Shown one piece after another: positions 1-64,000 of a stretch of 64,000 nucleotides of DNA. Source of the DNA: an uncultured Winogradskyella sp. (GTDB lineage Bacteria > Bacteroidota > Bacteroidia > Flavobacteriales > Flavobacteriaceae); contig NZ_CANMJY010000007.1 of assembly GCF_947498345.1 (NCBI RefSeq), positions 62,001 to 126,000 on the forward strand, written 5' to 3'. The notes under the pieces were generated by a model. It saw nothing but the letters and a program-made list of their open reading frames with translations, did no database searches and had not been told where the DNA came from. A program made the translations under genes and the position numbers. Position 1 is the first letter of the stretch. The number at the start of each line of letters is the position of its first letter.

Positions 1-1273
1 CACCATATTTTCTGGCAATTTTACCTAGATAATCCCCACTTCTTACACGATATCTAACCCTAGTATCTGTATTAAAAAGCTGTGGTAAAGGCTTTTCGCG
101 TTTATCAAACTCTGCTTTTGCAAATGCATAAATCTTCTCCTCATTAGATGTAAAAACACCTACAGCTTCTCTAGGTAAACGTAACACATAGGTCTTACCT
201 TCAACTTTTGGAATAATATCTAGTTTGTAAGATGGGTTTAAAAATTGAAGCTCTTCTATATTAACTCCTGTAGTTTCAGCAACTTGATCTAAAGTAATCA
301 TTTGCTTTACATGAACCGTATCGGTTTGAATATGCTGAAAAGGCGGTCGTTCTGGCTTGAAGCCATGTTCTTTTGCATATTCAAAAATATACATAGTAGC
401 TAAGAATGCTGGCACATAACCTGCCGTTTCTCTTGGTAAGTGTGGACGAATGTTCCAATAGTTTTGGTAACCTCCTGAACGTCTAATGGCTTTGTTTACA
501 TTTCCCGGTCCTGAATTATACGCTGCTAATGCTAAATCCCAATCACCAAATATTTTATACAATCGTGATAAGTATTGTGCTGCAGCTGTAGTTGATTCTA
601 TAGGGTCACTGCGCTCATCTACATAACTACTTACATCTAACTCATATTCTTTCCCTGTAGTAAACATAAACTGCCATAAGCCTGAAGCACCAACTCTAGA
701 CCTTGCTCTTGGCTTTAAGGCAGATTCTACAATAGACAAATACTTCATCTCTAATGGAATGTTGTAATTATCAAATTCTTGCTCAAACATTGGAAAGTAA
801 AAGTGACTCAAGCCCATTAACCTCTCCATAGATTTTCTTCTGTGCTTAAGATATCTTTTTATTACACTCTCTAAGGATGGGTTATATTCTACATTAAAAG
901 GTGTTCTGGCATTCAGGCGTTTCAGTCTTGCTTTGAGTGTGTCTGTAGTTAATTCTGGATAATCAACCGGCTCATAAGTGAGTTCGGTAACTGACTTGTA
1001 TATGGTATCAAATAGTGAATTACTATACAATTCATCTAACCATTTTTGATCTAATTCTGCCGCTTCTGGTAAATCTTCCAGATTTTTAACACCCAAGGAA
1101 TCTACTTCCGCAGGAATCATTTTTCCATCGACAACAAACTTACCATCAATAAGTGAGTCGTTGACTTTTTTTGTTTCAGAAATTGGTTTAGCAATAGTAT
1201 CTGTCTTTGTTTGAGAAAACCCAAAACACATGGTTATATAAACCAATGTAGATATTACTGACTTAATTCTCAT
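1..1273 (-). CDS. MltD-like lytic transglycosylase with LysM repeats, 3' end cut by window edge
   Basis: Periplasmic muramidase-type enzyme that cleaves peptidoglycan between MurNAc and GlcNAc to give anhydro ends. The frame is open from an ATG at 1273 to the window edge, so about 424 residues are visible and the C-terminus is missing. Seen: a signal peptide ending near CFGFSQ, an SLT domain with the catalytic Glu at residue 183 in the motif SIVESALKPRARS followed by GASGLWQFM, and YNSGPGNVNKAI further on. A LysM repeat lies around residues 317-365, and a second begins near residue 410 (RVRSGDYLGKIARKYG) and runs off the edge. This order (SLT then LysM) is that of MltD. It lies 61 nt downstream of pgk on the same strand. 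Family assignment is firm; the exact number of LysM repeats is unknown. Confidence 0.9.
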   Translation of the reverse strand, partial: MRIKSVISTLVYITMCFGFSQTKTDTIAKPISETKKVNDSLIDGKFVVDGKMIPAEVDSLGVKNLEDLPEAAELDQKWLDELYSNSLFDTIYKSVTELTYEPVDYPELTTDTLKARLKRLNARTPFNVEYNPSLESVIKRYLKHRRKSMERLMGLSHFYFPMFEQEFDNYNIPLEMKYLSIVESALKPRARSRVGASGLWQFMFTTGKEYELDVSSYVDERSDPIESTTAAAQYLSRLYKIFGDWDLALAAYNSGPGNVNKAIRRSGGYQNYWNIRPHLPRETAGYVPAFLATMYIFEYAKEHGFKPERPPFQHIQTDTVHVKQMITLDQVAETTGVNIEELQFLNPSYKLDIIPKVEGKTYVLRLPREAVGVFTSNEEKIYAFAKAEFDKREKPLPQLFNTDTRVRYRVRSGDYLGKIARKYG

Positions 1274-1334
1274 AAATAATAGATTTGATACTTCTTTAAA
1301 CGCTATAGGGTCTAAAATAGTGTTTTTTAGATTA

Positions 1335-2522
1335 TCAGTCTAAAATCGCAGCAATCCCGGGAAGTGTTTTTCCCTCTAGACTTTCTAACATAGCACCTCC
1401 ACCAGTGCTTACATAGCTTACCTTATTTTCAAAACCGAATTGTTTAACCGCTGCAACGGAATCTCCTCCTCCAACAAGAGAAAATGCACCGTTTTTAGTC
1501 GAACTTGCAATGGAATCACCTAATGCTATGGTTCCTTTAGCAAAACTTTCCATTTCAAAAACACCAAGAGGTCCATTCCAAAGAATAGTTTTACATTCAT
1601 TAACTACGACATCAAAATTTTCTAGTGATTTTGGACCCGCATCAAGTCCTTGCCATCCCTCAGGAATATGCTCTACATCTACAACTTGTGTATTAGCATC
1701 ATTACTAAAAGCATCTGCAGCAATAACATCAACAGGTAAGTGAATTTTTACACCTTTTGCCTCAGCTTGTTTCATAATATCTAGTGCCAATTCCATTTTA
1801 TCGTCTTCACATATAGAATCACCAATACTTCCACCCTGAGCTTTTATAAAAGTGAATGTCATTCCTCCTCCTATAATGAGATGGTCTACTTTGTCTAATA
1901 TATTTTCGATAACTGTGATTTTTGAAGACACTTTTGCGCCACCTAGCACTGCTAAAACAGGTTTTTCACCATCTTCTAAAACCTTTTTTATGCTTTCAAT
2001 CTCTTTTGCCAACAAATACCCAAAACATTTTGCTTCTGGGAAAAATTGTGCAACTATTGTTGTAGAGGCGTGTGCTCTGTGTGCCGTTCCGAAGGCATCA
2101 TTAACATAAATATCTCCTAATCTAGAGAGTTGCTCAGCAAAATCTTTATCACCTTGTTTTTCTTGGTCGTGAAAACGTAAATTCTCCAATAGCAAAATCT
2201 CACCTGCCTGTAATGCTTTTGCTTTTGCTTCAGCTTCTTCACCAATACAATTGCTTACAAACGTTACTTCTACACCTAAAATATCTTCAATTTTTGGAAT
2301 AATGTGCTTTAATGAAAACTCTTCCTGAACACCTTTTGGTCTTCCTAAATGTGACATTAAAACACAGCTTCCACCATCTTCTAATATTTTAATGATTGTA
2401 GGTTTTGCAGATACAATTCTTGTTGCATCAGTAACCTCAAAACTATCATTTAGTGGTACATTAAAATCTACACGGATTAATGCTTTTTTATTATTAAAAT
2501 CGAAATCGTTTAGTGTCTTCAT
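1335..2522 (-). CDS. pgk: Phosphoglycerate kinase
   Basis: Cytosolic glycolytic enzyme that transfers phosphate from 1,3-bisphosphoglycerate to ADP. Seen: RVDFNVPLN at residues 17-25, MSHLGRPKG, the RAHAST segment, [18 protein letters not shown] and the C-terminal GGGDSVAAV and GGGAMLE nucleotide-binding segments, all in family order. An in-frame TTG lies 84 nt further upstream, but I chose the ATG at 2522. It gives 395 residues, the usual length, begins with MKTLNDFDF like other Bacteroidota Pgk, and sits just downstream of a good promoter that the longer form would overlap. The MltD-like gene follows on the same strand. Confidence 0.97.
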
Positions 2523-2540
2523 GTTATAAATTTTGGAAAA

Positions 2541-2572
2541 CAAATATAAGTCCATAATGGTCATTAGACAAA
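2541..2572 (-). promoter_or_regulatory. pgk promoter (Bacteroidota type)
   Basis: On the minus strand TTTG (2569-2572) is followed after 20 nt by TATATTTG (2541-2548), an exact match to the Bacteroidota primary-sigma -7 consensus TAnnTTTG with normal spacing. The pgk ATG lies 18 nt downstream, giving a short leader. Confidence 0.75.
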
Positions 2573-2651
2573 CAGAAACTTTAAGCCATTTTAAAATCAA
2601 ACTCAAACATCAATCTCTATACGTAAAGTTTTATAACGGTAAAATATTGTA

Positions 2652-2659
2652 TAGCTTTG
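2652..2659 (+). promoter_or_regulatory. -7 box directly before the delta' gene
   Basis: TAGCTTTG matches TAnnTTTG exactly and ends only 4 nt before the ATG at 2664. Transcription would start at or next to the start codon, suggesting a leaderless mRNA. No clear TTTG -33 element is present at the expected distance, only a T-rich GTTTT at 2628-2632. Confidence 0.5.
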
Positions 2660-2663
2660 CGAT

Positions 2664-3821
2664 ATGTTATTTTCAGACGTTTTAGGTCAGAATCATATCA
2701 AAAATCATCTCACAACAAGTGTTGATGCTGGAAGAATTGCACATGCCCAGTTATTTGTTGGCCCAGAAGGTTCTGGTACGTTGCCAATGGCTTTGGCTTA
2801 TGCGCAATATATTCTTTGCGGAAATTCTAATGGTGAAAATACTGGTGGCAATGACTCCTGTAACTTAAAGTTTAAAAACTTTTCGCATCCCGACTTACAT
2901 TTTGCCTTTCCGGTAACGACAAGTGATAAAGTAAAAAGTAAGCCTGTTTCTAATTTTTATTTAGAAGAATGGCGCCAACTTCTAGACCAGCAACCTTATG
3001 GTAATCTTTTTGATTGGTACAGGTTGCTTGGTGTTGATAATAAGCAAGGGCAAATAGGTGTAGATGAAGCTCATGAGATTGTAAAGTCACTAACGCTTAA
3101 GTCCTATGAAGGTGGTTATAAAGTAATGATTATATGGATGGTTGAGAAAATGAACACTGCTTCGGCAAACAAGCTTCTTAAACTTATTGAAGAGCCGCCA
3201 GAGAAAACCGTTTTTATACTTATAGCAGAAGATGAAGAGCAAATTATAAACACCATTAGATCGCGTTGCCAAATCCTTCATTTTCCTCCTTTAGCTGAAA
3301 ATGTCATTGCAGAAGCGCTTGTGTCTAAATACCATATTGAGACTGCCGTAGCAATAAAAATTGCGCACCAAGCTAATGGTAATTTTAATAAAGCCTGTGA
3401 TTTAATTTATCAGGACAGTGAAGACATTCAATTTGAAAAGTGGTTTATTTTGTGGGTGCGATCTGCATTTAAAGCAAAAGGCAATAAAAGTGCTATACAC
3501 GATTTAATTTCATGGTCCGAAGAAATTGCCAAAACTGGTCGTGAAACACAAAAGAAGTTTTTGGCCTTTTGTTTAAATTATTTTAGGCAAGCCTTATTGC
3601 TTAATTATAAAGCTAATGACTTAGTATATGTAGAACCAAAATCAGAAAGTTTTAAATTAGAAAAGTTTGCTCCTTTTGTACACGATTCTAATATTATAGA
3701 AATTTCTAACGAATTACAAAACGCCATATATCACATAGAGCGCAACGGAAACTCTAAGATTATTCTTACTGATTTATCAATTAAATTAACACGTTTACTG
3801 CATAAAAAAAGCCAAGCATAA
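2664..3821 (+). CDS. holB: DNA polymerase III subunit delta' (clamp loader)
   Basis: AAA+ subunit of the clamp-loader complex that opens and loads the beta sliding clamp. Seen: the N-terminus MLFSDVLGQNHIKNHL and GRIAHAQLFVGPEGSGT typical of delta'/DnaX, VDEAHEIVKSLTLKSYEGGYKVMII, NKLLKLIEEPPEKTVFIL and the SRC-type motif IRSRCQILHF. The Walker A position (residues 33-40) reads GPEGSGTL, so the catalytic Lys is missing, as in the non-ATP-hydrolysing delta' subunit. The usual four-Cys zinc module is also reduced. At 385 residues it is of normal length. Its stop codon sits in the loop of a shared terminator with the converging gene. Confidence 0.9.
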   Translation: MLFSDVLGQNHIKNHLTTSVDAGRIAHAQLFVGPEGSGTLPMALAYAQYILCGNSNGENTGGNDSCNLKFKNFSHPDLHFAFPVTTSDKVKSKPVSNFYLEEWRQLLDQQPYGNLFDWYRLLGVDNKQGQIGVDEAHEIVKSLTLKSYEGGYKVMIIWMVEKMNTASANKLLKLIEEPPEKTVFILIAEDEEQIINTIRSRCQILHFPPLAENVIAEALVSKYHIETAVAIKIAHQANGNFNKACDLIYQDSEDIQFEKWFILWVRSAFKAKGNKSAIHDLISWSEEIAKTGRETQKKFLAFCLNYFRQALLLNYKANDLVYVEPKSESFKLEKFAPFVHDSNIIEISNELQNAIYHIERNGNSKIILTDLSIKLTRLLHKKSQA

Positions 3822-3831
3822 GCTCGGCTTT
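3808..3831. terminator. Bidirectional terminator between convergent genes
   Basis: Two 10-nt arms (AAAGCCAAGC at 3808-3817 and GCTCGGCTTT at 3822-3831) pair with one mismatch around an ATAA loop. A and T runs lie on the outer sides, so it can act for both the delta' gene and the Skp-like gene. The delta' TAA overlaps the loop. Confidence 0.7.
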
Positions 3832-3858
3832 AATATTTTTAGTTTAGAAGTTTTAGTT

Positions 3859-4425
3859 CTATTCCTTAGTACTTTTGTCTTCTGCAGAAGCCTCATCTGT
3901 CTCTTTATTGTCTTTTTTACTATAGCTATCATTAATAGCCTTAATTACTATCTCAGTAATGTCTTTAGCTTCTTCACCATATAAAACGCTACCAGCCTGG
4001 TTTTTTCCAAATATAAATGTATAGCCGTTGCTTTTTCCATAATCTTCAACAAAGTCATTGACTTTTAAAATCACAGAATCCATTTCGGTATTAAAAGCCT
4101 GTTGCATTATCTGCTGCTCATACTGAATTTGCTGTTGCAAAATTTGTTGTTTTTGACCTAGTTCCTGGTATTTTTCTTGCTGTGCTTTTTTAGACATTTT
4201 AGCTGCAGCCAAATTAAAGGCTTGTGCTTCGATCTGAAAAGCCTGACCAATACTATCTGTTTTCTTTTTAAAGGCTTCGTCTTTAGCCTTAAATTCTTCT
4301 TCAAGATCAATTTTCATTTGATAATCATTAATTACCTTTCCATTATCAATGAATGCAACTTTTTCCTGCTTCTGACAAGATGAAAATGATGTTGCAATGA
4401 TTAGACCTAAAATTATTCTTTTCAT
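3859..4425 (-). CDS. OmpH/Skp-like periplasmic chaperone, probable lipoprotein
   Basis: Skp-type holdase predicted to bind unfolded outer-membrane proteins in the periplasm. Seen: an N-terminal signal with a lipobox-like TSFSSC, then VAFIDNGKVINDYQMKIDLEEEF, as in OmpH family proteins. A long Gln/Lys/Glu-rich helix follows (residues about 40-115) that would form the tentacle coiled coil, and then a short beta/alpha cap with YTFIFGKNQAGSVLYG. The C-terminal 20 residues are acidic and Lys-rich. The ATG at 4425 was chosen over one 30 nt upstream because it directly begins the signal peptide and follows a -7 box. It is 188 residues, near the family norm. Substrates cannot be inferred. Confidence 0.85.
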   Translation of the reverse strand: MKRIILGLIIATSFSSCQKQEKVAFIDNGKVINDYQMKIDLEEEFKAKDEAFKKKTDSIGQAFQIEAQAFNLAAAKMSKKAQQEKYQELGQKQQILQQQIQYEQQIMQQAFNTEMDSVILKVNDFVEDYGKSNGYTFIFGKNQAGSVLYGEEAKDITEIVIKAINDSYSKKDNKETDEASAEDKSTKE

Positions 4426-4452
4426 AATTCTATAATTCAAATTTAATTTTTG

Positions 4453-4460
4453 CAAATGTA
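4453..4460 (-). promoter_or_regulatory. -7 box of the Skp-like gene
   Basis: On the minus strand this reads TACATTTG (TAnnTTTG exact). The start codon lies 27 nt downstream. It also shows that the upstream in-frame ATG is not the start. No convincing -33 element. Confidence 0.5.
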
Positions 4461-4639
4461 TAAAAGTTAGCTTGTGATTTTAGTAAATTCCCAACTATTC
4501 ATTAAATCTATACAAACAATCACTACGTATAATTAAAACTTATTAAAAACAAATTGAAATAAAGCGATTTAAGCGCATTTTAATTTCTAGACTTATAATC
4601 TAGTATTTTACATTAATTAATTAAATAGGCGTCTTTTAT

Positions 4640-5497
4640 TTAAGAATATTGCTGTTTTAAGATGTATATGTGAGACGAATATTCTTTTGAACGTTTTGCT
4701 TTTTGATTTGAAAGCATCCCGGTCCAAAATGCTTTAAAAGGATTCATGAATCCTGATTTATATTTTTCAGAAAGTAAACTCACGTAATAGGAATCAAAAA
4801 TCATTGGTATAGTTTTCTTTAGTTCTATTCCCTCCTTTTTAAATATTTTTTCAATTGAAGTTTTAGAAAAATGCCATAAGTGTCTTGGCACATCATAAGC
4901 TGCCCAAAAGTTTTCGTAATACAAAGCGTCATAACTTTTATAATTAGGAACCGCAATTACTAAAGTTCCTTTTGGTTTTAAAAGGTGTTTAAATCGTTTT
5001 ATATGTGTTTCTATATTAGGTAAATGCTCTAGTACATGCCATAGCGTAATCACATCAAAACTGTTAGCCTCTAACTTCTCTAGATGTTCTATTTCAAAAA
5101 CGGAATGCTTGGTTTTAGAATTCGCAATGTGCCTTGCGTTTTCATTTGGTTCAATTCCTGTAATTTTCCAATTATCTTTTTGAGCTACATCTAAAAAATC
5201 ACCTGTGCCACATCCGATATCTAAGAGCGTTTTATCATCAGAATTGAATGAGTTAATCAATTTCAACTTCCGTTTTAAAGATATATTTCTAACAACATGA
5301 TAAACTCTCTCTAAAAGATTTCGCTTGGTGTCTGTATGCGAAATATAGTTTTCACTCATATAATATTCTGAAAGGTTTTCTGCTTTGGGTTGAGGAAAGG
5401 TCTCCAACATATCGAGTTCTTCATTATACAATAATTGAAATTCTTCACCCGAAACTGAGTGATCTTTCACCTTTAAATATGTTGCTTTGTTATTCAT
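4640..5497 (-). CDS. Class I SAM-dependent methyltransferase (target unknown)
   Basis: Cytosolic methyltransferase of the Methyltransf_11/23 type. Seen: the SAM-binding motif I LLDIGCGTGD at residues 91-100, an acidic end of strand 2 (ITGIEPNENA), motif DVITLWHVLEHLPN, and GTLVIAVPNYKSYDALYYENFWAAYDVPRHLWHF. The last stretch resembles the ubiquinone/polysaccharide-type family with the Arg-His-Leu signature. The N-terminal 50 residues precede the fold and may bind substrate. It is 285 residues. It follows mnmG in the same orientation but is separated by a parS-like site and an interspersed repeat. The substrate cannot be told from the sequence; surface glycan or lipid is possible. Confidence 0.8.
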   Translation of the reverse strand: MNNKATYLKVKDHSVSGEEFQLLYNEELDMLETFPQPKAENLSEYYMSENYISHTDTKRNLLERVYHVVRNISLKRKLKLINSFNSDDKTLLDIGCGTGDFLDVAQKDNWKITGIEPNENARHIANSKTKHSVFEIEHLEKLEANSFDVITLWHVLEHLPNIETHIKRFKHLLKPKGTLVIAVPNYKSYDALYYENFWAAYDVPRHLWHFSKTSIEKIFKKEGIELKKTIPMIFDSYYVSLLSEKYKSGFMNPFKAFWTGMLSNQKAKRSKEYSSHIYILKQQYS

Positions 5498-5505
5498 TTA
5501 AAAAA

Positions 5506-5532
5506 GGCTTTCGACTCCGCTCAGCCTGACAG
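5506..5532. repeat. Short interspersed intergenic repeat, copy 1
   Basis: An island of higher GC in AT-rich intergenic DNA: GGCTTTCGACTCCGCTCAGC, then CTGACAG. The ends GGCT/AGCC can pair. Its right end TCAGCCTGACAG matches TCAGGGTGACAG of the repeat at 12756-12778 at 10 of 12 positions, so the two look like variants of one family. Similar elements are familiar from intergenic regions of Bacteroidota genomes (from memory, unchecked). Confidence 0.6.
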
Positions 5533-5554
5533 AAGAGATTCTAGATTTAATGAT

Positions 5555-5570
5555 TGTTTCACGTGGAACA
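5555..5570. promoter_or_regulatory. parS-like ParB-binding site 1
   Basis: TGTTTCACGTGGAACA is identical to the reverse complement of the 16-bp bacterial parS consensus TGTTCCACGTGAAACA. It lies 7 nt beyond the mnmG stop codon (minus strand). ParB dimers nucleate here to build the partition complex, and such sites cluster near replication origins. A second copy lies at the other end of mnmG. Confidence 0.88.
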
Positions 5571-5576
5571 TTTATT

Positions 5577-7448
5577 TTATCGCCCCAAGTATACTAATAA
5601 AACAGAAACATCATTTGGTGACACACCGCTTATTCGAGAAGCCTGAGATATGGTTACTGGTTGAATTTTCGTTAGCTTTTGCCTCGCCTCCATACTCATA
5701 GATTTCAGCTTTGAGTAATCAAAATTTGAAGGGATTTTTACACTTTCTAAACGATTTAATTTGTCTGCATTATTCTTTTCTTTCTCGATATATCCAGCAT
5801 ATTTCACCTGAATTTCTGTTTGCTCTATAACCTCAACGTCTAAGTTATTATTAGAAATGTAACTCTCAACAGATGCTACTTTGCGCATATCATCTATTGT
5901 AATATTTGGTCTTGCATAAAGCTTAAACATCTTGTCTTGTTGTTTTACTTTAGCAGAGTTCTTGGATTCTAAGACTGGATTTATTTCATCTGGTTTTACG
6001 CTTGTGTCTCTAAAAAATTGAACAAAAGCATCAGATTTAGATTGCTTTTCTTCCATTCTTCTAAGCCGTTTTTCTGATGCCAATCCTAAATCGTATCCTT
6101 TAGGTGTTAATCTAAAATCCGCATTATCTTGCCTTAAAAGTGTTCGGTATTCTGCTCTAGATGTAAACATGCGATAAGGCTCTTCCGTGCCCTTAGTAAT
6201 CAAGTCGTCTATTAAAACACCTATATAAGCCTCGTCCCGTTTCAACTTAAAAGCTTCTTTTTCCTGAACTTTAAGACTCGCATTTATACCAGCCATTAAT
6301 CCTTGTGAAGCTGCTTCTTCATAACCAGTTGTTCCATTAATCTGTCCCGCAAAAAACAAACCATCTACCAACTTTGTTTCGAGCGTATGCTTTAATTGTG
6401 TTGGTGGGAAATAGTCATACTCTATAGCGTAACCTGGTCTAAAGAATTTTACATTCTCAAAACCTTTTACGGACTTTAAAGCCTTGTATTGAACATCTTC
6501 AGGTAAGGATGTGGAGAAACCATTTACATATACCTCAACAGTATTCCAACCCTCAGGTTCTACAAACAATTGATGCCTGTCTTTATCTGCAAAACGATTA
6601 ATTTTATCTTCAATAGACGGACAATATCTTGGCCCTACACTTTTAATTCTACCATTAAACATTGGCGAACGATCAAAACCTTCTCGCAATAAATTATGAA
6701 CTTCTGGGCTTGTGTAAGTCATATGACAAGACCGTTGTTCTTGCAGTGGTTTTGTAACGTCTAAATAAGAGAATTTTTCTGGGTTTTCATCACCTGGTTG
6801 TTCTATCATGACAGAATAGTCCAGAGACCTTCCATCAACCCTTGGTGGCGTACCTGTTTTCATTCTACCAGAATCAAAACCTATTTCAATTAGCTCCTCT
6901 GTAATTCCTGTAGCAGCTCTTTCGCCTGCTCTACCACCACCAAAATTTTTGTCACCGATATGAATAAGCCCGTTTAAAAAAGTTCCATTAGTTAGAACTA
7001 CAGTTTTAGCTTTTACTTCAATTCCCAACGATGTTTTAACTCCGACAACCTTATCTTTTTCAATAAGTAACCCAGAAACCATTTCCTGATAAAAATCAAG
7101 GTTAGCAGTATTTTCTAAAAGCAATCTCCAATCTTCAGCAAAACGCATTCGATCAGACTGACATCTGGGACTCCACATTGCTGGTCCCTTAGATTTATTA
7201 AGCATCTTAAATTGGATGGCAGAAGTATCAGAAACGATTCCGCTATACCCTCCTAACGCATCAATCTCACGCACAATCTGACCTTTAGCAATTCCTCCCA
7301 TAGCAGGATTACAAGACATCTGTGCAATGTTCTGAAGGTTCATTGTAATCAACAACGTCTTACTACCCATATTGGCAGCAGCAGCAGCAGCCTCACTACC
7401 TGCGTGACCTGCACCAACTACAATAACATCGTAAACATCATTAAACAT
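5577..7448 (-). CDS. mnmG: tRNA uridine 5-carboxymethylaminomethyl modification enzyme MnmG (GidA)
   Basis: FAD-dependent enzyme that with MnmE installs the cmnm5 group on U34 of tRNAs reading NNA/NNG codons. Seen: the dinucleotide-binding motif GAGHAGSEAA at residues 12-21, CNPAMGGIAKGQIVREIDALGG, FLNGLIHIG, RMKTGTPPRVDGRSLDYS, GPRYCPSIEDKI, FFAGQINGTTGYEEAASQG, and the C-terminal helical domain ending SRISGVSPNDVSVLLVYL. Length (623) is normal. It is transcribed in the same direction as ybeY and the DUF4175 gene upstream. It is bracketed by two parS-like sites, one 15 nt before its start codon, so ParB binding could affect its expression. Confidence 0.98.
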   Translation of the reverse strand: MFNDVYDVIVVGAGHAGSEAAAAAANMGSKTLLITMNLQNIAQMSCNPAMGGIAKGQIVREIDALGGYSGIVSDTSAIQFKMLNKSKGPAMWSPRCQSDRMRFAEDWRLLLENTANLDFYQEMVSGLLIEKDKVVGVKTSLGIEVKAKTVVLTNGTFLNGLIHIGDKNFGGGRAGERAATGITEELIEIGFDSGRMKTGTPPRVDGRSLDYSVMIEQPGDENPEKFSYLDVTKPLQEQRSCHMTYTSPEVHNLLREGFDRSPMFNGRIKSVGPRYCPSIEDKINRFADKDRHQLFVEPEGWNTVEVYVNGFSTSLPEDVQYKALKSVKGFENVKFFRPGYAIEYDYFPPTQLKHTLETKLVDGLFFAGQINGTTGYEEAASQGLMAGINASLKVQEKEAFKLKRDEAYIGVLIDDLITKGTEEPYRMFTSRAEYRTLLRQDNADFRLTPKGYDLGLASEKRLRRMEEKQSKSDAFVQFFRDTSVKPDEINPVLESKNSAKVKQQDKMFKLYARPNITIDDMRKVASVESYISNNNLDVEVIEQTEIQVKYAGYIEKEKNNADKLNRLESVKIPSNFDYSKLKSMSMEARQKLTKIQPVTISQASRISGVSPNDVSVLLVYLGR

Positions 7449-7462
7449 AATTCTATTCTTGT

Positions 7463-7478
7463 TGTTCCACGTGGAACA
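7463..7478. promoter_or_regulatory. parS-like ParB-binding site 2
   Basis: TGTTCCACGTGGAACA is a perfect 16-bp palindrome and differs from the parS consensus by one base. It lies in the 86-nt gap between ybeY and mnmG, 15 nt before the mnmG start. Together with the site at 5555 it brackets mnmG about 1.9 kb apart. Confidence 0.88.
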
Positions 7479-7534
7479 TTTTATGAATCTAAAAATTTAT
7501 AGCGCGCAAAGATACACTGAAATAGTCATTTTCG

Positions 7535-7942
7535 CTAACGTTTACCTAAGTAGTAATCTTCCTTGCTTCGCATTAATTCGGTATCTTCATCAGATTTGTC
7601 CTTATATCCACAATAATGCAAAACACCATGAATGATAACTCTAGCCAATTCATCTTTGAACTTTACATTAAACTCAGATGCATTTTCTTCAACGCGTTCT
7701 ACAGAGATGTAAATATCGCCATGTAGTTCTTTTCCTACCGAATAGTCGAAGCTAATTATGTCAGTTAAGGTGTCGTGATTTAGAAACTCAACATTGATCT
7801 TATGTAGATATTCATCAGAACAGAATATATAATTAATCTCACCCTGCTTACAATTTTCTTCGGTAATGGTGTTAGAAATCCATTTAGAAATTTGATCTGG
7901 TTGCTCTAGTTCAAAATTGGTCTCGTAATTAAAACTAATCAT
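7535..7942 (-). CDS. ybeY: Endoribonuclease YbeY (16S rRNA maturation)
   Basis: Zinc-dependent endoribonuclease involved in 16S 3'-end processing and 70S quality control. Seen: LNHDTLTDIISFDY, HGDIYIS, and the metal motif RVIIHGVLHYCGYKD at residues 101-115. The first two His ligands are H105 and H109. The third position of the usual H-x3-H-x5-H is Asp115, a substitution I believe is common in Bacteroidota YbeY. Length is 135, slightly short of the 150 of E. coli. The start overlaps the end of the DUF4175 gene by 8 nt, so the two are translationally coupled. Confidence 0.93.
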   Translation of the reverse strand: MISFNYETNFELEQPDQISKWISNTITEENCKQGEINYIFCSDEYLHKINVEFLNHDTLTDIISFDYSVGKELHGDIYISVERVEENASEFNVKFKDELARVIIHGVLHYCGYKDKSDEDTELMRSKEDYYLGKR

Positions 7943-10900
7943 TCGTCTTTTTAAAATACTCTTGAATCTTTTTCTTAAAATGATTCTGCAAAGGTAATGC
8001 TTGACGATTTAATATTTCGGTGGTGTTGAAGTATTGTTTAGCCGTAGGGATTTGATTAGAATTTACCTTGTCAAACTCCTTTTTGTTAGTCTCAGATTCA
8101 CGCTTAGTATCTTGACCCTGCATAAAGGTGGCGTTCTCAAGTTTCAACAACTGGTGTTGTAAGTCCATCATTTTTTGAAGCGTTTGATTAGTGAAACCGT
8201 AATTCAATAAATCAAGTTCGACTTCCTCCATTTGTTTAATGAGTTGTCCTGCAGACTCAATCTTTCCTTCTTTAGCCAAACGATCCTCTAAAGCTTGCCT
8301 TAATTGTTGTTGTTGTTGGTAAATTTTAAATAGCTCCGCGTTTTGTTCTTCATTTCCCCCTTCGCCATAACCATCATTTTTTTCGCCTTCTCCATCAGTT
8401 CCTTCACCTCCATTTTGACCATCCTTTCCGTTCTTTCCGTTCTTTCCTCCTTTTCCCTCACCTTTTTGATTTCCTTCTCCATTCTGGTTTCCATTGTTGC
8501 CATTTTGACCACCTTCTCCACCTTCTCCTTGTTGTTCGCCAGATTTTCCGTTTTCACCACCTTGCCCACTTTCACCTTCCTGACCTTTTTCGCCTTGTTC
8601 TCCCGGCTTATCACCATCTTTCCCTTCTTTACCATCCTTGCCTTGCTCCCCTGGTTTTTCTCCTTCGCCTTCTTTTCCTTCGTCACCCTCTTTTCCTTCC
8701 TCGCTTTTCTTAACGCCTTCTTCCATTTGCTTATTCAACTCTTCCTGACTCATAATGATATCTGGAAGTTGTTGTCCTCCACCACCACCTGATCCTGGCG
8801 AAGGGTTCATAGACATTTCCATATTATCTAATACATCGCTTAAGAAACTTGCTAATTCATTACTTGCTGTAATAGCATATTGCTGAGACGACACACCTTG
8901 GTATAGTCTGTTTTCTGTTAACTGACCCAAGGCCTTGTCAATATTGAAATAAACTTCAGTTATTTGCGAATTGACCTTCTCCGAGATCTTAGGCTGTCGC
9001 AGAGACAAGGCAAACAAACTATCATCGATATGTTCAAAGTGTTCTCTGAGATTGCTTTGCTCAATGATATACTTACCGTATTTATTATTATTAATGTCAA
9101 TCGCATCAAATGTGTTCATCAACTCTTCTTGATCAAAAGAATAGAGTAACAAATTCTCCAAAATCTGTCTAAGTGTATCGATATCTTCTGCCATTTGATT
9201 GCCTCCACCTCCGCCTCCAGACATCATCTGCTTCATCTTTTCACTCATCTGCTTCATTTTCTTAGCAGCTTTCTTTTGTTTTTCCTGAGCCTTCTCTTGT
9301 TGTTCCTGAGCTTCTTGAGGTTTCTGTTTTTCTTCGCTTTGTTCTTTTTTTTCTAAAGCTTCTTTGGCTTCTTTTTGATCAAACTTTACACCATCTTCTA
9401 AAAACTCGTCAACAGGTACTTTCATTGGTTTCTGAAGTCGTCGATCTTCTTGTTTCAGGTCTTCAATGTCTTTTTGGAGTTTCTCAAATTCCTTGTTTAA
9501 CTCCTCTTGCTTTTCTTTGGTATTCTCCTTTTCTTTGTTTGAAAGTTCTTCTTGCTTTTTAGAAAGCTCATCTAACTGATTGGCTATCTTCTCCGTTTTT
9601 TTCATTACATAGAAACGCTTTGTTAACTCTAAGAGTTGCTTCATACTACGTTTCTTGTTCTTGTTTTGCTTAGCTAACTCTTCAAGCTTTTGTGTAAACT
9701 CTTCTTTGTTGATCTTATCTTTTAATTCCTCGAGTTCTTCTAAAAGTTTTTCGTCCTTTTTAAGCTGTTCTTCGTTTTCTTTTAAGCGCTCTTTTAGATC
9801 TTCTTTAAACTGATCTTCCTTTTTCTCTTCTTGAAATTCTTCTAAATTATCCTGTAACTTCTTATTGAAGTTTTTCATCAACTGTTCTTGTTGTTTTTGA
9901 CGTTTTAAAAAGTCCTCGAACTTCTTCTTATCATTAAAATTAAGCTGCTGTTTTTCCTTTTGGGTTTTAGAAAATTCTTCTAACTTCTTGTCTTGTTCCT
10001 GAAGCTTTTCAAAAGTCTTTCCAATATCTTTTATCGTTTCGTTTTGCTCTTGTAGTTGCTTCTGCTCTTCTTCTTCTTTGGTGCGCTTTCTGTAGCTGAA
10101 CACACTACTTTTGGTGCGTTTGTAATTATGAATAACATCATTATCAAAGACTTCAAAATACAATTGATAGCTTACTCCTTCTTCGAGATTGAACTGATTC
10201 GGAAACGCACTTACAAATTCACTAAAGTTAGATTTTGAAACTGAAACAGGCTCAATAACCTTATTCGTTTCATCATCAACAGGGTAGTATACCAGATTCA
10301 ACTTTGTTAGTCCAAAATCGTCACTTGCCTGACCATAGAAATACAGGCTTTGCAGATCAATGGAGTCCTTTTGAACTTTAATATCTAGCTCTGGACTTAA
10401 ATCTTTAACCACACTGATGCTATAAGCTAAGTTTTCGTAGTCCTTAAGATTATCATTACTGGTAGAGATGCTATAATTATAATTTCTGTAAAGGCGTTTT
10501 GTAGCTTCAAAACCCCCGTCCTCATTTTGAGTGAACCTTAAGGTATCATGAGCATAAATATTTACTTCGCTTGTGGATTTAGTTAATGCCTTCCAGGTTA
10601 CTTTTGTTCCTTCTGGAATTACAGCTGAACCTGTGCTTTTCAGCACCTCATCTTGTTTTCTGGTATAAGACGGATAGTCTAAGACCATTTCAAAATTCAC
10701 TAGGTTTGGTGTATTAACCACTTCTATTTGATAGGTTTTAGAACTAACATCATTAGCCGTCAATGTAAATTCGATATTTTCTTTAGGCAAGTTAAATGTA
10801 TATTGAAATTCCCCTGGCGCTAATTGCTGCAAATAGTAGGATTGTCCATTGAACTGAATTTGTGCATTATCAGGAATAACATCACCTGCCGTAGACACAT

Positions 10901-11543
10901 TTAATTTAAAATCTTTGCCTTCTATAGCCTGAAGTGATTCGTTTAATACAAAAAACTGAAATGGTGCTGGTGGCTCGTAAGCCGTTTGATAATTCACCAC
11001 ACGCTCATAGCTATCGCTAAACCAATTTATTTTTCCTGTAACATAAGAAAACAGCAATATAATTATCGGAATTGCAGCATACTTTAAATACTTAGTGTTA
11101 GATTTAAAATTAATTGCTGATTTAAATGAAATTGGTTGCAGTTCTTGCGATTTCTGTTCAATACTTGCGATTAATAAATCGGATTGAGTTGGATTTTGAT
11201 TTAATTGAAGTATATTAAGCAATTTGTCATTAACCTCTGGAAAATGATTTCCAATTAATTTTGAAGCTGTTTCGTAGTTGATACCTTTCCTTAAATTGAA
11301 TAAATGCGCTAACGGAATTGCTATAAATTTGATAAATAAGCCTAGCTCAACAGTAATGAATGCCCAGAACAAAATAGTTCTGGCTGTTGGGTTTAGCCAA
11401 AGCATATATTCTACAAATAATGTCACCATGAAGTATAACAAGCCAATAGCGAAAAATAGTATTGCGCCCTTTAGCAATTCATTAGTGTAATATTTCTTAA
11501 TGAATTCCTGTAACTTGTTTTTTATAGCTTCAAAATTGCTCAT
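7935..11543 (-). CDS. Large DUF4175-family membrane protein with coiled coil and Gly-rich tail
   Basis: Function unknown; the family is found in Bacteroidota, commonly near ybeY/mnmG. Seen: three hydrophobic segments at about residues 23-50, 54-82 and 152-175, then a beta-rich extracytoplasmic-looking region to about 480. Residues about 486-800 are almost pure Glu/Lys/Gln and predicted coiled coil. A Gly-rich run GGGGGGN follows, then a helical segment around 800-900, and a low-complexity collagen-like Gly/Glu/Lys/Asn region at about 948-1066, before a more ordered C-terminus. 1202 residues. The gene starts the run DUF4175-ybeY-mnmG and diverges from alkB across an intergenic hairpin. Antisense open frames within it are composition artefacts. 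Confidence 0.8.
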   Translation of the reverse strand: MSNFEAIKNKLQEFIKKYYTNELLKGAILFFAIGLLYFMVTLFVEYMLWLNPTARTILFWAFITVELGLFIKFIAIPLAHLFNLRKGINYETASKLIGNHFPEVNDKLLNILQLNQNPTQSDLLIASIEQKSQELQPISFKSAINFKSNTKYLKYAAIPIIILLFSYVTGKINWFSDSYERVVNYQTAYEPPAPFQFFVLNESLQAIEGKDFKLNVSTAGDVIPDNAQIQFNGQSYYLQQLAPGEFQYTFNLPKENIEFTLTANDVSSKTYQIEVVNTPNLVNFEMVLDYPSYTRKQDEVLKSTGSAVIPEGTKVTWKALTKSTSEVNIYAHDTLRFTQNEDGGFEATKRLYRNYNYSISTSNDNLKDYENLAYSISVVKDLSPELDIKVQKDSIDLQSLYFYGQASDDFGLTKLNLVYYPVDDETNKVIEPVSVSKSNFSEFVSAFPNQFNLEEGVSYQLYFEVFDNDVIHNYKRTKSSVFSYRKRTKEEEEQKQLQEQNETIKDIGKTFEKLQEQDKKLEEFSKTQKEKQQLNFNDKKKFEDFLKRQKQQEQLMKNFNKKLQDNLEEFQEEKKEDQFKEDLKERLKENEEQLKKDEKLLEELEELKDKINKEEFTQKLEELAKQNKNKKRSMKQLLELTKRFYVMKKTEKIANQLDELSKKQEELSNKEKENTKEKQEELNKEFEKLQKDIEDLKQEDRRLQKPMKVPVDEFLEDGVKFDQKEAKEALEKKEQSEEKQKPQEAQEQQEKAQEKQKKAAKKMKQMSEKMKQMMSGGGGGGNQMAEDIDTLRQILENLLLYSFDQEELMNTFDAIDINNNKYGKYIIEQSNLREHFEHIDDSLFALSLRQPKISEKVNSQITEVYFNIDKALGQLTENRLYQGVSSQQYAITASNELASFLSDVLDNMEMSMNPSPGSGGGGGQQLPDIIMSQEELNKQMEEGVKKSEEGKEGDEGKEGEGEKPGEQGKDGKEGKDGDKPGEQGEKGQEGESGQGGENGKSGEQQGEGGEGGQNGNNGNQNGEGNQKGEGKGGKNGKNGKDGQNGGEGTDGEGEKNDGYGEGGNEEQNAELFKIYQQQQQLRQALEDRLAKEGKIESAGQLIKQMEEVELDLLNYGFTNQTLQKMMDLQHQLLKLENATFMQGQDTKRESETNKKEFDKVNSNQIPTAKQYFNTTEILNRQALPLQNHFKKKIQEYFKKTND

Positions 11544-11561
11544 GTCTTATTCTAACTGACT

Positions 11562-11590
11562 AATCTACAATTTTATTTTAATTGTAGATT
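11562..11590. promoter_or_regulatory. 11-bp perfect inverted repeat in the divergent alkB/DUF4175 promoter region
   Basis: AATCTACAATT (11562-11572) and AATTGTAGATT (11580-11590) are separated by 7 nt and form a perfect dyad. It ends 3 nt upstream of the alkB -7 box, covering the spacer and -33 zone, which is the position expected of an operator. It could alternatively be only a structural hairpin. Regulator unknown. Confidence 0.5.
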
Positions 11591-11593
11591 CCT

Positions 11594-11601
11594 TAAATTT
11601 G
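11594..11601 (+). promoter_or_regulatory. -7 box of alkB
   Basis: TAAATTTG fits TAnnTTTG and lies 36 nt before the first ATG. There is no recognisable TTTG -33 because the inverted repeat occupies that position, consistent with a promoter needing activation or subject to repression. Confidence 0.45.
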
Positions 11602-11637
11602 GTAAGATTCTGTTAATTTAGAGACTTTAACTGTTAA

Positions 11638-12696
11638 ATGCAGTCTCAAAACATGAAAGATATTAAATATTTAGCGGCATTCTCAATTCCTGTAATGGCA
11701 TTCTTTGGGTTATACCTTAAGGGCTATTGGGTTTGGGCTACGCCAATTTTTGCCTTTGTGTGTATTCCAATTCTTGAATTAATTTTTCCTGTTGATACAG
11801 AAAATCTTCAACCCGAAGAAGTCGATAATAAACTAAAGCGCAAAATATTTGATTGGTTACTATACCTTAATTTGCCTGTAGTTTTTGGATTGGTTCTTTA
11901 TGCATTAGCTTTGGTTTCTAACCAAACCATAGAAACTTATGAATTTGTTGGGTTAATCTTTTCTATTGGTATTGTTCTTGGTGTTAATGGTATTAATGTG
12001 GGGCATGAATTGGGGCACAGACAAACCACCAATGAGCGTTTTATTGGTAAGCTCTTGCTTCTACCCTCATTCTACATGCATTTTTATATAGAACATAATT
12101 TTGGGCATCATTTGCATGCTGCCACGCCTGAAGATGCTGCAACAGCAAGGTATAATCAATCTGTATATTCTTTTTGGTTGACCTCAACGATACGACAATA
12201 TTTTAGTGCTTGGCGTATTCAAAGACAATTGTTGAGTAACAACAACTTGTCATTTTTATCTTTTAAGAACGATATGTTCTGGTATATCGTTTTCCAAACA
12301 GTATACCTCATTGTAATTGCCATGCTATTAGGGACATCTGCATTGCTTTTTGCGTTTTTTGCAGGAATAGTTGGCTTTATTCTCCTTGAAACTGTAAATT
12401 ATATAGAGCATTATGGTTTATTGCGCTTAAAAACCAAGTCTGGTCGTTATGAGCGTGTTAAGGAGGTGCACTCTTGGAATTCAAACCATGTGATTGGAAG
12501 AATCGTTTTGTATGAACTTACCAGACATAGTGATCACCACTATAAATCTTCAAAGAAATACCAAATTTTAGATTGCCATGATGAAAGTCCGCAAATGCCT
12601 TTTGGGTATCCTACTTCTATGGTACTTTCTATGATTCCGCCATTATGGTTTAAGATTATGAATAAGCGTGTGCCCAAGGAAATGATTACATCTTAA
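11638..12696 (+). CDS. alkB: AlkB-type membrane non-haem diiron alkane monooxygenase
   Basis: Integral membrane hydroxylase that oxidises the terminal carbon of medium-chain alkanes, with electrons from rubredoxin. Seen: His box HELGH at 123-127, EHNFGHHLH at 152-160, the AlkB signature NYIEHYG at 254-260 and RHSDHH at 296-301, spread between hydrophobic pairs of helices (about 10-45, 75-110, 215-255). The segment ATPEDAATAR after box 2 also fits AlkB rather than fatty-acid desaturases. 352 residues. MKDIKYLAAF (ATG at 11653) is an alternative start. No rubredoxin or fatty-alcohol dehydrogenase gene is adjacent. The substrate is inferred from family; related enzymes hydroxylate other lipids. 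Confidence 0.88.
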   Translation: MQSQNMKDIKYLAAFSIPVMAFFGLYLKGYWVWATPIFAFVCIPILELIFPVDTENLQPEEVDNKLKRKIFDWLLYLNLPVVFGLVLYALALVSNQTIETYEFVGLIFSIGIVLGVNGINVGHELGHRQTTNERFIGKLLLLPSFYMHFYIEHNFGHHLHAATPEDAATARYNQSVYSFWLTSTIRQYFSAWRIQRQLLSNNNLSFLSFKNDMFWYIVFQTVYLIVIAMLLGTSALLFAFFAGIVGFILLETVNYIEHYGLLRLKTKSGRYERVKEVHSWNSNHVIGRIVLYELTRHSDHHYKSSKKYQILDCHDESPQMPFGYPTSMVLSMIPPLWFKIMNKRVPKEMITS

Positions 12697-12708
12697 AGAT
12701 TTATTTGC

Positions 12709-12739
12709 TTTGCTGTAAAATCTTATCGGACTATCTTTG
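12709..12739 (+). promoter_or_regulatory. gltX promoter
   Basis: TTTG at 12709-12712, 19-nt spacer, then TATCTTTG at 12732-12739: a textbook Bacteroidota promoter. It predicts a leader of about 80 nt before the gltX ATG, containing the interspersed repeat and a perfect hairpin. Confidence 0.7.
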
Positions 12740-12755
12740 CATTTTAATTTAGGAT

Positions 12756-12778
12756 CCTGAAACAAGTTCAGGGTGACA
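12756..12778. repeat. Short interspersed intergenic repeat, copy 2
   Basis: CCTGAA / TTCAGG (12756-12761 and 12767-12772) form a perfect 6-bp stem around ACAAG, followed by GTGACA. The right end TCAGGGTGACAG resembles that of the repeat at 5506-5532. It lies inside the predicted 5' leader of gltX. Confidence 0.6.
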
Positions 12779-12789
12779 GTGTGAATGAT

Positions 12790-12810
12790 TTTTAACGCAA
12801 AGCGTTAAAA
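12790..12810. repeat. Perfect 9-bp hairpin in gltX leader
   Basis: TTTTAACGC (12790-12798), loop AAA, GCGTTAAAA (12802-12810). It lies 15 nt before the gltX start codon. It could terminate alkB transcripts, although the following bases (GGTTTATTTT) are only a weak T run. It could also shape access to the gltX start site. Confidence 0.6.
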
Positions 12811-12825
12811 GGTTTATTTTAAATT

Positions 12826-14343
12826 ATGTCTAAAAATGTGCGTGTGCGTTTTGCGCCAAGTCCAACAGGACCTTTACATATTGGTGGTGTGAGAACCGCC
12901 TTATTCAACTATTTATTTGCTAAAAACCATGGTGGTGATTTTGTGCTTCGTATTGAAGACACAGATCAAAACCGTTACGTTGAAGGCGCTGAAGACTATA
13001 TCGTAGAAGCTCTGAATTGGTGCGGTATTCCTTTTGACGAAGGCCCAGGAAAAAACGAAAAGTTTGGACCCTATAGACAAAGTGAACGTAAGCACCTGTA
13101 TAAACAATATGCGGATCAACTCATTAATGAAGGAAAAGCCTACTATGCTTTTGACACAGCAGAAGAATTAGACGCTCACAGAAAGCAGCATGAGGAAGAA
13201 AAAAAGACGTTTATTTACAATTGGCATAATCGTGAGAAAGGACGTTTAGTTAATTCCTTAGTGCTGCCCGAGGAAGAAACCAAAGCAAAAATTGATGCTG
13301 GAGAACATTACGTGGTACGCTTTAAATCTCCACAAGATCAGACATTACACCTCAAAGATATTATTCGCGGTGATATTTCTATAGACACTAATGTGCTAGA
13401 CGATAAAATCTTATTTAAAAGTGATGGTATGCCCACCTATCACTTGGCAAATATTGTTGATGACCATTTAATGGAAATTACGCATGTAATTCGTGGTGAA
13501 GAATGGTTACCGTCTTTAGCTTTACATCAATTGCTTTACGATGCTTTTAGCTGGGAAGCACCTCAATTTGCACACTTACCTTTAATCTTAAAACCAACAG
13601 GGAAAGGTAAGTTGAGTAAGCGCGATGGAGATAAATTAGGTTTCCCTGTGTTTCCATTGGTTTGGACAGACCCAAAAACCAATGAAGTTTCTAGAGGATA
13701 CAAAGAAGATGGTTATTTCTCTGAAGCTGTAGTTAACTTCTTAGCTTTTTTGGGTTGGAATCCTGGTACCGAGCAAGAAATATTTGACTTAGAGCAACTT
13801 ATTAATGATTTTGACTTAGAGCGCGTTAATAAAGCTGGTGCTCGTTTTGATCCTGATAAAACCAAGTGGTTTAATCATCATTATATGCAACAACAATTAG
13901 ATCTAGATTTGGCAAAACAATTCCAATCCATACGACCAGAATTAAAAGATATTGACCTCAATTACATGGCATTAGTCATTGGTTTGATTAAGGAACGCGC
14001 TACGTTTGTTGGTGATTTCTGGGACTTAAGTCATTTTTTCTTTACGGCGCCAAAATCTTATGATGAAAAATCCTCTAAAAAAGCTATAAAAGAAAGTACT
14101 CCCGATATCCTTAATAACGTTGCTGAGCTTGTAAGTTCTACAAATCCATTTACTACAGAAAGTCTTCAAGCTAATATTAAAGGCTGGATAACAACTAATA
14201 ACATTGGTTTTGGAAAGGTAATGATGCCGTTACGTTTAGCCTTAGTCGGTGCTTTGCAAGGACCTGATGTATTTGATATTATGTATATGATTGGCGAGGA
14301 TGAAACGATTAAGCGCATTGAAGCTTTAGTAAAAACTATTTAA
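12826..14343 (+). CDS. gltX: Glutamyl-tRNA synthetase
   Basis: Charges tRNA-Glu with glutamate in the cytosol. Seen: class I signature PSPTGPLHIGGVRTALFNYL at residues 11-30, the RIEDTDQNRY motif, HVIRGEEWLPSLALH, and the KMSKS-type loop KGKLSKRDGDK near 260. The C-terminal anticodon-binding region ends in MPLRLALVGALQGPDVFDIMYMIGEDE, typical of discriminating bacterial GluRS. 505 residues is normal. Since glnS is also in this window, the organism makes Gln-tRNA directly, so a discriminating GluRS is expected. The last 4 nt overlap the end of the converging outer-membrane protein gene. Confidence 0.97.
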   Translation: MSKNVRVRFAPSPTGPLHIGGVRTALFNYLFAKNHGGDFVLRIEDTDQNRYVEGAEDYIVEALNWCGIPFDEGPGKNEKFGPYRQSERKHLYKQYADQLINEGKAYYAFDTAEELDAHRKQHEEEKKTFIYNWHNREKGRLVNSLVLPEEETKAKIDAGEHYVVRFKSPQDQTLHLKDIIRGDISIDTNVLDDKILFKSDGMPTYHLANIVDDHLMEITHVIRGEEWLPSLALHQLLYDAFSWEAPQFAHLPLILKPTGKGKLSKRDGDKLGFPVFPLVWTDPKTNEVSRGYKEDGYFSEAVVNFLAFLGWNPGTEQEIFDLEQLINDFDLERVNKAGARFDPDKTKWFNHHYMQQQLDLDLAKQFQSIRPELKDIDLNYMALVIGLIKERATFVGDFWDLSHFFFTAPKSYDEKSSKKAIKESTPDILNNVAELVSSTNPFTTESLQANIKGWITTNNIGFGKVMMPLRLALVGALQGPDVFDIMYMIGEDETIKRIEALVKTI

Positions 14344-15020
14344 AACGTCACTATAGCGGTAAAAGCAATTAAAGACTGGTTTCCCTTAAACTTATCATCG
14401 TTTGTGCCAACATTTAAATCTTGGTCGTTTAAGTTTCCTAATATATTAGTGAAACCATAAACGTATTGCGCTCTTAGTCTAAACGCACCAAAACCTGCAG
14501 ATAAACCAACAGCTCCATTGACATTAAAATTAGATATTTCCGTAATATCTTCAGTAAAAAGATTATCGTAATTAGTAACCAAAAAGCCTTCTTTAGAGTC
14601 CTCTTTTAGTTCTAAATCACTATTGTATTGTAGCATTGGCCCAACATCTAAAGTCACATTGTTACCAATAAGTTTAGCGTGAAGTAAAAATGATATTTGA
14701 GCCGTAAACATCTTATATTCAATATACTCTTGTCTTGCTGTGGCGGGAGTTTCCCCAAGTATATCAACATTATTTTCAGAAAGCTGAATGTTATAGCTTA
14801 CATTATACCATTTGTGCGGAATATCTACTGAAGCCGTTAAGCCACCTATATAACCCGTGTTACTTTTGGTTTTAAAGTTATCGGTGATAATATCAAACTG
14901 GGTAATTCCGCCTTGTATACCTATACCATTTTTTATAGCATAGCGTCTGTGCTGTGCTTGGCAAATTGTAACAAAAGCCATACAAATAGCTACTAATAAG
15001 AAGTGTTTTGTTTTTTTCAT
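14340..15020 (-). CDS. Outer-membrane beta-barrel protein (PorT/OmpW-like size)
   Basis: Predicted outer-membrane barrel of unknown role. Seen: an N-terminal signal peptide cleaved after AICMAFVTICQAQ, then alternating hydrophobic/polar strands with aromatic ends (GIGIQGGITQFDI, GYIGGLTASVDI, AQISFLLHAKL, GFGAFRLRAQYVYGF) and the terminal strand QSLIAFTAIVTF ending in Phe, as expected for BAM-dependent insertion. 226 residues suits 8-10 strands. It converges on gltX, and the two stop codons overlap by 4 nt without room for an independent terminator. No family motif names its function. Confidence 0.75.
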   Translation of the reverse strand: MKKTKHFLLVAICMAFVTICQAQHRRYAIKNGIGIQGGITQFDIITDNFKTKSNTGYIGGLTASVDIPHKWYNVSYNIQLSENNVDILGETPATARQEYIEYKMFTAQISFLLHAKLIGNNVTLDVGPMLQYNSDLELKEDSKEGFLVTNYDNLFTEDITEISNFNVNGAVGLSAGFGAFRLRAQYVYGFTNILGNLNDQDLNVGTNDDKFKGNQSLIAFTAIVTF

Positions 15021-15103
15021 ACGATTTTGGAGCTGAATAGGACAAACCTAAGTAAAATTATTTACATTTAATATTTCATATTCACTAACCTAAAAAACTT
15101 GTT

Positions 15104-16042
15104 ATGGGTCAATTTATTTTTATTCCGATTATATTCTTTGGATTAATCGTTTTAATTTCAGCATTTTTTATTGTTAAACAGCAGACCGCTGCTATTATAG
15201 AACGCTTTGGTAAGTTTCAAAGTATTCGTCATTCTGGTTTACAACTAAAAATTCCTCTTGTAGATCGCATTGCAGGGAAATTAAGTCTTAAAATTCAACA
15301 GTTAGATGTTATTATAGAAACTAAAACATTGGATGATGTTTTTGTACGTTTAAAAGTATCAGTTCAGTATAAAGTCATCCGCGATAAGGTTTACGATGCC
15401 TTTTATAAACTCGATTATCCGCACGATCAAATCACCTCCTATGTATTTGATGTAGTACGTGCTGAAGTTCCAAAAATGAAATTGGACGATGTCTTTGTTC
15501 GTAAAGATGATATTGCTATTGCAGTAAAATCTGAACTTAATGATGCTATGATGGAATACGGTTACGATATTATTAAAACGCTTGTAACCGATATTGATCC
15601 TGATTCTCAGGTAAAAGCAGCCATGAATCGTATTAATGCCTCTGAGCGCGAAAAAATCGCGGCACAGTTTGAAGGTGATGCAGCGCGTATTCTTATTGTT
15701 GAAAAAGCTAAGGCTGAAGCAGAAAGTAAGCGTTTACAAGGTCAGGGTATTGCCGACCAAAGGCGAGAAATTGCTCGTGGACTTGAGGAGTCCGTTGAAG
15801 TATTAAATAAGGTTGGCATTAACTCACAGGAAGCCTCTGCATTAATTGTTGTAACACAGCACTATGATACTTTACAAGCTATTGGTGGAGAAACTAATAG
15901 TAACCTTATCTTATTGCCAAACTCACCACAAGCAGGTAGTAACATGCTGAATGATATGGTCGCTAGTTTTACAGCTAGTAATCAGATTGGTGAAGCTATG
16001 AAGAATGCGGCTAGTAACAGTAAAAAGAAAGGTGAAGAATAA
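15104..16042 (+). CDS. SPFH/band-7 membrane protein (slipin/stomatin-like)
   Basis: Membrane-anchored scaffold of the SPFH family, thought to organise membrane microdomains or modulate proteases. Seen: one N-terminal transmembrane helix (residues 3-24, IFIPIIFFGLIVLISAFFIV), then the band-7 core beginning QQTAAIIERFGKFQSIRHSGLQLKIP, with SLKIQQLDVIIETKTLDDVFVRLKVSVQYK and TDIDPDSQVKAAMNRINASEREK. An Ala/Glu-rich helix follows (AKAEAESKRLQGQGIADQRREIARG) that drives oligomerisation. 312 residues. No NfeD partner is adjacent. The cellular role in this organism is not evident. Confidence 0.88.
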   Translation: MGQFIFIPIIFFGLIVLISAFFIVKQQTAAIIERFGKFQSIRHSGLQLKIPLVDRIAGKLSLKIQQLDVIIETKTLDDVFVRLKVSVQYKVIRDKVYDAFYKLDYPHDQITSYVFDVVRAEVPKMKLDDVFVRKDDIAIAVKSELNDAMMEYGYDIIKTLVTDIDPDSQVKAAMNRINASEREKIAAQFEGDAARILIVEKAKAEAESKRLQGQGIADQRREIARGLEESVEVLNKVGINSQEASALIVVTQHYDTLQAIGGETNSNLILLPNSPQAGSNMLNDMVASFTASNQIGEAMKNAASNSKKKGEE

Positions 16043-16088
16043 TTATAATAAAACCCAAAACACAATGTGTTTTGGGTTTTATTATAAT
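16042..16088. terminator. Bidirectional terminator, perfect 23-bp stem
   Basis: Arms 16042-16064 and 16066-16088 are exact reverse complements around a single central A, with GC-rich core AACCCAAAACACA and A/T-rich outer ends. It starts at the last base of the SPFH stop codon and ends 9 nt before the stop of the converging DUF1761 gene, so it serves both. Confidence 0.88.
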
Positions 16089-16097
16089 CTAATACTA

Positions 16098-16586
16098 TTA
16101 GAGCCCACAAAGAAGAGCTCCCATAACAGCTAAGGTTACAATCCAATAACCAGCATTAACAAAAATGTATTTAGCGCTTTTACGTTCAAATAAGGCGATA
16201 GTTCCAATAATAGGTAAAGCTCCCGCAACACCAAATATGGTACCATGTAAAGCACCATGTTTAAATGACCTAAAGTCATTTCCATAATCTGCCATAAAAG
16301 CCTCGAAAGATGCCTTTGCGTTCTCAGGATCTCCTCCTATCATACCAAAAGCCCCCCATTGATGATTTGTAAATTGCATTAACAAAAATGCTAATAAAGC
16401 AGAAAATACTAGTGATAGACCAAAGATAATAGCCATATTTCCACTTTTCATTTTTTCTTCGGTCATCCCAGACTCTCGAAGCCATAAATTTCCAAAACCA
16501 ATTTTTGGGTTATACCAAATTGCACCTATAATTAAGGCTGCTACTGCTGCTATAGGTATAGCAATTGGGTTAATGGGTAATTCCAT
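16098..16586 (-). CDS. DUF1761 family small integral membrane protein
   Basis: Function unknown. Seen: four hydrophobic segments in 162 residues (about 5-26 with IAAVAALIIGAIWYNPKIGFG, 50-72, 108-130, 140-160). The WYNPKIGFGNLWLRESGMTEEKM segment after the first helix is the recognisable DUF1761 signature. A duplicated helix-hairpin arrangement is likely. It stands alone, facing the SPFH gene across a strong terminator, and ends in a hydrophobic helix with a Cys-Gly tail. Confidence 0.8.
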   Translation of the reverse strand: MELPINPIAIPIAAVAALIIGAIWYNPKIGFGNLWLRESGMTEEKMKSGNMAIIFGLSLVFSALLAFLLMQFTNHQWGAFGMIGGDPENAKASFEAFMADYGNDFRSFKHGALHGTIFGVAGALPIIGTIALFERKSAKYIFVNAGYWIVTLAVMGALLCGL

Positions 16587-16623
16587 AATGTAATGATTTA
16601 TAGTTAGTATGATTTAAAAGTAC

Positions 16624-16656
16624 AAAAAAACCTCTAAGTAAATTATTTAGAGGTTT
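16624..16656 (-). terminator. Terminator of the 169-residue secreted protein gene
   Basis: On the minus strand AAACCTCTAA (16647-16656) and TTAGAGGTTT (16628-16637) pair perfectly (10 bp, 9-nt loop) and are followed by TTTT at 16624-16627, a classic intrinsic terminator 33 nt past the stop at 16689. Confidence 0.8.
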
Positions 16657-16688
16657 ATCCACTATACTTTAAAAACTTAATACAGCTA

Positions 16689-17198
16689 TTAAATCTTCTT
16701 CTTTTTAAGACTAGATTTAGTCTCTTTTTTAATTTTCTTTTTTGTTGTTTGACTTGCTACAGGAAAAGTCAGTCCCGTACTGGCAAATGTAGTACCAAAA
16801 TTTACATTAGCATTGTATACCTGGCTGACAGCATCTATAACTTGATGCTCAGATAGTTCTTTTAAAGGGTGGATAAAAATAGACCATAAGATTCCGTCTG
16901 TGACGGCATATCTTACATCTAATGCGGTATGAAAGTTAGCGATCATAGCTGCTTTAATTAAATCGTCTGTAAGTGTATTAGAATCTGCTATTGGAGATAT
17001 AATACGCATTCTGTTGTGGGTGCTGTCGGTAATAGATATCATTTGAATATCCTTAATATAAAATTGCCATGCGCCAGATCTTCCTTGAATCGAATCGCTT
17101 ACTGACTCATAAATTTCACTAAGCTTTTCATTAGTCATATCTTGAGAGAAGCTAAATAATGATAGTAGTACAGCAAAAATAATGGTGAGTTTTTTCAT
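16689..17198 (-). CDS. Secreted/periplasmic protein of unknown function
   Basis: Not recognised. Seen: a clean signal peptide MKKLTIIFAVLLSLFSFSQ, then a compact alpha/beta domain (residues about 20-145) with YIKDIQMISITDSTHNRMRIISPIADSN and AMIANFHTALDVRYAVTDGILWSIFIHPL, which suggests one strand-rich module. A strongly basic tail follows (KKKIKKETKSSLKKKKI, last 18 residues) that could contact phosphate groups or nucleic acid if cytosolic, or lipopolysaccharide if exported. 169 residues, single-gene unit with its own terminator. Confidence 0.65.
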   Translation of the reverse strand: MKKLTIIFAVLLSLFSFSQDMTNEKLSEIYESVSDSIQGRSGAWQFYIKDIQMISITDSTHNRMRIISPIADSNTLTDDLIKAAMIANFHTALDVRYAVTDGILWSIFIHPLKELSEHQVIDAVSQVYNANVNFGTTFASTGLTFPVASQTTKKKIKKETKSSLKKKKI

Positions 17199-17251
17199 GC
17201 TTTTTTGGTCGAAAAAACTTAGTGAGTTTACAAAGAAAGGTGCTTTTTTTG

Positions 17252-18571
17252 TTATTCGAGAATATTTTTAGATTTTTCCCATAGGTCTAGTCCTTTGTTT
17301 TTGACAGCTTCTTTTGTGTTTTGAATTGCTTCTTCATCACTGTACTCATTAAGCTTAGATACCAAATCTTCAATAATTGCAAAATTTTCCGTCACTTCCT
17401 CTGGGATTTCGATTCCATTTTCTTTTAGCACCTTTTCCCAATCTACTTCTTTTGCTTGAGCGAATATGTAACTGATAACTATTTTTCCTAAAAATCCTTT
17501 ATCATAAATACCATTGAGTACCTTTCCTGATTCTCTCTTTTCTAAATATATAATAGCTTCATCAATAGATTTCTTTTCTCTACTCAAAAGTATTTTACTT
17601 GTTTTTAATTTTTTTAATGAATAAATCGCTTTTTCAGAATCTTCGTTTTTTAAGTAAAAGTACGTTGCAACAGCCTGTATAATTTCATTTTCTATTTGAG
17701 CCTCTTCCGCAATTTTTATAGTGGTTTCAAAATCTTTCAAGGCTTCTTTTTCTGAGGCTTCATCATCCATTTTTAATCTATCTAAACCTCTAAGTATGTA
17801 ATTATGAATTAAAATTATAGTTCTTTCCTTACCTCCTAATGTGGGTTTTAAATGACTTGGTATATAATATAGACCTTTAAAATCTACATCTGGATTTGCG
17901 TTAATCCAATCTATATTTTCTGTAAGCTCATACTCTGATAGATAGTATAGGCCTTTAACAAATAGCATAATATTTCTAGCGGTAATAAGATTGATTTTAT
18001 ATGCTTCTTCTGGTAAGGCCTCTGGCTCTATTTTAGAAAGTTCGTAAAAGCAAATAGGTTGTGCTAAACTTTTTAATGCTAAGCTCAGACATGCAAAAAC
18101 ACCGTGTTCTAATGCCTTTATTTTTTGAGACTCTTCTTCTTTTGCTCTTAACTCTGGGTTAGTCGACTGAAAAAACGACGGAAGAACATCTTCATCGAAG
18201 TCTGTGGTGGCGTTTTTTGTTTTTGTGAAATTTCTATAAATATTGATATAGTCGATAACAGATAGTTCTTTTTTATTCCCATTATCATCTATTGATTTAT
18301 CAAGAATTTCCATTAAGGCTGATGCGCCTTCATACATGTCATTCACCTCTGGATGAGATTCAATCACTCTTTGAGCTTCATTTTCTTCACAATAAGAAAA
18401 TTTAAAGCTTACTTTAATGAATTTGTAAAGCAATGCCTTATTGGTGCTTACTTCTTTATTGAGGTTAATTTTATCTTTTTCAACTAACTGCTCCTTAGTT
18501 TCTTCATTTTCGAAAAAAGAACAACCATTCAATAAAAAAATAGCAGCCACAAATAGTATTATCTTTTTCAT
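17252..18571 (-). CDS. Lipoprotein with helical repeat-like body, unknown function
   Basis: Not recognised beyond its build. Seen: a lipoprotein signal MKKIILFVAAIFLLNGC with the acylated Cys at 17, then about 420 mostly helical, Glu/Lys-rich residues. Paired helices around 190-330 (SEYELTENIDWINANPDV, ALKDFETTIKIAEEAQIENE, EKAIYSLKKLKTSKI) resemble TPR-type scaffolds. It lies 20 nt downstream of glnS in the same orientation, so it is probably cotranscribed with it. It is a long protein without catalytic motifs; a periplasmic scaffold is the most one can infer. Confidence 0.65.
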   Translation of the reverse strand: MKKIILFVAAIFLLNGCSFFENEETKEQLVEKDKINLNKEVSTNKALLYKFIKVSFKFSYCEENEAQRVIESHPEVNDMYEGASALMEILDKSIDDNGNKKELSVIDYINIYRNFTKTKNATTDFDEDVLPSFFQSTNPELRAKEEESQKIKALEHGVFACLSLALKSLAQPICFYELSKIEPEALPEEAYKINLITARNIMLFVKGLYYLSEYELTENIDWINANPDVDFKGLYYIPSHLKPTLGGKERTIILIHNYILRGLDRLKMDDEASEKEALKDFETTIKIAEEAQIENEIIQAVATYFYLKNEDSEKAIYSLKKLKTSKILLSREKKSIDEAIIYLEKRESGKVLNGIYDKGFLGKIVISYIFAQAKEVDWEKVLKENGIEIPEEVTENFAIIEDLVSKLNEYSDEEAIQNTKEAVKNKGLDLWEKSKNILE

Positions 18572-18591
18572 TCTAAAGCACTTTAGATTTA

Positions 18592-20601
18592 TTAAAGAAT
18601 ACTTTTAGCCTCTTTAGCTAAAAGTTCATTTCTGTCCTCTAAAGCTTTATTGATAAATTCATCAATAGCTTCGTTAGGCTTTAGACCATTTTTAAGCTTT
18701 TCTTTCAACGTAATTATCACAGCGATGCGTGTGCCTGCTTTTTTTACAGCTGTGCCAAATAAAGGCTCTAATTCGTCGTATGAAACATCTTTTGCCAACT
18801 CTTGTATCTCCGCTTTAGCTTTGACTTGTTTTTCTTCTGGGTAGTTAGTATACTTCTTCCCTAATTGCATAATCACACTAATGGCCGAACGCTTTTGTTG
18901 TGGTTGCTTAGGTTTGTTTTGCTTGTCATTTTGAGGTTTTGGCTTTTGCTTAGCCCAACTATCACGCAAACCAACGGTTTTATTAAACACTATTTTTTCT
19001 GAAGTAGAATCTTCATCTATAACAAAATAACCTAAGCGTTGAAACTGAAACCGCTCACCTGCTTTAGCTTCTGATAAACTAGGTTCTAAATATCCTGTTT
19101 TTAAACTCAAGGAATTAGGGTTAAGAAATTCTATAAAATCCTTATCCTTATCGCTGTCTGGCGCTTCGTGCATAAACAAACGATCGTACTCTCTTACCTC
19201 AGCGGTTATAGCATGTTTGATAGATACCCAATGTAATGTCCCCTTCACCTTCTTGGATGTGTCTGTATCATAAGTACAGTGAATCTCTGTGATTTCACCA
19301 TTTTTATCTTTTACAACATCGTTTGCTTTTATGATATAGGCATTTTTTAATCTAACTTCTCCTCCTGGTTTTAATCTAAAAAACTTATTGCCCGCCTCTT
19401 CTTTAAAGTCTTCTTTTTCAATAAAAATTTCTCTAGAAAAAGGCACTTTTCTGTAACCTGCTGATGCATCTTCCTGATTGTTCTCTGCTTCGAGCCATTC
19501 TTCCTTATCTTCAGGATAATTGGTAATGATAACTTTTACAGGATTTAAAACCGCCATAACACGGTTTGCTGTTTTATTTAAGTCTTCACGAATACAAAAT
19601 TCCAGCAATGATACATCAATCACATTTTCACGCTTAGCAACACCTACTTTTTCTATAAACTGACGTATAGAATTTGGCGTATACCCTCGGCGACGTAATC
19701 CAGAAATTGTAGGCATACGAGGGTCGTCCCAACCAAAAACAACTCCTTCTTCAACTAAACGTAATAATTTGCGCTTGCTCATTATGGTATAACTGAGGTT
19801 TAAACGTGCAAATTCGCGTTGCTTTGGTGGTAATGGAAGACTGTCTTTATTGTATTCGTAGACGTGGTCTCTAAACCAATTATATAGCTTTCTATGGGGT
19901 TTAAACTCTAATGAACATAGTGAGTGCGATATTTGTTCTATATAATCACTTTCGCCATGCGTCCAATCGTACATAGGATAAATACACCATTTATCTCCTG
20001 TTCTATGGTGGTTAGCATACAGAATTCTGTACATTATTGGATCGCGCATTAACATGTTTGGATCCTCCATGTCAATTTTTGCGCGGAGTACATGCGTACC
20101 CGCTTTAAATTCGCCAGCTTTCATACGTTGAAATAAATCTAGATTTTCTTCAACGCTTCTATCTCTAAACGGACTATTGGTTCCTGATTGAGTTGGTGTG
20201 CCCTTTTGTTCTGCCATGGCTTCAGAAGATTGGCTATCGACATAAGCTCTACCGTCTTTAATCATTTGAATAGCCCAATTGTATAGCTTATCGAAATAAT
20301 CTGAGGAGTATAATTCGTTTTCCCATTGATAACCCAACCAAGCAATATCACGTTTTATAGCATCCACATATTCTTGCTCTTCTTTTGCTGGGTTAGTGTC
20401 GTCAAACCTAAGGTTTACAGGAGCGTTATACTTTTCGCCCAAACCAAAACTAATCCCAATAGCTTTGGTGTGTCCAATATGTAAATAACCATTAGGCTCA
20501 GGAGGAAAGCGAAAACGAAGCTTATCTTTTGATAGCCCGTTAGCTAGGTCCTCTTCAATAATATGCTCAATAAAATTGAGTGGTTTGGTTTCTTCTGACA
20601 T
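18592..20601 (-). CDS. glnS: Glutaminyl-tRNA synthetase with C-terminal extension
   Basis: Charges tRNA-Gln directly. Seen: class I motif FPPEPNGYLHIGHTKAI at residues 32-48, RFDDTNPAKEEQEYVD, YDWTHGESDYIE, the KMSKS-type loop TIMSKRKL near 272, and GWDDPRMPTISGLRRRGY. The beta-barrel anticodon-binding domains end around 555. Then comes a Lys/Gln/Pro linker (KPKPQNDKQNKPKQPQQK) and an extra domain of about 90 residues with YPEEKQVKAKAEIQELAKD and TAVKKAGTRIAVIITLKEKL. E. coli GlnRS stops near 554, so this 669-residue form is extended. The tail may aid tRNA binding, as appended domains do in Deinococcus GlnRS. Confidence 0.96.
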   Translation of the reverse strand: MSEETKPLNFIEHIIEEDLANGLSKDKLRFRFPPEPNGYLHIGHTKAIGISFGLGEKYNAPVNLRFDDTNPAKEEQEYVDAIKRDIAWLGYQWENELYSSDYFDKLYNWAIQMIKDGRAYVDSQSSEAMAEQKGTPTQSGTNSPFRDRSVEENLDLFQRMKAGEFKAGTHVLRAKIDMEDPNMLMRDPIMYRILYANHHRTGDKWCIYPMYDWTHGESDYIEQISHSLCSLEFKPHRKLYNWFRDHVYEYNKDSLPLPPKQREFARLNLSYTIMSKRKLLRLVEEGVVFGWDDPRMPTISGLRRRGYTPNSIRQFIEKVGVAKRENVIDVSLLEFCIREDLNKTANRVMAVLNPVKVIITNYPEDKEEWLEAENNQEDASAGYRKVPFSREIFIEKEDFKEEAGNKFFRLKPGGEVRLKNAYIIKANDVVKDKNGEITEIHCTYDTDTSKKVKGTLHWVSIKHAITAEVREYDRLFMHEAPDSDKDKDFIEFLNPNSLSLKTGYLEPSLSEAKAGERFQFQRLGYFVIDEDSTSEKIVFNKTVGLRDSWAKQKPKPQNDKQNKPKQPQQKRSAISVIMQLGKKYTNYPEEKQVKAKAEIQELAKDVSYDELEPLFGTAVKKAGTRIAVIITLKEKLKNGLKPNEAIDEFINKALEDRNELLAKEAKSIL

Positions 20602-20688
20602 TGCAAAAAATTAAAGTGCTAAATTACATAAATTGTAACATTAATGTACTATACAATACCTATAGTGTAAACCTAAAAGCAATAGAAA

Positions 20689-20889
20689 ATGAATTACAAA
20701 TGTCCAAAATGCGATAATACTACTTATGAAATTAGTGAAATGAGAGCTACAGGAGGAACATTGTCTAAAATCTTTGATGTACAGAACAAAAAATTTACAT
20801 CTGTTACTTGCAAAAATTGTTCATACACTGAGTTTTTTAAGGCAAAAACGAGTGCTATAAGTAATATTTTTGACTTGTTTACAAACTAA
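20689..20889 (+). CDS. Small zinc-ribbon protein (zinc_ribbon_13/DUF2082-like)
   Basis: 66 residues. Seen: a CPKC pair (C5, C8) and a CKNC pair (C41, C44) that together bind one zinc, linked by EISEMRATGGTLSKIFDVQNKKF, typical of the small putative nucleic-acid-binding Zn-ribbon family. A hydrophobic/aromatic tail SAISNIFDLFTN follows. It diverges from glnS (87-nt gap) and precedes folB by about 60 nt. Role unknown. Confidence 0.75.
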   Translation: MNYKCPKCDNTTYEISEMRATGGTLSKIFDVQNKKFTSVTCKNCSYTEFFKAKTSAISNIFDLFTN

Positions 20890-20940
20890 TTTAAGCTTTG
20901 GTTAGCTTCATACTTAGAGTCTGGAATCAAGACTTTAATG

Positions 20941-20948
20941 TATTTTTG
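20941..20948 (+). promoter_or_regulatory. -7 box at the folB start
   Basis: TATTTTTG matches TAnnTTTG and ends 4 nt before the ATG at 20953. This is the same geometry as at the delta' gene (2652-2659). It argues for the ATG at 20953 and a leaderless or near-leaderless mRNA. No clear TTTG -33. Confidence 0.45.
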
Positions 20949-20952
20949 CTTT

Positions 20953-21315
20953 ATGGGAATAATAAAAGTTGAAAACATTAGGGTTTATGCCCACCATGGT
21001 TGCTTAAAAGAAGAAACGGTTATTGGTAGTGATTACCGGGTTGATGTCGTGGTTAAAGCTAATTTAAAAAAGTCTTCAAATTCTGATGAGCTCAGAGATA
21101 CTGTTGACTACGTGTTTTTAAATAAAGTCGTTAGGGAAGAGATGGCTGTGCCTTCAAAACTACTTGAAACTGTAGCGCAACGGATTTTAGATCGGTTTTT
21201 TAATGAGGATAAATTAATTTCTAAAGCTTGTGTTTCGGTGAGTAAAATTAATCCCCCTATTGGAGGAGATGCCGAGATGGTCACTATAAAATTATCCCAA
21301 AAACGAAAAAAGTAA
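20953..21315 (+). CDS. folB: Dihydroneopterin aldolase
   Basis: Folate pathway enzyme converting 7,8-dihydroneopterin to 6-hydroxymethyl-dihydropterin and glycolaldehyde. Seen: MGIIKVENIRVYAHHGCLKEE with the family GxxxEE motif, YRVDVVVKANLKKS, RDTVDYVFLNKVVREEM, SKLLETVAQRILDRFF and SKINPPIGGDAEMVTIKLS. I chose ATG 20953 (120 residues, the usual length). The alternative ATG at 20938 adds MYFCF but lies upstream of a -7 box. It precedes tRNA-Cys in the same direction. Confidence 0.93.
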   Translation: MGIIKVENIRVYAHHGCLKEETVIGSDYRVDVVVKANLKKSSNSDELRDTVDYVFLNKVVREEMAVPSKLLETVAQRILDRFFNEDKLISKACVSVSKINPPIGGDAEMVTIKLSQKRKK

Positions 21316-21345
21316 GCCTATATAGGGTAAAACGTATATAATTTA

Positions 21346-21353
21346 TATATTTG
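21346..21353 (+). promoter_or_regulatory. tRNA-Cys promoter -7 box
   Basis: TATATTTG (TAnnTTTG exact) ends 12 nt before the first base of tRNA-Cys, a normal distance for a stable-RNA promoter with a short leader. Confidence 0.65.
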
Positions 21354-21365
21354 CCCTCGCAATAA

Positions 21366-21436
21366 GGTGTCGTGGCCGAGTGGCTAGGCAGTGGTCTGCA
21401 ACACCATCTACAGCGGTTCGAATCCGCTCGACACCT
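21366..21436 (+). tRNA. tRNA-Cys (anticodon GCA)
   Basis: A full cloverleaf can be drawn. Acceptor GGTGTCG pairs with CGACACC. The D arm is GCCGAGTGGCTAGGC. The anticodon arm GTGGT-CTGCAAC-ACCAT carries GCA. The T arm is AGCGG-TTCGAAT-CCGCT. The discriminator is T, as required for Cys identity. The 3' CCA is not encoded. It has its own promoter and terminator, so it is a single-gene unit downstream of folB. Confidence 0.97.
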
Positions 21437-21444
21437 CAAAAAGC

Positions 21445-21478
21445 AAAAGAGACATAACTAATAGTTATGTCTCTTTTT
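21445..21478 (+). terminator. Terminator of tRNA-Cys
   Basis: Arms 21445-21460 and 21462-21477 are perfect reverse complements (16 bp, core GAGACATAACTA) around one A and run into TTTTT. Begins 9 nt after the tRNA. Confidence 0.9.
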
Positions 21479-21565
21479 ATTATATTAAACTTCGTTTAAG
21501 CCTAGTTTTATTCTAATTCTATTAAATCTAAAAAAGAAAATTTAATATATGTCATTTTCTAATGA

Positions 21566-23131
21566 TTAGTTAAAGTCATATAAATAAATTATACTTTCAT
21601 ATTGTTGATACAAAGGATTATCAGTATTGTATAATAATATTCTATGGTCTTGAATAAAAATTCCACTATCGTAATAAGCAGGAACCTCTTTAATAATAGA
21701 TTGGTCACTGCTTTTAAATAAATTACACCATCCTAGTGCTGTTTCTCCGTTAGATGAAACATCTTGAATATCTGTATTGCCATTTATGTTTTGAAACGTT
21801 CCAAGTATATTTAGTTCTAAATCTAATAAATAATGGTTCCAATATAATTTATTATTGTTTAATACTATTCTAGCTGATTGGTAATTTCCACTATTCCATT
21901 GATTTATCAACGAAAAATTATCGTTTGTTGTTCCTATTTTAGATAGTTCAGAGCCTGAAGAATTACTTGCTCCATGATAGAGTATGTTGTTTTCGTCTAT
22001 TTCAAAATCGCCGTGTCTAAAACTTGAGTAAGCATCAGGAATATTGGTATTGTATGGAATACTTGTGTTGTTGTTTAAGTTGTAAATTCTAAACTCTGTA
22101 GATCCACTGGTTGGTGGAGTGATATGGTAATATAGTTTTCCATTATTACCAACCTCTATTTTATGGGCGCTTCTGGATAATGATATTGTAGATTCTAAAG
22201 TTTGAGTATTTAAATTAATCTTATGAATATTACTACTTCTAGAAGCTAGATATAGATAGTTACCTGACGGACCTATATCTAAATCGCTAAATCTAGTGTT
22301 TTGAAGTATTCTATTTTCTACAGATAATTCGTTTAAGTTTATAAAAATTAAACCGTATCCTGTTTCATTATCATCATAGATGCTTGATGTATTAACAATT
22401 CCATAAGCATAACTTCTATTAGGGTCAGCTATAACTTTTAGTATAGGGTAGTTAGTTTTAAAAAAATTCCCTGTGTATACTGAGTCAATATTACTCTCAA
22501 ATCTATCAGGTGTTTGTATTGTTCTTTTTAAAATGACTTTATAAAAGTGTTTCTCTCCCAAAATAGCTGTAGTATCTAAAAAAGTTGTGTCTTGTATATT
22601 AGTCGTTGTATAAATGGGGTCATCTTGTAAAATACCGCTTTTAAACCTTGATCTATAGAGCTCAAAAGATTGAAAGCTTATATCTTGTACAGAACACCAA
22701 GTTAGTGTAGATGAGTTATTTGTTTTTTCTATAGGAAATAATTTTATTGCATTATAAATTTCGATAGAATCACTTATTGTAGAATCGACTTCATTGATTA
22801 CATTTAATTTTATGTTGTGTATATTTTTACTAAGTGTGGAAATAGAAAATGAGGTCTCCCCTGTTTCATTAATGTTTTGTTCGTAGATTAAGCCATCTTT
22901 ATCACTTACCCAATTAGCCCTTAATCCTGTTAAATCTGATGGAGTTTCTGTGCTAACTACACCCCTAAAAGTTAAATTGTTATTAGGAGTAGTATTTTCA
23001 TAATTATTAGGGTCTATAATTTCAACTGTAACTCCATCTAATGATGTATTGTTTGGGCTGGCTGTAGAATCATTTTCTTCACAGGAAAGGGAAAAAATAA
23101 ATAGAATTAATATTCTTAACTTATATCTCAT
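21566..23131 (-). CDS. Lipoprotein with fibronectin/propeller-like body, unknown function
   Basis: Not recognised as a named family. Seen: a lipoprotein signal MRYKLRILILFIFSLSC with Cys at 17, and an Asn/Thr-rich spacer. An Ig-like domain (about 30-120) contains NLTFRGVVSTETPSDLTGLRANWVSDKDG, typical of extracellular beta sandwich domains. A second segment with fibronectin III character holds YRSRFKSGI. A beta-propeller-like part (about 225-521) repeats blades of the form SDLDIGPSGNYLYLASRSSNIHKINLNTQ. The layout suits a surface-anchored binding protein. It is flanked upstream by a LysE-family gene with its own promoter. Confidence 0.65.
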   Translation of the reverse strand: MRYKLRILILFIFSLSCEENDSTASPNNTSLDGVTVEIIDPNNYENTTPNNNLTFRGVVSTETPSDLTGLRANWVSDKDGLIYEQNINETGETSFSISTLSKNIHNIKLNVINEVDSTISDSIEIYNAIKLFPIEKTNNSSTLTWCSVQDISFQSFELYRSRFKSGILQDDPIYTTTNIQDTTFLDTTAILGEKHFYKVILKRTIQTPDRFESNIDSVYTGNFFKTNYPILKVIADPNRSYAYGIVNTSSIYDDNETGYGLIFINLNELSVENRILQNTRFSDLDIGPSGNYLYLASRSSNIHKINLNTQTLESTISLSRSAHKIEVGNNGKLYYHITPPTSGSTEFRIYNLNNNTSIPYNTNIPDAYSSFRHGDFEIDENNILYHGASNSSGSELSKIGTTNDNFSLINQWNSGNYQSARIVLNNNKLYWNHYLLDLELNILGTFQNINGNTDIQDVSSNGETALGWCNLFKSSDQSIIKEVPAYYDSGIFIQDHRILLYNTDNPLYQQYESIIYLYDFN

Positions 23132-23159
23132 AAAAGTTAATTAATGTGTTTTTATATTA

Positions 23160-23843
23160 TCAATTAATAGGGTTCACCTTATCAATTTGCTCTTTGCTTT
23201 TTTCGTAAAGTTCGGGAAATAAGCCTTGCGTTAATAAAATCACACCAAAACCTAAGATTATTAACGCTACAATTTTTTTGGTTTTAAAAATTCGTCGTGG
23301 TGTTAATTTACTTTTTAAGCGTTTTGCTGCAGCAATTTTAAAAAGGTCAGAAATAAAATATGAAACAAGCATAGTTACTATAAAAATAGTGACTCCGTTT
23401 TTGGAAGTTGTAATCGAAGTCCCAATAACAATAAATCCTAACCAACCCAAAAGGACACCAATATTAATAAAGTTGAGTAAAAACCCCTTCATAAAGAGCT
23501 TCCCATAATCCTTTTTTGGAAGTTCAATTTTATGATGTTCTCTAACAATCGACCTAAAGGATTTTGACGTTTTTATAAAACTAATAATTCCATAAATAAC
23601 GAGTAATACACCACCAAAAACTAGAAGTTTGGGGTCATCTTTAATTTTTTCCAGAAGTGTATCTGTGCTCATAAAAATGAGTAAAATAAAGACAATATCT
23701 GCTAAGATCACACCTAAATCGAAAACTAAAGCACTAGTAAACCCTTTGGTTGCGCTGGTTTCTAAAAGCACAAAAAATACCGGGCCAATAGTAAAGGCCA
23801 AAATAATACCAAAAGGAATGGCTGTTATGATGTCATCAAACAT
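23160..23843 (-). CDS. LysE/RhtB-family amino-acid exporter
   Basis: Inner-membrane translocator predicted to export amino acids or related small molecules. Seen: six hydrophobic segments in 227 residues, and the N-terminal signature IPFGIILAFTIGPVFFVLLETSATKGFTSALVFDLGVILAD, which carries the LysE family GPxxxxxxxxxxxxG pattern. The start at 23843 was chosen because the longer frame from 23873 would begin upstream of a -7 box and of a small hairpin. Basic residues in the central loop (HHKIELPKKDYGKLF). Substrate not predictable. Confidence 0.82.
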   Translation of the reverse strand: MFDDIITAIPFGIILAFTIGPVFFVLLETSATKGFTSALVFDLGVILADIVFILLIFMSTDTLLEKIKDDPKLLVFGGVLLVIYGIISFIKTSKSFRSIVREHHKIELPKKDYGKLFMKGFLLNFINIGVLLGWLGFIVIGTSITTSKNGVTIFIVTMLVSYFISDLFKIAAAKRLKSKLTPRRIFKTKKIVALIILGFGVILLTQGLFPELYEKSKEQIDKVNPIN

Positions 23844-23861
23844 GTAAACTTGCGGTTTACA

Positions 23862-23869
23862 CAAATGTA
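23862..23869 (-). promoter_or_regulatory. -7 box of the LysE-family gene
   Basis: Reads TACATTTG on the minus strand, 18 nt before the start codon. The short leader contains GTAAAC / GTTTAC arms that form a 6-bp hairpin with 5-nt loop. Confidence 0.5.
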
Positions 23870-23887
23870 ACAAAATCTAATAGGAAA

Positions 23888-24559
23888 TTACATACGTTTT
23901 ATTCTACCACCTAATACACGGTTTTCATCAATCTTCTTTGGTTTACCATAAATGTAAACATCTCCTCCTGCTTTTATTCTTATATCTACATATTCTGAAG
24001 CGTTTACATAAGCTTCACCTCCAGCATTGATACTCACATCTGTTTGTTCTGTTTTTAATTCCTTTCCATTAAATACACCGCCTGTATAAATAGAAATATC
24101 TTGATTTTTAGTGCTTCCTGTGATATTAATTATTCCACCAGTGACCGCTCTAAAGTTAGCATATGTTGTCTTTATCTCAGCTGTTATTTCTGCTCCTTCC
24201 TGAGTTTTAAAATCAATTTCGAACTGTTCAATTGGATCATTTAAAGTTACTTTTGCTCCTTCGTTTGCATCAATAACATCAACTGACGTATAATGAAGAA
24301 TAACTACTGTATCGTTTCCATCATAGCTCTCTTCGAGCTTCATTCTTATCTTAAGTTTTCCGTTTTTGTTGACAACCTGAACATCTTTTCTATTTTTACC
24401 TGAAATAATGACTTTATCCTCATTAGATTTAATCATCTTTAGATTGATTAAGTCATAGACTTTTACAGTTTTAAATTCTCCTACTGTTTTTTCAATTGTT
24501 TCTTGCGCATTAGTTACAAATACGACTGATAAAGCTAGAATAAAAATTATTTTTTTCAT
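23888..24559 (-). CDS. Head-GIN domain (DUF2807) exported protein
   Basis: Secreted/periplasmic protein with a right-handed beta-helix-like GIN domain; biochemical role unknown. Seen: signal peptide MKKIIFILALSVVFVTNAQ, then strand-turn repeats with conserved Gly and Asn (VIDANEGAKVTLND, FRAVTGGIINITGSTKNQDISIYTGGVFNG, DVSINAGGEAYVNASEYVDIRIKAGGDVYIYG). These match the DUF2807 pattern. 223 residues. It is last in a tight four-gene run (25350 to 23888) and lies 4 nt after the 78-residue membrane protein gene. Confidence 0.85.
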   Translation of the reverse strand: MKKIIFILALSVVFVTNAQETIEKTVGEFKTVKVYDLINLKMIKSNEDKVIISGKNRKDVQVVNKNGKLKIRMKLEESYDGNDTVVILHYTSVDVIDANEGAKVTLNDPIEQFEIDFKTQEGAEITAEIKTTYANFRAVTGGIINITGSTKNQDISIYTGGVFNGKELKTEQTDVSINAGGEAYVNASEYVDIRIKAGGDVYIYGKPKKIDENRVLGGRIKRM

Positions 24560-24563
24560 GATG

Positions 24564-24800
24564 TTATTTTAAGATAATTACTTTTTTACTGAATAACCAT
24601 TTTAATTGAATTTGTTCTCCAGATTGTTTCTTTATAACTTGTTTTTGAGGTGATAAAACCACTGTTATTGCTGCAGATATAGCTGAAAGTAAATAGGTGT
24701 TTATATCACTAAAAAATAATTGAAGAAAAAACCATACTACAAAATAGGTAACGAGAAAAATAAGGAAAACGTATACGTTTGCTTTTGTGCTTGTTCTCAT
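24564..24800 (-). CDS. Small two-helix membrane protein
   Basis: 78 residues with two hydrophobic helices (about 8-30, VYVFLIFLVTYFVVWFFLQLFF, and 35-48, YLLSAISAAITVVLSP) and a basic C-terminus (KKQSGEQIQLKWLFSKKVIILK). Not recognised. It sits 2 nt after the YbjQ-like gene and 4 nt before the GIN-domain gene, so it is almost certainly cotranscribed with both. Confidence 0.65.
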   Translation of the reverse strand: MRTSTKANVYVFLIFLVTYFVVWFFLQLFFSDINTYLLSAISAAITVVLSPQKQVIKKQSGEQIQLKWLFSKKVIILK

Positions 24801-24802
24801 GA

Positions 24803-25102
24803 TTACACGGCCACTTTTACTGCTGTACCAGTTACTGAAACCATAGCATAATTACTTGTGGTTAATTCAATTTCAACTTTTATTCCAACAATTGCATTTG
24901 CATTAAGTTTTACTGCATTTTCCTGAAGTCTTTGAAATGCAATTTCTTTGACATTGTCAACGCCTTCTTGAATTTTCTTAATATACTTAGATAAGCTAAA
25001 ACCCATCGTTAATGTATCTTCATTCATAGCAACTCCTGTAACAATACCTAAATAATCTACTATTTTAAAGCCTTCGATTGAGTTTGTTGTGGTTAATATC
25101 AT
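24803..25102 (-). CDS. YbjQ/UPF0145 family protein
   Basis: Small cytosolic protein of the YbjQ family (putative heavy-metal-binding, pentameric). Seen: MILTTTNSIEGFKIVDYLGIVTGVA at the N-terminus, ALxxL-type helix IAFQRLQENAVKLNANAIVGIKVE, then strand VSVTGTAVKV. The ATG at 25102 was chosen over one 30 nt upstream because it gives an ATGA overlap with the stop of the preceding gene and starts exactly at the conserved MILTTT. 99 residues. Metal binding is a family suggestion, not visible here. Confidence 0.82.
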   Translation of the reverse strand: MILTTTNSIEGFKIVDYLGIVTGVAMNEDTLTMGFSLSKYIKKIQEGVDNVKEIAFQRLQENAVKLNANAIVGIKVEIELTTSNYAMVSVTGTAVKVAV

Positions 25103-25350
25103 AGAGTCTTTGTTTTTAAATACGCTTGCCATAAATCATTAGGGTTATTGATTGATAAGTCTACCTTACCACAAGACCCACAAATTTGTGCTTTTAAAGC
25201 ACCTTTTTCAAATTTATTAAAAAGAACTCTATCTGTGGTTTTTATTTCTATAGATAAATCGTTTTTTGCATTTCCATGACCAAAATCAACAATTCGCATA
25301 TCGTGCATTATTTTTGAAGAGCCGCATGCGTTACATACATCTGTTTTCAT
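25099..25350 (-). CDS. Small zinc-ribbon protein, first gene of the YbjQ operon
   Basis: 83 residues with CNAC (C6, C9) near the N-terminus and CGSC (C57, C60) near the C-terminus, enough for one zinc ribbon. The middle is beta-rich (DLSIEIKTTDRVLFNKFEKG). It is the first gene of the operon zinc-ribbon, YbjQ-like, small membrane protein, GIN-domain protein. Overlaps the next gene by 4 nt (ATGA). Function not known. Confidence 0.7.
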   Translation of the reverse strand: MKTDVCNACGSSKIMHDMRIVDFGHGNAKNDLSIEIKTTDRVLFNKFEKGALKAQICGSCGKVDLSINNPNDLWQAYLKTKTL

Positions 25351-25404
25351 AATTTATAGACTTTATATGTGAGTCATAGTTATTGCTCTTTTGTTACATA
25401 TGTT

Positions 25405-27642
25405 TTATTCTTCTGGCTTACCAACCATATAGAAATCTAAATGCTTCTTAACCAGATCTGTGTTTTTAACTTTTACAATAACCTCATCACCTAATTGATA
25501 CATATTATGTGTGTTTCGACCAACCATAGCATAATGCGTTTGATCAAAATCATAAGTATCGTCTTTCATATCTCTAACACTCACCATACCTTCACATTTG
25601 TTAGAAATTATTTCAACATAAATTCCCCAATCCGTTACACCAGAAATGACTCCTAAAAATTCTTCATCTTGATGATCTTGCATAAATCGTATTTGCATAT
25701 ATTTTATAGAATCGCGTTCTGCTTTAGTAGCTAGATATTCCATATTGCTGCTATGCTTACATTTTTCTTCATAAACCTCTTCGTTAGCAGATTTACCTCC
25801 TTCTAAATAATGTTGTAATAAGCGATGTGCCATTACATCTGGATAACGACGAATTGGCGATGTAAAATGACTGTAATAGTCAAAAGCTAAGCCATAATGT
25901 CCAATATTTTGCGTTGTATATTCCGCCTTAGACATGGTACGAATTGCTAAAGTATCGACTAGGTTTTGCTCTTTCTTTCCTACTACATCTGTTAATAGTT
26001 TATTAAGAGACGAGGCTACACTATTTCTATCTTTAAAATTTAACTTATGTCCAAAACGACCAACAACAGTTTGTAGTTGTGCAAGTTTTGCTTCATCTGG
26101 TTCGTCATGTACACGATAAATAAATGTCTTTTTAGGATTTTGTTTTCCTATAAATTCAGAGACTTTACGGTTAGCTAATAACATAAATTCTTCAATCAGT
26201 TTATTAGCATCCTTACTGGTTTTAAAGAATACACCAACAGGATTTGCCTCTTCGTCTAAATTGAATTTAACCTCAACCTTATCAAAAGAAATTGCTCCTG
26301 TTCTCATACGTTGTGAGCGCATTTTTTTAGCCAATCTATCTAACACTAAAACTGCTTCTGCTATTTCTGGTTGGGTTTGGTATGCTTTCCCTGTTAGAGA
26401 AATTTCTTGAGGGATAGTTGTGTTTAATTGAGATACTTCGATTGCGCTCAGTGTAACATTTGGATTATTCTCAATGATAGTCTGCGCTTCTTCGTAAGCA
26501 AAACGTGCATCAGAATAGGTTACTGTTCTACCAAACCATTGTTTTTTAATCTCACATTTATCGTTCATTTGAAACACTGCTGAGAAGGTGTATTTCTCTT
26601 CGAGTGGTCGTAAAGAACAGGCGCCATTAGATAGTATTTCTGGTAGCATTGGTACAACGCGATCTACTAAATAAATCGATGTGGCACGCTCATAGGCTTC
26701 ATCATCTAAAACAGTATCTGGTTGTAGATAGTGTGAAACATCTGCAATATGGATTCCGACTTCGTATAAGCCATTCTCTAAAACTTTAAAAGATAGAGCA
26801 TCATCAAAATCTTTAGCGTCCTTAGGATCTATGGTAAAGGTTAAATCTTTACGCATATCACGTCGTTTAGCGATTTCTTCTTCTGTAATAGACGTATTTA
26901 GTTGGTTTGCATATGCTTCTACCTCATGAGGAAATTCGCTTGGTAAACCATATTCTGCTAAAATGGAATGTATTTCTGTACTATGTTCTCCTGGTTTTCC
27001 TAATACTTCTAAAACTTTTCCATAAGGAGAATCCGCTTTTTCTGGCCAGTCTGTAAGGGTAACTAAAACCTTATCACCATCTTCTGCTTTTTTTGTTTTA
27101 TTAATCGGTACAAAAATGTCTTTATACATTTTTACACTATCTGCTATAACAAAAGCATAGTTCTTTTTATCATGAATTTGAATGGTACCAACATACTCGC
27201 TTTTTACGCGTTTAATAATGCTAGTTATTTCACCTTCTTGCTTACCACGATGTTTTCTTCTGTAGGCATAAAATTCTACTTCATCACCATCTAAAGCTTT
27301 ATTAATGTTGTTTGATGCTATGAAAATATCTTCTTCAAAATCATCACATATCACATATCCATTTCCTTTAGAAGACATATCTAAAATACCAGTATGATAT
27401 TCTGTATTTACAATGGCTTTAAACTTCCCACGATCTACTTCTTCAATTTCTTGTTTTGCTTTAAGTTGTTGTAGTTTTTTAATAATCTGGTTACGACTAC
27501 TCGCATCGTTAACACCTAACTTAGCTGCTATTTGTTTATAGTTAAAGGATTTATTGCGTTCTTTTTTTAGTATACTTAAGATTGTATTTGTAAGGTTAGA
27601 AATCTTGTTCTTTCTCGATTTCCTTTTTTTCTTTCTTGTCAT
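25405..27642 (-). CDS. rnr: Ribonuclease R (RNase II/R family exoribonuclease)
   Basis: Processive 3'-5' exoribonuclease degrading structured RNA and taking part in rRNA quality control. Seen: an N-terminal basic segment (MTRKKKRKSRKNK), a winged-helix-like region (residues 15-60), cold-shock domains (EFYAYRRKHRGKQEGEITSI and KKNYAFVIADSVKMYKDIFV) and the RNB catalytic motif FTIDPKDAKDFDDALSF with its Asp cluster. The tail has HFTSPIRRYPDVMAHRLLQ and an S1 domain near 660-735. 745 residues. It borders the candidate origin region, separated from it only by a remnant gene. Confidence 0.95.
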   Translation of the reverse strand: MTRKKKRKSRKNKISNLTNTILSILKKERNKSFNYKQIAAKLGVNDASSRNQIIKKLQQLKAKQEIEEVDRGKFKAIVNTEYHTGILDMSSKGNGYVICDDFEEDIFIASNNINKALDGDEVEFYAYRRKHRGKQEGEITSIIKRVKSEYVGTIQIHDKKNYAFVIADSVKMYKDIFVPINKTKKAEDGDKVLVTLTDWPEKADSPYGKVLEVLGKPGEHSTEIHSILAEYGLPSEFPHEVEAYANQLNTSITEEEIAKRRDMRKDLTFTIDPKDAKDFDDALSFKVLENGLYEVGIHIADVSHYLQPDTVLDDEAYERATSIYLVDRVVPMLPEILSNGACSLRPLEEKYTFSAVFQMNDKCEIKKQWFGRTVTYSDARFAYEEAQTIIENNPNVTLSAIEVSQLNTTIPQEISLTGKAYQTQPEIAEAVLVLDRLAKKMRSQRMRTGAISFDKVEVKFNLDEEANPVGVFFKTSKDANKLIEEFMLLANRKVSEFIGKQNPKKTFIYRVHDEPDEAKLAQLQTVVGRFGHKLNFKDRNSVASSLNKLLTDVVGKKEQNLVDTLAIRTMSKAEYTTQNIGHYGLAFDYYSHFTSPIRRYPDVMAHRLLQHYLEGGKSANEEVYEEKCKHSSNMEYLATKAERDSIKYMQIRFMQDHQDEEFLGVISGVTDWGIYVEIISNKCEGMVSVRDMKDDTYDFDQTHYAMVGRNTHNMYQLGDEVIVKVKNTDLVKKHLDFYMVGKPEE

Positions 27643-27785
27643 TTAATTTTGTAATCATATTCATTTCCTAAAAGTGTTAGGAATTCTTCATTTTAAACTT
27701 AATACAGGTGGAAGTGAAGATATTAAGTTTAGTGCAAAACTACACTAATAAAATTTAATAGTGTTTACTTAGTGTTAAATAAATA

Positions 27786-27808
27786 AAAAAGCACTATTTA
27801 ATACAGTG
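27786..27808 (-). terminator. Weak terminator after the remnant gene
   Basis: Minus strand GCACT (27804-27808) and AGTGC (27790-27794) pair around a 9-nt loop and are followed by TTTTTT (27784-27789 region). The stem is only 5 bp. Confidence 0.45.
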
Positions 27809-27836
27809 CCTTAATTAAAAAATCTTCCTTAAAACT

Positions 27837-28034
27837 TTATTTTATAATCAACTTTTTAGAACCTTTTCCTTTACCTGTCTTTATAGCTAAGGTCTGACCA
27901 TCTGCGCTGATATCTACTCTTGAACCGAAACGCTCTTGTGCTACATTACCAAATAATTCCTGACCTATTAATGTTTGACTATTTAAATTATATAAAGAAG
28001 AAATGATGACTAAAAAGATAAAAATTCGTTTCAT
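27837..28034 (-). pseudogene. Probable internally deleted FG-GAP/T9SS surface-protein gene
   Basis: 65 residues in frame. Seen: a good signal peptide (MKRIFIFLVIISSLYNLNSQ), one FG-GAP-like repeat start (LFGNVAQERFGSRVDISADG followed by QTLAI), and then directly GKGSKKLIIK, which looks like the last few residues of a T9SS type A sorting domain. The middle of the protein that would normally separate these parts is absent, so it reads as an in-frame deletion remnant of a much larger surface protein. It may still be expressed as a mini-protein. Confidence 0.55.
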
Positions 28035-28613
28035 TTTAAAAATTATTTAGAATTAGAGTTTATCATCTAATCGATAAAATTTTAAAATGTCACCAAAGTT
28101 TTAAAAATCACTTATCAACATATATATTTATATTATAATTTTTCTTTTAAAATTTAAAAAATAAAATGATGCTTATTATAGTATGTTAATAGTTAGTATA
28201 ACTTTTTAGTATTTTATTTTGAGAAGTGACTTATCAGATTTACTTCATAAGTAATTAACACCTTTATAAATTTTAATTGACTCATTTTAAAGGGTATTTA
28301 AATTTCTATTCACAGTTGTTAATAACCCTTGTTAATAGAAAATACTCATATGTTTTTTATAAAATTCTGTTGATTTCCTTCACAGCTGTTATTAATAACT
28401 TCCTCGAAAAAAATAGCTAACTAATTAGGTTTTTAAAATCTTATTTTGGTTTGAAAAATTATTTAGATAAACCTAATTTTTCTTTTTAAGACTTGTCAAC
28501 AGTTATTAACAAGTAATACATACAGCTATTAACTAGATTTTATTATTTGTAATTTTGTAAAAAGGTAAATTATTGAAATTTCCGTTGTGGCGGAAATAAT
28601 TTAAAACTATAAA
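28035..28613. other. Candidate chromosomal replication origin (gene-free, AT-rich, DnaA-box-like cluster)
   Basis: No gene is visible in these 579 nt and base composition is more AT-rich than its neighbours. Clustered 9-mers resemble the DnaA box TTATNCACA with the sixth base A: TTATCAACA (28112-28120), TAATTAACA (28252-28260), TTATTAACA as complement (28317-28325), CTATTAACA as complement (28330-28338), TTGTCAACA (28493-28501) and TTATTAACA (28503-28511). Further CAG(C/T)TNTTAA-type relatives lie near 28383 and 28523. ACTTGT/ACAAGT arms (28491-28514) bracket the last two. parS sites, mnmG and rnpA lie within 23 kb. Against: genes right of here do not switch to the + strand clearly. Confidence 0.45.
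28550..28557 (+). promoter_or_regulatory. -7 box of rpiB
   Basis: TAATTTTG fits TAnnTTTG; rpiB starts 59 nt downstream. The leader contains the perfect 7-bp hairpin ATTTCCG / CGGAAAT (28578-28597). Confidence 0.4.
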
Positions 28614-28616
28614 TTG

Positions 28617-29051
28617 ATGACAATTTCAATAGGTAACGATCACGCAGGTCCAGATTATAAACAAGCTATCGTTAAACATTTAGAAGCTAAAGGATATACG
28701 CTCACTAATTATGGAACAGATACTTTAGATAGTGTAGATTACCCAGATTTTGTACATCCTGTCGCTAAAGATGTTAATGATGGTAAAGTAGGTTGTGGCA
28801 TCTTAATTTGTGGTAGCGCAAATGGTGTAGCGATGACTGCTAATAAATATCAAAAAGTTAGGGCAGGAGTGTGTTGGACGAGTGAAATCACTGAATTAAC
28901 TCGCCTTCATAATAATGCAAATATTATTTGTATTCCTGCTCGTTTTACATCTATTCCTCAAGCTATTAAAATGGTAGACGTATTTTTAAATACTGAGTTT
29001 GAAGGCGGTCGTCATCAAAACCGCGTGGATAAAATTCCATTGTCGTGCTAA
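28617..29051 (+). CDS. rpiB: Ribose-5-phosphate isomerase B
   Basis: Pentose-phosphate pathway isomerase interconverting ribose-5-P and ribulose-5-P. Seen: IGNDHAGPDYKQAI at the N-terminus, DSVDYPDFVHPVA, the catalytic Cys65 in GCGILICGSANGVAMTANK, and RAGVCWTSEITELTRLHNNANIICIPAR. A TTG lies in frame just before, but the ATG at 28617 gives MTISIGNDHAG and 144 residues, the normal length. It flanks the candidate origin region on its right and is followed by a CDF gene 40 nt later. Confidence 0.93.
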   Translation: MTISIGNDHAGPDYKQAIVKHLEAKGYTLTNYGTDTLDSVDYPDFVHPVAKDVNDGKVGCGILICGSANGVAMTANKYQKVRAGVCWTSEITELTRLHNNANIICIPARFTSIPQAIKMVDVFLNTEFEGGRHQNRVDKIPLSC

Positions 29052-29091
29052 GTACTATAACATATAAGATATCAATTTTAATTGATATATA

Positions 29092-30006
29092 ATGCGTCAT
29101 TCGCACTCACATAACCACTCACATGCTCACGATCTTAATGGTCGTAATCTTTTTATTTCAATACTATTAAATATTGCTATTACGGTTGCGCAAATTGTAG
29201 GTGGTTTAATATCTGGTAGCTTAGCATTATTAAGTGATGCGCTTCATAATTTTAGCGATGTTGTATCTCTTGTTATTAGTTTAATTGCTAATAAGCTCGT
29301 AAAGAAAAAAGCGTCATTAAAACGCACTTTTGGTTATAAGCGTGCTGAAATTTTAGCAGCGTTTATTAATGCTGCTACATTAATTGTTGTAGCCATTCTA
29401 CTCATTTTTGAAGCTGTAGAACGTTTTCAAAATCCAGAGGAAATAAAATCTAATTTAGTTATATGGTTGTCTGTTATTGCGATATTAGGCAATGGCTTTA
29501 GCGTATTGTTACTTAAAAAGAATGCAGATGATAATATGAATATGAAAAGTGCTTATCTGCATCTATTAACAGATATGATGGCAAGCATTGCTGTTTTGAT
29601 AGGTGGCTTATTAATGAAATTCTATCAAGTCTGGTGGATTGATAGTGTATTAACATTTGCTATAGCTGTTTATTTAATTATAATGGGCTGGAATTTATTA
29701 AAAGATTCCTTTAAAGTATTAATGTTATTCACACCAAAATCTACTTCAGTAAATGCTATTGTTGAAGATATTCAAACTATAGATGTTATTAAAAATGTGC
29801 ATCATGTTCATATTTGGCAGTTAAATGAAGATGAAATTCATCTTGAAGCACATATAGATTTCAATGAAGATATTACATTATCTGAATTTGATAAGATTCT
29901 TAATAAGATAGAAGAATTAGTGTATCATAAATATGAAATTAATCATATTAACATTCAACCAGAATTTGGTAAATGTGATGCAAAGGATGTCATTGTACAG
30001 GATTGA
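29092..30006 (+). CDS. Cation diffusion facilitator (CzcD/ZitB-like Zn2+/Co2+ exporter)
   Basis: Inner-membrane proton antiporter exporting divalent metal. Seen: a His-rich N-terminus (MRHSHSHNHSHAHD), six hydrophobic helices, the metal-site motif LLSDALHNFSD in helix 2 and HLLTDMMASI in helix 5. A cytosolic C-terminal domain carries NVHHVHIWQLNEDEIHLEAHIDF, as in CDF cytoplasmic domains. 304 residues. Zinc is the likely substrate, from the His-rich N-terminus and family. Confidence 0.92.
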   Translation: MRHSHSHNHSHAHDLNGRNLFISILLNIAITVAQIVGGLISGSLALLSDALHNFSDVVSLVISLIANKLVKKKASLKRTFGYKRAEILAAFINAATLIVVAILLIFEAVERFQNPEEIKSNLVIWLSVIAILGNGFSVLLLKKNADDNMNMKSAYLHLLTDMMASIAVLIGGLLMKFYQVWWIDSVLTFAIAVYLIIMGWNLLKDSFKVLMLFTPKSTSVNAIVEDIQTIDVIKNVHHVHIWQLNEDEIHLEAHIDFNEDITLSEFDKILNKIEELVYHKYEINHINIQPEFGKCDAKDVIVQD

Positions 30007-30038
30007 TAATTCCAACAACCCATTGCAATTAAATTATT

Positions 30039-30482
30039 ATGTTAGAAATTAAAACGAAAACATTTCAAGAGATAACTACTAAAGAACTTTATGATCTATT
30101 ACAATTAAGAGCAGAAGTTTTTGTCGTAGAACAAGATTGTGTGTATCAAGATATAGATGGTAAAGATCAAAAGGCCTTACATGTTTTAGGATATAAAAAT
30201 GGAAAATTAGTAGCTTATACACGTGTTTTTAAACCAGGCTACTATTTTGAAGAAGCTAGTATTGGTAGAGTAGTAGTAAAGCAATCTGAACGAGAACATA
30301 AATATGGTTATGACATTATGAAAGCTTCAGTTGAAGTACTAAAAGATTTTTATAACGCATCTAGAATTAGAATCTCTGCTCAAACCTATTTAAAACGCTT
30401 TTATAATAATTTAGAGTTTTTCGAAGTAGGAGAGGAGTACCTTGAAGATGGTATACCTCATATAAATATGCTTAAATCTTAG
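30039..30482 (+). CDS. GNAT acetyltransferase, ElaA-like
   Basis: Predicted N-acetyltransferase of the ElaA subfamily; substrate unknown. Seen: LLQLRAEVFVVEQDCVYQDIDGKDQKALHVLGY, then the acetyl-CoA-binding region IGRVVVKQSEREHKYGYDIMKASVE with the R/Q-x2-G-like loop altered to REHKYGYD. The ElaA-type C-terminus contains RISAQTYLKRFYNNLEFFEVGEEYLEDGIPHINM. 147 residues is normal. 32 nt after the CDF gene on the same strand; ends with a 4-nt overlap with the converging OmpA-family gene. Confidence 0.88.
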   Translation: MLEIKTKTFQEITTKELYDLLQLRAEVFVVEQDCVYQDIDGKDQKALHVLGYKNGKLVAYTRVFKPGYYFEEASIGRVVVKQSEREHKYGYDIMKASVEVLKDFYNASRIRISAQTYLKRFYNNLEFFEVGEEYLEDGIPHINMLKS

Positions 30483-31324
30483 TTAGAAGATTTTGGTTTA
30501 ACAATTCTGGTTACTAAAATCTCTACACGTCTATCGAGTTCTGGTTCGCCACCAAGAGGAAATTTTCTCTTCTGTCCCACAAACCTCATTCTGTATCGTT
30601 TTACTCCTTTATCTACAAGATAATCATACACGGTTTTAGCTCTCGCTAATGATAGATTTCGTTTTTTAGTTTTACGATCTATAGCATCTCGTGTACCATG
30701 AGTACAACAAACATGTCCCTCAATAGTAAAATAAATATCAGTCCGCTCTACAAGAATATCAGCGATATTATCTAAAACAGCTTTAGATTGTTTAGTGAGG
30801 TAACTGTAACCAGTTCTAAATAAAATATTTTCTAATTTTATTTTATCACCTTCTTTAAGATCTCCACTTAAAAGTTCTTCGGTAGTTTCTTTTTTAGGTT
30901 GTTCTACTTTTACTCGCGGAGGATCGTAAGGCTGTACAATAATTTCTACTTTACGATTTAATCCACGAATTTTATAAAGGTCGATATCATTTACAACATT
31001 AAGTAAAATCTCACCTTTTCCATCTACATTAGTAATAACAGATTCGTCAAACTCATTATTAGAAAAGACTTCTTTTATAGCATCTGCACGTTGTTGTGAT
31101 AAAACCATATTATACGAATCACTACCTCTATCGTCACAAAAACCATAAATAGAAATTTTTCTAATATCCATGTTTTCTATTTCAGATAAGAATAGTAAAA
31201 GACGGCTTTCTTCAGTCTCCGGAATCTCATATTGATCTGTAAGAAAGTACACTTGATGCTTTATCTCCTTTTGAGCAAAAGCAAGTTGAAAACTAAGGGT
31301 TATAAAAAGAAGTAGGGCCTTCAT
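30479..31324 (-). CDS. OmpA-family outer-membrane/periplasmic protein with two OmpA-like modules
   Basis: Predicted peptidoglycan-binding envelope protein. Seen: signal peptide MKALLLFITLSFQLAFAQ, a first OmpA-like module (about 40-130: IYGFCDDRGSDSYNMVLSQQRADAIKEVF), then a second (about 170-272: YFTIEGHVCCTHGTRDAIDRK, NLSLARAKTVYDYLVDKGVKRYRMRFVGQ). The module's NxxLSxxRA helix motif is visible twice. No barrel precedes them, so the protein is probably periplasmic. 281 residues. Overlaps the ElaA-like gene by 4 nt at the 3' end. Confidence 0.85.
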   Translation of the reverse strand: MKALLLFITLSFQLAFAQKEIKHQVYFLTDQYEIPETEESRLLLFLSEIENMDIRKISIYGFCDDRGSDSYNMVLSQQRADAIKEVFSNNEFDESVITNVDGKGEILLNVVNDIDLYKIRGLNRKVEIIVQPYDPPRVKVEQPKKETTEELLSGDLKEGDKIKLENILFRTGYSYLTKQSKAVLDNIADILVERTDIYFTIEGHVCCTHGTRDAIDRKTKKRNLSLARAKTVYDYLVDKGVKRYRMRFVGQKRKFPLGGEPELDRRVEILVTRIVKPKSSN

Positions 31325-31386
31325 TTATGTTGAATTTTTTATAATTATAAAAATTCTATAATTATAAATATAGATAATTTTATGCT

Positions 31387-33021
31387 CTATCTCAAAATAC
31401 TAGCATATTGTTTAGGATTATTAAGGATTTCTAAAGCCTTTTTAATCTCTGTATTATTAGCTGTATAATAATCATATAAACCCTCACTATAAAAATAGCG
31501 TTTTATAATTTCGTCGGTTAACAATGACTTTAACTGTGCCTTATTTGCATTAATAGCATTAGACTTGTAGGTTTGTAAAGCATTAGTTAAGTCATTTATT
31601 TCTGATTTAATTACATCATTAAGTTCCTCTTCTTTTGCAATTGCAATTGCATTATCTAAGGCTTTTTCAGTCTTAGTTTCAAAATTAAAACCTGTAGTTT
31701 TTAAATAAGATCTAAACTCATTAAGATCAGAATCTGATAATTTAAAACTATTTAGGTCTTCAACTTTATTATTATAATAATACTGAGTTGTAAAGTTGAA
31801 AATTAAATTTTCATTCAATATAGCTTTGGTTATAGGTGTTTGTTTAGATAATTCTATTTCTACATCTGGTTGTACACCACCACCATCAAAAACATAACGA
31901 CCATTACGGGTTTTAAATGCATTATAATTTTCTTTTTTAACACGTGTTGCTTTACCATTTTTATCCCTGTTCCAATAATCTAACGCTTGTATACAACGCC
32001 CAGATGGCGTGTAATATCTCGAAATAGTTATCTTCATTTGTGTTCCATAGGTTAACGATTTTGGTCTCTGAACCAAACCTTTACCAAAACTACGTGCACC
32101 AATTACAACAGCTCTATCCATATCTTGTAAAGCACCAGAAACAATTTCACTGGCAGAAGCACTACTACCATCAATTAATACCACTAAAGGAATTTCAGTA
32201 TCTATAGCATCACGTTTGGTATAATAGGTTTTATTGTATTTTTTAACTTTAGATTTTGTGGTTACTACTAACTGGTTTTTAGGCACAAAAATATTAGTCA
32301 CATTTACCGCTTCGTTTAATAAACCTCCAGGGTTACCTCTTAAATCTAAAACAAGTTGTTTGGCCCCCTGATTTTTTAAAGCGCGTAGTGCACCTAGAGT
32401 TTCAGCAGCAGCTTTTTCATTAAATTTTCTTAAAACAATATAACCTGTTTTTTCATCAATCATTGAATAATGAGGAACCGCTTTAATTTCAAGCGATTCT
32501 CTAATGATTTTCACAGTATTAGTTTTTCCCTGACGTTTATAAGTGACATTAACCTCAGTGCCAGCTGCGCCCTGAAGGAGATTAGCAGCATCCTCCTTAA
32601 AGTCTGAAACAGTGACATTATCTACCTTTATAATTTCGTCACCAGCTTTAAGACCAGCCTTGTCAGCAGCATAGTTTTTATAAGGTTCTATAATGACTAA
32701 TTTATCTTTTAAAGTTAAGACTTTAGCACCAATACCCGTATAATCACCAGCATTGTTAATTCTTGCAGATTCAACATCTTGTTCGTTATAAAATTGCGTG
32801 TAGGGATCTAAATCATCCAACATGCTTTTTATAGCAGTGTCCATTAAATCGCCAGGATTAGTATCATCAACATAGTTCATGTTGAGTTCTTTAAACAATG
32901 TAGTAAAGATTTCTATTTGTTTAGCGATTTCAAAAAAATCATTCTTAAATGCTGTTGCGCTAAAAAATACAACAATAGCTATTGTTGGAATGATAATTTT
33001 TTTATGTAATATTTTTTTCAT
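31387..33021 (-). CDS. S41 C-terminal processing protease (Ctp/Prc-like)
   Basis: Periplasmic or membrane-anchored serine protease with a PDZ domain. Seen: an N-terminal hydrophobic anchor (KIIIPTIAIVVFFSATAF), a PDZ region with GIGAKVLTLKDKLVIIEPYKNYAADKAGLKAGDEII, LDLRGNPGGLLNEAVNV, and GSSASASEI. Ser289 is the likely nucleophile and Lys314 (RSFGKGLVQRPKS) the general base. 25 residues separate them, as I recall for E. coli Prc. 544 residues. Translation is probably coupled to rnpA, whose stop overlaps its start by 4 nt. Confidence 0.93.
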   Translation of the reverse strand: MKKILHKKIIIPTIAIVVFFSATAFKNDFFEIAKQIEIFTTLFKELNMNYVDDTNPGDLMDTAIKSMLDDLDPYTQFYNEQDVESARINNAGDYTGIGAKVLTLKDKLVIIEPYKNYAADKAGLKAGDEIIKVDNVTVSDFKEDAANLLQGAAGTEVNVTYKRQGKTNTVKIIRESLEIKAVPHYSMIDEKTGYIVLRKFNEKAAAETLGALRALKNQGAKQLVLDLRGNPGGLLNEAVNVTNIFVPKNQLVVTTKSKVKKYNKTYYTKRDAIDTEIPLVVLIDGSSASASEIVSGALQDMDRAVVIGARSFGKGLVQRPKSLTYGTQMKITISRYYTPSGRCIQALDYWNRDKNGKATRVKKENYNAFKTRNGRYVFDGGGVQPDVEIELSKQTPITKAILNENLIFNFTTQYYYNNKVEDLNSFKLSDSDLNEFRSYLKTTGFNFETKTEKALDNAIAIAKEEELNDVIKSEINDLTNALQTYKSNAINANKAQLKSLLTDEIIKRYFYSEGLYDYYTANNTEIKKALEILNNPKQYASILR

Positions 33022-33395
33022 GAGCCAGAAGTTTTATCGACAAATTTCTCAAACAACGCTTTTATACTATCGTTTAATTTCTCAAAAGTTGTTCCATCCT
33101 TGCTAAGGTATAAAATCATAAACGCATAAGATGTTGAACTATTGTTAAAATATAGAGGTTTATTAAGCCTATATACTTCTCTTAAGAGACGTTTAATTCT
33201 ATTTCTAGCTACTGCTGTTTTATGGAGTTTTTTACTGACCGAAACACCAGTTTTTAGAACACTACCATCGTTAAAATCAGTTTTTAGATAAATTAAGCGT
33301 AACGGATAGACCGTTATAGACTTACCTTCATTAAATAACATATCAATGCGTTTCTTACTCTTGAGTTTATCTTTTTTATTGTATTTAAACGACAT
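33018..33395 (-). CDS. rnpA: Ribonuclease P protein component
   Basis: Protein cofactor of RNase P that trims tRNA 5' leaders. Seen: KYNKKDKLKSKKRIDMLFNEG, the basic groove residues, and the RNR-type signature SKKLHKTAVARNRIKRLLREVYRLN. I chose the ATG at 33395 (MSFKYNKKDKL, 125 residues, normal size); longer in-frame starts upstream lack the typical beginning. No rpmH (L34) gene lies upstream, unlike in most bacteria; instead it is followed by the S41 protease with a 4-nt ATGA overlap, an arrangement I recall in Flavobacteriaceae. Confidence 0.93.
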   Translation of the reverse strand: MSFKYNKKDKLKSKKRIDMLFNEGKSITVYPLRLIYLKTDFNDGSVLKTGVSVSKKLHKTAVARNRIKRLLREVYRLNKPLYFNNSSTSYAFMILYLSKDGTTFEKLNDSIKALFEKFVDKTSGS

Positions 33396-33537
33396 ATATA
33401 GGTGTGTAACTGACATAAATTTAGAATAGTATTTTACATTACCAAAGCAACTCAAAAATTACCCATGATAAAAATCATGTTTTAAGCCTTTTATTTAGAG
33501 TAACTTACAAGAACTAATCAATTTTACAGCTTTAATT

Positions 33538-35382
33538 ATGGGACATTTAGATGTAAAACAACTTAAAAACCCCAAAGATAAGGCATTATATATTCACCAT
33601 CTTGTTAGAGACTTAGAAGCTTTGGATATAATGCTTAAAAATGATTTAATTGAAAAAGAACCTATTAGAATTGGAGCAGAGCAAGAGTTCTGCATTACTA
33701 CGAATCAATTTTTTCCTAATAATAATAATCTCGATATTTTAGAGGCTATTAATGATGAACATTTCACCACAGAGATTGGAAAATACAATCTTGAAATTAA
33801 CTCAGATCCCATAATTCTAAGTGGAAATTGCTTTTCTTCATTACAAAATCAACTTAGCACATTACTTAAAAAAGCCAAGGAAATTGCTAATACAAAAGAC
33901 TCAAAAATTTTGCTAACAGGGATTTTACCCACCTTAAGACTCAAGCATATTTCAGAAAACTATATGACAGATGTGTCTAGATATCATGTATTAAATAATG
34001 CTTTAAAAAATTCCAGAAGAGAATGTTTTAATATCAACATAAAAGGAGTTAATGAGTTAAATCTAATTCATGATAGTGTGATGCTAGAAGCTTGTAATAC
34101 GAGTTTTCAAACACATCTGCAGATTCACCCAGATGAATTTGTAGAAAAATATAATTGGGCTCAAGCCATTTCCGGACCCGTATTAAGCAGTTGTGCCAAT
34201 TCTCCAATTTTGTTTGGTAGAGAGCTTTGGGCAGAAACCCGAATTGCTTTATTTACACAAAGTATAGATACTAGAGCAAACTCTTTTATTTATAACGAAA
34301 AACAATCGAGAGTAAGCTTTGGAACCGATTGGGAGAGTGGGTCAGTGAGTGATATTTTTAGGGATCATATATCAATATTTAGAAGCTTGCTTACTTCAGA
34401 TGAACATGATGATAGTTTAGAGCAGTTAGAACGAGGTGAAATTCCCAAATTAAGAGCATTACAACTACATAATGGTACGGTTTATAAATGGAACCGTGTA
34501 TGCTATGGTGTTGGAGGTGGAAAGCCTCATTTAAGAATAGAATGTCGATACATACCTTCTGGCCCAACTCTTTTAGATGAAATAGCAAATATGGTGTTTT
34601 GGGTAGGTTTAATGCTGGGACAATCAGAGAAGTACAAGGACATCCATAAAAAAATGGATTTTAAAGACATTAAAAGTAATTTCTTTAAAGCAGCAAGAAA
34701 TGGTATGGAAACTCAGTTTAAATGGAATGGTAAGTTAATCTCTGCAAAGGATTTAATAATGGATGAATTTTTACCTATGGCTTATGACGGTCTAAGGAGT
34801 GTTCAAATAGCAGAAGATGATATTAACAGATACCTTACAATCATTAAACACCGCACTATATCTCACAATGGGGCGCAATGGATGGTAGAAAACTTTAGAA
34901 ACCTTCAGAAAACCAAAACCAATTTTGAAGCGCTTCAGAATATTACAGCTTTTATGTATAAACATCAACTTGAAGAAAAAACGGTGGATCAATGGGGAAT
35001 TTTCAACCCCGATGAAAACCTAAAAATAGACATCAGTCGTATTGTAAAGCACAATATGAATACTAAAATGCTTCTTGTAGATCAAAATGATAGTTTAGAG
35101 CTGGTAAGTAATATTATGAAATGGAAAAAAATTCACCACTTACCAGTAATAAATAAGAAAAAGCAATTAACAGGGTTATTAACCTGGACAGATTTGATAA
35201 AGCTTGGAAATAAAGACCTACACCTACGTGTTAAAGATGTAATGACAAGAAACTTAATTACAATTTCGCAAGAATCACCTTTAGATAAGGCTAAAAGGTT
35301 AATGAAAAAACACAATATCAATTGTCTGCCCGTAGTTAGAAATAAAGAATTATTAGGTATTATAACCTCTAATGATTTATAA
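33538..35382 (+). CDS. GCS2-type carboxylate-amine ligase fused to a CBS domain pair
   Basis: Predicted ATP-dependent ligase of the glutamate-cysteine ligase type 2 superfamily, joining an amino acid through a carboxylate. Seen: IRIGAEQEFCITTNQFFP and ITTEIGKYNLEINSDP-type Glu cluster (about 40-105), THLQIHPDEFV, and HNGTVYKWNRVCYGVGGGKPHLRIECRYIPSGPT around 315-345. A CBS pair follows from about 498 to 614 (KMLLVDQNDSLELVSNIMKW and VKDVMTRNLITISQESPLD, LPVVRNKELLGIITSNDL). CBS pairs commonly sense adenosine nucleotides, so allosteric control of ligation is plausible. Next gene overlaps or abuts it. Confidence 0.82.
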   Translation: MGHLDVKQLKNPKDKALYIHHLVRDLEALDIMLKNDLIEKEPIRIGAEQEFCITTNQFFPNNNNLDILEAINDEHFTTEIGKYNLEINSDPIILSGNCFSSLQNQLSTLLKKAKEIANTKDSKILLTGILPTLRLKHISENYMTDVSRYHVLNNALKNSRRECFNINIKGVNELNLIHDSVMLEACNTSFQTHLQIHPDEFVEKYNWAQAISGPVLSSCANSPILFGRELWAETRIALFTQSIDTRANSFIYNEKQSRVSFGTDWESGSVSDIFRDHISIFRSLLTSDEHDDSLEQLERGEIPKLRALQLHNGTVYKWNRVCYGVGGGKPHLRIECRYIPSGPTLLDEIANMVFWVGLMLGQSEKYKDIHKKMDFKDIKSNFFKAARNGMETQFKWNGKLISAKDLIMDEFLPMAYDGLRSVQIAEDDINRYLTIIKHRTISHNGAQWMVENFRNLQKTKTNFEALQNITAFMYKHQLEEKTVDQWGIFNPDENLKIDISRIVKHNMNTKMLLVDQNDSLELVSNIMKWKKIHHLPVINKKKQLTGLLTWTDLIKLGNKDLHLRVKDVMTRNLITISQESPLDKAKRLMKKHNINCLPVVRNKELLGIITSNDL

Positions 35383-35383
35383 A

Positions 35384-36574
35384 ATGACGTATACTGACCT
35401 TAAGGTAAATAAAACACACACAGAAGCATCAAATCGAGTTTTTCATCATATTATTGGTAAAAACCCTGGAGCTACAATAGTCTTTTTTGCTGGCGTACAT
35501 GGTAATGAGTATGCGGGTGTTAGGGCTTTAGACAATGTATTAAAAACCATTACACCAAAAGATATTTGTGGCGAAATATATGGGGTTTATGGAAACATTA
35601 AAGCTTTAGAAAAAAACAAACGTTTTTTAAAGTCCGACCTCAACAGAATGTGGACGTCCAAACAATTAAATAATTTAAAGATTAATACTTTTTTAAACGA
35701 AGAAGAACAGGAACAACAAGAGTTATTTAGTTTTTTAAAAAAGCTTTTAGCCATAATTAAGAATCCTGTATACTTTATAGACCTACACACCACCTCTAGT
35801 AAAACACTTCCGTTTATTACTATTAACGACGCTTTAATTAACAGAAAGTTTTCAGGCTGTTTTCCCGTTCCAATTGTCTTAGGTATAGAAGAGTATTTAG
35901 ATGGGCCACTTTTAAGTTATCTCAACACTTTAGGTTATGTGTCTCTTGGTTTTGAGGCTGGGCAACATACAGACCCTGTTGCAATTTCTAATTGTGAAGC
36001 TTTTATTCTTTTAGCATTAAAACAAGCAGGAAACGCAAAGCATATTAATGCAGATAGGGCCGAAAATGTACTAAAAAGATCATGTGACGATATCACCTCA
36101 ATTTTTGAAGTTATATACAAACATCACATTAAACCTAAAGAGAATTTTGAAATGTTAAAAGGTTTTGAGAGTTTTCAAGATATTAAGAAAGGAACGTTGT
36201 TGGCCATATCTAATGATATTGAAATTTATTCAAAATTCAATGCCAAACTTTTTATGCCACTCTATCAGAAATCAGGCAATGATGGGTTTTTTATTATTAG
36301 ACGAATACCTGAATTTTTCCTAAAGCTTTCAGAAATTTTAAGACAAATAAAAGCCGATAGCCTATTAACCGTTCTTCCCGGAATCACTTGGCGCAATAAA
36401 CAAAAAGGTATTTTAAAAGCGAATTTATCTGTAACACGATTTATGGCTAAATCTATATTTCACTTATTTGGCTATAGAAATAAACAACTAGATAAAACAC
36501 ATGTGCTTCTATACAATAGGGAGCGTGTTTCTAAAAAGGAAATGTATAAAAATGAGTCTTGGCTTAAGGACTAA
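35384..36574 (+). CDS. AstE/AspA-family zinc carboxypeptidase-like hydrolase
   Basis: M14-type deacylase fold as in succinylglutamate desuccinylase/aspartoacylase. Seen: zinc motif FFAGVHGNEYAG (H39, E42 from this start), DLNRMW, and DLHTTSSKT carrying the third zinc ligand, then GLEAGQH-like FEAGQHTDPVAIS with a likely catalytic Glu. 396 residues, longer than AstE of E. coli (about 320). A start at 35372 is also possible, adding MIYK. It follows the GCS2-CBS ligase by 1 nt, so ligation and hydrolysis of the same amide bond pair are likely related. Converges on the S24 repressor gene with a 4-nt overlap. Confidence 0.8.
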   Translation: MTYTDLKVNKTHTEASNRVFHHIIGKNPGATIVFFAGVHGNEYAGVRALDNVLKTITPKDICGEIYGVYGNIKALEKNKRFLKSDLNRMWTSKQLNNLKINTFLNEEEQEQQELFSFLKKLLAIIKNPVYFIDLHTTSSKTLPFITINDALINRKFSGCFPVPIVLGIEEYLDGPLLSYLNTLGYVSLGFEAGQHTDPVAISNCEAFILLALKQAGNAKHINADRAENVLKRSCDDITSIFEVIYKHHIKPKENFEMLKGFESFQDIKKGTLLAISNDIEIYSKFNAKLFMPLYQKSGNDGFFIIRRIPEFFLKLSEILRQIKADSLLTVLPGITWRNKQKGILKANLSVTRFMAKSIFHLFGYRNKQLDKTHVLLYNRERVSKKEMYKNESWLKD

Positions 36575-37380
36575 TTTAAAAGCTTTCGTTGTAATGCACC
36601 TTCTAAATCCACAATTTTACTTTCTAATTCATGTAAACGATCGTATATATCTACAGGCTCGGGCATTTGCTCGGAGGCATACATAGTAACATGCCATACC
36701 TCAACTACTTCCTCCGCATTAATTGTATAAGTAGGATAATTACCATCTTTATTATCGCTTTTTAAAATTAGCTTATTATGCTCGGCAATTCTATTAATAA
36801 CACGCTTTAGAACAATGCCATCATTTTTACTCACTACGATATAAATTCTACCATCTTTAATATCCCTTAGGTCTTCAACATATTTACCAAAGACCAAATC
36901 ACTATCAAAAAATGTCCTTACCATAGAGTTGCCTTTTACCTCAAAACAACGATATGTACCATTTGTAAGGTGAGGCATATTAAATGACGGTAAAGTTTCT
37001 ATATATTCAGGATCACCATAACCATCTAAATAACCTGCTCGGGCTTTTATTGGTACATAAATTACATTTTCATCGCCAGTTTGATTAACAGCAATTACCT
37101 GCGGTATTCCTGAATATGTTTGAGTATTACTAACATTAGATTTTAGCATCTCCTTACTCTTGCCAAACAAAAAATCGGGATTTATACTAAACGTATCTAT
37201 AATAGCGGTAAGAACGTCATAACCAGGTTTGGTCTTCTTTCTGGTGCCGTCTGGTTGCGGACGCCCATTAACAATACTGTCTATGGTGGTTCCGGTAACA
37301 CCAATGCGTTTAGAAAACGAAAAATTATTAAGGTGAAAATGATTAATAATTGCTGATATTTTTTCGTCGACACCCTCCAT
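36571..37380 (-). CDS. LexA/CI-like transcription repressor (HTH + S24 peptidase)
   Basis: Self-cleaving repressor type regulator. Seen: helix-turn-helix region at about 10-50 (FSFSKRIGVTGTTIDSIVNG), the S24 domain at about 100-235 with a candidate Ala115-Gly116 cleavage bond (IKARAGYLD), nucleophile Ser152 in FEVKGNSMV and general base Lys192 in IVLKRVINR. Spacing is normal for LexA-type autoproteases. A helical tail follows (DIYDRLHELESKIVDLEGAL). It faces a divergent gene of unknown function across 177 nt with dyads, the layout of a repressor and its operator, reminiscent of phage immunity regions though no phage genes are near. Confidence 0.85.
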   Translation of the reverse strand: MEGVDEKISAIINHFHLNNFSFSKRIGVTGTTIDSIVNGRPQPDGTRKKTKPGYDVLTAIIDTFSINPDFLFGKSKEMLKSNVSNTQTYSGIPQVIAVNQTGDENVIYVPIKARAGYLDGYGDPEYIETLPSFNMPHLTNGTYRCFEVKGNSMVRTFFDSDLVFGKYVEDLRDIKDGRIYIVVSKNDGIVLKRVINRIAEHNKLILKSDNKDGNYPTYTINAEEVVEVWHVTMYASEQMPEPVDIYDRLHELESKIVDLEGALQRKLLN

Positions 37381-37391
37381 GACTAATAGTT

Positions 37392-37490
37392 TTTAAAATT
37401 AAACTTTTTACAAAAAACACTTTAAAATTAAACATTTGTGATGTTTTAAAAGCAAAATCCCTAGAATTTAAAATCATTTTTTGTAAAAAG
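37392..37490. promoter_or_regulatory. Operator-like dyads and direct repeats between the S24 repressor and its divergent neighbour
   Basis: Direct repeat TTTAAAATTAAAC at 37392-37404 and 37421-37433 (29 nt apart). Perfect 14-bp inverted arms CTTTTTACAAAAAA at 37404-37417 and TTTTTTGTAAAAAG at 37477-37490. All lie within the intergenic region beside the repressor start. The spacing and redundancy fit a multi-site operator for the S24-family regulator. AT-rich composition could produce short repeats by chance, but 14 exact bases is unlikely to be chance alone. Confidence 0.6.
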
Positions 37491-37557
37491 ATAATTTAAC
37501 AATAACATATTCCAAAACAGGAGCTCAATAATTAGTATAAACTTTAGAACAATTAAA

Positions 37558-37989
37558 ATGAGTCAAAACATTAAAAACAACCTATTTAGGTTTGTGACAT
37601 TGCGAAGTCTACAATTAATAGAAAAAAAAGCAGGCATTGTTAGGTGCAGGGGACGATTTTGCCAATTCACACTCTCCTTTCAAAAACAAAACATATGTAA
37701 AAAAGTTAACGAAGATCTTTACAACTTCTCATCGTGGTTAATGCGAAATAAAAACGCACTATCACATGTTGCAATCTCAGAAAACATTAATGACGCTAAA
37801 GAACTGACTTCGCAAGACGAACTTGTTGTTTGGGACAACTTAATCTACCAAACAATTGCAAGAAGTTCTGTGTTTGTGAGAGAGGCTTTAATACAACTAT
37901 TAGTAGCTAATAAATTTTCGGAGAGTTTAACAGGAGACGTAACATTTACTGAAGACCAAGAAAAGCAATTTATAAGATTTGTGATTTAA
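37558..37989 (+). CDS. Unknown 143-residue protein divergent from the S24 repressor
   Basis: Not recognised. Seen: an N-terminal helix LFRFVTLRSLQLIEKKAG, a Cys-containing patch (VRCRGRFCQFTLSFQKQNIC), then helical segments with conserved-looking hydrophobics (WLMRNKNALSHVAISENI, LVVWDNLIYQTIARSSVFVREALIQLLVANKF). It has no signal peptide or membrane segment and so is likely cytosolic. It could be a target or co-factor of the divergent repressor. Confidence 0.55.
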   Translation: MSQNIKNNLFRFVTLRSLQLIEKKAGIVRCRGRFCQFTLSFQKQNICKKVNEDLYNFSSWLMRNKNALSHVAISENINDAKELTSQDELVVWDNLIYQTIARSSVFVREALIQLLVANKFSESLTGDVTFTEDQEKQFIRFVI

Positions 37990-38007
37990 GATTATTTACA
38001 AACAGCT

Positions 38008-38889
38008 TTAATAAATTATTAACTCATCATAAAACTCTTTCAATAATTCCGCATCTTTTGCCGTACTATCTTTTACCATGCCATTTGGTGATTTTTGCAT
38101 TTTTAACTCTCCCTCATAATAAATACCAACGTAACGCTCATAATTTTCTTCTTTTAAAATATCATCTAAACAGCGATCAATTTTCGAATATACAATGGCT
38201 TTTTCTGTATCGTTTAGTTCTTTATAATTCCACACCTCCAATAGTATTAAGATCTTATCGTCTTCGATTCTGTAAAAATAGCCCACGTCTTCCTTGCCGA
38301 GTTTAATAGTGTCTGGATCTAGACATTTAAATAAAGCGTAACTAATGGGTTCAAACTCTTCAGTTGGATAAAGTTCTGATTTAAGAATGTCCTTTTTTAG
38401 AACCCTAAACCACGCGGGTTTTGGGGCTTCTATGACGTAATCTTCAATATCGTCATTGCTCTTGTAATCACTATTAACTTCTTCATATGGGTAATCATCA
38501 TCAAAGCCCTCATCGTAATCATCATCAAAGCCAGAAACAATTTTAGCATAAATCACAGCACATACGATAAATAGGATAAAAGCGAGTATAACAAAACACC
38601 CAAGATTAAGCCATTGCGCTTTTTTAGGAGGATTTTCGGCAAATGAGTTTTGAATCACTAACTGGTTTTCTGAAGACAAATCTTGTAAGTGATACGTCTT
38701 TTTGCAGTGTGAGCATTCAACAACAATAGCTTTACCAGTAGAAAATACAGGAATCCAAAATATATGAAAATAGTTACCGTATATACTAGCTACAAAAGAA
38801 TTTTCGCTTTGACAATGTTGGCAAGACGTACTTGCATTAATCTTTCGGGATTCTATACGTGCAGACCGTAGTCCAAAAAATATAAGCAT
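38008..38889 (-). CDS. Zinc-ribbon membrane protein
   Basis: 293 residues. Seen: two CxxC pairs, C23/C26 and C59/C62 (SCQHCQ and CSHCKK), making a zinc ribbon with INASTSCQHCQSENSF typical of the zinc_ribbon_15-like family. One transmembrane helix at about 91-118 (LGCFVILAFILFIVCAVIYA), then an acidic Asp/Tyr/Glu-rich linker (DDDYDEGFDDDYPYEE) and a C-terminal alpha/beta domain of about 130 residues. It precedes the M1 peptidase stop by 4 nt and is likely cotranscribed downstream of it. Function not known. Confidence 0.7.
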   Translation of the reverse strand: MLIFFGLRSARIESRKINASTSCQHCQSENSFVASIYGNYFHIFWIPVFSTGKAIVVECSHCKKTYHLQDLSSENQLVIQNSFAENPPKKAQWLNLGCFVILAFILFIVCAVIYAKIVSGFDDDYDEGFDDDYPYEEVNSDYKSNDDIEDYVIEAPKPAWFRVLKKDILKSELYPTEEFEPISYALFKCLDPDTIKLGKEDVGYFYRIEDDKILILLEVWNYKELNDTEKAIVYSKIDRCLDDILKEENYERYVGIYYEGELKMQKSPNGMVKDSTAKDAELLKEFYDELIIY

Positions 38890-38893
38890 AGAT

Positions 38894-40690
38894 TTACTCT
38901 ACAGTTAGTGTATTATTTTTACGTTTAACATCAGCCATCATTTGCGAAGGGTCAATCTCAACAGATTTTACAGTTTTATTAGCCTCAAAGACATATGTTG
39001 GCATAGCCCAAGCCCAATCATTAACTATGGTTGCTGAGGTTGGTTTTTCACCACGCATCATTTGTAATGGAATATAAAACGCTTCTTTTGAACCATCGGT
39101 ATAGGTAACAGATACATCAATAGGCATTGGCATTAAACCAATACGTTCTAAAGTAATTGATTTGTCTTCAATAGATTTTACCCCATAATCGATTGTGTTT
39201 GTGGTTTGCCCGAAATCTATTAAATACCAGTCTAGTTCAAGGTCAGTAACTCGCTCAGCTGTTCTCACGATATCCATAGGTTTAGGGTGTTTAAACGCAA
39301 AGTCTTCAAAGTACTTTTTAATGGTTTTCTTTAGGTTATCCTCTCCTATAACATAACCCAATTGCGCTAAGAAAACAGCACCTTTACTATATGCTGCAAC
39401 TCCATACACTTGATTGTACTTATAACGATCTGCATGTGTTGTTAAAGGTTGCTCATAACCTGAGTTTGCCAAGGCAATATATCCTCTGTAAGAACCAACC
39501 AAAGGGTTATCGCTTTTGGCGTCCCTGAGTTCATTTTCGGCAAGTGTTGAAATATAACTTGTAAACCCTTCATCCATCCATTCGTGTTTAGCTTCGTTAG
39601 TGGCCAATAAAAACTGAAACCAGGTGTGGGCCATCTCGTGGGCAGTAACACCCAATAAGCTACCATAACTACGCTGACCTGTAATCAAAGTGCACATAGC
39701 ATATTCCATACCGCCATCACCACCTTGAATTACAGAATATTGCTTATAAGGATATTGCCCAATATTTTTACTAAAATACTCCATTAACTTAGCGGTATCT
39801 GGCTGTAGTTTTTTCCAATTTTCAAGATATTTAGGCTCCAGGTCTTTTTTGTAATAAAAATGCAAGGTAGGTCCATTGGACATTTCTAAAGTATCATGAA
39901 TAAAATCAGGATCTGCAACCCAAGTAAAGTCATGGACTTTTGGTGCTTCAAAATGCAGTGTTTTTTTTCTTCCGCCAGCTTTAGACTCTTCTTTTAAATA
40001 CCCTGTCCCACCAACAACATAATCTTTATCAATAGTTAGCTTTACATTAAAGTCTCCCCAAACACCATGAAATTCGCGCCCTATATATGGGTCAGCATGC
40101 CAGCCTTCATCATCATATTCCGCTAATTTTGGGTACCACTGCGTCATAGACAAAGCCACCCCTTCTTTATTATTTCTACCAGAACGACGGATTTGCAAAG
40201 GCACTTGTGCGTCAAAATCCATGTTAAAAGTTACTTTTTCACCAGGTTGTATAGGCTTATCTAACTTTACCTCCAATACAGTACCTACAGTTTCATGCGA
40301 AATAGCTTTTCCGTTTTGCATTAAAGAATTTACCTTTATATAACCTATTTCGTTAGGCTTAAGTTTACTAATGCGCTCACCAATCTTAGGACTAGGGTCT
40401 GCTATGGTACGCGAGCGCACATCCATTTCACTGCCAGGTTGAAAAGCATTAAAATATAAATGGTAATAGACACGATTCAATACATCTGGGGAATTGTTGG
40501 TATAAACTAATTTTTGCTTTCCCTTATATTGAAATGTGTTAACGTCCATATCAATTTCCATGTCGTAATCTACATGTTGTTGCCAATTGCAACCTATTGT
40601 TTGTATTGAAGGGCTTTGAGCAAAAGCTTTTGTAGATCCAAAAGAACATAACATAACATAACAAGAAAGGCCTAAAAAGAATGTCTTCAT
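38894..40690 (-). CDS. M1 family metallopeptidase, exported
   Basis: Zinc aminopeptidase of the M1 clan acting in the periplasm or outside. Seen: signal peptide MKTFFLGLSCYVMLCSFGSTKAFAQ, M1 N-terminal beta-saddle (residues about 35-240), then the catalytic HEMAH motif with H351, E352 and H355 plus the third ligand Glu in EWMDEGFTSYIST. The GxMEN-type loop appears as GGDGGMEYAMCTLI, so Asn is replaced by Tyr. ATG 40690 was chosen because it begins a signal peptide; the upstream in-frame ATG adds 12 residues. 598 residues. Lies first in a run with the zinc-ribbon gene. Confidence 0.92.
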   Translation of the reverse strand: MKTFFLGLSCYVMLCSFGSTKAFAQSPSIQTIGCNWQQHVDYDMEIDMDVNTFQYKGKQKLVYTNNSPDVLNRVYYHLYFNAFQPGSEMDVRSRTIADPSPKIGERISKLKPNEIGYIKVNSLMQNGKAISHETVGTVLEVKLDKPIQPGEKVTFNMDFDAQVPLQIRRSGRNNKEGVALSMTQWYPKLAEYDDEGWHADPYIGREFHGVWGDFNVKLTIDKDYVVGGTGYLKEESKAGGRKKTLHFEAPKVHDFTWVADPDFIHDTLEMSNGPTLHFYYKKDLEPKYLENWKKLQPDTAKLMEYFSKNIGQYPYKQYSVIQGGDGGMEYAMCTLITGQRSYGSLLGVTAHEMAHTWFQFLLATNEAKHEWMDEGFTSYISTLAENELRDAKSDNPLVGSYRGYIALANSGYEQPLTTHADRYKYNQVYGVAAYSKGAVFLAQLGYVIGEDNLKKTIKKYFEDFAFKHPKPMDIVRTAERVTDLELDWYLIDFGQTTNTIDYGVKSIEDKSITLERIGLMPMPIDVSVTYTDGSKEAFYIPLQMMRGEKPTSATIVNDWAWAMPTYVFEANKTVKSVEIDPSQMMADVKRKNNTLTVE

Positions 40691-40780
40691 ATATAATATT
40701 TTTAATAATCTGTAATTTATTAACAAGCTTAAAGGTTGATTATATATATAGTCACAGCTTGTTATATGACTGTTGTTAGC

Positions 40781-42385
40781 TTATTTAATTTTTGAAGCTA
40801 AAATTAATGCATTGTATGCATTTGCTATTTTCCCAGAAGAGGATAGCTCAATAAACGGTTTTACGTTTGAAGCATCTCCGCCCACAACAACCTTAGTTGT
40901 TAGAGGCAATCCGGAATCTAAAATCACTTGTTTTACTTGAGCAGCGTTTAAATTAGGATACTGAGAACGAATTAAAGCAGCAATACCAGCTACACCAGGA
41001 GCGGCCATAGAGGTACCACCATTAAAATCGTATTCATTTTCTGGCATTGTTGAATAAATAGCAGAACCTGGGGCAAATATATCTACATTCTTTTTACCAT
41101 AATTTGAGAAGCCTGAGACCATTTTAGAGCCGTACTTTTGAGTTAAAGAACCAACTCTTATATAAGTGTTTGAAACCTCAACAAAATCAACATTATCGTC
41201 TGGGAAGTTAGGCACTTTATCAACATTTTTACTATCGTTGCCAGCCGCATGAACAAAAACCACATCGTTGTCTGAAGCATACTTAATTGCATCTCTTACC
41301 CATTCTGAATGAGGTGAGAAAGACTTTCCAAAGCTTCCATTTATAACTTTTGCACCATTATCTACGGCATAACGTATAGCTAAAGCAACATCTTTATCGT
41401 ACTCATCTCCGTTGGGAACAGTTCTTAAAGACATAATTTCTACATTATTTGCTACTCCATTAGCACCTTTTCCGTTGTTGCGTTCTGCAGCAATAATACC
41501 AGCGACATGAGTGCCATGTGCTTCAGATTTTTTTACAGGCTTTACATTGCCATTACCATAACCGGTATCAGAAAGGTCGTTAACGTCATCTCCAGTTTTA
41601 CGCCCCGAAAAGCTTTTGTTTAAATTATAATTTAAGCGCTCATTGATTGACTCTTGAGCATCTTTAATCTCCTCGTTGGCTTTGGCCATTGTTAAACCGT
41701 TAGCATTTATATTTTGCGCAATTTGTTTAGCTTGTGACAGCGTTTGATCTTCTGTTTTAATAGCGTTAACCTCTTCAATTGTATAATCATCTTTTCCAAA
41801 ATGTTTTTTTAAGGTGTCGTCAGCATTCTTTACTGCTTGTGCAATTTGATCGTACTGTGTTTTGCGACTTGTCCATGTTTGATAGTCCTCTTCGTATTTA
41901 GTTTCAGCAGCAGTATAATCTGGATTAGATTTGTCCCCGCTGGCTAATATTCTAACGTATTCCAGCTGTTCATCATATGCATCTCCCAAAAAGTTCCAAC
42001 CATGGACATCATCAACATAGCCATTATTATCGTCATCTTTTCCATTATTAGGAGTCTCTTTTTTATTCGTCCAGATCACATCATCTAAATCTTCGTGATC
42101 TATATCAATACCAGAATCAATAACTGCAACGATAACTTTTACGCCTTTTTTCTTTTTTATAAGCTCATCATAAGCTCTATCTACAGCCATACCAGGAATG
42201 GTATCCTTTTCTAAATCTAAGTGCCCCCAATTTTTCTTTTCGGCCTCTGTTAGTTCAGCAACCTTTAAGGGAGATGTATCGATATTTTCTATAGGAGTGG
42301 ATAGAATATCAGCCGCAGAACCGCAACCTAGTAGTAATGTTGCAAAAAAACCTATATAACCCAATAGTTTGTAATTCATTGTCAT
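40781..42385 (-). CDS. S8 subtilisin-like serine protease, lipoprotein
   Basis: Surface- or periplasm-anchored protease. Seen: a lipoprotein signal with LLLGC (Cys21), then the catalytic triad Asp90 (VIDSGIDIDHEDL), His290 (AHGTHVAGIIA) and Ser459 (GGTSMAAPGVAG), with the oxyanion Asn in the HAAGNDS region. The gap between Asp and His is about 200 residues, well beyond typical subtilisins (about 30-60). It includes a DDDNNGYVDDVHGWNF calcium-binding-like segment and a helical insert (about 145-270). 534 residues. It may start 6 nt later (MNYKLL). Confidence 0.92.
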   Translation of the reverse strand: MTMNYKLLGYIGFFATLLLGCGSAADILSTPIENIDTSPLKVAELTEAEKKNWGHLDLEKDTIPGMAVDRAYDELIKKKKGVKVIVAVIDSGIDIDHEDLDDVIWTNKKETPNNGKDDDNNGYVDDVHGWNFLGDAYDEQLEYVRILASGDKSNPDYTAAETKYEEDYQTWTSRKTQYDQIAQAVKNADDTLKKHFGKDDYTIEEVNAIKTEDQTLSQAKQIAQNINANGLTMAKANEEIKDAQESINERLNYNLNKSFSGRKTGDDVNDLSDTGYGNGNVKPVKKSEAHGTHVAGIIAAERNNGKGANGVANNVEIMSLRTVPNGDEYDKDVALAIRYAVDNGAKVINGSFGKSFSPHSEWVRDAIKYASDNDVVFVHAAGNDSKNVDKVPNFPDDNVDFVEVSNTYIRVGSLTQKYGSKMVSGFSNYGKKNVDIFAPGSAIYSTMPENEYDFNGGTSMAAPGVAGIAALIRSQYPNLNAAQVKQVILDSGLPLTTKVVVGGDASNVKPFIELSSSGKIANAYNALILASKIK

Positions 42386-42403
42386 AGTTAGTGTTATTAG
42401 TTA

Positions 42404-43264
42404 TTAATTAAATATGTCGTTACAAGTAAAAACTTTATTAAGCCTCACTCCTTTTTCTGTACGTTTAACGGTGATGATTTCGTTATGTGCATCGTGCTCT
42501 AAAAATAGATAAAAATTGTGGTCTGCCGCCTTATTAAGAAATAATTCTTTTTCATCTAAGGTTAACAAGGGCCTTGTGTCGTAACCCATAACAAACGGCA
42601 ATGGCAAATGACCAGCAGTTGGCAATAAATCTGCCATAAAGCAAAGGGTTTTTCCTTTATAGTTAATTATAGGAATCATTTGCTTATCCGTATGGCCGTT
42701 TGCAAAGAAAATGTCGAACCCCAATTTAGAATCTTTAAGAATCTTATCATCTGGAAGTACAGTAAACTTTAATTGTCCACTCGCTTCCATAGGTAAAATG
42801 TTCTCTTTGAGAAAAGATGCTTTTTCACGCCTGTTAGGTTGTGTTGCCCATTGCCAATGGTCTGCATTGCTCCAAAAATATGCGTTTTTAAAAGCAGGTT
42901 CATAACCTGTTTTTTCTTTGTTCCACTGAATGCTGCCACCACAATGGTCAAAATGTAGGTGGGTCATAAAAACGTCTGTAATATCATCTCTATGAAAACC
43001 ATATTTAGCCAGTGACTTATCTATAGTGTCATCACCCCAAAGGAAGTAATACCCATAAAACTTCTCACTCTGTTTATTTCCCATCCCAGTATCAATTAAA
43101 ACCAAACGATTACCATCTTCAATTAACAAACAGCGTGCCGCAATATCAATCATATTATTGCTGTCTGCCGGATTGGTTCTTGTCCAAAGAGATTTAGGCA
43201 CAACACCAAACATAGCACCTCCATCGAGTTTAAAATTGCCGGCATTAATAGGATATAATTGCAT
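42404..43264 (-). CDS. MBL-fold metallo-hydrolase
   Basis: Binuclear zinc hydrolase of the metallo-beta-lactamase superfamily, lactonase-like subgroup. Seen: LIDTGMGNKQS, the signature THLHFDHCGG with three ligands and the extra Asp, FANGHTDKQMIPI, CFMADLLPTAGHL and a final ligand pair FLEHDAH. The ATG at 43264 gives 286 residues and removes a run of unconvincing upstream codons. The MQLYPINAGNFKLDGGAMFG beginning is typical of quorum-quenching-lactonase-type members, but the substrate is unknown. Lies 19 nt after the S8 protease stop region in the same orientation. Confidence 0.87.
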   Translation of the reverse strand: MQLYPINAGNFKLDGGAMFGVVPKSLWTRTNPADSNNMIDIAARCLLIEDGNRLVLIDTGMGNKQSEKFYGYYFLWGDDTIDKSLAKYGFHRDDITDVFMTHLHFDHCGGSIQWNKEKTGYEPAFKNAYFWSNADHWQWATQPNRREKASFLKENILPMEASGQLKFTVLPDDKILKDSKLGFDIFFANGHTDKQMIPIINYKGKTLCFMADLLPTAGHLPLPFVMGYDTRPLLTLDEKELFLNKAADHNFYLFLEHDAHNEIITVKRTEKGVRLNKVFTCNDIFN

Positions 43265-43376
43265 AGTTGCGCAATTTACCAAATTAGCGTGTAATACTTA
43301 AAGCTCTTTTGATTTTATTAGGATTTTTTGGGTTGTAAAAAAAAAGCTATTTTCGAAGGGATTAAAAAACTTAAGT

Positions 43377-45212
43377 ATGGTAGAATTAGCTGGTATTATA
43401 ATTCTTGGAATCTTAGCGCAATGGGTTGCTTGGAAATTTAAAATCCCCGCAATTTTACCATTAATCCTTATAGGTTTGTTAGTCGGCCCTATAGCTGCAG
43501 AGTTTATTAACGAAGATGGCACCAAATGGATTGAACCTATCTGGAATGACGAGCATAAAAGAGGTCTCTTTCCGGGAGAAGGGTTATTTTATTTTGTGTC
43601 TCTAGCTATTAGTATTATACTTTTTGAAGGAGGGCTTACACTTAAGCGTAGTGAAATAAGAAACGTTGGACCAGTGATTACTAAATTAATAACGGTTGGC
43701 GCGGCGGTTACTTTTTTTGGCGCAGCCGTCTTGGCACATTATTTATTTGGTTTAAGCTGGGACTTGTGTTTTTTGTTTTCTGGATTAATTATTGTCACTG
43801 GGCCAACCGTTATTACTCCGATATTAAGAAATATACCATTGAAGCGCGATGTTTCAACAGTATTAAAGTGGGAAGGCATTCTCATAGATCCAATAGGAGC
43901 TTTGGTAGCGGTATTAGTCTTTGAATTTATTTTTGTTGGTGGTGAAGTGGGGTTTACCAAGACTGCTTTAATAGAATTTGGGAAGATTGTTCTTTTTGGA
44001 ACCACTTTTGGTTTCACCTTTGCACACGCTTTAGTTTTTGCGATTAACAAAAAGTTTATTCCACACTATTTGCTCAACGTAGTTTCACTATCTGTGGTAT
44101 TATTGGTATTTATCGAGTCCGAAATTTTTGCCCATGAGTCTGGTCTGCTTGCTGTAGTAGTTATGGGAATGGTAATAGGCAATAGCAAGCTTGATAGCAT
44201 TAAAGAATTGCTCTATTTTAAAGAATCACTAAGCGTACTACTAATATCTATACTTTTCATATTACTATCCGCTAATATTAATTATGATGACCTTATGCTT
44301 CTATACCGATGGGAGACATTAGCCTTATTTTTAGTAGTAGTTCTTATTATAAGACCTTTAGCGGTATTTGTTAGCGCACAGGGATCAAAACTCAAAATGA
44401 ACGAAAAAATGTTTATCAGTTGGGTCGGTCCTCGAGGTATCGTGGCAGCAGGTATAGCTTCACTTTTTGGAAGTAAACTTAGAGCAGAGGATGTTGTGGG
44501 TGCTGAATATATTACGCCATTGGTATTTATGATTGTTTTAGGCACAGTACTTTTAAACGCTACTACGGCACGTTTATTTGCAAGGGTCTCGGGAGTATTC
44601 CTAATAAAGTCTGAGGGTATATTAATTATTGGAGCTTCAAAGGTGTCTCGTCTTGTTGCTCAATATTTAATCGATAACGGAAGACACGTCGTTTTGGTAG
44701 ATAGCAACCAGAATAATGTAAGTGAAGCTGAGCAAATGGGTATTGAGGCGCATACAGAAAATATATATTCAGACACCTTAAAGGATAATGTAGAGTTTAG
44801 TGATATTGGTTATTTATTGGCATTAACGGGTAATGCGGACATTAACCGCTATGCCGTTGAAAAATTTGGTGCACAGTTTGGCGAGAATGGCTCGTTTAGA
44901 TTAGCGTCTAAAGCTGAATTGGAGAATGGCTCTATTTCTCCAGAAGATGGTGTTTTTACCCTATCTGATGATTTTAATAACCTCATACAGGTTTCTGAAA
45001 ACTATCCTGAAATTAGAGAAATTCCAGTAAAGGATCTGGAATCCTACAACACTATTTTAGAAAACATAAAATCCGACAAAGATCGAATCCCCTTGTTTCT
45101 TAAAACAAGCAGGGATGTGATACATATTATTCCTTCGCTTGATGACGATGTAGAAAAAGAGATTGATGCTAAGAGTAAATTGGTATATCTCGGAAAACAA
45201 CTTACAATATAA
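43377..45212 (+). CDS. CPA1-type Na+/H+ antiporter with RCK nucleotide-binding tail
   Basis: Inner-membrane cation/proton antiporter. Seen: an N-terminal stretch of about 12 transmembrane helices with ILFEGGLTLKRSEIR, the ion-site motif DPIGALVAVLVFEF, and GPRGIVAAGIASLFGSKLRA near 350. A TrkA-N/RCK domain follows (ILIIGASKVSRLVAQYLIDN, then VLVDSNQNN, LLALTGNADINRYAV) ending with a small C-terminal module at about 545-611. 611 residues. The RCK domain suggests regulation by nucleotide. Starts just after a T/A-rich promoter region and diverges from the MBL gene by 112 nt. Confidence 0.9.
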   Translation: MVELAGIIILGILAQWVAWKFKIPAILPLILIGLLVGPIAAEFINEDGTKWIEPIWNDEHKRGLFPGEGLFYFVSLAISIILFEGGLTLKRSEIRNVGPVITKLITVGAAVTFFGAAVLAHYLFGLSWDLCFLFSGLIIVTGPTVITPILRNIPLKRDVSTVLKWEGILIDPIGALVAVLVFEFIFVGGEVGFTKTALIEFGKIVLFGTTFGFTFAHALVFAINKKFIPHYLLNVVSLSVVLLVFIESEIFAHESGLLAVVVMGMVIGNSKLDSIKELLYFKESLSVLLISILFILLSANINYDDLMLLYRWETLALFLVVVLIIRPLAVFVSAQGSKLKMNEKMFISWVGPRGIVAAGIASLFGSKLRAEDVVGAEYITPLVFMIVLGTVLLNATTARLFARVSGVFLIKSEGILIIGASKVSRLVAQYLIDNGRHVVLVDSNQNNVSEAEQMGIEAHTENIYSDTLKDNVEFSDIGYLLALTGNADINRYAVEKFGAQFGENGSFRLASKAELENGSISPEDGVFTLSDDFNNLIQVSENYPEIREIPVKDLESYNTILENIKSDKDRIPLFLKTSRDVIHIIPSLDDDVEKEIDAKSKLVYLGKQLTI

Positions 45213-45286
45213 AAGCCCAATAGTCCGAAGACCACTGAGCTTTATCTGTTTAAATATTTAGTCAATAGGTCCTAGTCGATATTCAA

Positions 45287-47722
45287 TTAGTATTTAACGA
45301 TTTTTTTAATGGCTTGTTTCCCTTCTGTGTCTGTAATTTCCAGTAGGTAAATACCGTTATTTAGATGCTGAATAGTCAATTCTTTGTTATTTGTTTCAAG
45401 TATTTTTCTGCCATTTAAATCAAAAAGCGTGATTTTTGAAAGCGCATCACCTTGAATAAAGACAGATCCACGGGTTGGATTCGGATAGACAGAAATCGTA
45501 TTTAGTTCAAATTCATCACTGGAAAGCGTTTCGTTAGTCACTGTCAGAACAAGCTCATTGTTATTTCTACATACAACACTGAATTCATAATCAAATCCAC
45601 CGAAAGAAGCAGAAATCATAGCAGGAAAATTACAACTATTAATAGTTCCTGTGGTTGTTGCGATGATAAATTCGTCATTAACATCAGCATCAAAATTTAA
45701 TGCAACCTGAAGGTTACCGTTAAAATCTGCATTGCCCGTTATTGCCAAGAGATCATATTGTGTTCCTTGGGCTAATCCATCGAGCTCAATGTCCAATACA
45801 GAATTTGCCGTAGATTCAAAATCGCCAACAACAGTTAATGTGCCAGGTGATGCTCCGGGCGAAAAAGCTCCATCATTTGTGTAGTTGGCGATAAGCGGGA
45901 GTTCCACTCTACCCACCCCTTTTATTTCGCCATTTATAAGATTAAAAAATGGAAAGGTATTGTTTCCAATATCCAATATTCCTGATTGTACATCTATAGT
46001 TCCAGAATTGTTTAATTGTATTAATATGCGAGCAACTCCGGTTGAGGTTGTGCGGCTTATTACTCCTGAGTTATTTAAAATATTCGAGGTACCAGTAGAG
46101 CGGGTGATATTTCCTTCATTAAATTGCATATCGATTAATCCAGAAGCCTGATTATTTACAATACCTTGATTGATAAACAAATCACCGCCACCAGCAATAT
46201 TAATAGTTCCCGCATTGTTAAACGTAGTATCACCTTGAATAACTTTTGTTCCAATAGTGGTAAAATTAATTGTGCTTTGATTTGTCAATACACCACCTCC
46301 GTCTAAACGTCCTCCTGTCCAATTAAAAACACCTGTCCCCGAAAAATTAAGAGTAGTTGAAACAGGAACACTAACAGTTCCAGAGGTATTGCCCCAATTT
46401 AAAGTACCATCAATAGCTCCAGATAATACACCAGATAGCGACATAGAACTATTCCAATTTAAAACAGCTCCCGAGGATACATTATACATACCATTTATTA
46501 AACTTTTATCACTCGTGATGAACGTTAGCGTACCGTTTTCAACTTGGATTGTGCCATCGTTATTGTTTAATGGACAAGTGATTTGAGCTTCTCCGGAAGA
46601 CGTTGAACGTTGTATTAAACCTGAGTTGTTTAATATACCCACACCAGCCGATTGGATGATATTTCCGCCATCAGTTTGCATATCGATAACACCAGAAGCT
46701 TCGTTATTTAAAACACTATCGCTCTGAATAAATAAATCTCCCGTATCTGCAATATTTAGGATTCCTAAATTATTTAAGGTTGTATTATCTTGTATAGCCT
46801 TACTAGGAGTTCCGATTAAATTGATAGTGCTTTCATTGGTTAAAATTCCGCCGCCATTTAAATTACCGCCAGTCCAATTGAAACTTCCTCCTCCAGTAAA
46901 ATTAAAAGTGGCCGATACAGGAACATCGATTGTACTGTTCCAATTTAAATCGCCCTCAATGGTTCCCATTAAAAAACCCGAGACAATTATTGTGCTATCC
47001 CAATCTAAAACGGTACCTGAAGAAACAATGTACGAACCGCCCGTGAAGGTTTTATCACCAAAACCTGTAATTCCTAATGTGCCACTATCCACTTGTATAA
47101 TACCGCCATTATTGTTGAATTCTACGGTCTGTATTTGGGCTTCCCCCGAAGTTGTACTTCTACGAATTATGCCCTCGTTATTTAGAATGGAAAGACCAGC
47201 AAGATTATCAATATTTCCATCGTCTGCAGCCATATCAATCGTTCCATCAAACTCATTATTTAGGACAGTGATGTCTTGAAGGAACAAATCTCCAGAACCT
47301 AAAAAATTAATTGTTCCATTGTTATTTACAATAGATGAACTTATAAAGGATTTATCTCCGCTTGACGTTAGGTTCATTGTGCCTTGATTGACTAAAAGTG
47401 AACACGATATTGAACCGCTTGCCCAATTAGTTGTTGTTCCTGTCTCAAAAAAAGAAGGTTGTGCACTAAAAAAGCTGCCACCATCTATATTAAGAATGGC
47501 AGAACCCTTAAGTTCTAGAGACTGACATGATGCAACTCCCATTATTGTCACTGTAAAGCCGGCAGGAATTTCAACATTATCCATCGAAGTTGGAATAATA
47601 TTAGAACTCCAATTTTCAGGAGTATTCCAGTTTATGTCGCTTCCACCTCCTGTCCAGATTATTTGAGAAGAGCAGATTAGGGAGAAAAATAAAAAGATGA
47701 GAAAGGGTAATTTTGTTTTCAT
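45287..47722 (-). CDS. T9SS-exported repeat protein with type A sorting domain
   Basis: Predicted outer-surface protein. Seen: signal peptide beginning MKTKLPFLIFLFFSLICSSQ, then a module with WTGGGSDINWNTPENWSSNIIPTSMD. Large internal repeats follow, about 185 residues each, with NNGTI/NNEGIIRRSTTSGEAQI and TGGGSFNWTGGNLNGGGILT in each unit. Then come GAIDG/GTIEG strand modules, and a C-terminal T9SS type A sorting domain with SVYPNPTRGSVFIQG ending in KKIVKY. The repeats are near-identical in places, suggesting recent duplication. 811 residues, ATG at 47722. Next to a LytTR regulator and another T9SS protein. Confidence 0.85.
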   Translation of the reverse strand: MKTKLPFLIFLFFSLICSSQIIWTGGGSDINWNTPENWSSNIIPTSMDNVEIPAGFTVTIMGVASCQSLELKGSAILNIDGGSFFSAQPSFFETGTTTNWASGSISCSLLVNQGTMNLTSSGDKSFISSSIVNNNGTINFLGSGDLFLQDITVLNNEFDGTIDMAADDGNIDNLAGLSILNNEGIIRRSTTSGEAQIQTVEFNNNGGIIQVDSGTLGITGFGDKTFTGGSYIVSSGTVLDWDSTIIVSGFLMGTIEGDLNWNSTIDVPVSATFNFTGGGSFNWTGGNLNGGGILTNESTINLIGTPSKAIQDNTTLNNLGILNIADTGDLFIQSDSVLNNEASGVIDMQTDGGNIIQSAGVGILNNSGLIQRSTSSGEAQITCPLNNNDGTIQVENGTLTFITSDKSLINGMYNVSSGAVLNWNSSMSLSGVLSGAIDGTLNWGNTSGTVSVPVSTTLNFSGTGVFNWTGGRLDGGGVLTNQSTINFTTIGTKVIQGDTTFNNAGTINIAGGGDLFINQGIVNNQASGLIDMQFNEGNITRSTGTSNILNNSGVISRTTSTGVARILIQLNNSGTIDVQSGILDIGNNTFPFFNLINGEIKGVGRVELPLIANYTNDGAFSPGASPGTLTVVGDFESTANSVLDIELDGLAQGTQYDLLAITGNADFNGNLQVALNFDADVNDEFIIATTTGTINSCNFPAMISASFGGFDYEFSVVCRNNNELVLTVTNETLSSDEFELNTISVYPNPTRGSVFIQGDALSKITLFDLNGRKILETNNKELTIQHLNNGIYLLEITDTEGKQAIKKIVKY

Positions 47723-47988
47723 AACTATAGAATTGAAGTTGAATAACCTTTTGATAAGCCCTTGCTCAGTTTTCCAAGCAAGGACTATCCACATATTATG
47801 GCTAAGAGTAGCTAACCATAAATTAATGCTCACAAATGTCTAATAGATTTGCCTTACAAAAGGATAAAAAAGAGTTCTTGATTTCATAATATGCGGATTT
47901 TGACTTGGAATAAAATTATTGCAGAATCCAATAGCTAATCTTAAAATGTGATGAATGGTAAAAAAAATAAAGTGGATGGTAGACCTTG

Positions 47989-50655
47989 TTATTTAAGGCT
48001 GCCTTTAAAACGTCTAGATAAAGGGGTTTCAACATCTGGTTTTATAAAAACTGAAGCACTATTGGCAGAAATAATGTAGTTTTTGTTGACAATATAGGAG
48101 CGATGTGTCCTTATAAAATTTGGTGGTAATTGCTCTTCTAAAAGTTTCAGTTTGTTGCGGTCAATTAAAGTTTTATCCAAGGTATAAAACTCCAAATAGT
48201 TACCTGCTGCTTTTATGTATTTTAAATCTTTTAAATATACTTTGGTTTTGCTGTTTAATACGATAAATTTTTCTTCGACTTTTTTGGCAATGACGTCTTT
48301 TTCTTGCTCCACTTGAGAAATTCGTTTGCGATAAGTTTTTAGTCTTCTAAATAGCCAAATAAGACCTAAAAATGATAGGACATATAATAAATAAGCTATT
48401 TTGGTTCGCCAAAAAGGCGGAATAATGGTTATTTTAAGGCTATCCCCTTCGGTATTCCAAATTCTATCGTTATTGGCTGCATTTACCTTGAAATTATAAG
48501 TGCCAACGGGAAGCTTAACATACCTAGCCGTATTAGGCTTATCGGTGGTAACCCAATTAGGATCGTGCCCTTCCATAATATATTTATAATTGTTCTGAAG
48601 TGGGTTTGTATAACTGAGGCCAACAAAGTCTAGTTCAATGGTATTGTGTCTCCATGGTAAGGTAATATTGCCTTGAAACTTAGAAATAGAAAATGTAGAG
48701 TCCGAAGTGGCTACTCTTAAGTCTTTAATGTGAACCTCTGGAATATTTGGATTGTCTTTTTTTACTAGTTCTGGATTAAATGACGTAATACCATTAACAC
48801 CTCCAAACCACAAGTTCCCTATAGAATCTTTGACTACTGATTTTCTGTTAAATTCTATATTCTTTAGCCCATCGACTGTAGTATAGTATTTTGTTTTTTG
48901 ATTATTAGGGTTGTAACTTTTTATGCCATTGTCCAAACCCAACCAAAGCATGCCAGAGTCATCTTCAGCAATGCTAAAAACTACGTGAGTATCTTCTAAA
49001 ACGGGTTCAATTAATAAATCTTCTGAACTTAGTCTATAAAGTCCGTCATTAGTTCCTATCCATAGTTTGTTTTTAGCAACGTATAAATCCCAAATTGATG
49101 AACCGAAAACTTGCTTGTTGTCTTTTAAGTAAACTTCAGAAATTTCACTTGATTGTAAATGAAATTTAAAAAGCCCTTGATGTTCTGTTGCTATAAAAAT
49201 GTAGTCATCTAATGCAATTATTTTTTGAATGCCTGGATATTCGATTCGGTCATCTAATGCAAAAGAATCTAACAATTCTCCATTTCTTTTCCTAAATTTA
49301 TGAATAGCTCTGTGCGTTGTTGCCCAAAGAAAATCTTGCTTACTATTAAGCATGGAAAAAGAAATGTTTTCGTCTTTCTCAGTTAGTGGAATTTCTAATT
49401 TTTGAAAATCTAAAGTTTTAGGGTCAAGACATATTATACCGTCATTGGTTGACATCCAAAGGGGATAATTGTTTTCAGGAACCGTTTCTAAATCCCAAAT
49501 AAATAAGCCCTCCTTAGGAAATGTTTTAGGCAAAGCTAACTCTTTGTATTGTATTGCCTTGTGAGATTTAAAGTAGAGTCCGTTAGCTAATGTATTGGCA
49601 TAAACTCCATTCTCATCTTTGTGTAACGCCATAATAATATCATCCGACTCCTCAACTAAATCATTATGATTAAAGACTTTTCTGTAGGGGTCATAGTGAT
49701 AAACTCCTCCAAGCGTTCCGACCCAAACACCTTCATTAGGGTCTTTGTATATACTTCTTACCTGGCTACTTAAAGCAGATTTTCCTAATGATATCTTTGA
49801 CAGTTTTTTGGTAGTATAATTATATTCAAATAGCCCATTATTTGTACCTATCCAAGAAACTTGAGCATTTAATTCAACGAAGTGTTTTGGGTTGGCATTG
49901 TCAGGTAATGTAGGCAAATATCTAATAGGTAAAGACTGGGTTTTAATTTGAAAATCGGCTGGCGCCCACAAAGATTTTGAATGCGCTCCATAGTGTACTG
50001 TATTGATTGGGATGGCTGAAGCTTTTTTAGTTAAAATTTTGGAATCAATGTTATATTTGTAAATGTCTCCATCCGCATTACTAATCCATATGTTTTCATT
50101 AGCCAGAGCAATATCAACCATAAAGCTATTAAAGGTCTTGACGCTTCCTACAGTTAGGGATTCAGGGTCAAACTGACCGATAAAATCGCCCATTGTTATC
50201 CATATTTTTTTTGATTTATCAAGTTGCATTGACATCACTTGATTATTTTGCAATCCAAAATCTTTAAGAATTATTGGCTTTTCAAAACTTTGTGTGTCTT
50301 TGTTGAATCGATTTAAGCCATTTTTTGTTCCGACCCAAAGCTGTCCTTGAAAATCTTCTGTTAGACATCTTACGACATTAGAAGCAATGGAGGTACTATC
50401 TTTTTCTGAGTGAAAAAAAGTTGTGATGGAATAACCATCGTAACGATTTAGACCATTGTTTGTAGCAAACCAAATATAACCATCCTTATCCTGATGGGTG
50501 TCGAAAACCACATTGTTAGAGAGCCCTTCTGCTGTGGTAATAGATTTAAAAAAATATGTATTTTCAAGGTTTTGTGCAAATGCAAGAAAATGAATGAAAA
50601 GAGAAATTACTATAATAAAACTTTTGAAATTTATGTTTGAGCAATTTTTCATCAT
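47989..50655 (-). CDS. Membrane-bound one-component regulator: Reg_prop beta-propeller, Y_Y_Y and LytTR DNA-binding domain
   Basis: Predicted membrane-anchored transcription regulator. Seen: signal sequence, N-terminal Reg_prop repeats (AEGLSNNVVFDTHQDKDGYIW, LTEDFQGQLWVGTKNGLNRF, SIYKDPNEGVWVGTLGGVYHY and more to about 600), a Y_Y_Y domain at about 650-735 (LPWRHNTIELDFVGLSYTNP, ANNDRIWNTEGDS), one transmembrane helix near 745-765, a coiled stretch and a C-terminal LytTR domain (about 795-888: YIKAAGNYLEFYTL, HRSYIVNKNYI). Unlike standard propeller hybrid sensors it has no histidine kinase domain, so DNA binding would be coupled directly to extracytoplasmic signals. 888 residues. Confidence 0.88.
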   Translation of the reverse strand: MMKNCSNINFKSFIIVISLFIHFLAFAQNLENTYFFKSITTAEGLSNNVVFDTHQDKDGYIWFATNNGLNRYDGYSITTFFHSEKDSTSIASNVVRCLTEDFQGQLWVGTKNGLNRFNKDTQSFEKPIILKDFGLQNNQVMSMQLDKSKKIWITMGDFIGQFDPESLTVGSVKTFNSFMVDIALANENIWISNADGDIYKYNIDSKILTKKASAIPINTVHYGAHSKSLWAPADFQIKTQSLPIRYLPTLPDNANPKHFVELNAQVSWIGTNNGLFEYNYTTKKLSKISLGKSALSSQVRSIYKDPNEGVWVGTLGGVYHYDPYRKVFNHNDLVEESDDIIMALHKDENGVYANTLANGLYFKSHKAIQYKELALPKTFPKEGLFIWDLETVPENNYPLWMSTNDGIICLDPKTLDFQKLEIPLTEKDENISFSMLNSKQDFLWATTHRAIHKFRKRNGELLDSFALDDRIEYPGIQKIIALDDYIFIATEHQGLFKFHLQSSEISEVYLKDNKQVFGSSIWDLYVAKNKLWIGTNDGLYRLSSEDLLIEPVLEDTHVVFSIAEDDSGMLWLGLDNGIKSYNPNNQKTKYYTTVDGLKNIEFNRKSVVKDSIGNLWFGGVNGITSFNPELVKKDNPNIPEVHIKDLRVATSDSTFSISKFQGNITLPWRHNTIELDFVGLSYTNPLQNNYKYIMEGHDPNWVTTDKPNTARYVKLPVGTYNFKVNAANNDRIWNTEGDSLKITIIPPFWRTKIAYLLYVLSFLGLIWLFRRLKTYRKRISQVEQEKDVIAKKVEEKFIVLNSKTKVYLKDLKYIKAAGNYLEFYTLDKTLIDRNKLKLLEEQLPPNFIRTHRSYIVNKNYIISANSASVFIKPDVETPLSRRFKGSLK

Positions 50656-50664
50656 AGAAAATTA

Positions 50665-50692
50665 CAAAAAAGCTCGGTTGTTAACAACCGAG
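50665..50692 (-). terminator. Terminator after the beta-helix protein gene
   Basis: A perfect 20-bp palindrome (50673-50692, arms CTCGGTTGTT/AACAACCGAG) is followed on the minus strand by CTTTTTT (50665-50672). It lies about 50 nt after the stop of the gene ending at 50743 and 10 nt before the LytTR regulator's ATG, so it also separates the two transcripts. Confidence 0.82.
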
Positions 50693-50742
50693 TCTTATCC
50701 ACCAAATATGATTAGATAATTTGTCTAACCAAAAAGTCTTAA

Positions 50743-53310
50743 TTAGTGTTTGATTATTTTCCTTATAGCTACCTTATTGCTATTTTCAGCTCTAACAAAA
50801 TAAACCCCGTTTTCTAGACTTTCAATTGAAAAATAGGTTTTTGTGGTTTCTAAAACTTTGCGTCCATTTATGTCATAAACTAACACTCTATCTATTGTTG
50901 TGTTGGTTATAGTTATAAAATCTTTAGTTGGGTTTGGGAATACATATACACCATCTAAATTATAATCATGAGTTGATAGACTAGATAAATTTTCATACGC
51001 TCCAATATCTATCGTCCTTACAAAACGTGTATTGCCGTCTAAATCTAATAGTGTTGTATTAAAACTATCATTACCAGCATCAATAAGTGGGCTACCCATT
51101 TGCAAACGAAAATCACCACTAGCTTCATTTACAAATAACGGATTAAAACCTCCAATTGTAGCGTCTATATTATTGGTATTTGTAATATCATTTAAAAAAT
51201 GCCCTTTTATTAAACTATAATTAGCGGTTAAAGAACCCGTTTCATGCTCACTAGCGGTCACAATAAAACCATAATCTGTACTTTTAAAATTGTTCCACAA
51301 AATACTGTTTTGCAAAATAGTGGTGCCTGAAACCCCTCCTCCCAAAGCATTAAAACCTGTGTTAGAAACAATATTTCTAGCCACTATACTATTTGTTAAG
51401 GTAATTCCTGCAGAATTTTCATCTCTATAAATTCCTCCTCCATAAGAACCAGACGACGATGAAATAGTAGTAGTAGAGTTATAAGCCACTAGGCTATTGG
51501 TTAGCGTAACAATTCCATTACTAGTATAAATGCCTCCTCCGAAAGAAGAAGATAAAGAAGAATTGTTAGAATTAGAATTATTAACCACTTGGCTATTGAT
51601 AAGTGTGATACTTCCACTATTAGTACAAATGCCTCCTCCGTAGGAAGGTAATCTAGAAGAGTTAAAATTATCAGTCACCTGGCTATTAGTTAGTGTAATA
51701 TTTCCACTATCGGTATAAATGCCCCCTCCATAAGAAGAGAAAGAAGAAGAAGAAGAAGAATTATGAGCCACCTGACAATTGGTTAGTATGATATTTCCAC
51801 TATTAGTATAAATGCCTCCTCCAAAAGAAGATATGGTTAAAGAAGAAAAAGTAGATGTAATTGTATTGTTCTGCACCTTAACAAAATTTAGAGTAATATT
51901 CCCTGTGGTGTTAATGCCCGCTCCCTCAATAGGAGGTGAAAAATTTTCACTGAAAAGTGCACTTATTTTGCCATTTTGTATGGTTAAACCTTCTAAAAAT
52001 AAGATACCTGTGCTGTGAGCGGCTTTTATCACTCTATGAGCTTGGTTTCCGTCAATAATAGTTGTATTATTTTCTATATCTTGAGCACCGCCACCAGTTG
52101 GATATCCACCTCTTATATTTATAGGCTTATTAATGAGAATTTCTGCCCCTTCTTGATAGATTCCTTGTGCAATTAATATTTGGCCATTTTCAGCCACCGC
52201 ATTCACCGCATCTTGTATAGAGGTATAGGCATTTGCCCAATCGCAACCGGTATTATTTCCTGTTGTATTTTTGTCTACATATAATACTGCAGGAGGATCA
52301 TAAGTTATGGTTTGTGTATTACTTGCAATTATGCCTATACCACCTGTGGTTCCCGCTGTCCAAACTGCACCATTGATTGTTCCGTCATTTGTATTTGTTG
52401 AGTTGTCTGTTAGTAGTATACCTGTGTTTTCAAAAAACGGATAATAGGCAACTAAGTTGGTTTCATCACCTACAAATAAATTGTTTTTTGCTTGGTATAT
52501 TTCTTCTTGTGTGGTCAAAGCTTTGTCCCAAATACGTAGTGATGCTATTTTACCTTCAAAAGGCTCAATTATTCCTAAAGGCGGTTGTTTAAAAGCTCCA
52601 ACAATAGCATTAGTTGCTTTGCTTGCTGATGGGTTTATAAGTGTACCGTTAGCTTCTAAACTATCAATCTCTACACCATCTACATACATTCGCATCATAC
52701 CAGTCGCATCATCATAAAAGGCTAAAATGTGTGACCACTTGTTGATATAATCTACTGGAGTGATATCTACATCTAACTCAATATAACCACTCACTGCTGT
52801 TTCAACTCCTAAAGTAAGGTGTGTTCCATTGTCTTGAAAGCTTAATAACATTCGTCCTTCAGCACCAGTTGCATCCGCATTATTTTCTTTCCTATAAATA
52901 ACATAATGAGTATTGGTTGTAATATCTGTTGGGTACACCCAAGCCTCTATAGTAACTCCAGAAGAAAAAGTTAAGGATGCGTCGTGTGGAATTTCTACAT
53001 AATCATCAACTCCATCAAACTCTAAGGCATAACTGGGATTTGCTGCAAACGTATGATAGCTTGCAGTCTCAATAATATTTCCTGTTTGAAAATTAAGCGC
53101 ACTTCCTGTTCCTGTTTGTGGGTTTCCTATAACAGCTTTTGTATCATCATTTCTTAAGAAATAATTATAATCCATTTCAGAGTTCTGTAAGGTAAGTGTA
53201 TTGTCTTGTGGGCACGTTATGGTTGTTGCACCCGTTAAAATTTGGGTTGTTTGCGAAAATAAACTTGTTTTAAGACTAAAACACAAAATAAAAAATAGCA
53301 ATTTTTTCAT
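50743..53310 (-). CDS. T9SS-exported LamG plus parallel beta-helix surface protein
   Basis: Predicted secreted surface adhesin or polysaccharide binder. Seen: signal peptide MKKLLFFILCFSLKTSLFSQ, a LamG-like jelly-roll with FDGVDDYVEIPHDASLTF and VTIEAWVYPTDI (about 95-300), then a choice-of-anchor/pectate-lyase-like beta-helix with GCDWANAYTSIQDAVNAVAENGQI. Near-identical repeats follow (GGGIYTNSGNIILTNCQVAHN, GGGIYTDSGNITLTNSQVTDN). A T9SS type A sorting domain with GVYVFPNPTKDFITITNT ends in RKIIKH. The repeats are encoded by about 90-99-nt tandem units. ATG at 53310 (855 residues). Adjacent to a LytTR membrane regulator and another T9SS protein. Confidence 0.87.
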   Translation of the reverse strand: MKKLLFFILCFSLKTSLFSQTTQILTGATTITCPQDNTLTLQNSEMDYNYFLRNDDTKAVIGNPQTGTGSALNFQTGNIIETASYHTFAANPSYALEFDGVDDYVEIPHDASLTFSSGVTIEAWVYPTDITTNTHYVIYRKENNADATGAEGRMLLSFQDNGTHLTLGVETAVSGYIELDVDITPVDYINKWSHILAFYDDATGMMRMYVDGVEIDSLEANGTLINPSASKATNAIVGAFKQPPLGIIEPFEGKIASLRIWDKALTTQEEIYQAKNNLFVGDETNLVAYYPFFENTGILLTDNSTNTNDGTINGAVWTAGTTGGIGIIASNTQTITYDPPAVLYVDKNTTGNNTGCDWANAYTSIQDAVNAVAENGQILIAQGIYQEGAEILINKPINIRGGYPTGGGAQDIENNTTIIDGNQAHRVIKAAHSTGILFLEGLTIQNGKISALFSENFSPPIEGAGINTTGNITLNFVKVQNNTITSTFSSLTISSFGGGIYTNSGNIILTNCQVAHNSSSSSSFSSYGGGIYTDSGNITLTNSQVTDNFNSSRLPSYGGGICTNSGSITLINSQVVNNSNSNNSSLSSSFGGGIYTSNGIVTLTNSLVAYNSTTTISSSSGSYGGGIYRDENSAGITLTNSIVARNIVSNTGFNALGGGVSGTTILQNSILWNNFKSTDYGFIVTASEHETGSLTANYSLIKGHFLNDITNTNNIDATIGGFNPLFVNEASGDFRLQMGSPLIDAGNDSFNTTLLDLDGNTRFVRTIDIGAYENLSSLSTHDYNLDGVYVFPNPTKDFITITNTTIDRVLVYDINGRKVLETTKTYFSIESLENGVYFVRAENSNKVAIRKIIKH

Positions 53311-53337
53311 ATGATTATTGTTTTTACAAATGGACAA

Positions 53338-54112
53338 GGCTTTGTATTGCTTTTTTAATACATAAATTGGTTAGTAACTGAGTATTCAAATGAGAATTTT
53401 TTTATAATGAAGTATAATTACATACCTACGTAAAACATAAAAATAGCTAAAGTGAGTAACGCATTTATTGTTGATTTGCGGATTGGTTTATATGATTCCG
53501 TAAACGGACGATTAACTTTGTGGTCGGTAAGACTGTTTTAACTTCAAATAAGAAATCTACAATCAACTAACAGTCCACTTTCTTACCGAATTAGGTTTTT
53601 GATCAAATTTTGTAAATGCTTTGTTCTAATCATTTAAAATTTTTTAAAGATTAGAGAATAAATATTTTACTCTTCTGGTATAGAGTAGTTTAACCATAAA
53701 TCAGACATGTTTTTAAGAAAGGAGAAGGAATATAAAAGCAAAAAAACATTTTAAAGAAGCTGTTTTAATTAGAGTAAACCTAAAGGACTTTAAAAGATTA
53801 GCATTAAGACCTTCTTTAAGTGACCTAAATTACACTATGAAGATAATGAAGAACCACCAGTTATATTGTGAGAGAGATTTTTTGATTTACAACTATCATA
53901 GCGGTTTAAGCCATTATCAGTGGTAAGCTATGTAACCCCTTCCTCAGTAGTTATTAATTTAAAGAGACAATCTTTCTGAATAATTTGAGAAGATGAATAG
54001 AGCGATAAAATAATAAAATAGAACAACTAGAAATATAATAAACTGTACCTACCAAGACTTTTTCATATAATTAAAGCACAAAAAAACCGAAATTAAAAAC
54101 TTCGGTTTTTAA
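53338..54112. other. 775-nt gene-free stretch with inverted repeat and a degraded open frame
   Basis: No gene with a normal start is evident. Two things stand out. A nested inverted repeat lies at 53524-53589 (TCGGTAAGA / TCTTACCGA with inner ACTGTT / AACAGT). An open frame of 69 codons runs from 53717 to 53926 on + with no ATG near its beginning; it reads KAKKHFKEAVLI and later YHSGLSHYQW and could be a degraded gene. The rest is AT-rich with nothing further recognised until the lepA terminator. Confidence 0.5.
54079..54110 (-). terminator. Terminator of lepA
   Basis: Minus strand AAAAACCGAA (54101-54110) pairs perfectly with TTCGGTTTTT (54082-54091) around 9 nt and is followed by a T run, directly after the lepA stop codon. 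Confidence 0.88.
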
Positions 54113-55909
54113 TTAATCGTTCAATTTCAATACAGCCATGAAAGCTTGTTGAGGTATCTCTACATTACCCACTTGGCGCATGCGCTTCTTTCCTTTTTTC
54201 TGCTTTTCTAAAAGTTTACGCTTACGCGAAATGTCTCCACCATAACATTTAGCAGTAACATCTTTACGAAGTGCTTTAACCGTTTCTCTAGAAATAATTT
54301 TTGCACCAATAGCAGCTTGTATTGGGATATCAAATTGTTGCCTTGGGATTAATTCTTTTAACTTCTCACACATTTTTTTACCAATGTTCTGAGCATTATC
54401 AGCATGAATTAAAGCCGAAAGCGCATCTACAGGCTGTGCATTTAATAAGACATCTAATCTTACTAATTTAGAGACCTTCATACCAATAGGTGAATAATCA
54501 AAAGAAGCATAACCCTTAGACACTGTCTTTAAACGGTCATAAAAATCGAAAACAATTTCTGCTAATGGCATTTCAAAAATCAACTCAACTCTTTCCGTGG
54601 TTAAATAGGTTTGATTAACTATCATACCACGTTTCTCAATACACAAACTCATGACGTTACCCACAAAATCAGATTTGGTGATTATGGTTGCTTTTATATA
54701 AGGTTCTTCTACACGATTAACCGTTGTTGGTTCTGGTAAATCACTTGGGTTATTTACTACAAAAGCTTCATCTGGATTTTTATTAGTATAAGCATGATAA
54801 GACACGTTAGGTACGGTTGTAATTACGGTCATATCAAACTCACGCTCTAAACGCTCTTGTATAATTTCCATGTGCAACATGCCTAAGAATCCACAACGGA
54901 AACCAAAACCTAAAGCCGCAGAGCTTTCTGGTTGAAATACTAAAGAGGCATCATTGAGCTGAAGTTTCTCCATTGAAGCACGTAGCTCTTCGTAATCTTC
55001 AGTGTCTACAGGATATATACCAGCAAAAACCATTGGTTTTACATCTTCAAAGCCTTCAACAATATTGGTTGTTGGATTGGAAAAATCGGTAATAGTGTCA
55101 CCAACCTTTACTTCTTTTGCAGTTTTTATCCCTGTTATTAAATACCCAACATCACCAGCTTTTACACTTTGTTTGGGTACTTGGTTTAGCTTTAATGTCC
55201 CAACTTCATCAGCAAAATATTCTTTATCTGTGGCAACAAACTTTATTTTTTGTCCTTTTTTAATTTCACCATTAAAAACTCTAAAATAGGTCTCAATGCC
55301 TCTAAATGTGTTATAAACCGAATCAAATATCAATGCTTGTAGTGGCTCATCTACACTTCCTTTTGGTGCTGGAATACGTTCTATAATAGCTTTTAAAATA
55401 TTATCGACACCAAAACCTGTTTTACCACTGGCATGAATCACTTCTTCAGGATCACATCCTAAAAGATCAACGATATCGTCTGTCACCTCCTCAGGATTGG
55501 CGCTTGGTAAATCTACTTTATTAAGAATAGGGATAATCTCTAAATCATTTTCTAAAGCCAAATACAGGTTAGAAATAGTTTGTGCCTGAATACTTTGAGC
55601 AGCGTCTACGATTAGTAAAGCACCTTCGCATGCGGCAATAGAACGCGAAACCTCATAAGAGAAGTCAACATGACCAGGAGTGTCAATTAAATTAAGGATA
55701 TATTGTTGACCATCAAGAATATACTCCATCTGAATAGCATGAGATTTTATGGTAATACCGCGTTCACGCTCCAAATCCATATTATCCAATAGTTGGTCTT
55801 GTTTTTCGCGAGCAGTAACAGAGCCCGTATAATCTAATAAGCGATCAGCAAGTGTACTTTTTCCGTGATCTATATGTGCAATGATGCAAAAATTGCGAAT
55901 ATTCTTCAT
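54113..55909 (-). CDS. lepA: Elongation factor 4 (LepA)
   Basis: Ribosomal GTPase that back-translocates or assists translation under stress. Seen: G1 motif [15 protein letters not shown] at 11-25, G2 [14 protein letters not shown]3 DTPGHVDF, G4 NKVDLP, and G5-type SGKTGFGV. The later domains include the LepA-specific C-terminus [42 protein letters not shown]. 598 residues, normal length. Its promoter shows a -7 box 31 nt before the ATG. Confidence 0.97.
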
Positions 55910-55939
55910 CTATATTATTCTACAGCAATATTAAGACTG

Positions 55940-55947
55940 CAAATATA
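55940..55947 (-). promoter_or_regulatory. -7 box of lepA
   Basis: TATATTTG on the minus strand (TAnnTTTG exact), 31 nt before the ATG. No matching TTTG at the -33 distance is obvious. Confidence 0.5.
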
Positions 55948-56061
55948 ACTGATTTCTTATGCTTTATAACACCTAAAAACACATTTAAAACTCGATGAAC
56001 TGCGGAAAAACCATAATATAAAGTAAAAAACAATCTTTATATTGCGATACAAACCTAACTA

Positions 56062-58467
56062 ATGTTTGCTCACCTACGATTTTGCATAAGCACAATAACT
56101 TTAGTGCTGTCTTTCAATGCTTTTGCACAAGACTTTTCTATTTCTGGTAAAGTAGTTGATGTGAATGGAAGCCCTATAGAATTTGCCAACGTAATCCTTT
56201 CTTTAGAAGCCCAAGAAGAATTTTTTAAAGGAACATCTACCGATGATAAAGGAAACTTTATAATTGAAAATTTAACCGAAGCCACGTATTTTGTTAGAAT
56301 AAGTTTTATTGGTCATAATGAGTTTAACCAAAAGATTGTTTTAAATGGTAATTTAGATTTAAAAACAATTCAACTCAAAGAATTACCTGAAAGTTTAGAC
56401 GAAATTACCATTGTGGCTCAAAAGCCAACAATTACCCGAAAACCAGACCGATTAATTTTTAATATTGAAAACACAGCACTTACTGAAGGCTCTACGCTTA
56501 GTGTTTTAAAAACCACACCAGGTGTTATTGTTTCAGATGGAGGAATAAATATTAAAAGTGCGCCAGCCACGGTTTATATTAATAATCGTAGAGTACAATT
56601 AACATCAGCTGAGTTAATGCAGCTTTTAGAAAGCGCACCAGCTAATAGCATAAAATCAGTTGAGGTAATTACCAACCCACCAGCAAGTTATGATGCAGAT
56701 AGCGGCTCAGTAATCAACATTATAATGAGTAAAAACTTGGTGACAGGATATAGAGGTAATGTTTATACAAATTATACTCAAGGTGTATTTCCGAGGTATA
56801 ACATAGGGACAAGTCATTATTTCAAAAACAACAAGGTTAACATAAACATAAATTACAACTATACTAATCAAAAAATTAATAGAGATGAAGATGATACTGT
56901 GAACTTTTTAAATGTGTCTAATGAAATAGATCAAATATGGAGGTCCGATGTTAATAGAAATACACGATCCGAAATACACAATCTTAACCTTAATTTTGAT
57001 TATTATATTGACGACAGAAATACATTAAGCTTTACAAGTACAGCATTGTACACGCCGTATTTTAAATACCAAATTAAAAACAATACAGGTATATTCGACC
57101 CCAACCAAGCTCCAGTATCAAGTTTTACTGCAGACAACTTATCCAGAGATAATAAATATAATATAGGCACAGATTTAATTTTTAGACATGATTTTGATAA
57201 TGAAGCAAGCTTAACATTTAATGGGCATTATACCATTTATGACTATGAGCGCGATCAAGACGTTTTTCAAGACGAACAAGATGATGCAAATGACTCAGAA
57301 TTTAATACACTCGCCAATCAAGATACTCAGATTTTTACAAGCAAATTAGACTACAGTCTTCCTATTGATGAAAGCTCCACTTTTGACACAGGTGTAAAAT
57401 TCTCTAATGTAAATACAGAAAGTGGTATTGCTCGATTAGATGTTGTTAACGGACAAGAAATACCAAACGCAGAAAACACAGATACATTTCAATACGACGA
57501 AAATGTATTTGCTGCTTATGCCAATTATAGTAAGTCATGGGATAAATGGGACTTAAATTTTGGTTTGAGAGTTGAACAAACCAATATAAAAGGTAGATCT
57601 TTAACATTAACCGAAACTAATAAGCAAGACTATTTCAATTGGTTTCCAAATGCGAGTTTAACCTATAAACTATCAGAAGACGTTAGTTTAACAGGAAGCT
57701 ATAAGCGTAGTATTACAAGACCGTTTTACACAGATTTAAACCCATTTACATTTTTTATTAATGAAAACACCATTGTATTAGGTAATCCAAGTTTGCAGCC
57801 CACATATATAGATAGTTATAGGTTGGCGACGAACTTTTTAGAGCATTTTACCGTAGCTGCTTATTACTCGAAATATGATGGGAACATTATAGAGTTACCG
57901 CGCCAAAACAATACCACAAATGTAATTGCTTTTACACCAACCAACCTTAAGGATAAAGTTGACTATGGTTTTGATTTTGAGTTTTATTATTCTGCAACCA
58001 GCACATGGGATTTGTATTTTGCTACGTCATTTTATAATATCTCAGAGGAAGCAGATTTTGACGAAAATATAGTAGAATTAAACCAATGGTCTAATTACAG
58101 CATTTTTCAAAATAGCTTTTCGTTTTTAGAAGACAAGAGTTTAAATGCAAATCTAACACTTACCTGGGTTGGTAAAAATGTGCAACAACTTCAGACTGTT
58201 GAAGACAGATTATTTTCAGAGTTCAGCATAACCAAGTCTATTTTAAATAAAAAGGGAATACTATCATTATCTGTTGAAGATATTTTCAATTTTCAAGACT
58301 CAGAATCTTCACTTGGCTATTTAAACCAATCAAGCTCTCGTTTTATAGATTCAGATAATAGGTTCATAAAACTAGGTTTCCGATACAAATTTGGAAATAC
58401 AAAGCTAAATACAAACGAGCGTGCCACAACTGCTGAAGAACGCGATCGATTAAAGGATTTGCAGTAA
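56062..58467 (+). CDS. TonB-dependent receptor-like outer-membrane barrel protein
   Basis: Outer-membrane protein of the carboxypeptidase-regulatory-like plus barrel family common in Bacteroidota. Seen: a signal peptide ending FNAFAQ, the CarboxypepD_reg-like module FSISGKVVDVNGSPIEFANVIL (residues 25-95), and a plug-like region with PPASYDADSGSVINIIMSKN. A long barrel with alternating strands follows (DKWDLNFGLRVEQTNIKG, SLTYKLSEDVSLTGSYKRSITRPFYT), ending in KLGFRYKFGNTK and a charged tail. 801 residues. No TonB box or cognate ligand gene is obvious. Confidence 0.83.
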   Translation: MFAHLRFCISTITLVLSFNAFAQDFSISGKVVDVNGSPIEFANVILSLEAQEEFFKGTSTDDKGNFIIENLTEATYFVRISFIGHNEFNQKIVLNGNLDLKTIQLKELPESLDEITIVAQKPTITRKPDRLIFNIENTALTEGSTLSVLKTTPGVIVSDGGINIKSAPATVYINNRRVQLTSAELMQLLESAPANSIKSVEVITNPPASYDADSGSVINIIMSKNLVTGYRGNVYTNYTQGVFPRYNIGTSHYFKNNKVNININYNYTNQKINRDEDDTVNFLNVSNEIDQIWRSDVNRNTRSEIHNLNLNFDYYIDDRNTLSFTSTALYTPYFKYQIKNNTGIFDPNQAPVSSFTADNLSRDNKYNIGTDLIFRHDFDNEASLTFNGHYTIYDYERDQDVFQDEQDDANDSEFNTLANQDTQIFTSKLDYSLPIDESSTFDTGVKFSNVNTESGIARLDVVNGQEIPNAENTDTFQYDENVFAAYANYSKSWDKWDLNFGLRVEQTNIKGRSLTLTETNKQDYFNWFPNASLTYKLSEDVSLTGSYKRSITRPFYTDLNPFTFFINENTIVLGNPSLQPTYIDSYRLATNFLEHFTVAAYYSKYDGNIIELPRQNNTTNVIAFTPTNLKDKVDYGFDFEFYYSATSTWDLYFATSFYNISEEADFDENIVELNQWSNYSIFQNSFSFLEDKSLNANLTLTWVGKNVQQLQTVEDRLFSEFSITKSILNKKGILSLSVEDIFNFQDSESSLGYLNQSSSRFIDSDNRFIKLGFRYKFGNTKLNTNERATTAEERDRLKDLQ

Positions 58468-58474
58468 GGGTAAC

Positions 58475-59590
58475 CTAGTCTTGCCACTCAGCAATGAACA
58501 AATTAGTATCTCTACCGCCTCCATTATTACGATTAGAAGAAAAGGCTAAAGACTTACCATCATTAGAAAACACAGGGAATGCATCAAAAGTTTCGCCGTG
58601 AGTTACTCTGGTTAAATTTTTCCCATCAATATCGATTAGGTATAGATTAAAGGGGAAACCACGTTCAGCTTCAAAATTAGAAGAGAATAAAATCTTTTCG
58701 CCAGAAGGATGAAAAAATGGACTCCAATTAGCGTTGCCTAAATCCGTGAGCTGCCTTAAATCCGAACCATCTGCATTGCAAATGTAAAGTTCCATTTCAG
58801 TTGGCTCAACTAACCCTTCTGCCAGTAAATCTTTATAGTCTTTAATCTCTTGTTCTGTTTTTGGGCGAGATGAACGGAAGATTAATTTCGTTCCATCTGG
58901 AGAAAAGAATGCGCCTCCGTCATAACCCAATTCATTAGTAATTTGTTTTACATCACTGCCATCAATATTCATGGTGTATAGTTCTAAATCGCCACTTCGT
59001 GTTGAGGTAAATACAATTTTGTCGCCTTTTGGTGATACCGTTGGCTCAGCATCATAACCAATTTCACTAGTGAGTTGCTTTACAATATTACCTTCTAAAT
59101 CTGCAACAAAAATATCATAGCTGTCGTAGATAGGCCAAATGTATTTTCCGTTTTTACGTAACGGTGTTTCTGGGCATACATCTTGTTTTAAGTGTGTAGA
59201 AGCATAGATAATGTGTTTGTTGTCTGGCAAAAAATAAGCACAGGTTGTTCGTCCTTTTCCAGTACTAATCATTGGCGGAGCAATGCTATCTGTAAAAGTT
59301 TCATTTGCATTCATCAAAAACATTTGATCGCAACCAACATTCCATTTTGCATTATTAGATTGAAACACTAATTGTTTATCATCAAAGCTCCAATAAGCTT
59401 CAGCATTATCACCCCCAAAAGTGACTTGCCTTAAAGACTTGAAGTTTTTCTCTTCAGGAAAGATTAATGGATTTTTTGCTTTGGTTGAATCGGCTTCAAT
59501 TTTAGACGTTGTTTTCGTAGGTTTTGAGTTTTCGTTTTTGCAAGATGAGATTGCTATAAACAGAATGAGAAGTGCGACTATTTTCTTCAT
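58475..59590 (-). CDS. TolB/PD40 beta-propeller lipoprotein
   Basis: Predicted surface- or periplasm-tethered beta-propeller. Seen: lipoprotein signal MKKIVALLILFIAISSC, then WD40-like beta propeller (PD40) repeats: FQSNNAKWNV, YDAEPTVSPKGDKIVFTSTRSGDLELYTMNIDG and YDGGAFFSPDGTKLIFRSSRP, up to NLFIAEWQD. 371 residues, ATG at 59590; a longer frame upstream overlaps the divergent peptidase and lacks a signal. Divergently paired with the M28 peptidase. Confidence 0.85.
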   Translation of the reverse strand: MKKIVALLILFIAISSCKNENSKPTKTTSKIEADSTKAKNPLIFPEEKNFKSLRQVTFGGDNAEAYWSFDDKQLVFQSNNAKWNVGCDQMFLMNANETFTDSIAPPMISTGKGRTTCAYFLPDNKHIIYASTHLKQDVCPETPLRKNGKYIWPIYDSYDIFVADLEGNIVKQLTSEIGYDAEPTVSPKGDKIVFTSTRSGDLELYTMNIDGSDVKQITNELGYDGGAFFSPDGTKLIFRSSRPKTEQEIKDYKDLLAEGLVEPTEMELYICNADGSDLRQLTDLGNANWSPFFHPSGEKILFSSNFEAERGFPFNLYLIDIDGKNLTRVTHGETFDAFPVFSNDGKSLAFSSNRNNGGGRDTNLFIAEWQD

Positions 59591-59601
59591 GTTAAAAAAG
59601 G

Positions 59602-59634
59602 TTTGTAATAAGTGGGTTTTAATGCCTAATTTTG
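59602..59634 (+). promoter_or_regulatory. Promoter of the M28 peptidase gene
   Basis: TTTG at 59602-59605, 21-nt spacer, TAATTTTG at 59627-59634 (both Bacteroidota consensus). ATG at 59655 gives a 20-nt leader. Confidence 0.65.
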
Positions 59635-59654
59635 AGCAAAAATAAGACTTACTC

Positions 59655-60899
59655 ATGAAAAAATTTGCGTTTTTATTGCTTTTAGTAACAGCTCTATCTT
59701 GCAAGAACGAACCAAAGATTGCTCAGAATAAGATAAAAGAGGATGTTGCTTATCTGGCTGACGACCAATTAGAAGGTCGTCAAACAGGAACAGAAGGTGA
59801 GTTAATGGCTTCAAAATATATTTCTGAACGTTTTAAATCTATTGGTCTAAGCCCAAAAGGAACAGAAGATTATCTTCAGCCATTTTCATTTAAACCAAAA
59901 ACAGACCCACATAAAGAAGTGGAGTTCACAACCAATGCTGATAGTACTATAACTGGCAGAAATGTCATAGGCTTTATAGATAATAATGCTAAAACAACTA
60001 TTGTAATTGGAGCACACTATGATCATTTAGGCTATGGAGGAGAGGGGTCATTATACAGAGAGAAAGATAAGGCTGTGCATAATGGCGCTGATGATAATGC
60101 TAGTGGTGTTGCCGTAATGCTTCATTTGGCGAGTCGTTTAAAAATTAAAAACGATACCTCTAAATTAAAAGATCAAAACAACTATTTGTTTATGGCATTT
60201 TCTGGAGAGGAAATGGGTTTATTAGGTTCTAATTACTTTTCTAAAAACCCGACTATTGATGTAACCACTATTAACTACATGATTAATATGGATATGATTG
60301 GTCGTATGAAGGCAGATAGTACTTTAGCGGTTTATGGCACAGGAACCTCACCAATATTTAAGCAAACCTTAAAATCTAATAACGACAGCTTTAAATTAGT
60401 TGAAAACGACAGCGGAGTGGGGCCAAGTGACCATACGTCATTTTATCTAATTGATTTGCCAGTACTACACTTTTTTACAGGTCAGCACGAAGATTATCAT
60501 AAACCAGGGGATGATATTGAAAAGTTAAATTACGCAGGAATGAATTTAATTTCGGATTACATTTTCAACATTATTTCCGATTTAGATGATAATGGCAAAT
60601 TAACCTTTAGAAAAACGAAAAACGAAAGTGAAGAAACACCACGATTTAAGGTAGGTCTTGGTGTTGTTCCAGATTATTTATTTGACGGAAAGGGGATGCG
60701 CATTGACGGGACAAGAGAAGAAACACCTGCTTTTAATGCAGGTTTAATGAAAGGCGATATTGTAGTTAGGTTAGGTGACAGCACAGTTACAGATATGATG
60801 AGTTATATGAGAGCATTATCTGTTTTTGATAAGGGTGATGAAGCAGACATAACTGTAAAACGCGGTGAAGAAATTATTGAAACGAAAGTGAAATTTTAG
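59655..60899 (+). CDS. M28 zinc aminopeptidase with C-terminal PDZ, lipoprotein
   Basis: Exported, lipid-anchored peptidase. Seen: a lipoprotein signal MKKFAFLLLLVTALSC, PA-like segment, then the di-zinc site: GAHYDHLG (H121), HNGADDNASGVAVMLHLAS (bridging Asp), AFSGEEMGLLGS (catalytic Glu pair), MINMDMIGRM (Asp), and GPSDHTSFYLIDLP with the last His. A PDZ-like domain occupies about 330-414 (VGLGVVPDYLFDGKGMRID, GLMKGDIVVRLGDSTVTDM). 414 residues. Confidence 0.92.
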   Translation: MKKFAFLLLLVTALSCKNEPKIAQNKIKEDVAYLADDQLEGRQTGTEGELMASKYISERFKSIGLSPKGTEDYLQPFSFKPKTDPHKEVEFTTNADSTITGRNVIGFIDNNAKTTIVIGAHYDHLGYGGEGSLYREKDKAVHNGADDNASGVAVMLHLASRLKIKNDTSKLKDQNNYLFMAFSGEEMGLLGSNYFSKNPTIDVTTINYMINMDMIGRMKADSTLAVYGTGTSPIFKQTLKSNNDSFKLVENDSGVGPSDHTSFYLIDLPVLHFFTGQHEDYHKPGDDIEKLNYAGMNLISDYIFNIISDLDDNGKLTFRKTKNESEETPRFKVGLGVVPDYLFDGKGMRIDGTREETPAFNAGLMKGDIVVRLGDSTVTDMMSYMRALSVFDKGDEADITVKRGEEIIETKVKF

Positions 60900-60988
60900 T
60901 ACTTTATCTAGCATTTGTTTTCAAACCTGTTTTTAATTGTATTTTAAGCAACTGAACTATATAATAAATGAATTTCAGACATTAGTAG

Positions 60989-61384
60989 ATGGCTAACAAA
61001 AACTTCATATCTAAAATTCATTTAGTTATTTCGGTATTGGTCGTAGCACCTGTAGCATTTATTTACGGATTTAACCCAAGCTCTAAGTTTGATATTCACC
61101 CAGAAACCATAGACGAAATCAATCAATTTAAGGCCATAATGGGTTTGTATTTAGGATTTGCTTTAATTTGGGTTTTAGGTGTTTTTAAGAAGAAATATTT
61201 AAAAGTAGCCCTCGTTACCAATACTGTTTTTATGTTGAGTCTAGGAGTGGGAAGAATTACTAGTTGGTTTATAGATGGCACGCCAACTTTTGAATATAGA
61301 TTTGGTGTTTTTGCAGAATTATTTTTAGGGTTTTATGGACTTTGGGTGCTAATAACTCAATATCAAGGCACCACAAATTCCTAA
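60989..61384 (+). CDS. DUF4345 family membrane protein
   Basis: Function unknown. Seen: four hydrophobic segments in 131 residues (IHLVISVLVVAPVAFIYGF, AIMGLYLGFALIWVLGVF, VALVTNTVFMLSLGVGRI, YRFGVFAELFLGFYGLWVLIT) with the DUF4345-like hallmark LGVGRITSWFIDGTP. It overlaps the opposite-strand tiny membrane protein by 36 nt. Confidence 0.82.
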   Translation: MANKNFISKIHLVISVLVVAPVAFIYGFNPSSKFDIHPETIDEINQFKAIMGLYLGFALIWVLGVFKKKYLKVALVTNTVFMLSLGVGRITSWFIDGTPTFEYRFGVFAELFLGFYGLWVLITQYQGTTNS

Positions 61385-61552
61385 ACTTATAATAACATAA
61401 ACGGTTGCAATTACAAACAAAACCTTTGCGGCCTTTCTATGCTTTTTAAGTATAGCGAACCCAATAATGGCTAATAGAATTGCTGGCCCAAACATTACGG
61501 CTAAGATTATAATAAGTAAACCATCTAAATTTCCAACCTCTAAAAGTGTCAT
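61349..61552 (-). CDS. Tiny two-helix membrane protein linked to the radical SAM gene
   Basis: 67 residues: MTLLEVGNLDGLLIIILAVMFGPAILLAIIGFAILKKHRKAAKV and a second helix ending GALILSY — two helices flanking a short basic loop. Not recognised as a named family. Its ATG overlaps the stop of the radical SAM gene by 4 nt (ATGA), a strong sign of cotranslation; the 36-nt antisense overlap with the DUF4345 gene is unusual but does not argue against it. Confidence 0.72.
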   Translation of the reverse strand: MTLLEVGNLDGLLIIILAVMFGPAILLAIIGFAILKKHRKAAKVLFVIATVYVIISLGICGALILSY

Positions 61553-62943
61553 ATAATTTCGTTTCTAAGTTTTTCTAATCTCGATTTTTTTTCATCTCTG
61601 TAAAACAGGTTCATGGTTTCAAAAGGTATAATTTTATTATCCTTATCTATAATGTGTACACACGATTTTTTAATGGCGCGTACATCAAAATTATAAGCAT
61701 CAATAAATTGCATGATAATTACCCTGAACAAATTATCATAACCTAAATCTGGCGCATCGATATTTGGCAAACAACACATAATAGATTTGAGGTTTTCCTC
61801 GGCAACTTCAACAGAATTTCCAGTGCTGAAAAGTTCAATCATTTTGGCGTGTAGCTGTTCATCTTGCTCGTATATAATCGTGTTCTTACTATTGTCTAAT
61901 AAATCATTAGGATTAATAAATCGTGTTAATGGAAAGACCTCGTCATCTAATTTTAAGGCATAACCCATCACTAAAGCATCAGGATTACAAGGTACAGGCA
62001 ACAAATCATCTGAGTTGAAAACAGTAGTCTGTTCCATGATTTTTCTTCGAACTTCAGTTAAAGTCATTCGATCTGTTTCAGGATTAAAGTTATCTAATCG
62101 TCCCGCTACTTGAGTTGGTTGAAGCGTAACACCTCTAACACACTTTTGTTTTAGCGCATAGTCGATAATTTTTCCTATTTCGTTATCGTTTAACCCTTTT
62201 TGAAGCGTAACTACTAAAGTAGTAGATAGATTTAGTTTGTTTAGATTTTCAATAGCTTTTTGGCGAGTTGTATTCAAATCTGCACGTCGTAATTCTTGCA
62301 AAACTGAATTTTCAAACGAATCAAATTGCAAATAAATTTCAAAATCTGGTGTGTAAGATTTCAAGCGTTTAGCAAACTCAAAATCATTGGCAATTTTAAG
62401 ACCATTGGTATTTAACATTAAATGCCTGATAGGTAAAGATTTTGCATAATCTAAAATCTCCCAAAATTGAGGATGAATAGTTGGTTCGCCACCAGAGATT
62501 TGAACCACATCAGGTTCTTTCTCATTTTTAACAATAGTGTCTAGCATTACTTTAACCTCTTCCAGAGTACGATGTCTTCCATAAGTTGGCGATGAACCTG
62601 CGTAGCACGTTGGACAAGTTAAATTGCATCGGTCTGTAACCTCTACGACTGTCAAGCAACTGTGTTGCTCATGGTCTGGACAAAGACCACAATCGTATGG
62701 ACAACCGTAATGCGTTTTGGTATTAAATGTATGTGGCGTTTCACTAGGTTTGTTGTAGTTCCTAATATTCTTATAATACTCAATATCATCTGCAATTAAC
62801 ACCTTAGAATTACCATGTTCATTACAGCGCTTTAGCATATAAACATTTTCATCTTCAAATACAATTTTAGCGTCAACACGTTTTAAGCACTCAGGACAAA
62901 GACTTAAAGTAAAATCGTAGTAAGTATATTTTCTAACCGGCAT
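61549..62943 (-). CDS. Radical SAM protein of the Tes/MJ0619-like family
   Basis: Radical SAM enzyme homologous in layout to archaeal tetraether synthase Tes and the pterin-methylating MJ0619 group. Seen: N-terminal cysteine pair C16/C19 (LCPECLKRV), then C40 in KRCNEHG, a second Cys cluster C81, C85, C88 and C96 (GCPYDCGLCPDHEQHSC) and the radical SAM triad C106-x3-C110-x2-C113 (DRCNLTCPTCYA). VVQISGGEPTIHP follows for SAM binding. The extra cysteines likely ligate auxiliary Fe-S clusters or a rubredoxin-like site. 464 residues. It overlaps the Lgt-like gene by 11 nt, so the substrate may be lipid or glycerol-linked. Confidence 0.88.
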   Translation of the reverse strand: MPVRKYTYYDFTLSLCPECLKRVDAKIVFEDENVYMLKRCNEHGNSKVLIADDIEYYKNIRNYNKPSETPHTFNTKTHYGCPYDCGLCPDHEQHSCLTVVEVTDRCNLTCPTCYAGSSPTYGRHRTLEEVKVMLDTIVKNEKEPDVVQISGGEPTIHPQFWEILDYAKSLPIRHLMLNTNGLKIANDFEFAKRLKSYTPDFEIYLQFDSFENSVLQELRRADLNTTRQKAIENLNKLNLSTTLVVTLQKGLNDNEIGKIIDYALKQKCVRGVTLQPTQVAGRLDNFNPETDRMTLTEVRRKIMEQTTVFNSDDLLPVPCNPDALVMGYALKLDDEVFPLTRFINPNDLLDNSKNTIIYEQDEQLHAKMIELFSTGNSVEVAEENLKSIMCCLPNIDAPDLGYDNLFRVIIMQFIDAYNFDVRAIKKSCVHIIDKDNKIIPFETMNLFYRDEKKSRLEKLRNEII

Positions 62944-63676
62944 TTATTGTTTTTTGAAGTATAAATTTTGAATAATACAACCAACAAATTACACATAATA
63001 ATTGTATAGTGCTTAAACCTAATATATAAAACACGTTAGGTTTTAAATATTCAATGAAAAACCGAAACACAAAATATAGTAGCATAAATAGCTTGAAGAG
63101 TTCACCGTTTTTTAATGTTAATTTATTTTGAATACTTTTTAGCCCTAAAAATAGCATAAACAGAAATATCAATTCGTAAAGCGAGGTTGGATGTCTAAGT
63201 AACCCATCGCCTAAATCCATTCCTAAGAATGTAGTCGTAACCTTTCCATAGGTAAATTCTTTAACACCCGAAAGAAAACAGCCAACACGACCAATAAAAA
63301 TTCCAAGTATTATTGGAAACACAAACAAATCGCCTGAAGATTGTTTTTCACCAATGATTTTTTTAGCTAATTCTACACCGAGTAACCCGCCAAATAAACC
63401 ACCCATTATAGTTTTAGTATTTAATAGCTGAATTAAATTTTGTTGAGAAAACACTACTATCGGATTTTCTAAAAGCCCAACTAACCGCGAGCCAATCAAA
63501 GCACCCAAAGCTGCTCCAAGAATAATGGATAAACGATTGCCAGAGCTTATAATATCGGTGCTTTTTCGCCTTAGAACGACATAGTATCTAAAGGCAATGA
63601 AAAATGCCATGTATTCTAAAACCAAATGAATGTTTATGGTGTAACCAAAAATTATAGGTTCAAACGGAATATTCAA
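62933..63676 (-). CDS. Divergent Lgt-like (prolipoprotein diacylglyceryl transferase family) membrane protein
   Basis: Polytopic membrane protein similar to phosphatidylglycerol-prolipoprotein diacylglyceryl transferase but altered. Seen: GGLFGGLLG after IM (Met91 at the position where Lgt has His before GGLIG), GRVGCFLSG with Arg130 kept and Cys133 where Lgt has Asn, HPTSLYELIF, and RFFIEYLKP with Arg205-Glu209 kept. The residues changed (E. coli Lgt His103 and Asn146 by my alignment) are important for Lgt activity, so this is unlikely to be the housekeeping enzyme. 247 residues, about seven hydrophobic segments. Translationally coupled (11-nt overlap) to a Tes-like radical SAM gene. Confidence 0.82.
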   Translation of the reverse strand: MNIPFEPIIFGYTINIHLVLEYMAFFIAFRYYVVLRRKSTDIISSGNRLSIILGAALGALIGSRLVGLLENPIVVFSQQNLIQLLNTKTIMGGLFGGLLGVELAKKIIGEKQSSGDLFVFPIILGIFIGRVGCFLSGVKEFTYGKVTTTFLGMDLGDGLLRHPTSLYELIFLFMLFLGLKSIQNKLTLKNGELFKLFMLLYFVFRFFIEYLKPNVFYILGLSTIQLLCVICWLYYSKFILQKTINAG

Positions 63677-63715
63677 AAAACGAGATTTATAGGTTTAGTG
63701 ATTAAGACCAGTTTT

Positions 63716-64000
63716 TTAAAATAAAGCTGTAACAATTTCATCAATTCCTGAAGCATATGCTTTAATAAGATCTTGTTTTTTTGCTATAGCTGTTTGCTCA
63801 TCATGGCTGTTAGTTCCAAAAAAAGGCTCAGTAATAATGCAAGGAGCAGCTGTATATTTTAACAAGTGTCCTCCGCGTTCAGTGACTTTAACTTTTTTAG
63901 TGAAGCGATTTCTTAAACCCAACGCTTCTAAAACATGTCTTTGCATTATTAAAGCCATCTTATACCCTTTTTTTGAGCTGTGATAATACAACATCTCCGT
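63716..64000 (-). CDS. N-acetylmuramoyl-L-alanine amidase-like, 5' end outside the window
   Basis: C-terminal end of an Amidase_3-type cell-wall hydrolase; the frame stays open to the right edge, so the N-terminus lies beyond 64000. Seen: LEALGLRNRFTKKVKVTERGGHLLKYTAAPCIITEPFFGTNSHDE, in which GGxLLxxTxxPxIxxEPFFxxN is the recognisable amidase-type C-terminal segment and the Glu is a likely catalytic residue. About 95 residues visible. It precedes the Lgt-like gene by 39 nt on the same strand. Confidence 0.7.
   Translation of the reverse strand, partial: TEMLYYHSSKKGYKMALIMQRHVLEALGLRNRFTKKVKVTERGGHLLKYTAAPCIITEPFFGTNSHDEQTAIAKKQDLIKAYASGIDEIVTALF

Follow-up and report, generated by a model that had tools for sequence, protein, structure and literature searches.

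The window, a stretch of 64,000 nucleotides from an uncultured Winogradskyella sp., carries on its minus strand a cassette of three genes. These encode a paralogue of Lgt (247 aa, TTG start; 62933..63676), a radical SAM enzyme of the Tes/TrsS/HMPTM superfamily (464 aa; 61549..62943), and a mini membrane protein (67 aa; 61349..61552) that is proposed to act as a lipid acceptor. The first gene was defined from its open reading frame (ORF), its PF01790 match, alignments and an AF2 model, the second from profile matches, an alignment and an AF2 model, and the third from its ORF and a family comparison. As noted in an earlier sequence-only reading, the genes overlap, by 11 nt (62933-62943) and 4 nt (61549-61552), and the last ORF indeed has 67 codons for residues with two hydrophobic stretches, in agreement with the two-helix protein described there.

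Many Bacteroidota carry this tight three-gene unit. Conservation of the neighbourhood, a check suggested in the sequence-only reading, is evident at 109 of 117 distinct loci, where the radical SAM gene has the paralogue upstream of it in the same orientation; the two genes are within 60 nt of each other at 82 of the 117. Searches of 392 sampled Bacteroidota genomes under the same settings (more than 350 bits for the radical SAM orthologue, E <= 1e-30 for the paralogue) place the former in 31 genomes and the latter in 32, with all 31 among the 32 (Fisher p 4e-45, a value uncorrected for shared ancestry). The genome G211 has the paralogue and lacks the radical SAM enzyme. A mini gene with a terminal Cys is located within 520 nt at 110 of the 117 loci. 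Among the other seven, L041 and L116 stop at a contig edge, L028 and L046 do carry a mini gene, which falls outside the search filter, and L052 has one in another order; at L044 and L127 no mini gene is found nearby. The unit recurs in many genera, and an association by chance is ruled out by the conserved gene order and the co-occurrence.

In a scan of genome contigs, the best 80 of 583 relatives, with the culturable Zobellia uliginosa and Maribacter stanieri among them, all bear names of Bacteroidota; nine of the ten plasmid records with a match belong to Actinomycetota or haloarchaea. No fourth shared gene was detected among the genes of at least 100 aa at 80 named loci, where wide distribution is limited to the radical SAM gene (41 labels) and that of the paralogue (36 labels). 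At the same loci, lepA and other neighbours recur around the cassette in flavobacteria, and lepA also appears in one Bacteroidales MAG.

Lgt is usually credited with a single function and an invariant catalytic His. The paralogue in the window matches PF01790 with 89 bits (cut-off 24.9) and the Lgt equivalog TIGR00544 with 44.8 bits, below the curated cut-off of 118.9. Its AF2 model (pLDDT 89.1) superimposes on 5azb over 239 residues (Z 14.0, rmsd 5.0; next row Z 7.5), so the predicted structure is that of the Lgt fold. The residue assignments made from the sequence alone are borne out when the protein is aligned with Lgt of E. coli K-12 and the other Lgt of the same genome: His103 is replaced by Met91 (codon 63404..63406, minus strand) and Asn146 by Cys133 (codon 63278..63280, minus strand), while Arg130, Arg205 and Glu209 correspond to E. 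coli Arg143, Arg239 and Glu243. Tyr201 (E. coli Tyr235) and Glu168 (Glu202) are also kept. Both positions are altered throughout a diverse selection of 72 paralogue members, to which the complete distant copies from L133 and L134 belong. The His103 position holds M in 52, V in 14, I in 2, A in 2, L in 1 and T in 1, and His in none, and the Asn146 position is Cys in 72/72. R143, E202, Y235 and R239 are each present in 72/72, and E243 is E in 65 and D in 7. A larger alignment of 114 rows omits matches below 160 bits or of 230 aa or less; among those left out of it are broken copies at L061, L074 and L028 and a partial one at L052.

The paralogue therefore resembles Lgt (E. coli 5azb; PF01790) in its predicted fold and in R143, E202, Y235, R239 and an acidic E or D at E243, but differs from it in the missing His103, the Cys in place of Asn146, the score below the TIGR00544 cut-off and the presence of another Lgt alongside. 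The residues that it keeps include those that contact PG in Lgt, and mutants of the E. coli enzyme at His103 or Asn146 are inactive (PMC8689077). Since both of these residues are lost, it is doubtful that the paralogue performs the canonical transfer chemistry. A housekeeping Lgt role can also be ruled out. The search for a canonical lgt elsewhere, likewise proposed beforehand, revealed a second, higher-scoring lgt in the own genome, and each of the remaining 31 paralogue-bearing genomes has a further, better-scoring Lgt as well (32/32 in total; canonical residues checked residue by residue in the own genome only).

The radical SAM enzyme holds the CX3CX2C motif (C106-x3-C110-x2-C113; 62605..62628, minus strand) and an HMPTM zinc-ribbon domain (PF23545, 69.9 bits), and its top curated matches are TrsS and Tes. 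The match to TrsS (NF045646; 331.2 bits, cut-off 490) runs end to end over residues 12-450, and the best stretch of the match to Tes (NF045702; 291.6 bits, cut-off 450) covers residues 12-320 only; membership of either family is ruled out by the curated cut-offs. The AF2 model (pLDDT 76.1, falling below 50 at residues 67-95, 280-282, 353-361 and 368-401) aligns with 7tom over 402 of its 464 residues (Z 39.2, rmsd 3.1), with a tetraether-synthase-like architecture that spans residues 5-452. The next fold matches are SuiB (Z 18.9), MoaA (18.7) and SkfB (17.5). A rubredoxin-type site (C16-x2-C19-x20-C40-x2-H43; 62815..62898, minus strand) and an N-terminal auxiliary cluster motif (C81-x3-C85-x2-C88-x2-H91, then H94 and C96; 62656..62703, minus strand) were recognized by alignment, in comparison with the ligands described for the CX2CX20CX2H rubredoxin site and the N-terminal cluster (CX3CX2C plus His) in PMC9433317. 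The ligands C16, C19, C40, C81, C85, C88 and H91 are found in 46/46 family rows each, and H43 in 45/46.

The proposal that this is a Tes-family enzyme with extra Cys clusters thus holds at the superfamily level, where the architecture (Z 39.2 vs 7tom), the rubredoxin and N-terminal cluster ligands and the radical SAM motif are shared with Tes/GDGT-MAS, but not for Tes itself, given the score below the cut-off and a different C-terminal Cys set. Out of C319, C390, C391 and C428, C428 alone is common to the two Tes-like proteins examined. Pairwise alignment with Tes also puts M411 at the position of Met439, which is Thr in the distant trios, and Ile431 at the position of Tyr459, a possible further difference from Tes; GDGT-MAS variants at Met439 or Tyr459 remain active in vitro (PMC9433317). 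The likeness to the TrsS (seleno)protein includes, besides the end-to-end match, all four C-terminal Cys in the Trs-like L144 and two of them in L143. The window enzyme stays below 490 bits. Two Trs-like relatives on Mycolicibacterium and Salinirubellus plasmids adjoin a methyltransferase gene, and no annotated Lgt gene lies within ~6 kb of them.

The mini protein, of ~7 kDa, has a fast-changing sequence. What the sequence-only reading did not notice is a nearly fixed Cys close to its C-terminus, in the window Cys60 (codon 61373..61375, minus strand) within ISLGIC-GALILSY. Of 134 small hydrophobic ORFs near cassettes, 128 have a Cys that is 3-12 residues away from the C-terminus. Among the six without it, one ORF, in L087, belongs to the family but has Phe at this place, and its tandem copy keeps the Cys. 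An alignment of 20 chosen minis leaves only G58 and C60 invariant. The Cys stands behind a helix resembling a signal peptide, consisting of a positive stretch followed by usually 15-20 uncharged residues and mostly ending in G-x-C. Scored by charge and hydropathy rules, 136 of 143 mini proteins have the terminal Cys, and of these 130 have the uncharged run of 15-20 residues and 133 a net positive charge before it. The whole feature is present in 130/142 adjacent ORFs against 4/101 control ORFs, which were picked by length and hydropathy and are not proven genes. A terminal Cys alone is not rare in hydrophobic ORFs, as any Cys 3-16 residues from the end is found in 134/142 adjacent ORFs and 28/101 controls.

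The minis differ in length and in number of hydrophobic stretches, and at least two are present at 22 of the 117 loci. Of 13 genomes with the cassette, 11 gave mini genes in a profile search, against a lone partial match of 22.7 bits across 20 cassette-free genomes from the same family; outside the cassette, the own genome yielded no more than one match, of 19.3 bits. With bacterial lipoproteins the minis share the positive n-region, the uncharged helix and the Cys. Unlike in lipoproteins, the Cys is near the C-terminus, rather than near the N-terminus and followed by a soluble domain, and a small residue at -1 is missing: this residue is I or V in 96/128 minis, whereas 79 lipoprotein-like N-termini from the same loci, a set picked by a loose rule and with some false members, have S, A, T or G there in 70 cases. 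Judged by these residues, the motif departs from the canonical lipobox.

The direct observations are the order and conservation of the genes, their co-occurrence, the folds predicted for their products, the motifs for metal ligands, a terminal Cys that is nearly fixed and the loss of two Lgt catalytic residues; as for function, these sequences and models are still best read as pointing to some lipid-related modification, and the three-gene unit looks like an undescribed route for lipid attachment to protein. It is quite possible, if somewhat short of probable, that the cassette makes an unusual lipoprotein, with the mini protein as dedicated acceptor, the paralogue attaching a lipid to its Cys, and the radical enzyme making or modifying that lipid. 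The mini protein would insert in the inner membrane, where its last helix would act like the signal peptide of a lipoprotein, though placed C-terminally rather than N-terminally. By the positive-inside rule its positive end would be cytoplasmic and the Cys would lie at the outer face. The active site of the paralogue would face the periplasm, as in Lgt, and may transfer the lipid to this Cys. The tetraether-synthase-like radical SAM enzyme, presumably cytoplasmic, may act on lipid alkyl tails, which leads to the proposal of a specially modified lipid as the donor for the paralogue; alternatively, the tails might be modified after the transfer. In favour of the lipoprotein proposal count the co-occurrence and gene order, the match of the radical SAM model to tetraether synthase, the nearly fixed Cys with its signal-peptide-like helix, the multiple minis at 22/117 loci and the recurrence of the trio at two distantly related loci. 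Points against it are the departure of the motif from the canonical lipobox, the two catalytic residues missing from the paralogue, the six small ORFs without the Cys, the loci L044 and L127, the genome G211 and the frequency of a terminal Cys among control ORFs.

Other roles of the mini protein were weighed against this one. One alternative takes up the membrane-lipid idea of the sequence-only reading: the product would be a free tail-modified membrane lipid, whose tails the radical enzyme alters and whose diacylglycerol part the paralogue moves or trims, while the mini protein serves as a helper. The Tes-like architecture over residues 5-452, the retention of the Lgt residues that contact PG (PMC8689077) and the action of GDGT-MAS on free lipids (PMC9433317) all point in this direction. 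However, a free lipid leaves unexplained both the single fixed Cys behind a signal-peptide-like helix in a fast-changing protein and the tandem minis at 22/117 loci. The mini protein looks like an acceptor, and therefore protein lipidation is favoured and the free lipid is considered unlikely.

The small, variable and sometimes duplicated mini gene adjoining a radical SAM gene also recalls a ribosomal peptide precursor, which the radical SAM enzyme would cross-link and the paralogue would lipidate to give a lipopeptide signal or toxin. The peptide maturases SuiB and SkfB are indeed among the next-best folds, with MoaA between them, but the enzyme matches the lipid enzyme far better (Z 39.2 vs 18.9). 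Moreover, the mini Cys is predicted to be periplasmic and the enzyme presumably cytoplasmic, and beyond the flavobacterial synteny block the 80 named loci share no non-cassette gene of at least 100 aa, and hence no common exporter or peptidase is seen; such a precursor seems improbable. Similarly low odds are given to a structural or redox subunit, in which the mini Cys would sit beside Cys133 of the paralogue (as a disulfide, a metal site or in thiolate catalysis) and complete the altered active site. This would suit the Cys that replaces an essential Asn in 72/72 paralogues, both Cys being predicted to lie in the membrane's outer half, but the minis vary in length and hydrophobic stretches while the key positions of the paralogue stay fixed, and 22/117 loci have at least two minis.

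If lipoprotein formation by the cassette is true, there would be a conserved branch of Lgt whose active site is different and which has a substrate of its own. The proposal would also supply a concrete substrate hypothesis for one group of bacterial Tes-like enzymes, whose homologues have been tentatively tied to brGDGTs (PMC8941075) and noted in bacteria from which biphytanyl chains are not known (PMC9433317). Among the papers listed from the open-access literature, with subscription papers and preprints outside its scope, none has a title or abstract that describes a pairing of an Lgt paralogue with a Tes-like radical SAM enzyme. The Skillet-1 Lipocone system is comparable in that a non-canonical enzyme is genetically linked to a lipobox-like motif, there a GS motif with predicted lipidation; contrary to the cassette, its enzyme family is unrelated, Ser takes the place of Cys, and the term radical SAM is absent from the main text of the source (PMC12419801).

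A more specific form of the lipoprotein proposal, rather unlikely as a whole, is lipidation in the C-terminal region of a protein. An Lgt-fold enzyme with Cys-based chemistry would put a radical-modified lipid, for instance tail-coupled or tail-thiolated, on a dedicated hairpin protein at its Cys, resulting in a lipoprotein of reversed polarity; for the most distant members, a further step resembling eukaryotic CaaX processing would come from an ICMT-like methyltransferase. These members are two loci whose radical SAM enzymes are only 39-40% identical and score 368.5 and 317.8 bits against TrsS (cut-off 490). They have the same trio, accompanied by the ICMT-like gene, and their mini motifs are FGAC and FGSC.

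The cassette consists of three genes on the minus strand of the window that overlap by 11 and 4 nt and encode an Lgt paralogue (62933-63676), a radical SAM enzyme (61549-62943) and a 67-residue membrane protein (61349-61552, the mini protein), as the sequence-only reading had described them. A canonical lgt is found elsewhere in this 3.8 Mb genome: it scores 199.2 bits against 88.5 for the paralogue and, in the alignment, retains the canonical His103 and Asn146 (E. coli Lgt numbering, as below). By radical SAM protein, the nearest named relatives among the best 80 of 583 belong to the Flavobacteriaceae, for example Winogradskyella, Algibacter and Lacinutrix. All three proteins belong to known superfamilies. 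For both enzymes the scores fall short of what the tested characterised families require, nothing in Pfam or NCBIfam matches the mini protein above cut-off, and no open-access paper was found by title or abstract on the Lgt paralogue/radical SAM pairing.

The two enzyme genes, whose conservation as neighbours the same reading had raised, do travel together: the paralogue lies upstream on the same strand in 109 of 117 distinct loci (121 less four duplicates), at a distance of at most 60 nt in 82, 61-500 nt in 22 and farther in 5. Three of the other eight loci end too early to tell, and five have no upstream paralogue within the locus. Among these five, the paralogue lies about 2.3 kb upstream in L046 (genome G525), on another contig than the radical SAM gene in L044 (G225) and L050 (G432), and downstream of it in L052; in L127 none was found within 8 kb. 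Since the partners sit on separate contigs in G225 and G432, the co-occurrence goes beyond adjacency. In three loci (L061, L074 and L028) the paralogue is split into two ORFs, by assembly error or decay.

An order-level sample contains the radical SAM orthologue in 33 of 196 genomes. In the phylum sample, 34 of 392 genomes match it at E <= 1e-40, 31 of them above 350 bits; the other three are weaker relatives (31-35% identical), two of which fit the Tes model best, at 493.8 bits (above the cut-off of 450) and 432.3 bits (just below it). Under the same search settings, the Lgt paralogue profile finds 32 of 392 genomes, namely the 31 radical SAM genomes plus G211, and each of these 32 has one or more additional Lgt matches that score better. 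A Fisher test of radical SAM/paralogue co-occurrence gives p = 4e-45, which takes no account of shared ancestry and is read only as near-perfect co-occurrence. The cassette is accessory, as it is missing from one genome of the same genus. The paralogue of G211 (locus L171) has no radical SAM orthologue in its genome and no evident mini protein gene beside it.

The AF2 model of the paralogue (pLDDT 89.1) resembles E. coli Lgt as a predicted fold, with a Z of 14.0 over 239 residues against 7.5 for the next chain. In a 72-member alignment, His103 is missing from all paralogues and Asn146 is replaced by Cys in all of them, as it is in 114/114 of a wider alignment. Asn149 becomes S, A, T or M in 69/72 and Glu151 I, T, V or L in 70/72, while Tyr26 and Tyr30 give way to His and Glu in 70/72. 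Arg143, Glu202, Tyr235, Arg239 and Glu243 (as E or D) are kept. PMC8689077 and PMC4728403 describe His103, Asn146, Arg143, Tyr235, Arg239 and Glu243 as essential, or at least important, in E. coli. This pattern of kept and replaced residues suggests that PG-binding features persist and that the acceptor chemistry probably differs.

Among curated models, TrsS gives the radical SAM enzyme its highest score, 331.2 bits against a cut-off of 490, followed by Tes with 291.6 bits against 450; membership of either was rejected because both cut-offs are missed. Its predicted structure is closest to GDGT-MAS (Z 39.2, 402 residues; next chain SuiB, 18.9), and the protein retains the ligands that have been reported in GDGT-MAS for the rubredoxin site and the N-terminal cluster. 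C319, C390, C391 and C428 are invariant across 46 family rows; the enzymes of the distant trios have C319 and C428, two Tes-like proteins share only C428, and one of two Trs-like proteins has all four. Tyr459 of GDGT-MAS is replaced by Ile, and variants of Tyr459 and Met439 remain active in vitro, as stated in PMC9433317. The same paper describes a lipid that carries sulfur, as well as an intermediate with a bond between cluster sulfur and the substrate carbon, from which, by analogy, both tail coupling and tail thiolation are conceivable here.

The near-fixed terminal Cys of the mini protein is a new observation of this analysis. Mini proteins beside the radical SAM gene have about 54 to 124 residues and diverge strongly, as a profile of 20 of them failed on the copies in genomes G144 and G172; G58 and C60 are the only invariant positions in an alignment of 20 chosen ones. 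Still, of 134 distinct hydrophobic ORFs that the filter picked out nearby, in 113/121 loci, 128 place a Cys 3-12 residues before the C-terminus. Three of the six Cys-less ORFs represent one different gene type, encoding a small hydrophobic protein between paralogue and radical SAM gene in an uncultured Flavobacteriaceae, Algibacter and Hyunsoonleella (L055:7632-7835, L056:7603-7806, L068:7633-7833). The others are an apparently overlapping frame (L042), a copy with Phe for Cys alongside a second that keeps it (L087), and one having sister copies with Cys (L081). At least two mini copies occur in 22/117 loci. The Cys follows 15-20 uncharged residues in 130/136 proteins, themselves preceded by a net positive stretch in 133/136, an arrangement resembling a lipoprotein signal peptide. 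This full feature is present in 130/142 adjacent ORFs against 4/101 control ORFs, which were chosen by length and hydropathy and are not proven genes; the terminal Cys alone gives 134/142 against 28/101. Within the family, the mini profile is positive in 11 of 13 cassette genomes, the two missed having divergent minis (L015, L018), and in 20 genomes without the cassette nothing was found except one 22.7-bit partial match.

Most simply, the mini protein would be the substrate of the paralogue, because the fixed point of a fast-changing protein is one Cys and its gene is tied to a paralogue of a Cys-lipidating enzyme. By the positive-inside rule this Cys would lie at the outer face, on the same side as the Lgt active site, where the paralogue is predicted to transfer a lipid onto it. 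The radical SAM enzyme, being presumably cytoplasmic and Tes-like, could reach lipid tails and not the Cys; it might modify the donor lipid of the paralogue, which would account for the need of a dedicated Lgt paralogue. Gly is found at -2 and at +1 of the Cys in 100/128 each, and position -1 is a non-canonical I or V in 96/128, whereas lipoprotein-like starts (picked by a loose rule, with some false members) have S, A, T or G there in 70/79. The unusual residue counts against calling the putative motif a lipobox, and may shield the protein from housekeeping Lgt and LspA. A similar argument from a GS lipobox-like motif is made for the Skillet-1 Lipocone family in PMC12419801.

Extended cassettes occur in two further members of the phylum (L133:9883-10951, L134:4784-5858), whose radical SAM enzymes are just 39-40% identical, and indicate that the pairing probably predates the flavobacterial group. 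They combine the radical SAM gene, an ICMT/PEMT-like methyltransferase gene (Pfam) and a DUF4395-like gene (Pfam-confirmed in L134, by eye from the translation in L133), then the Lgt paralogue, with a GRFGC or GRVGC motif, and a terminal-Cys mini protein with an FGAC or FGSC motif. Still more distant Trs-like radical SAM genes, on plasmids of Mycolicibacterium vanbaalenii and Salinirubellus (L143, L144), are each followed directly by a methyltransferase gene, and the 13 kb viewed contain no annotated Lgt gene.

On either side of the cassette, the window holds the 3' portion of a gene for an N-acetylmuramoyl-L-alanine amidase (63716-64000, minus strand; Amidase_3, 28.2 bits), its frame open at the window edge, and a DUF4345 membrane protein gene (60989-61384, plus strand; 89.3 bits), convergent with the mini protein gene and overlapping its 3' end by 36 nt. 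Within the 80 named loci (the best 80 of 583), six genus labels have a DUF4345 gene close to the cassette.
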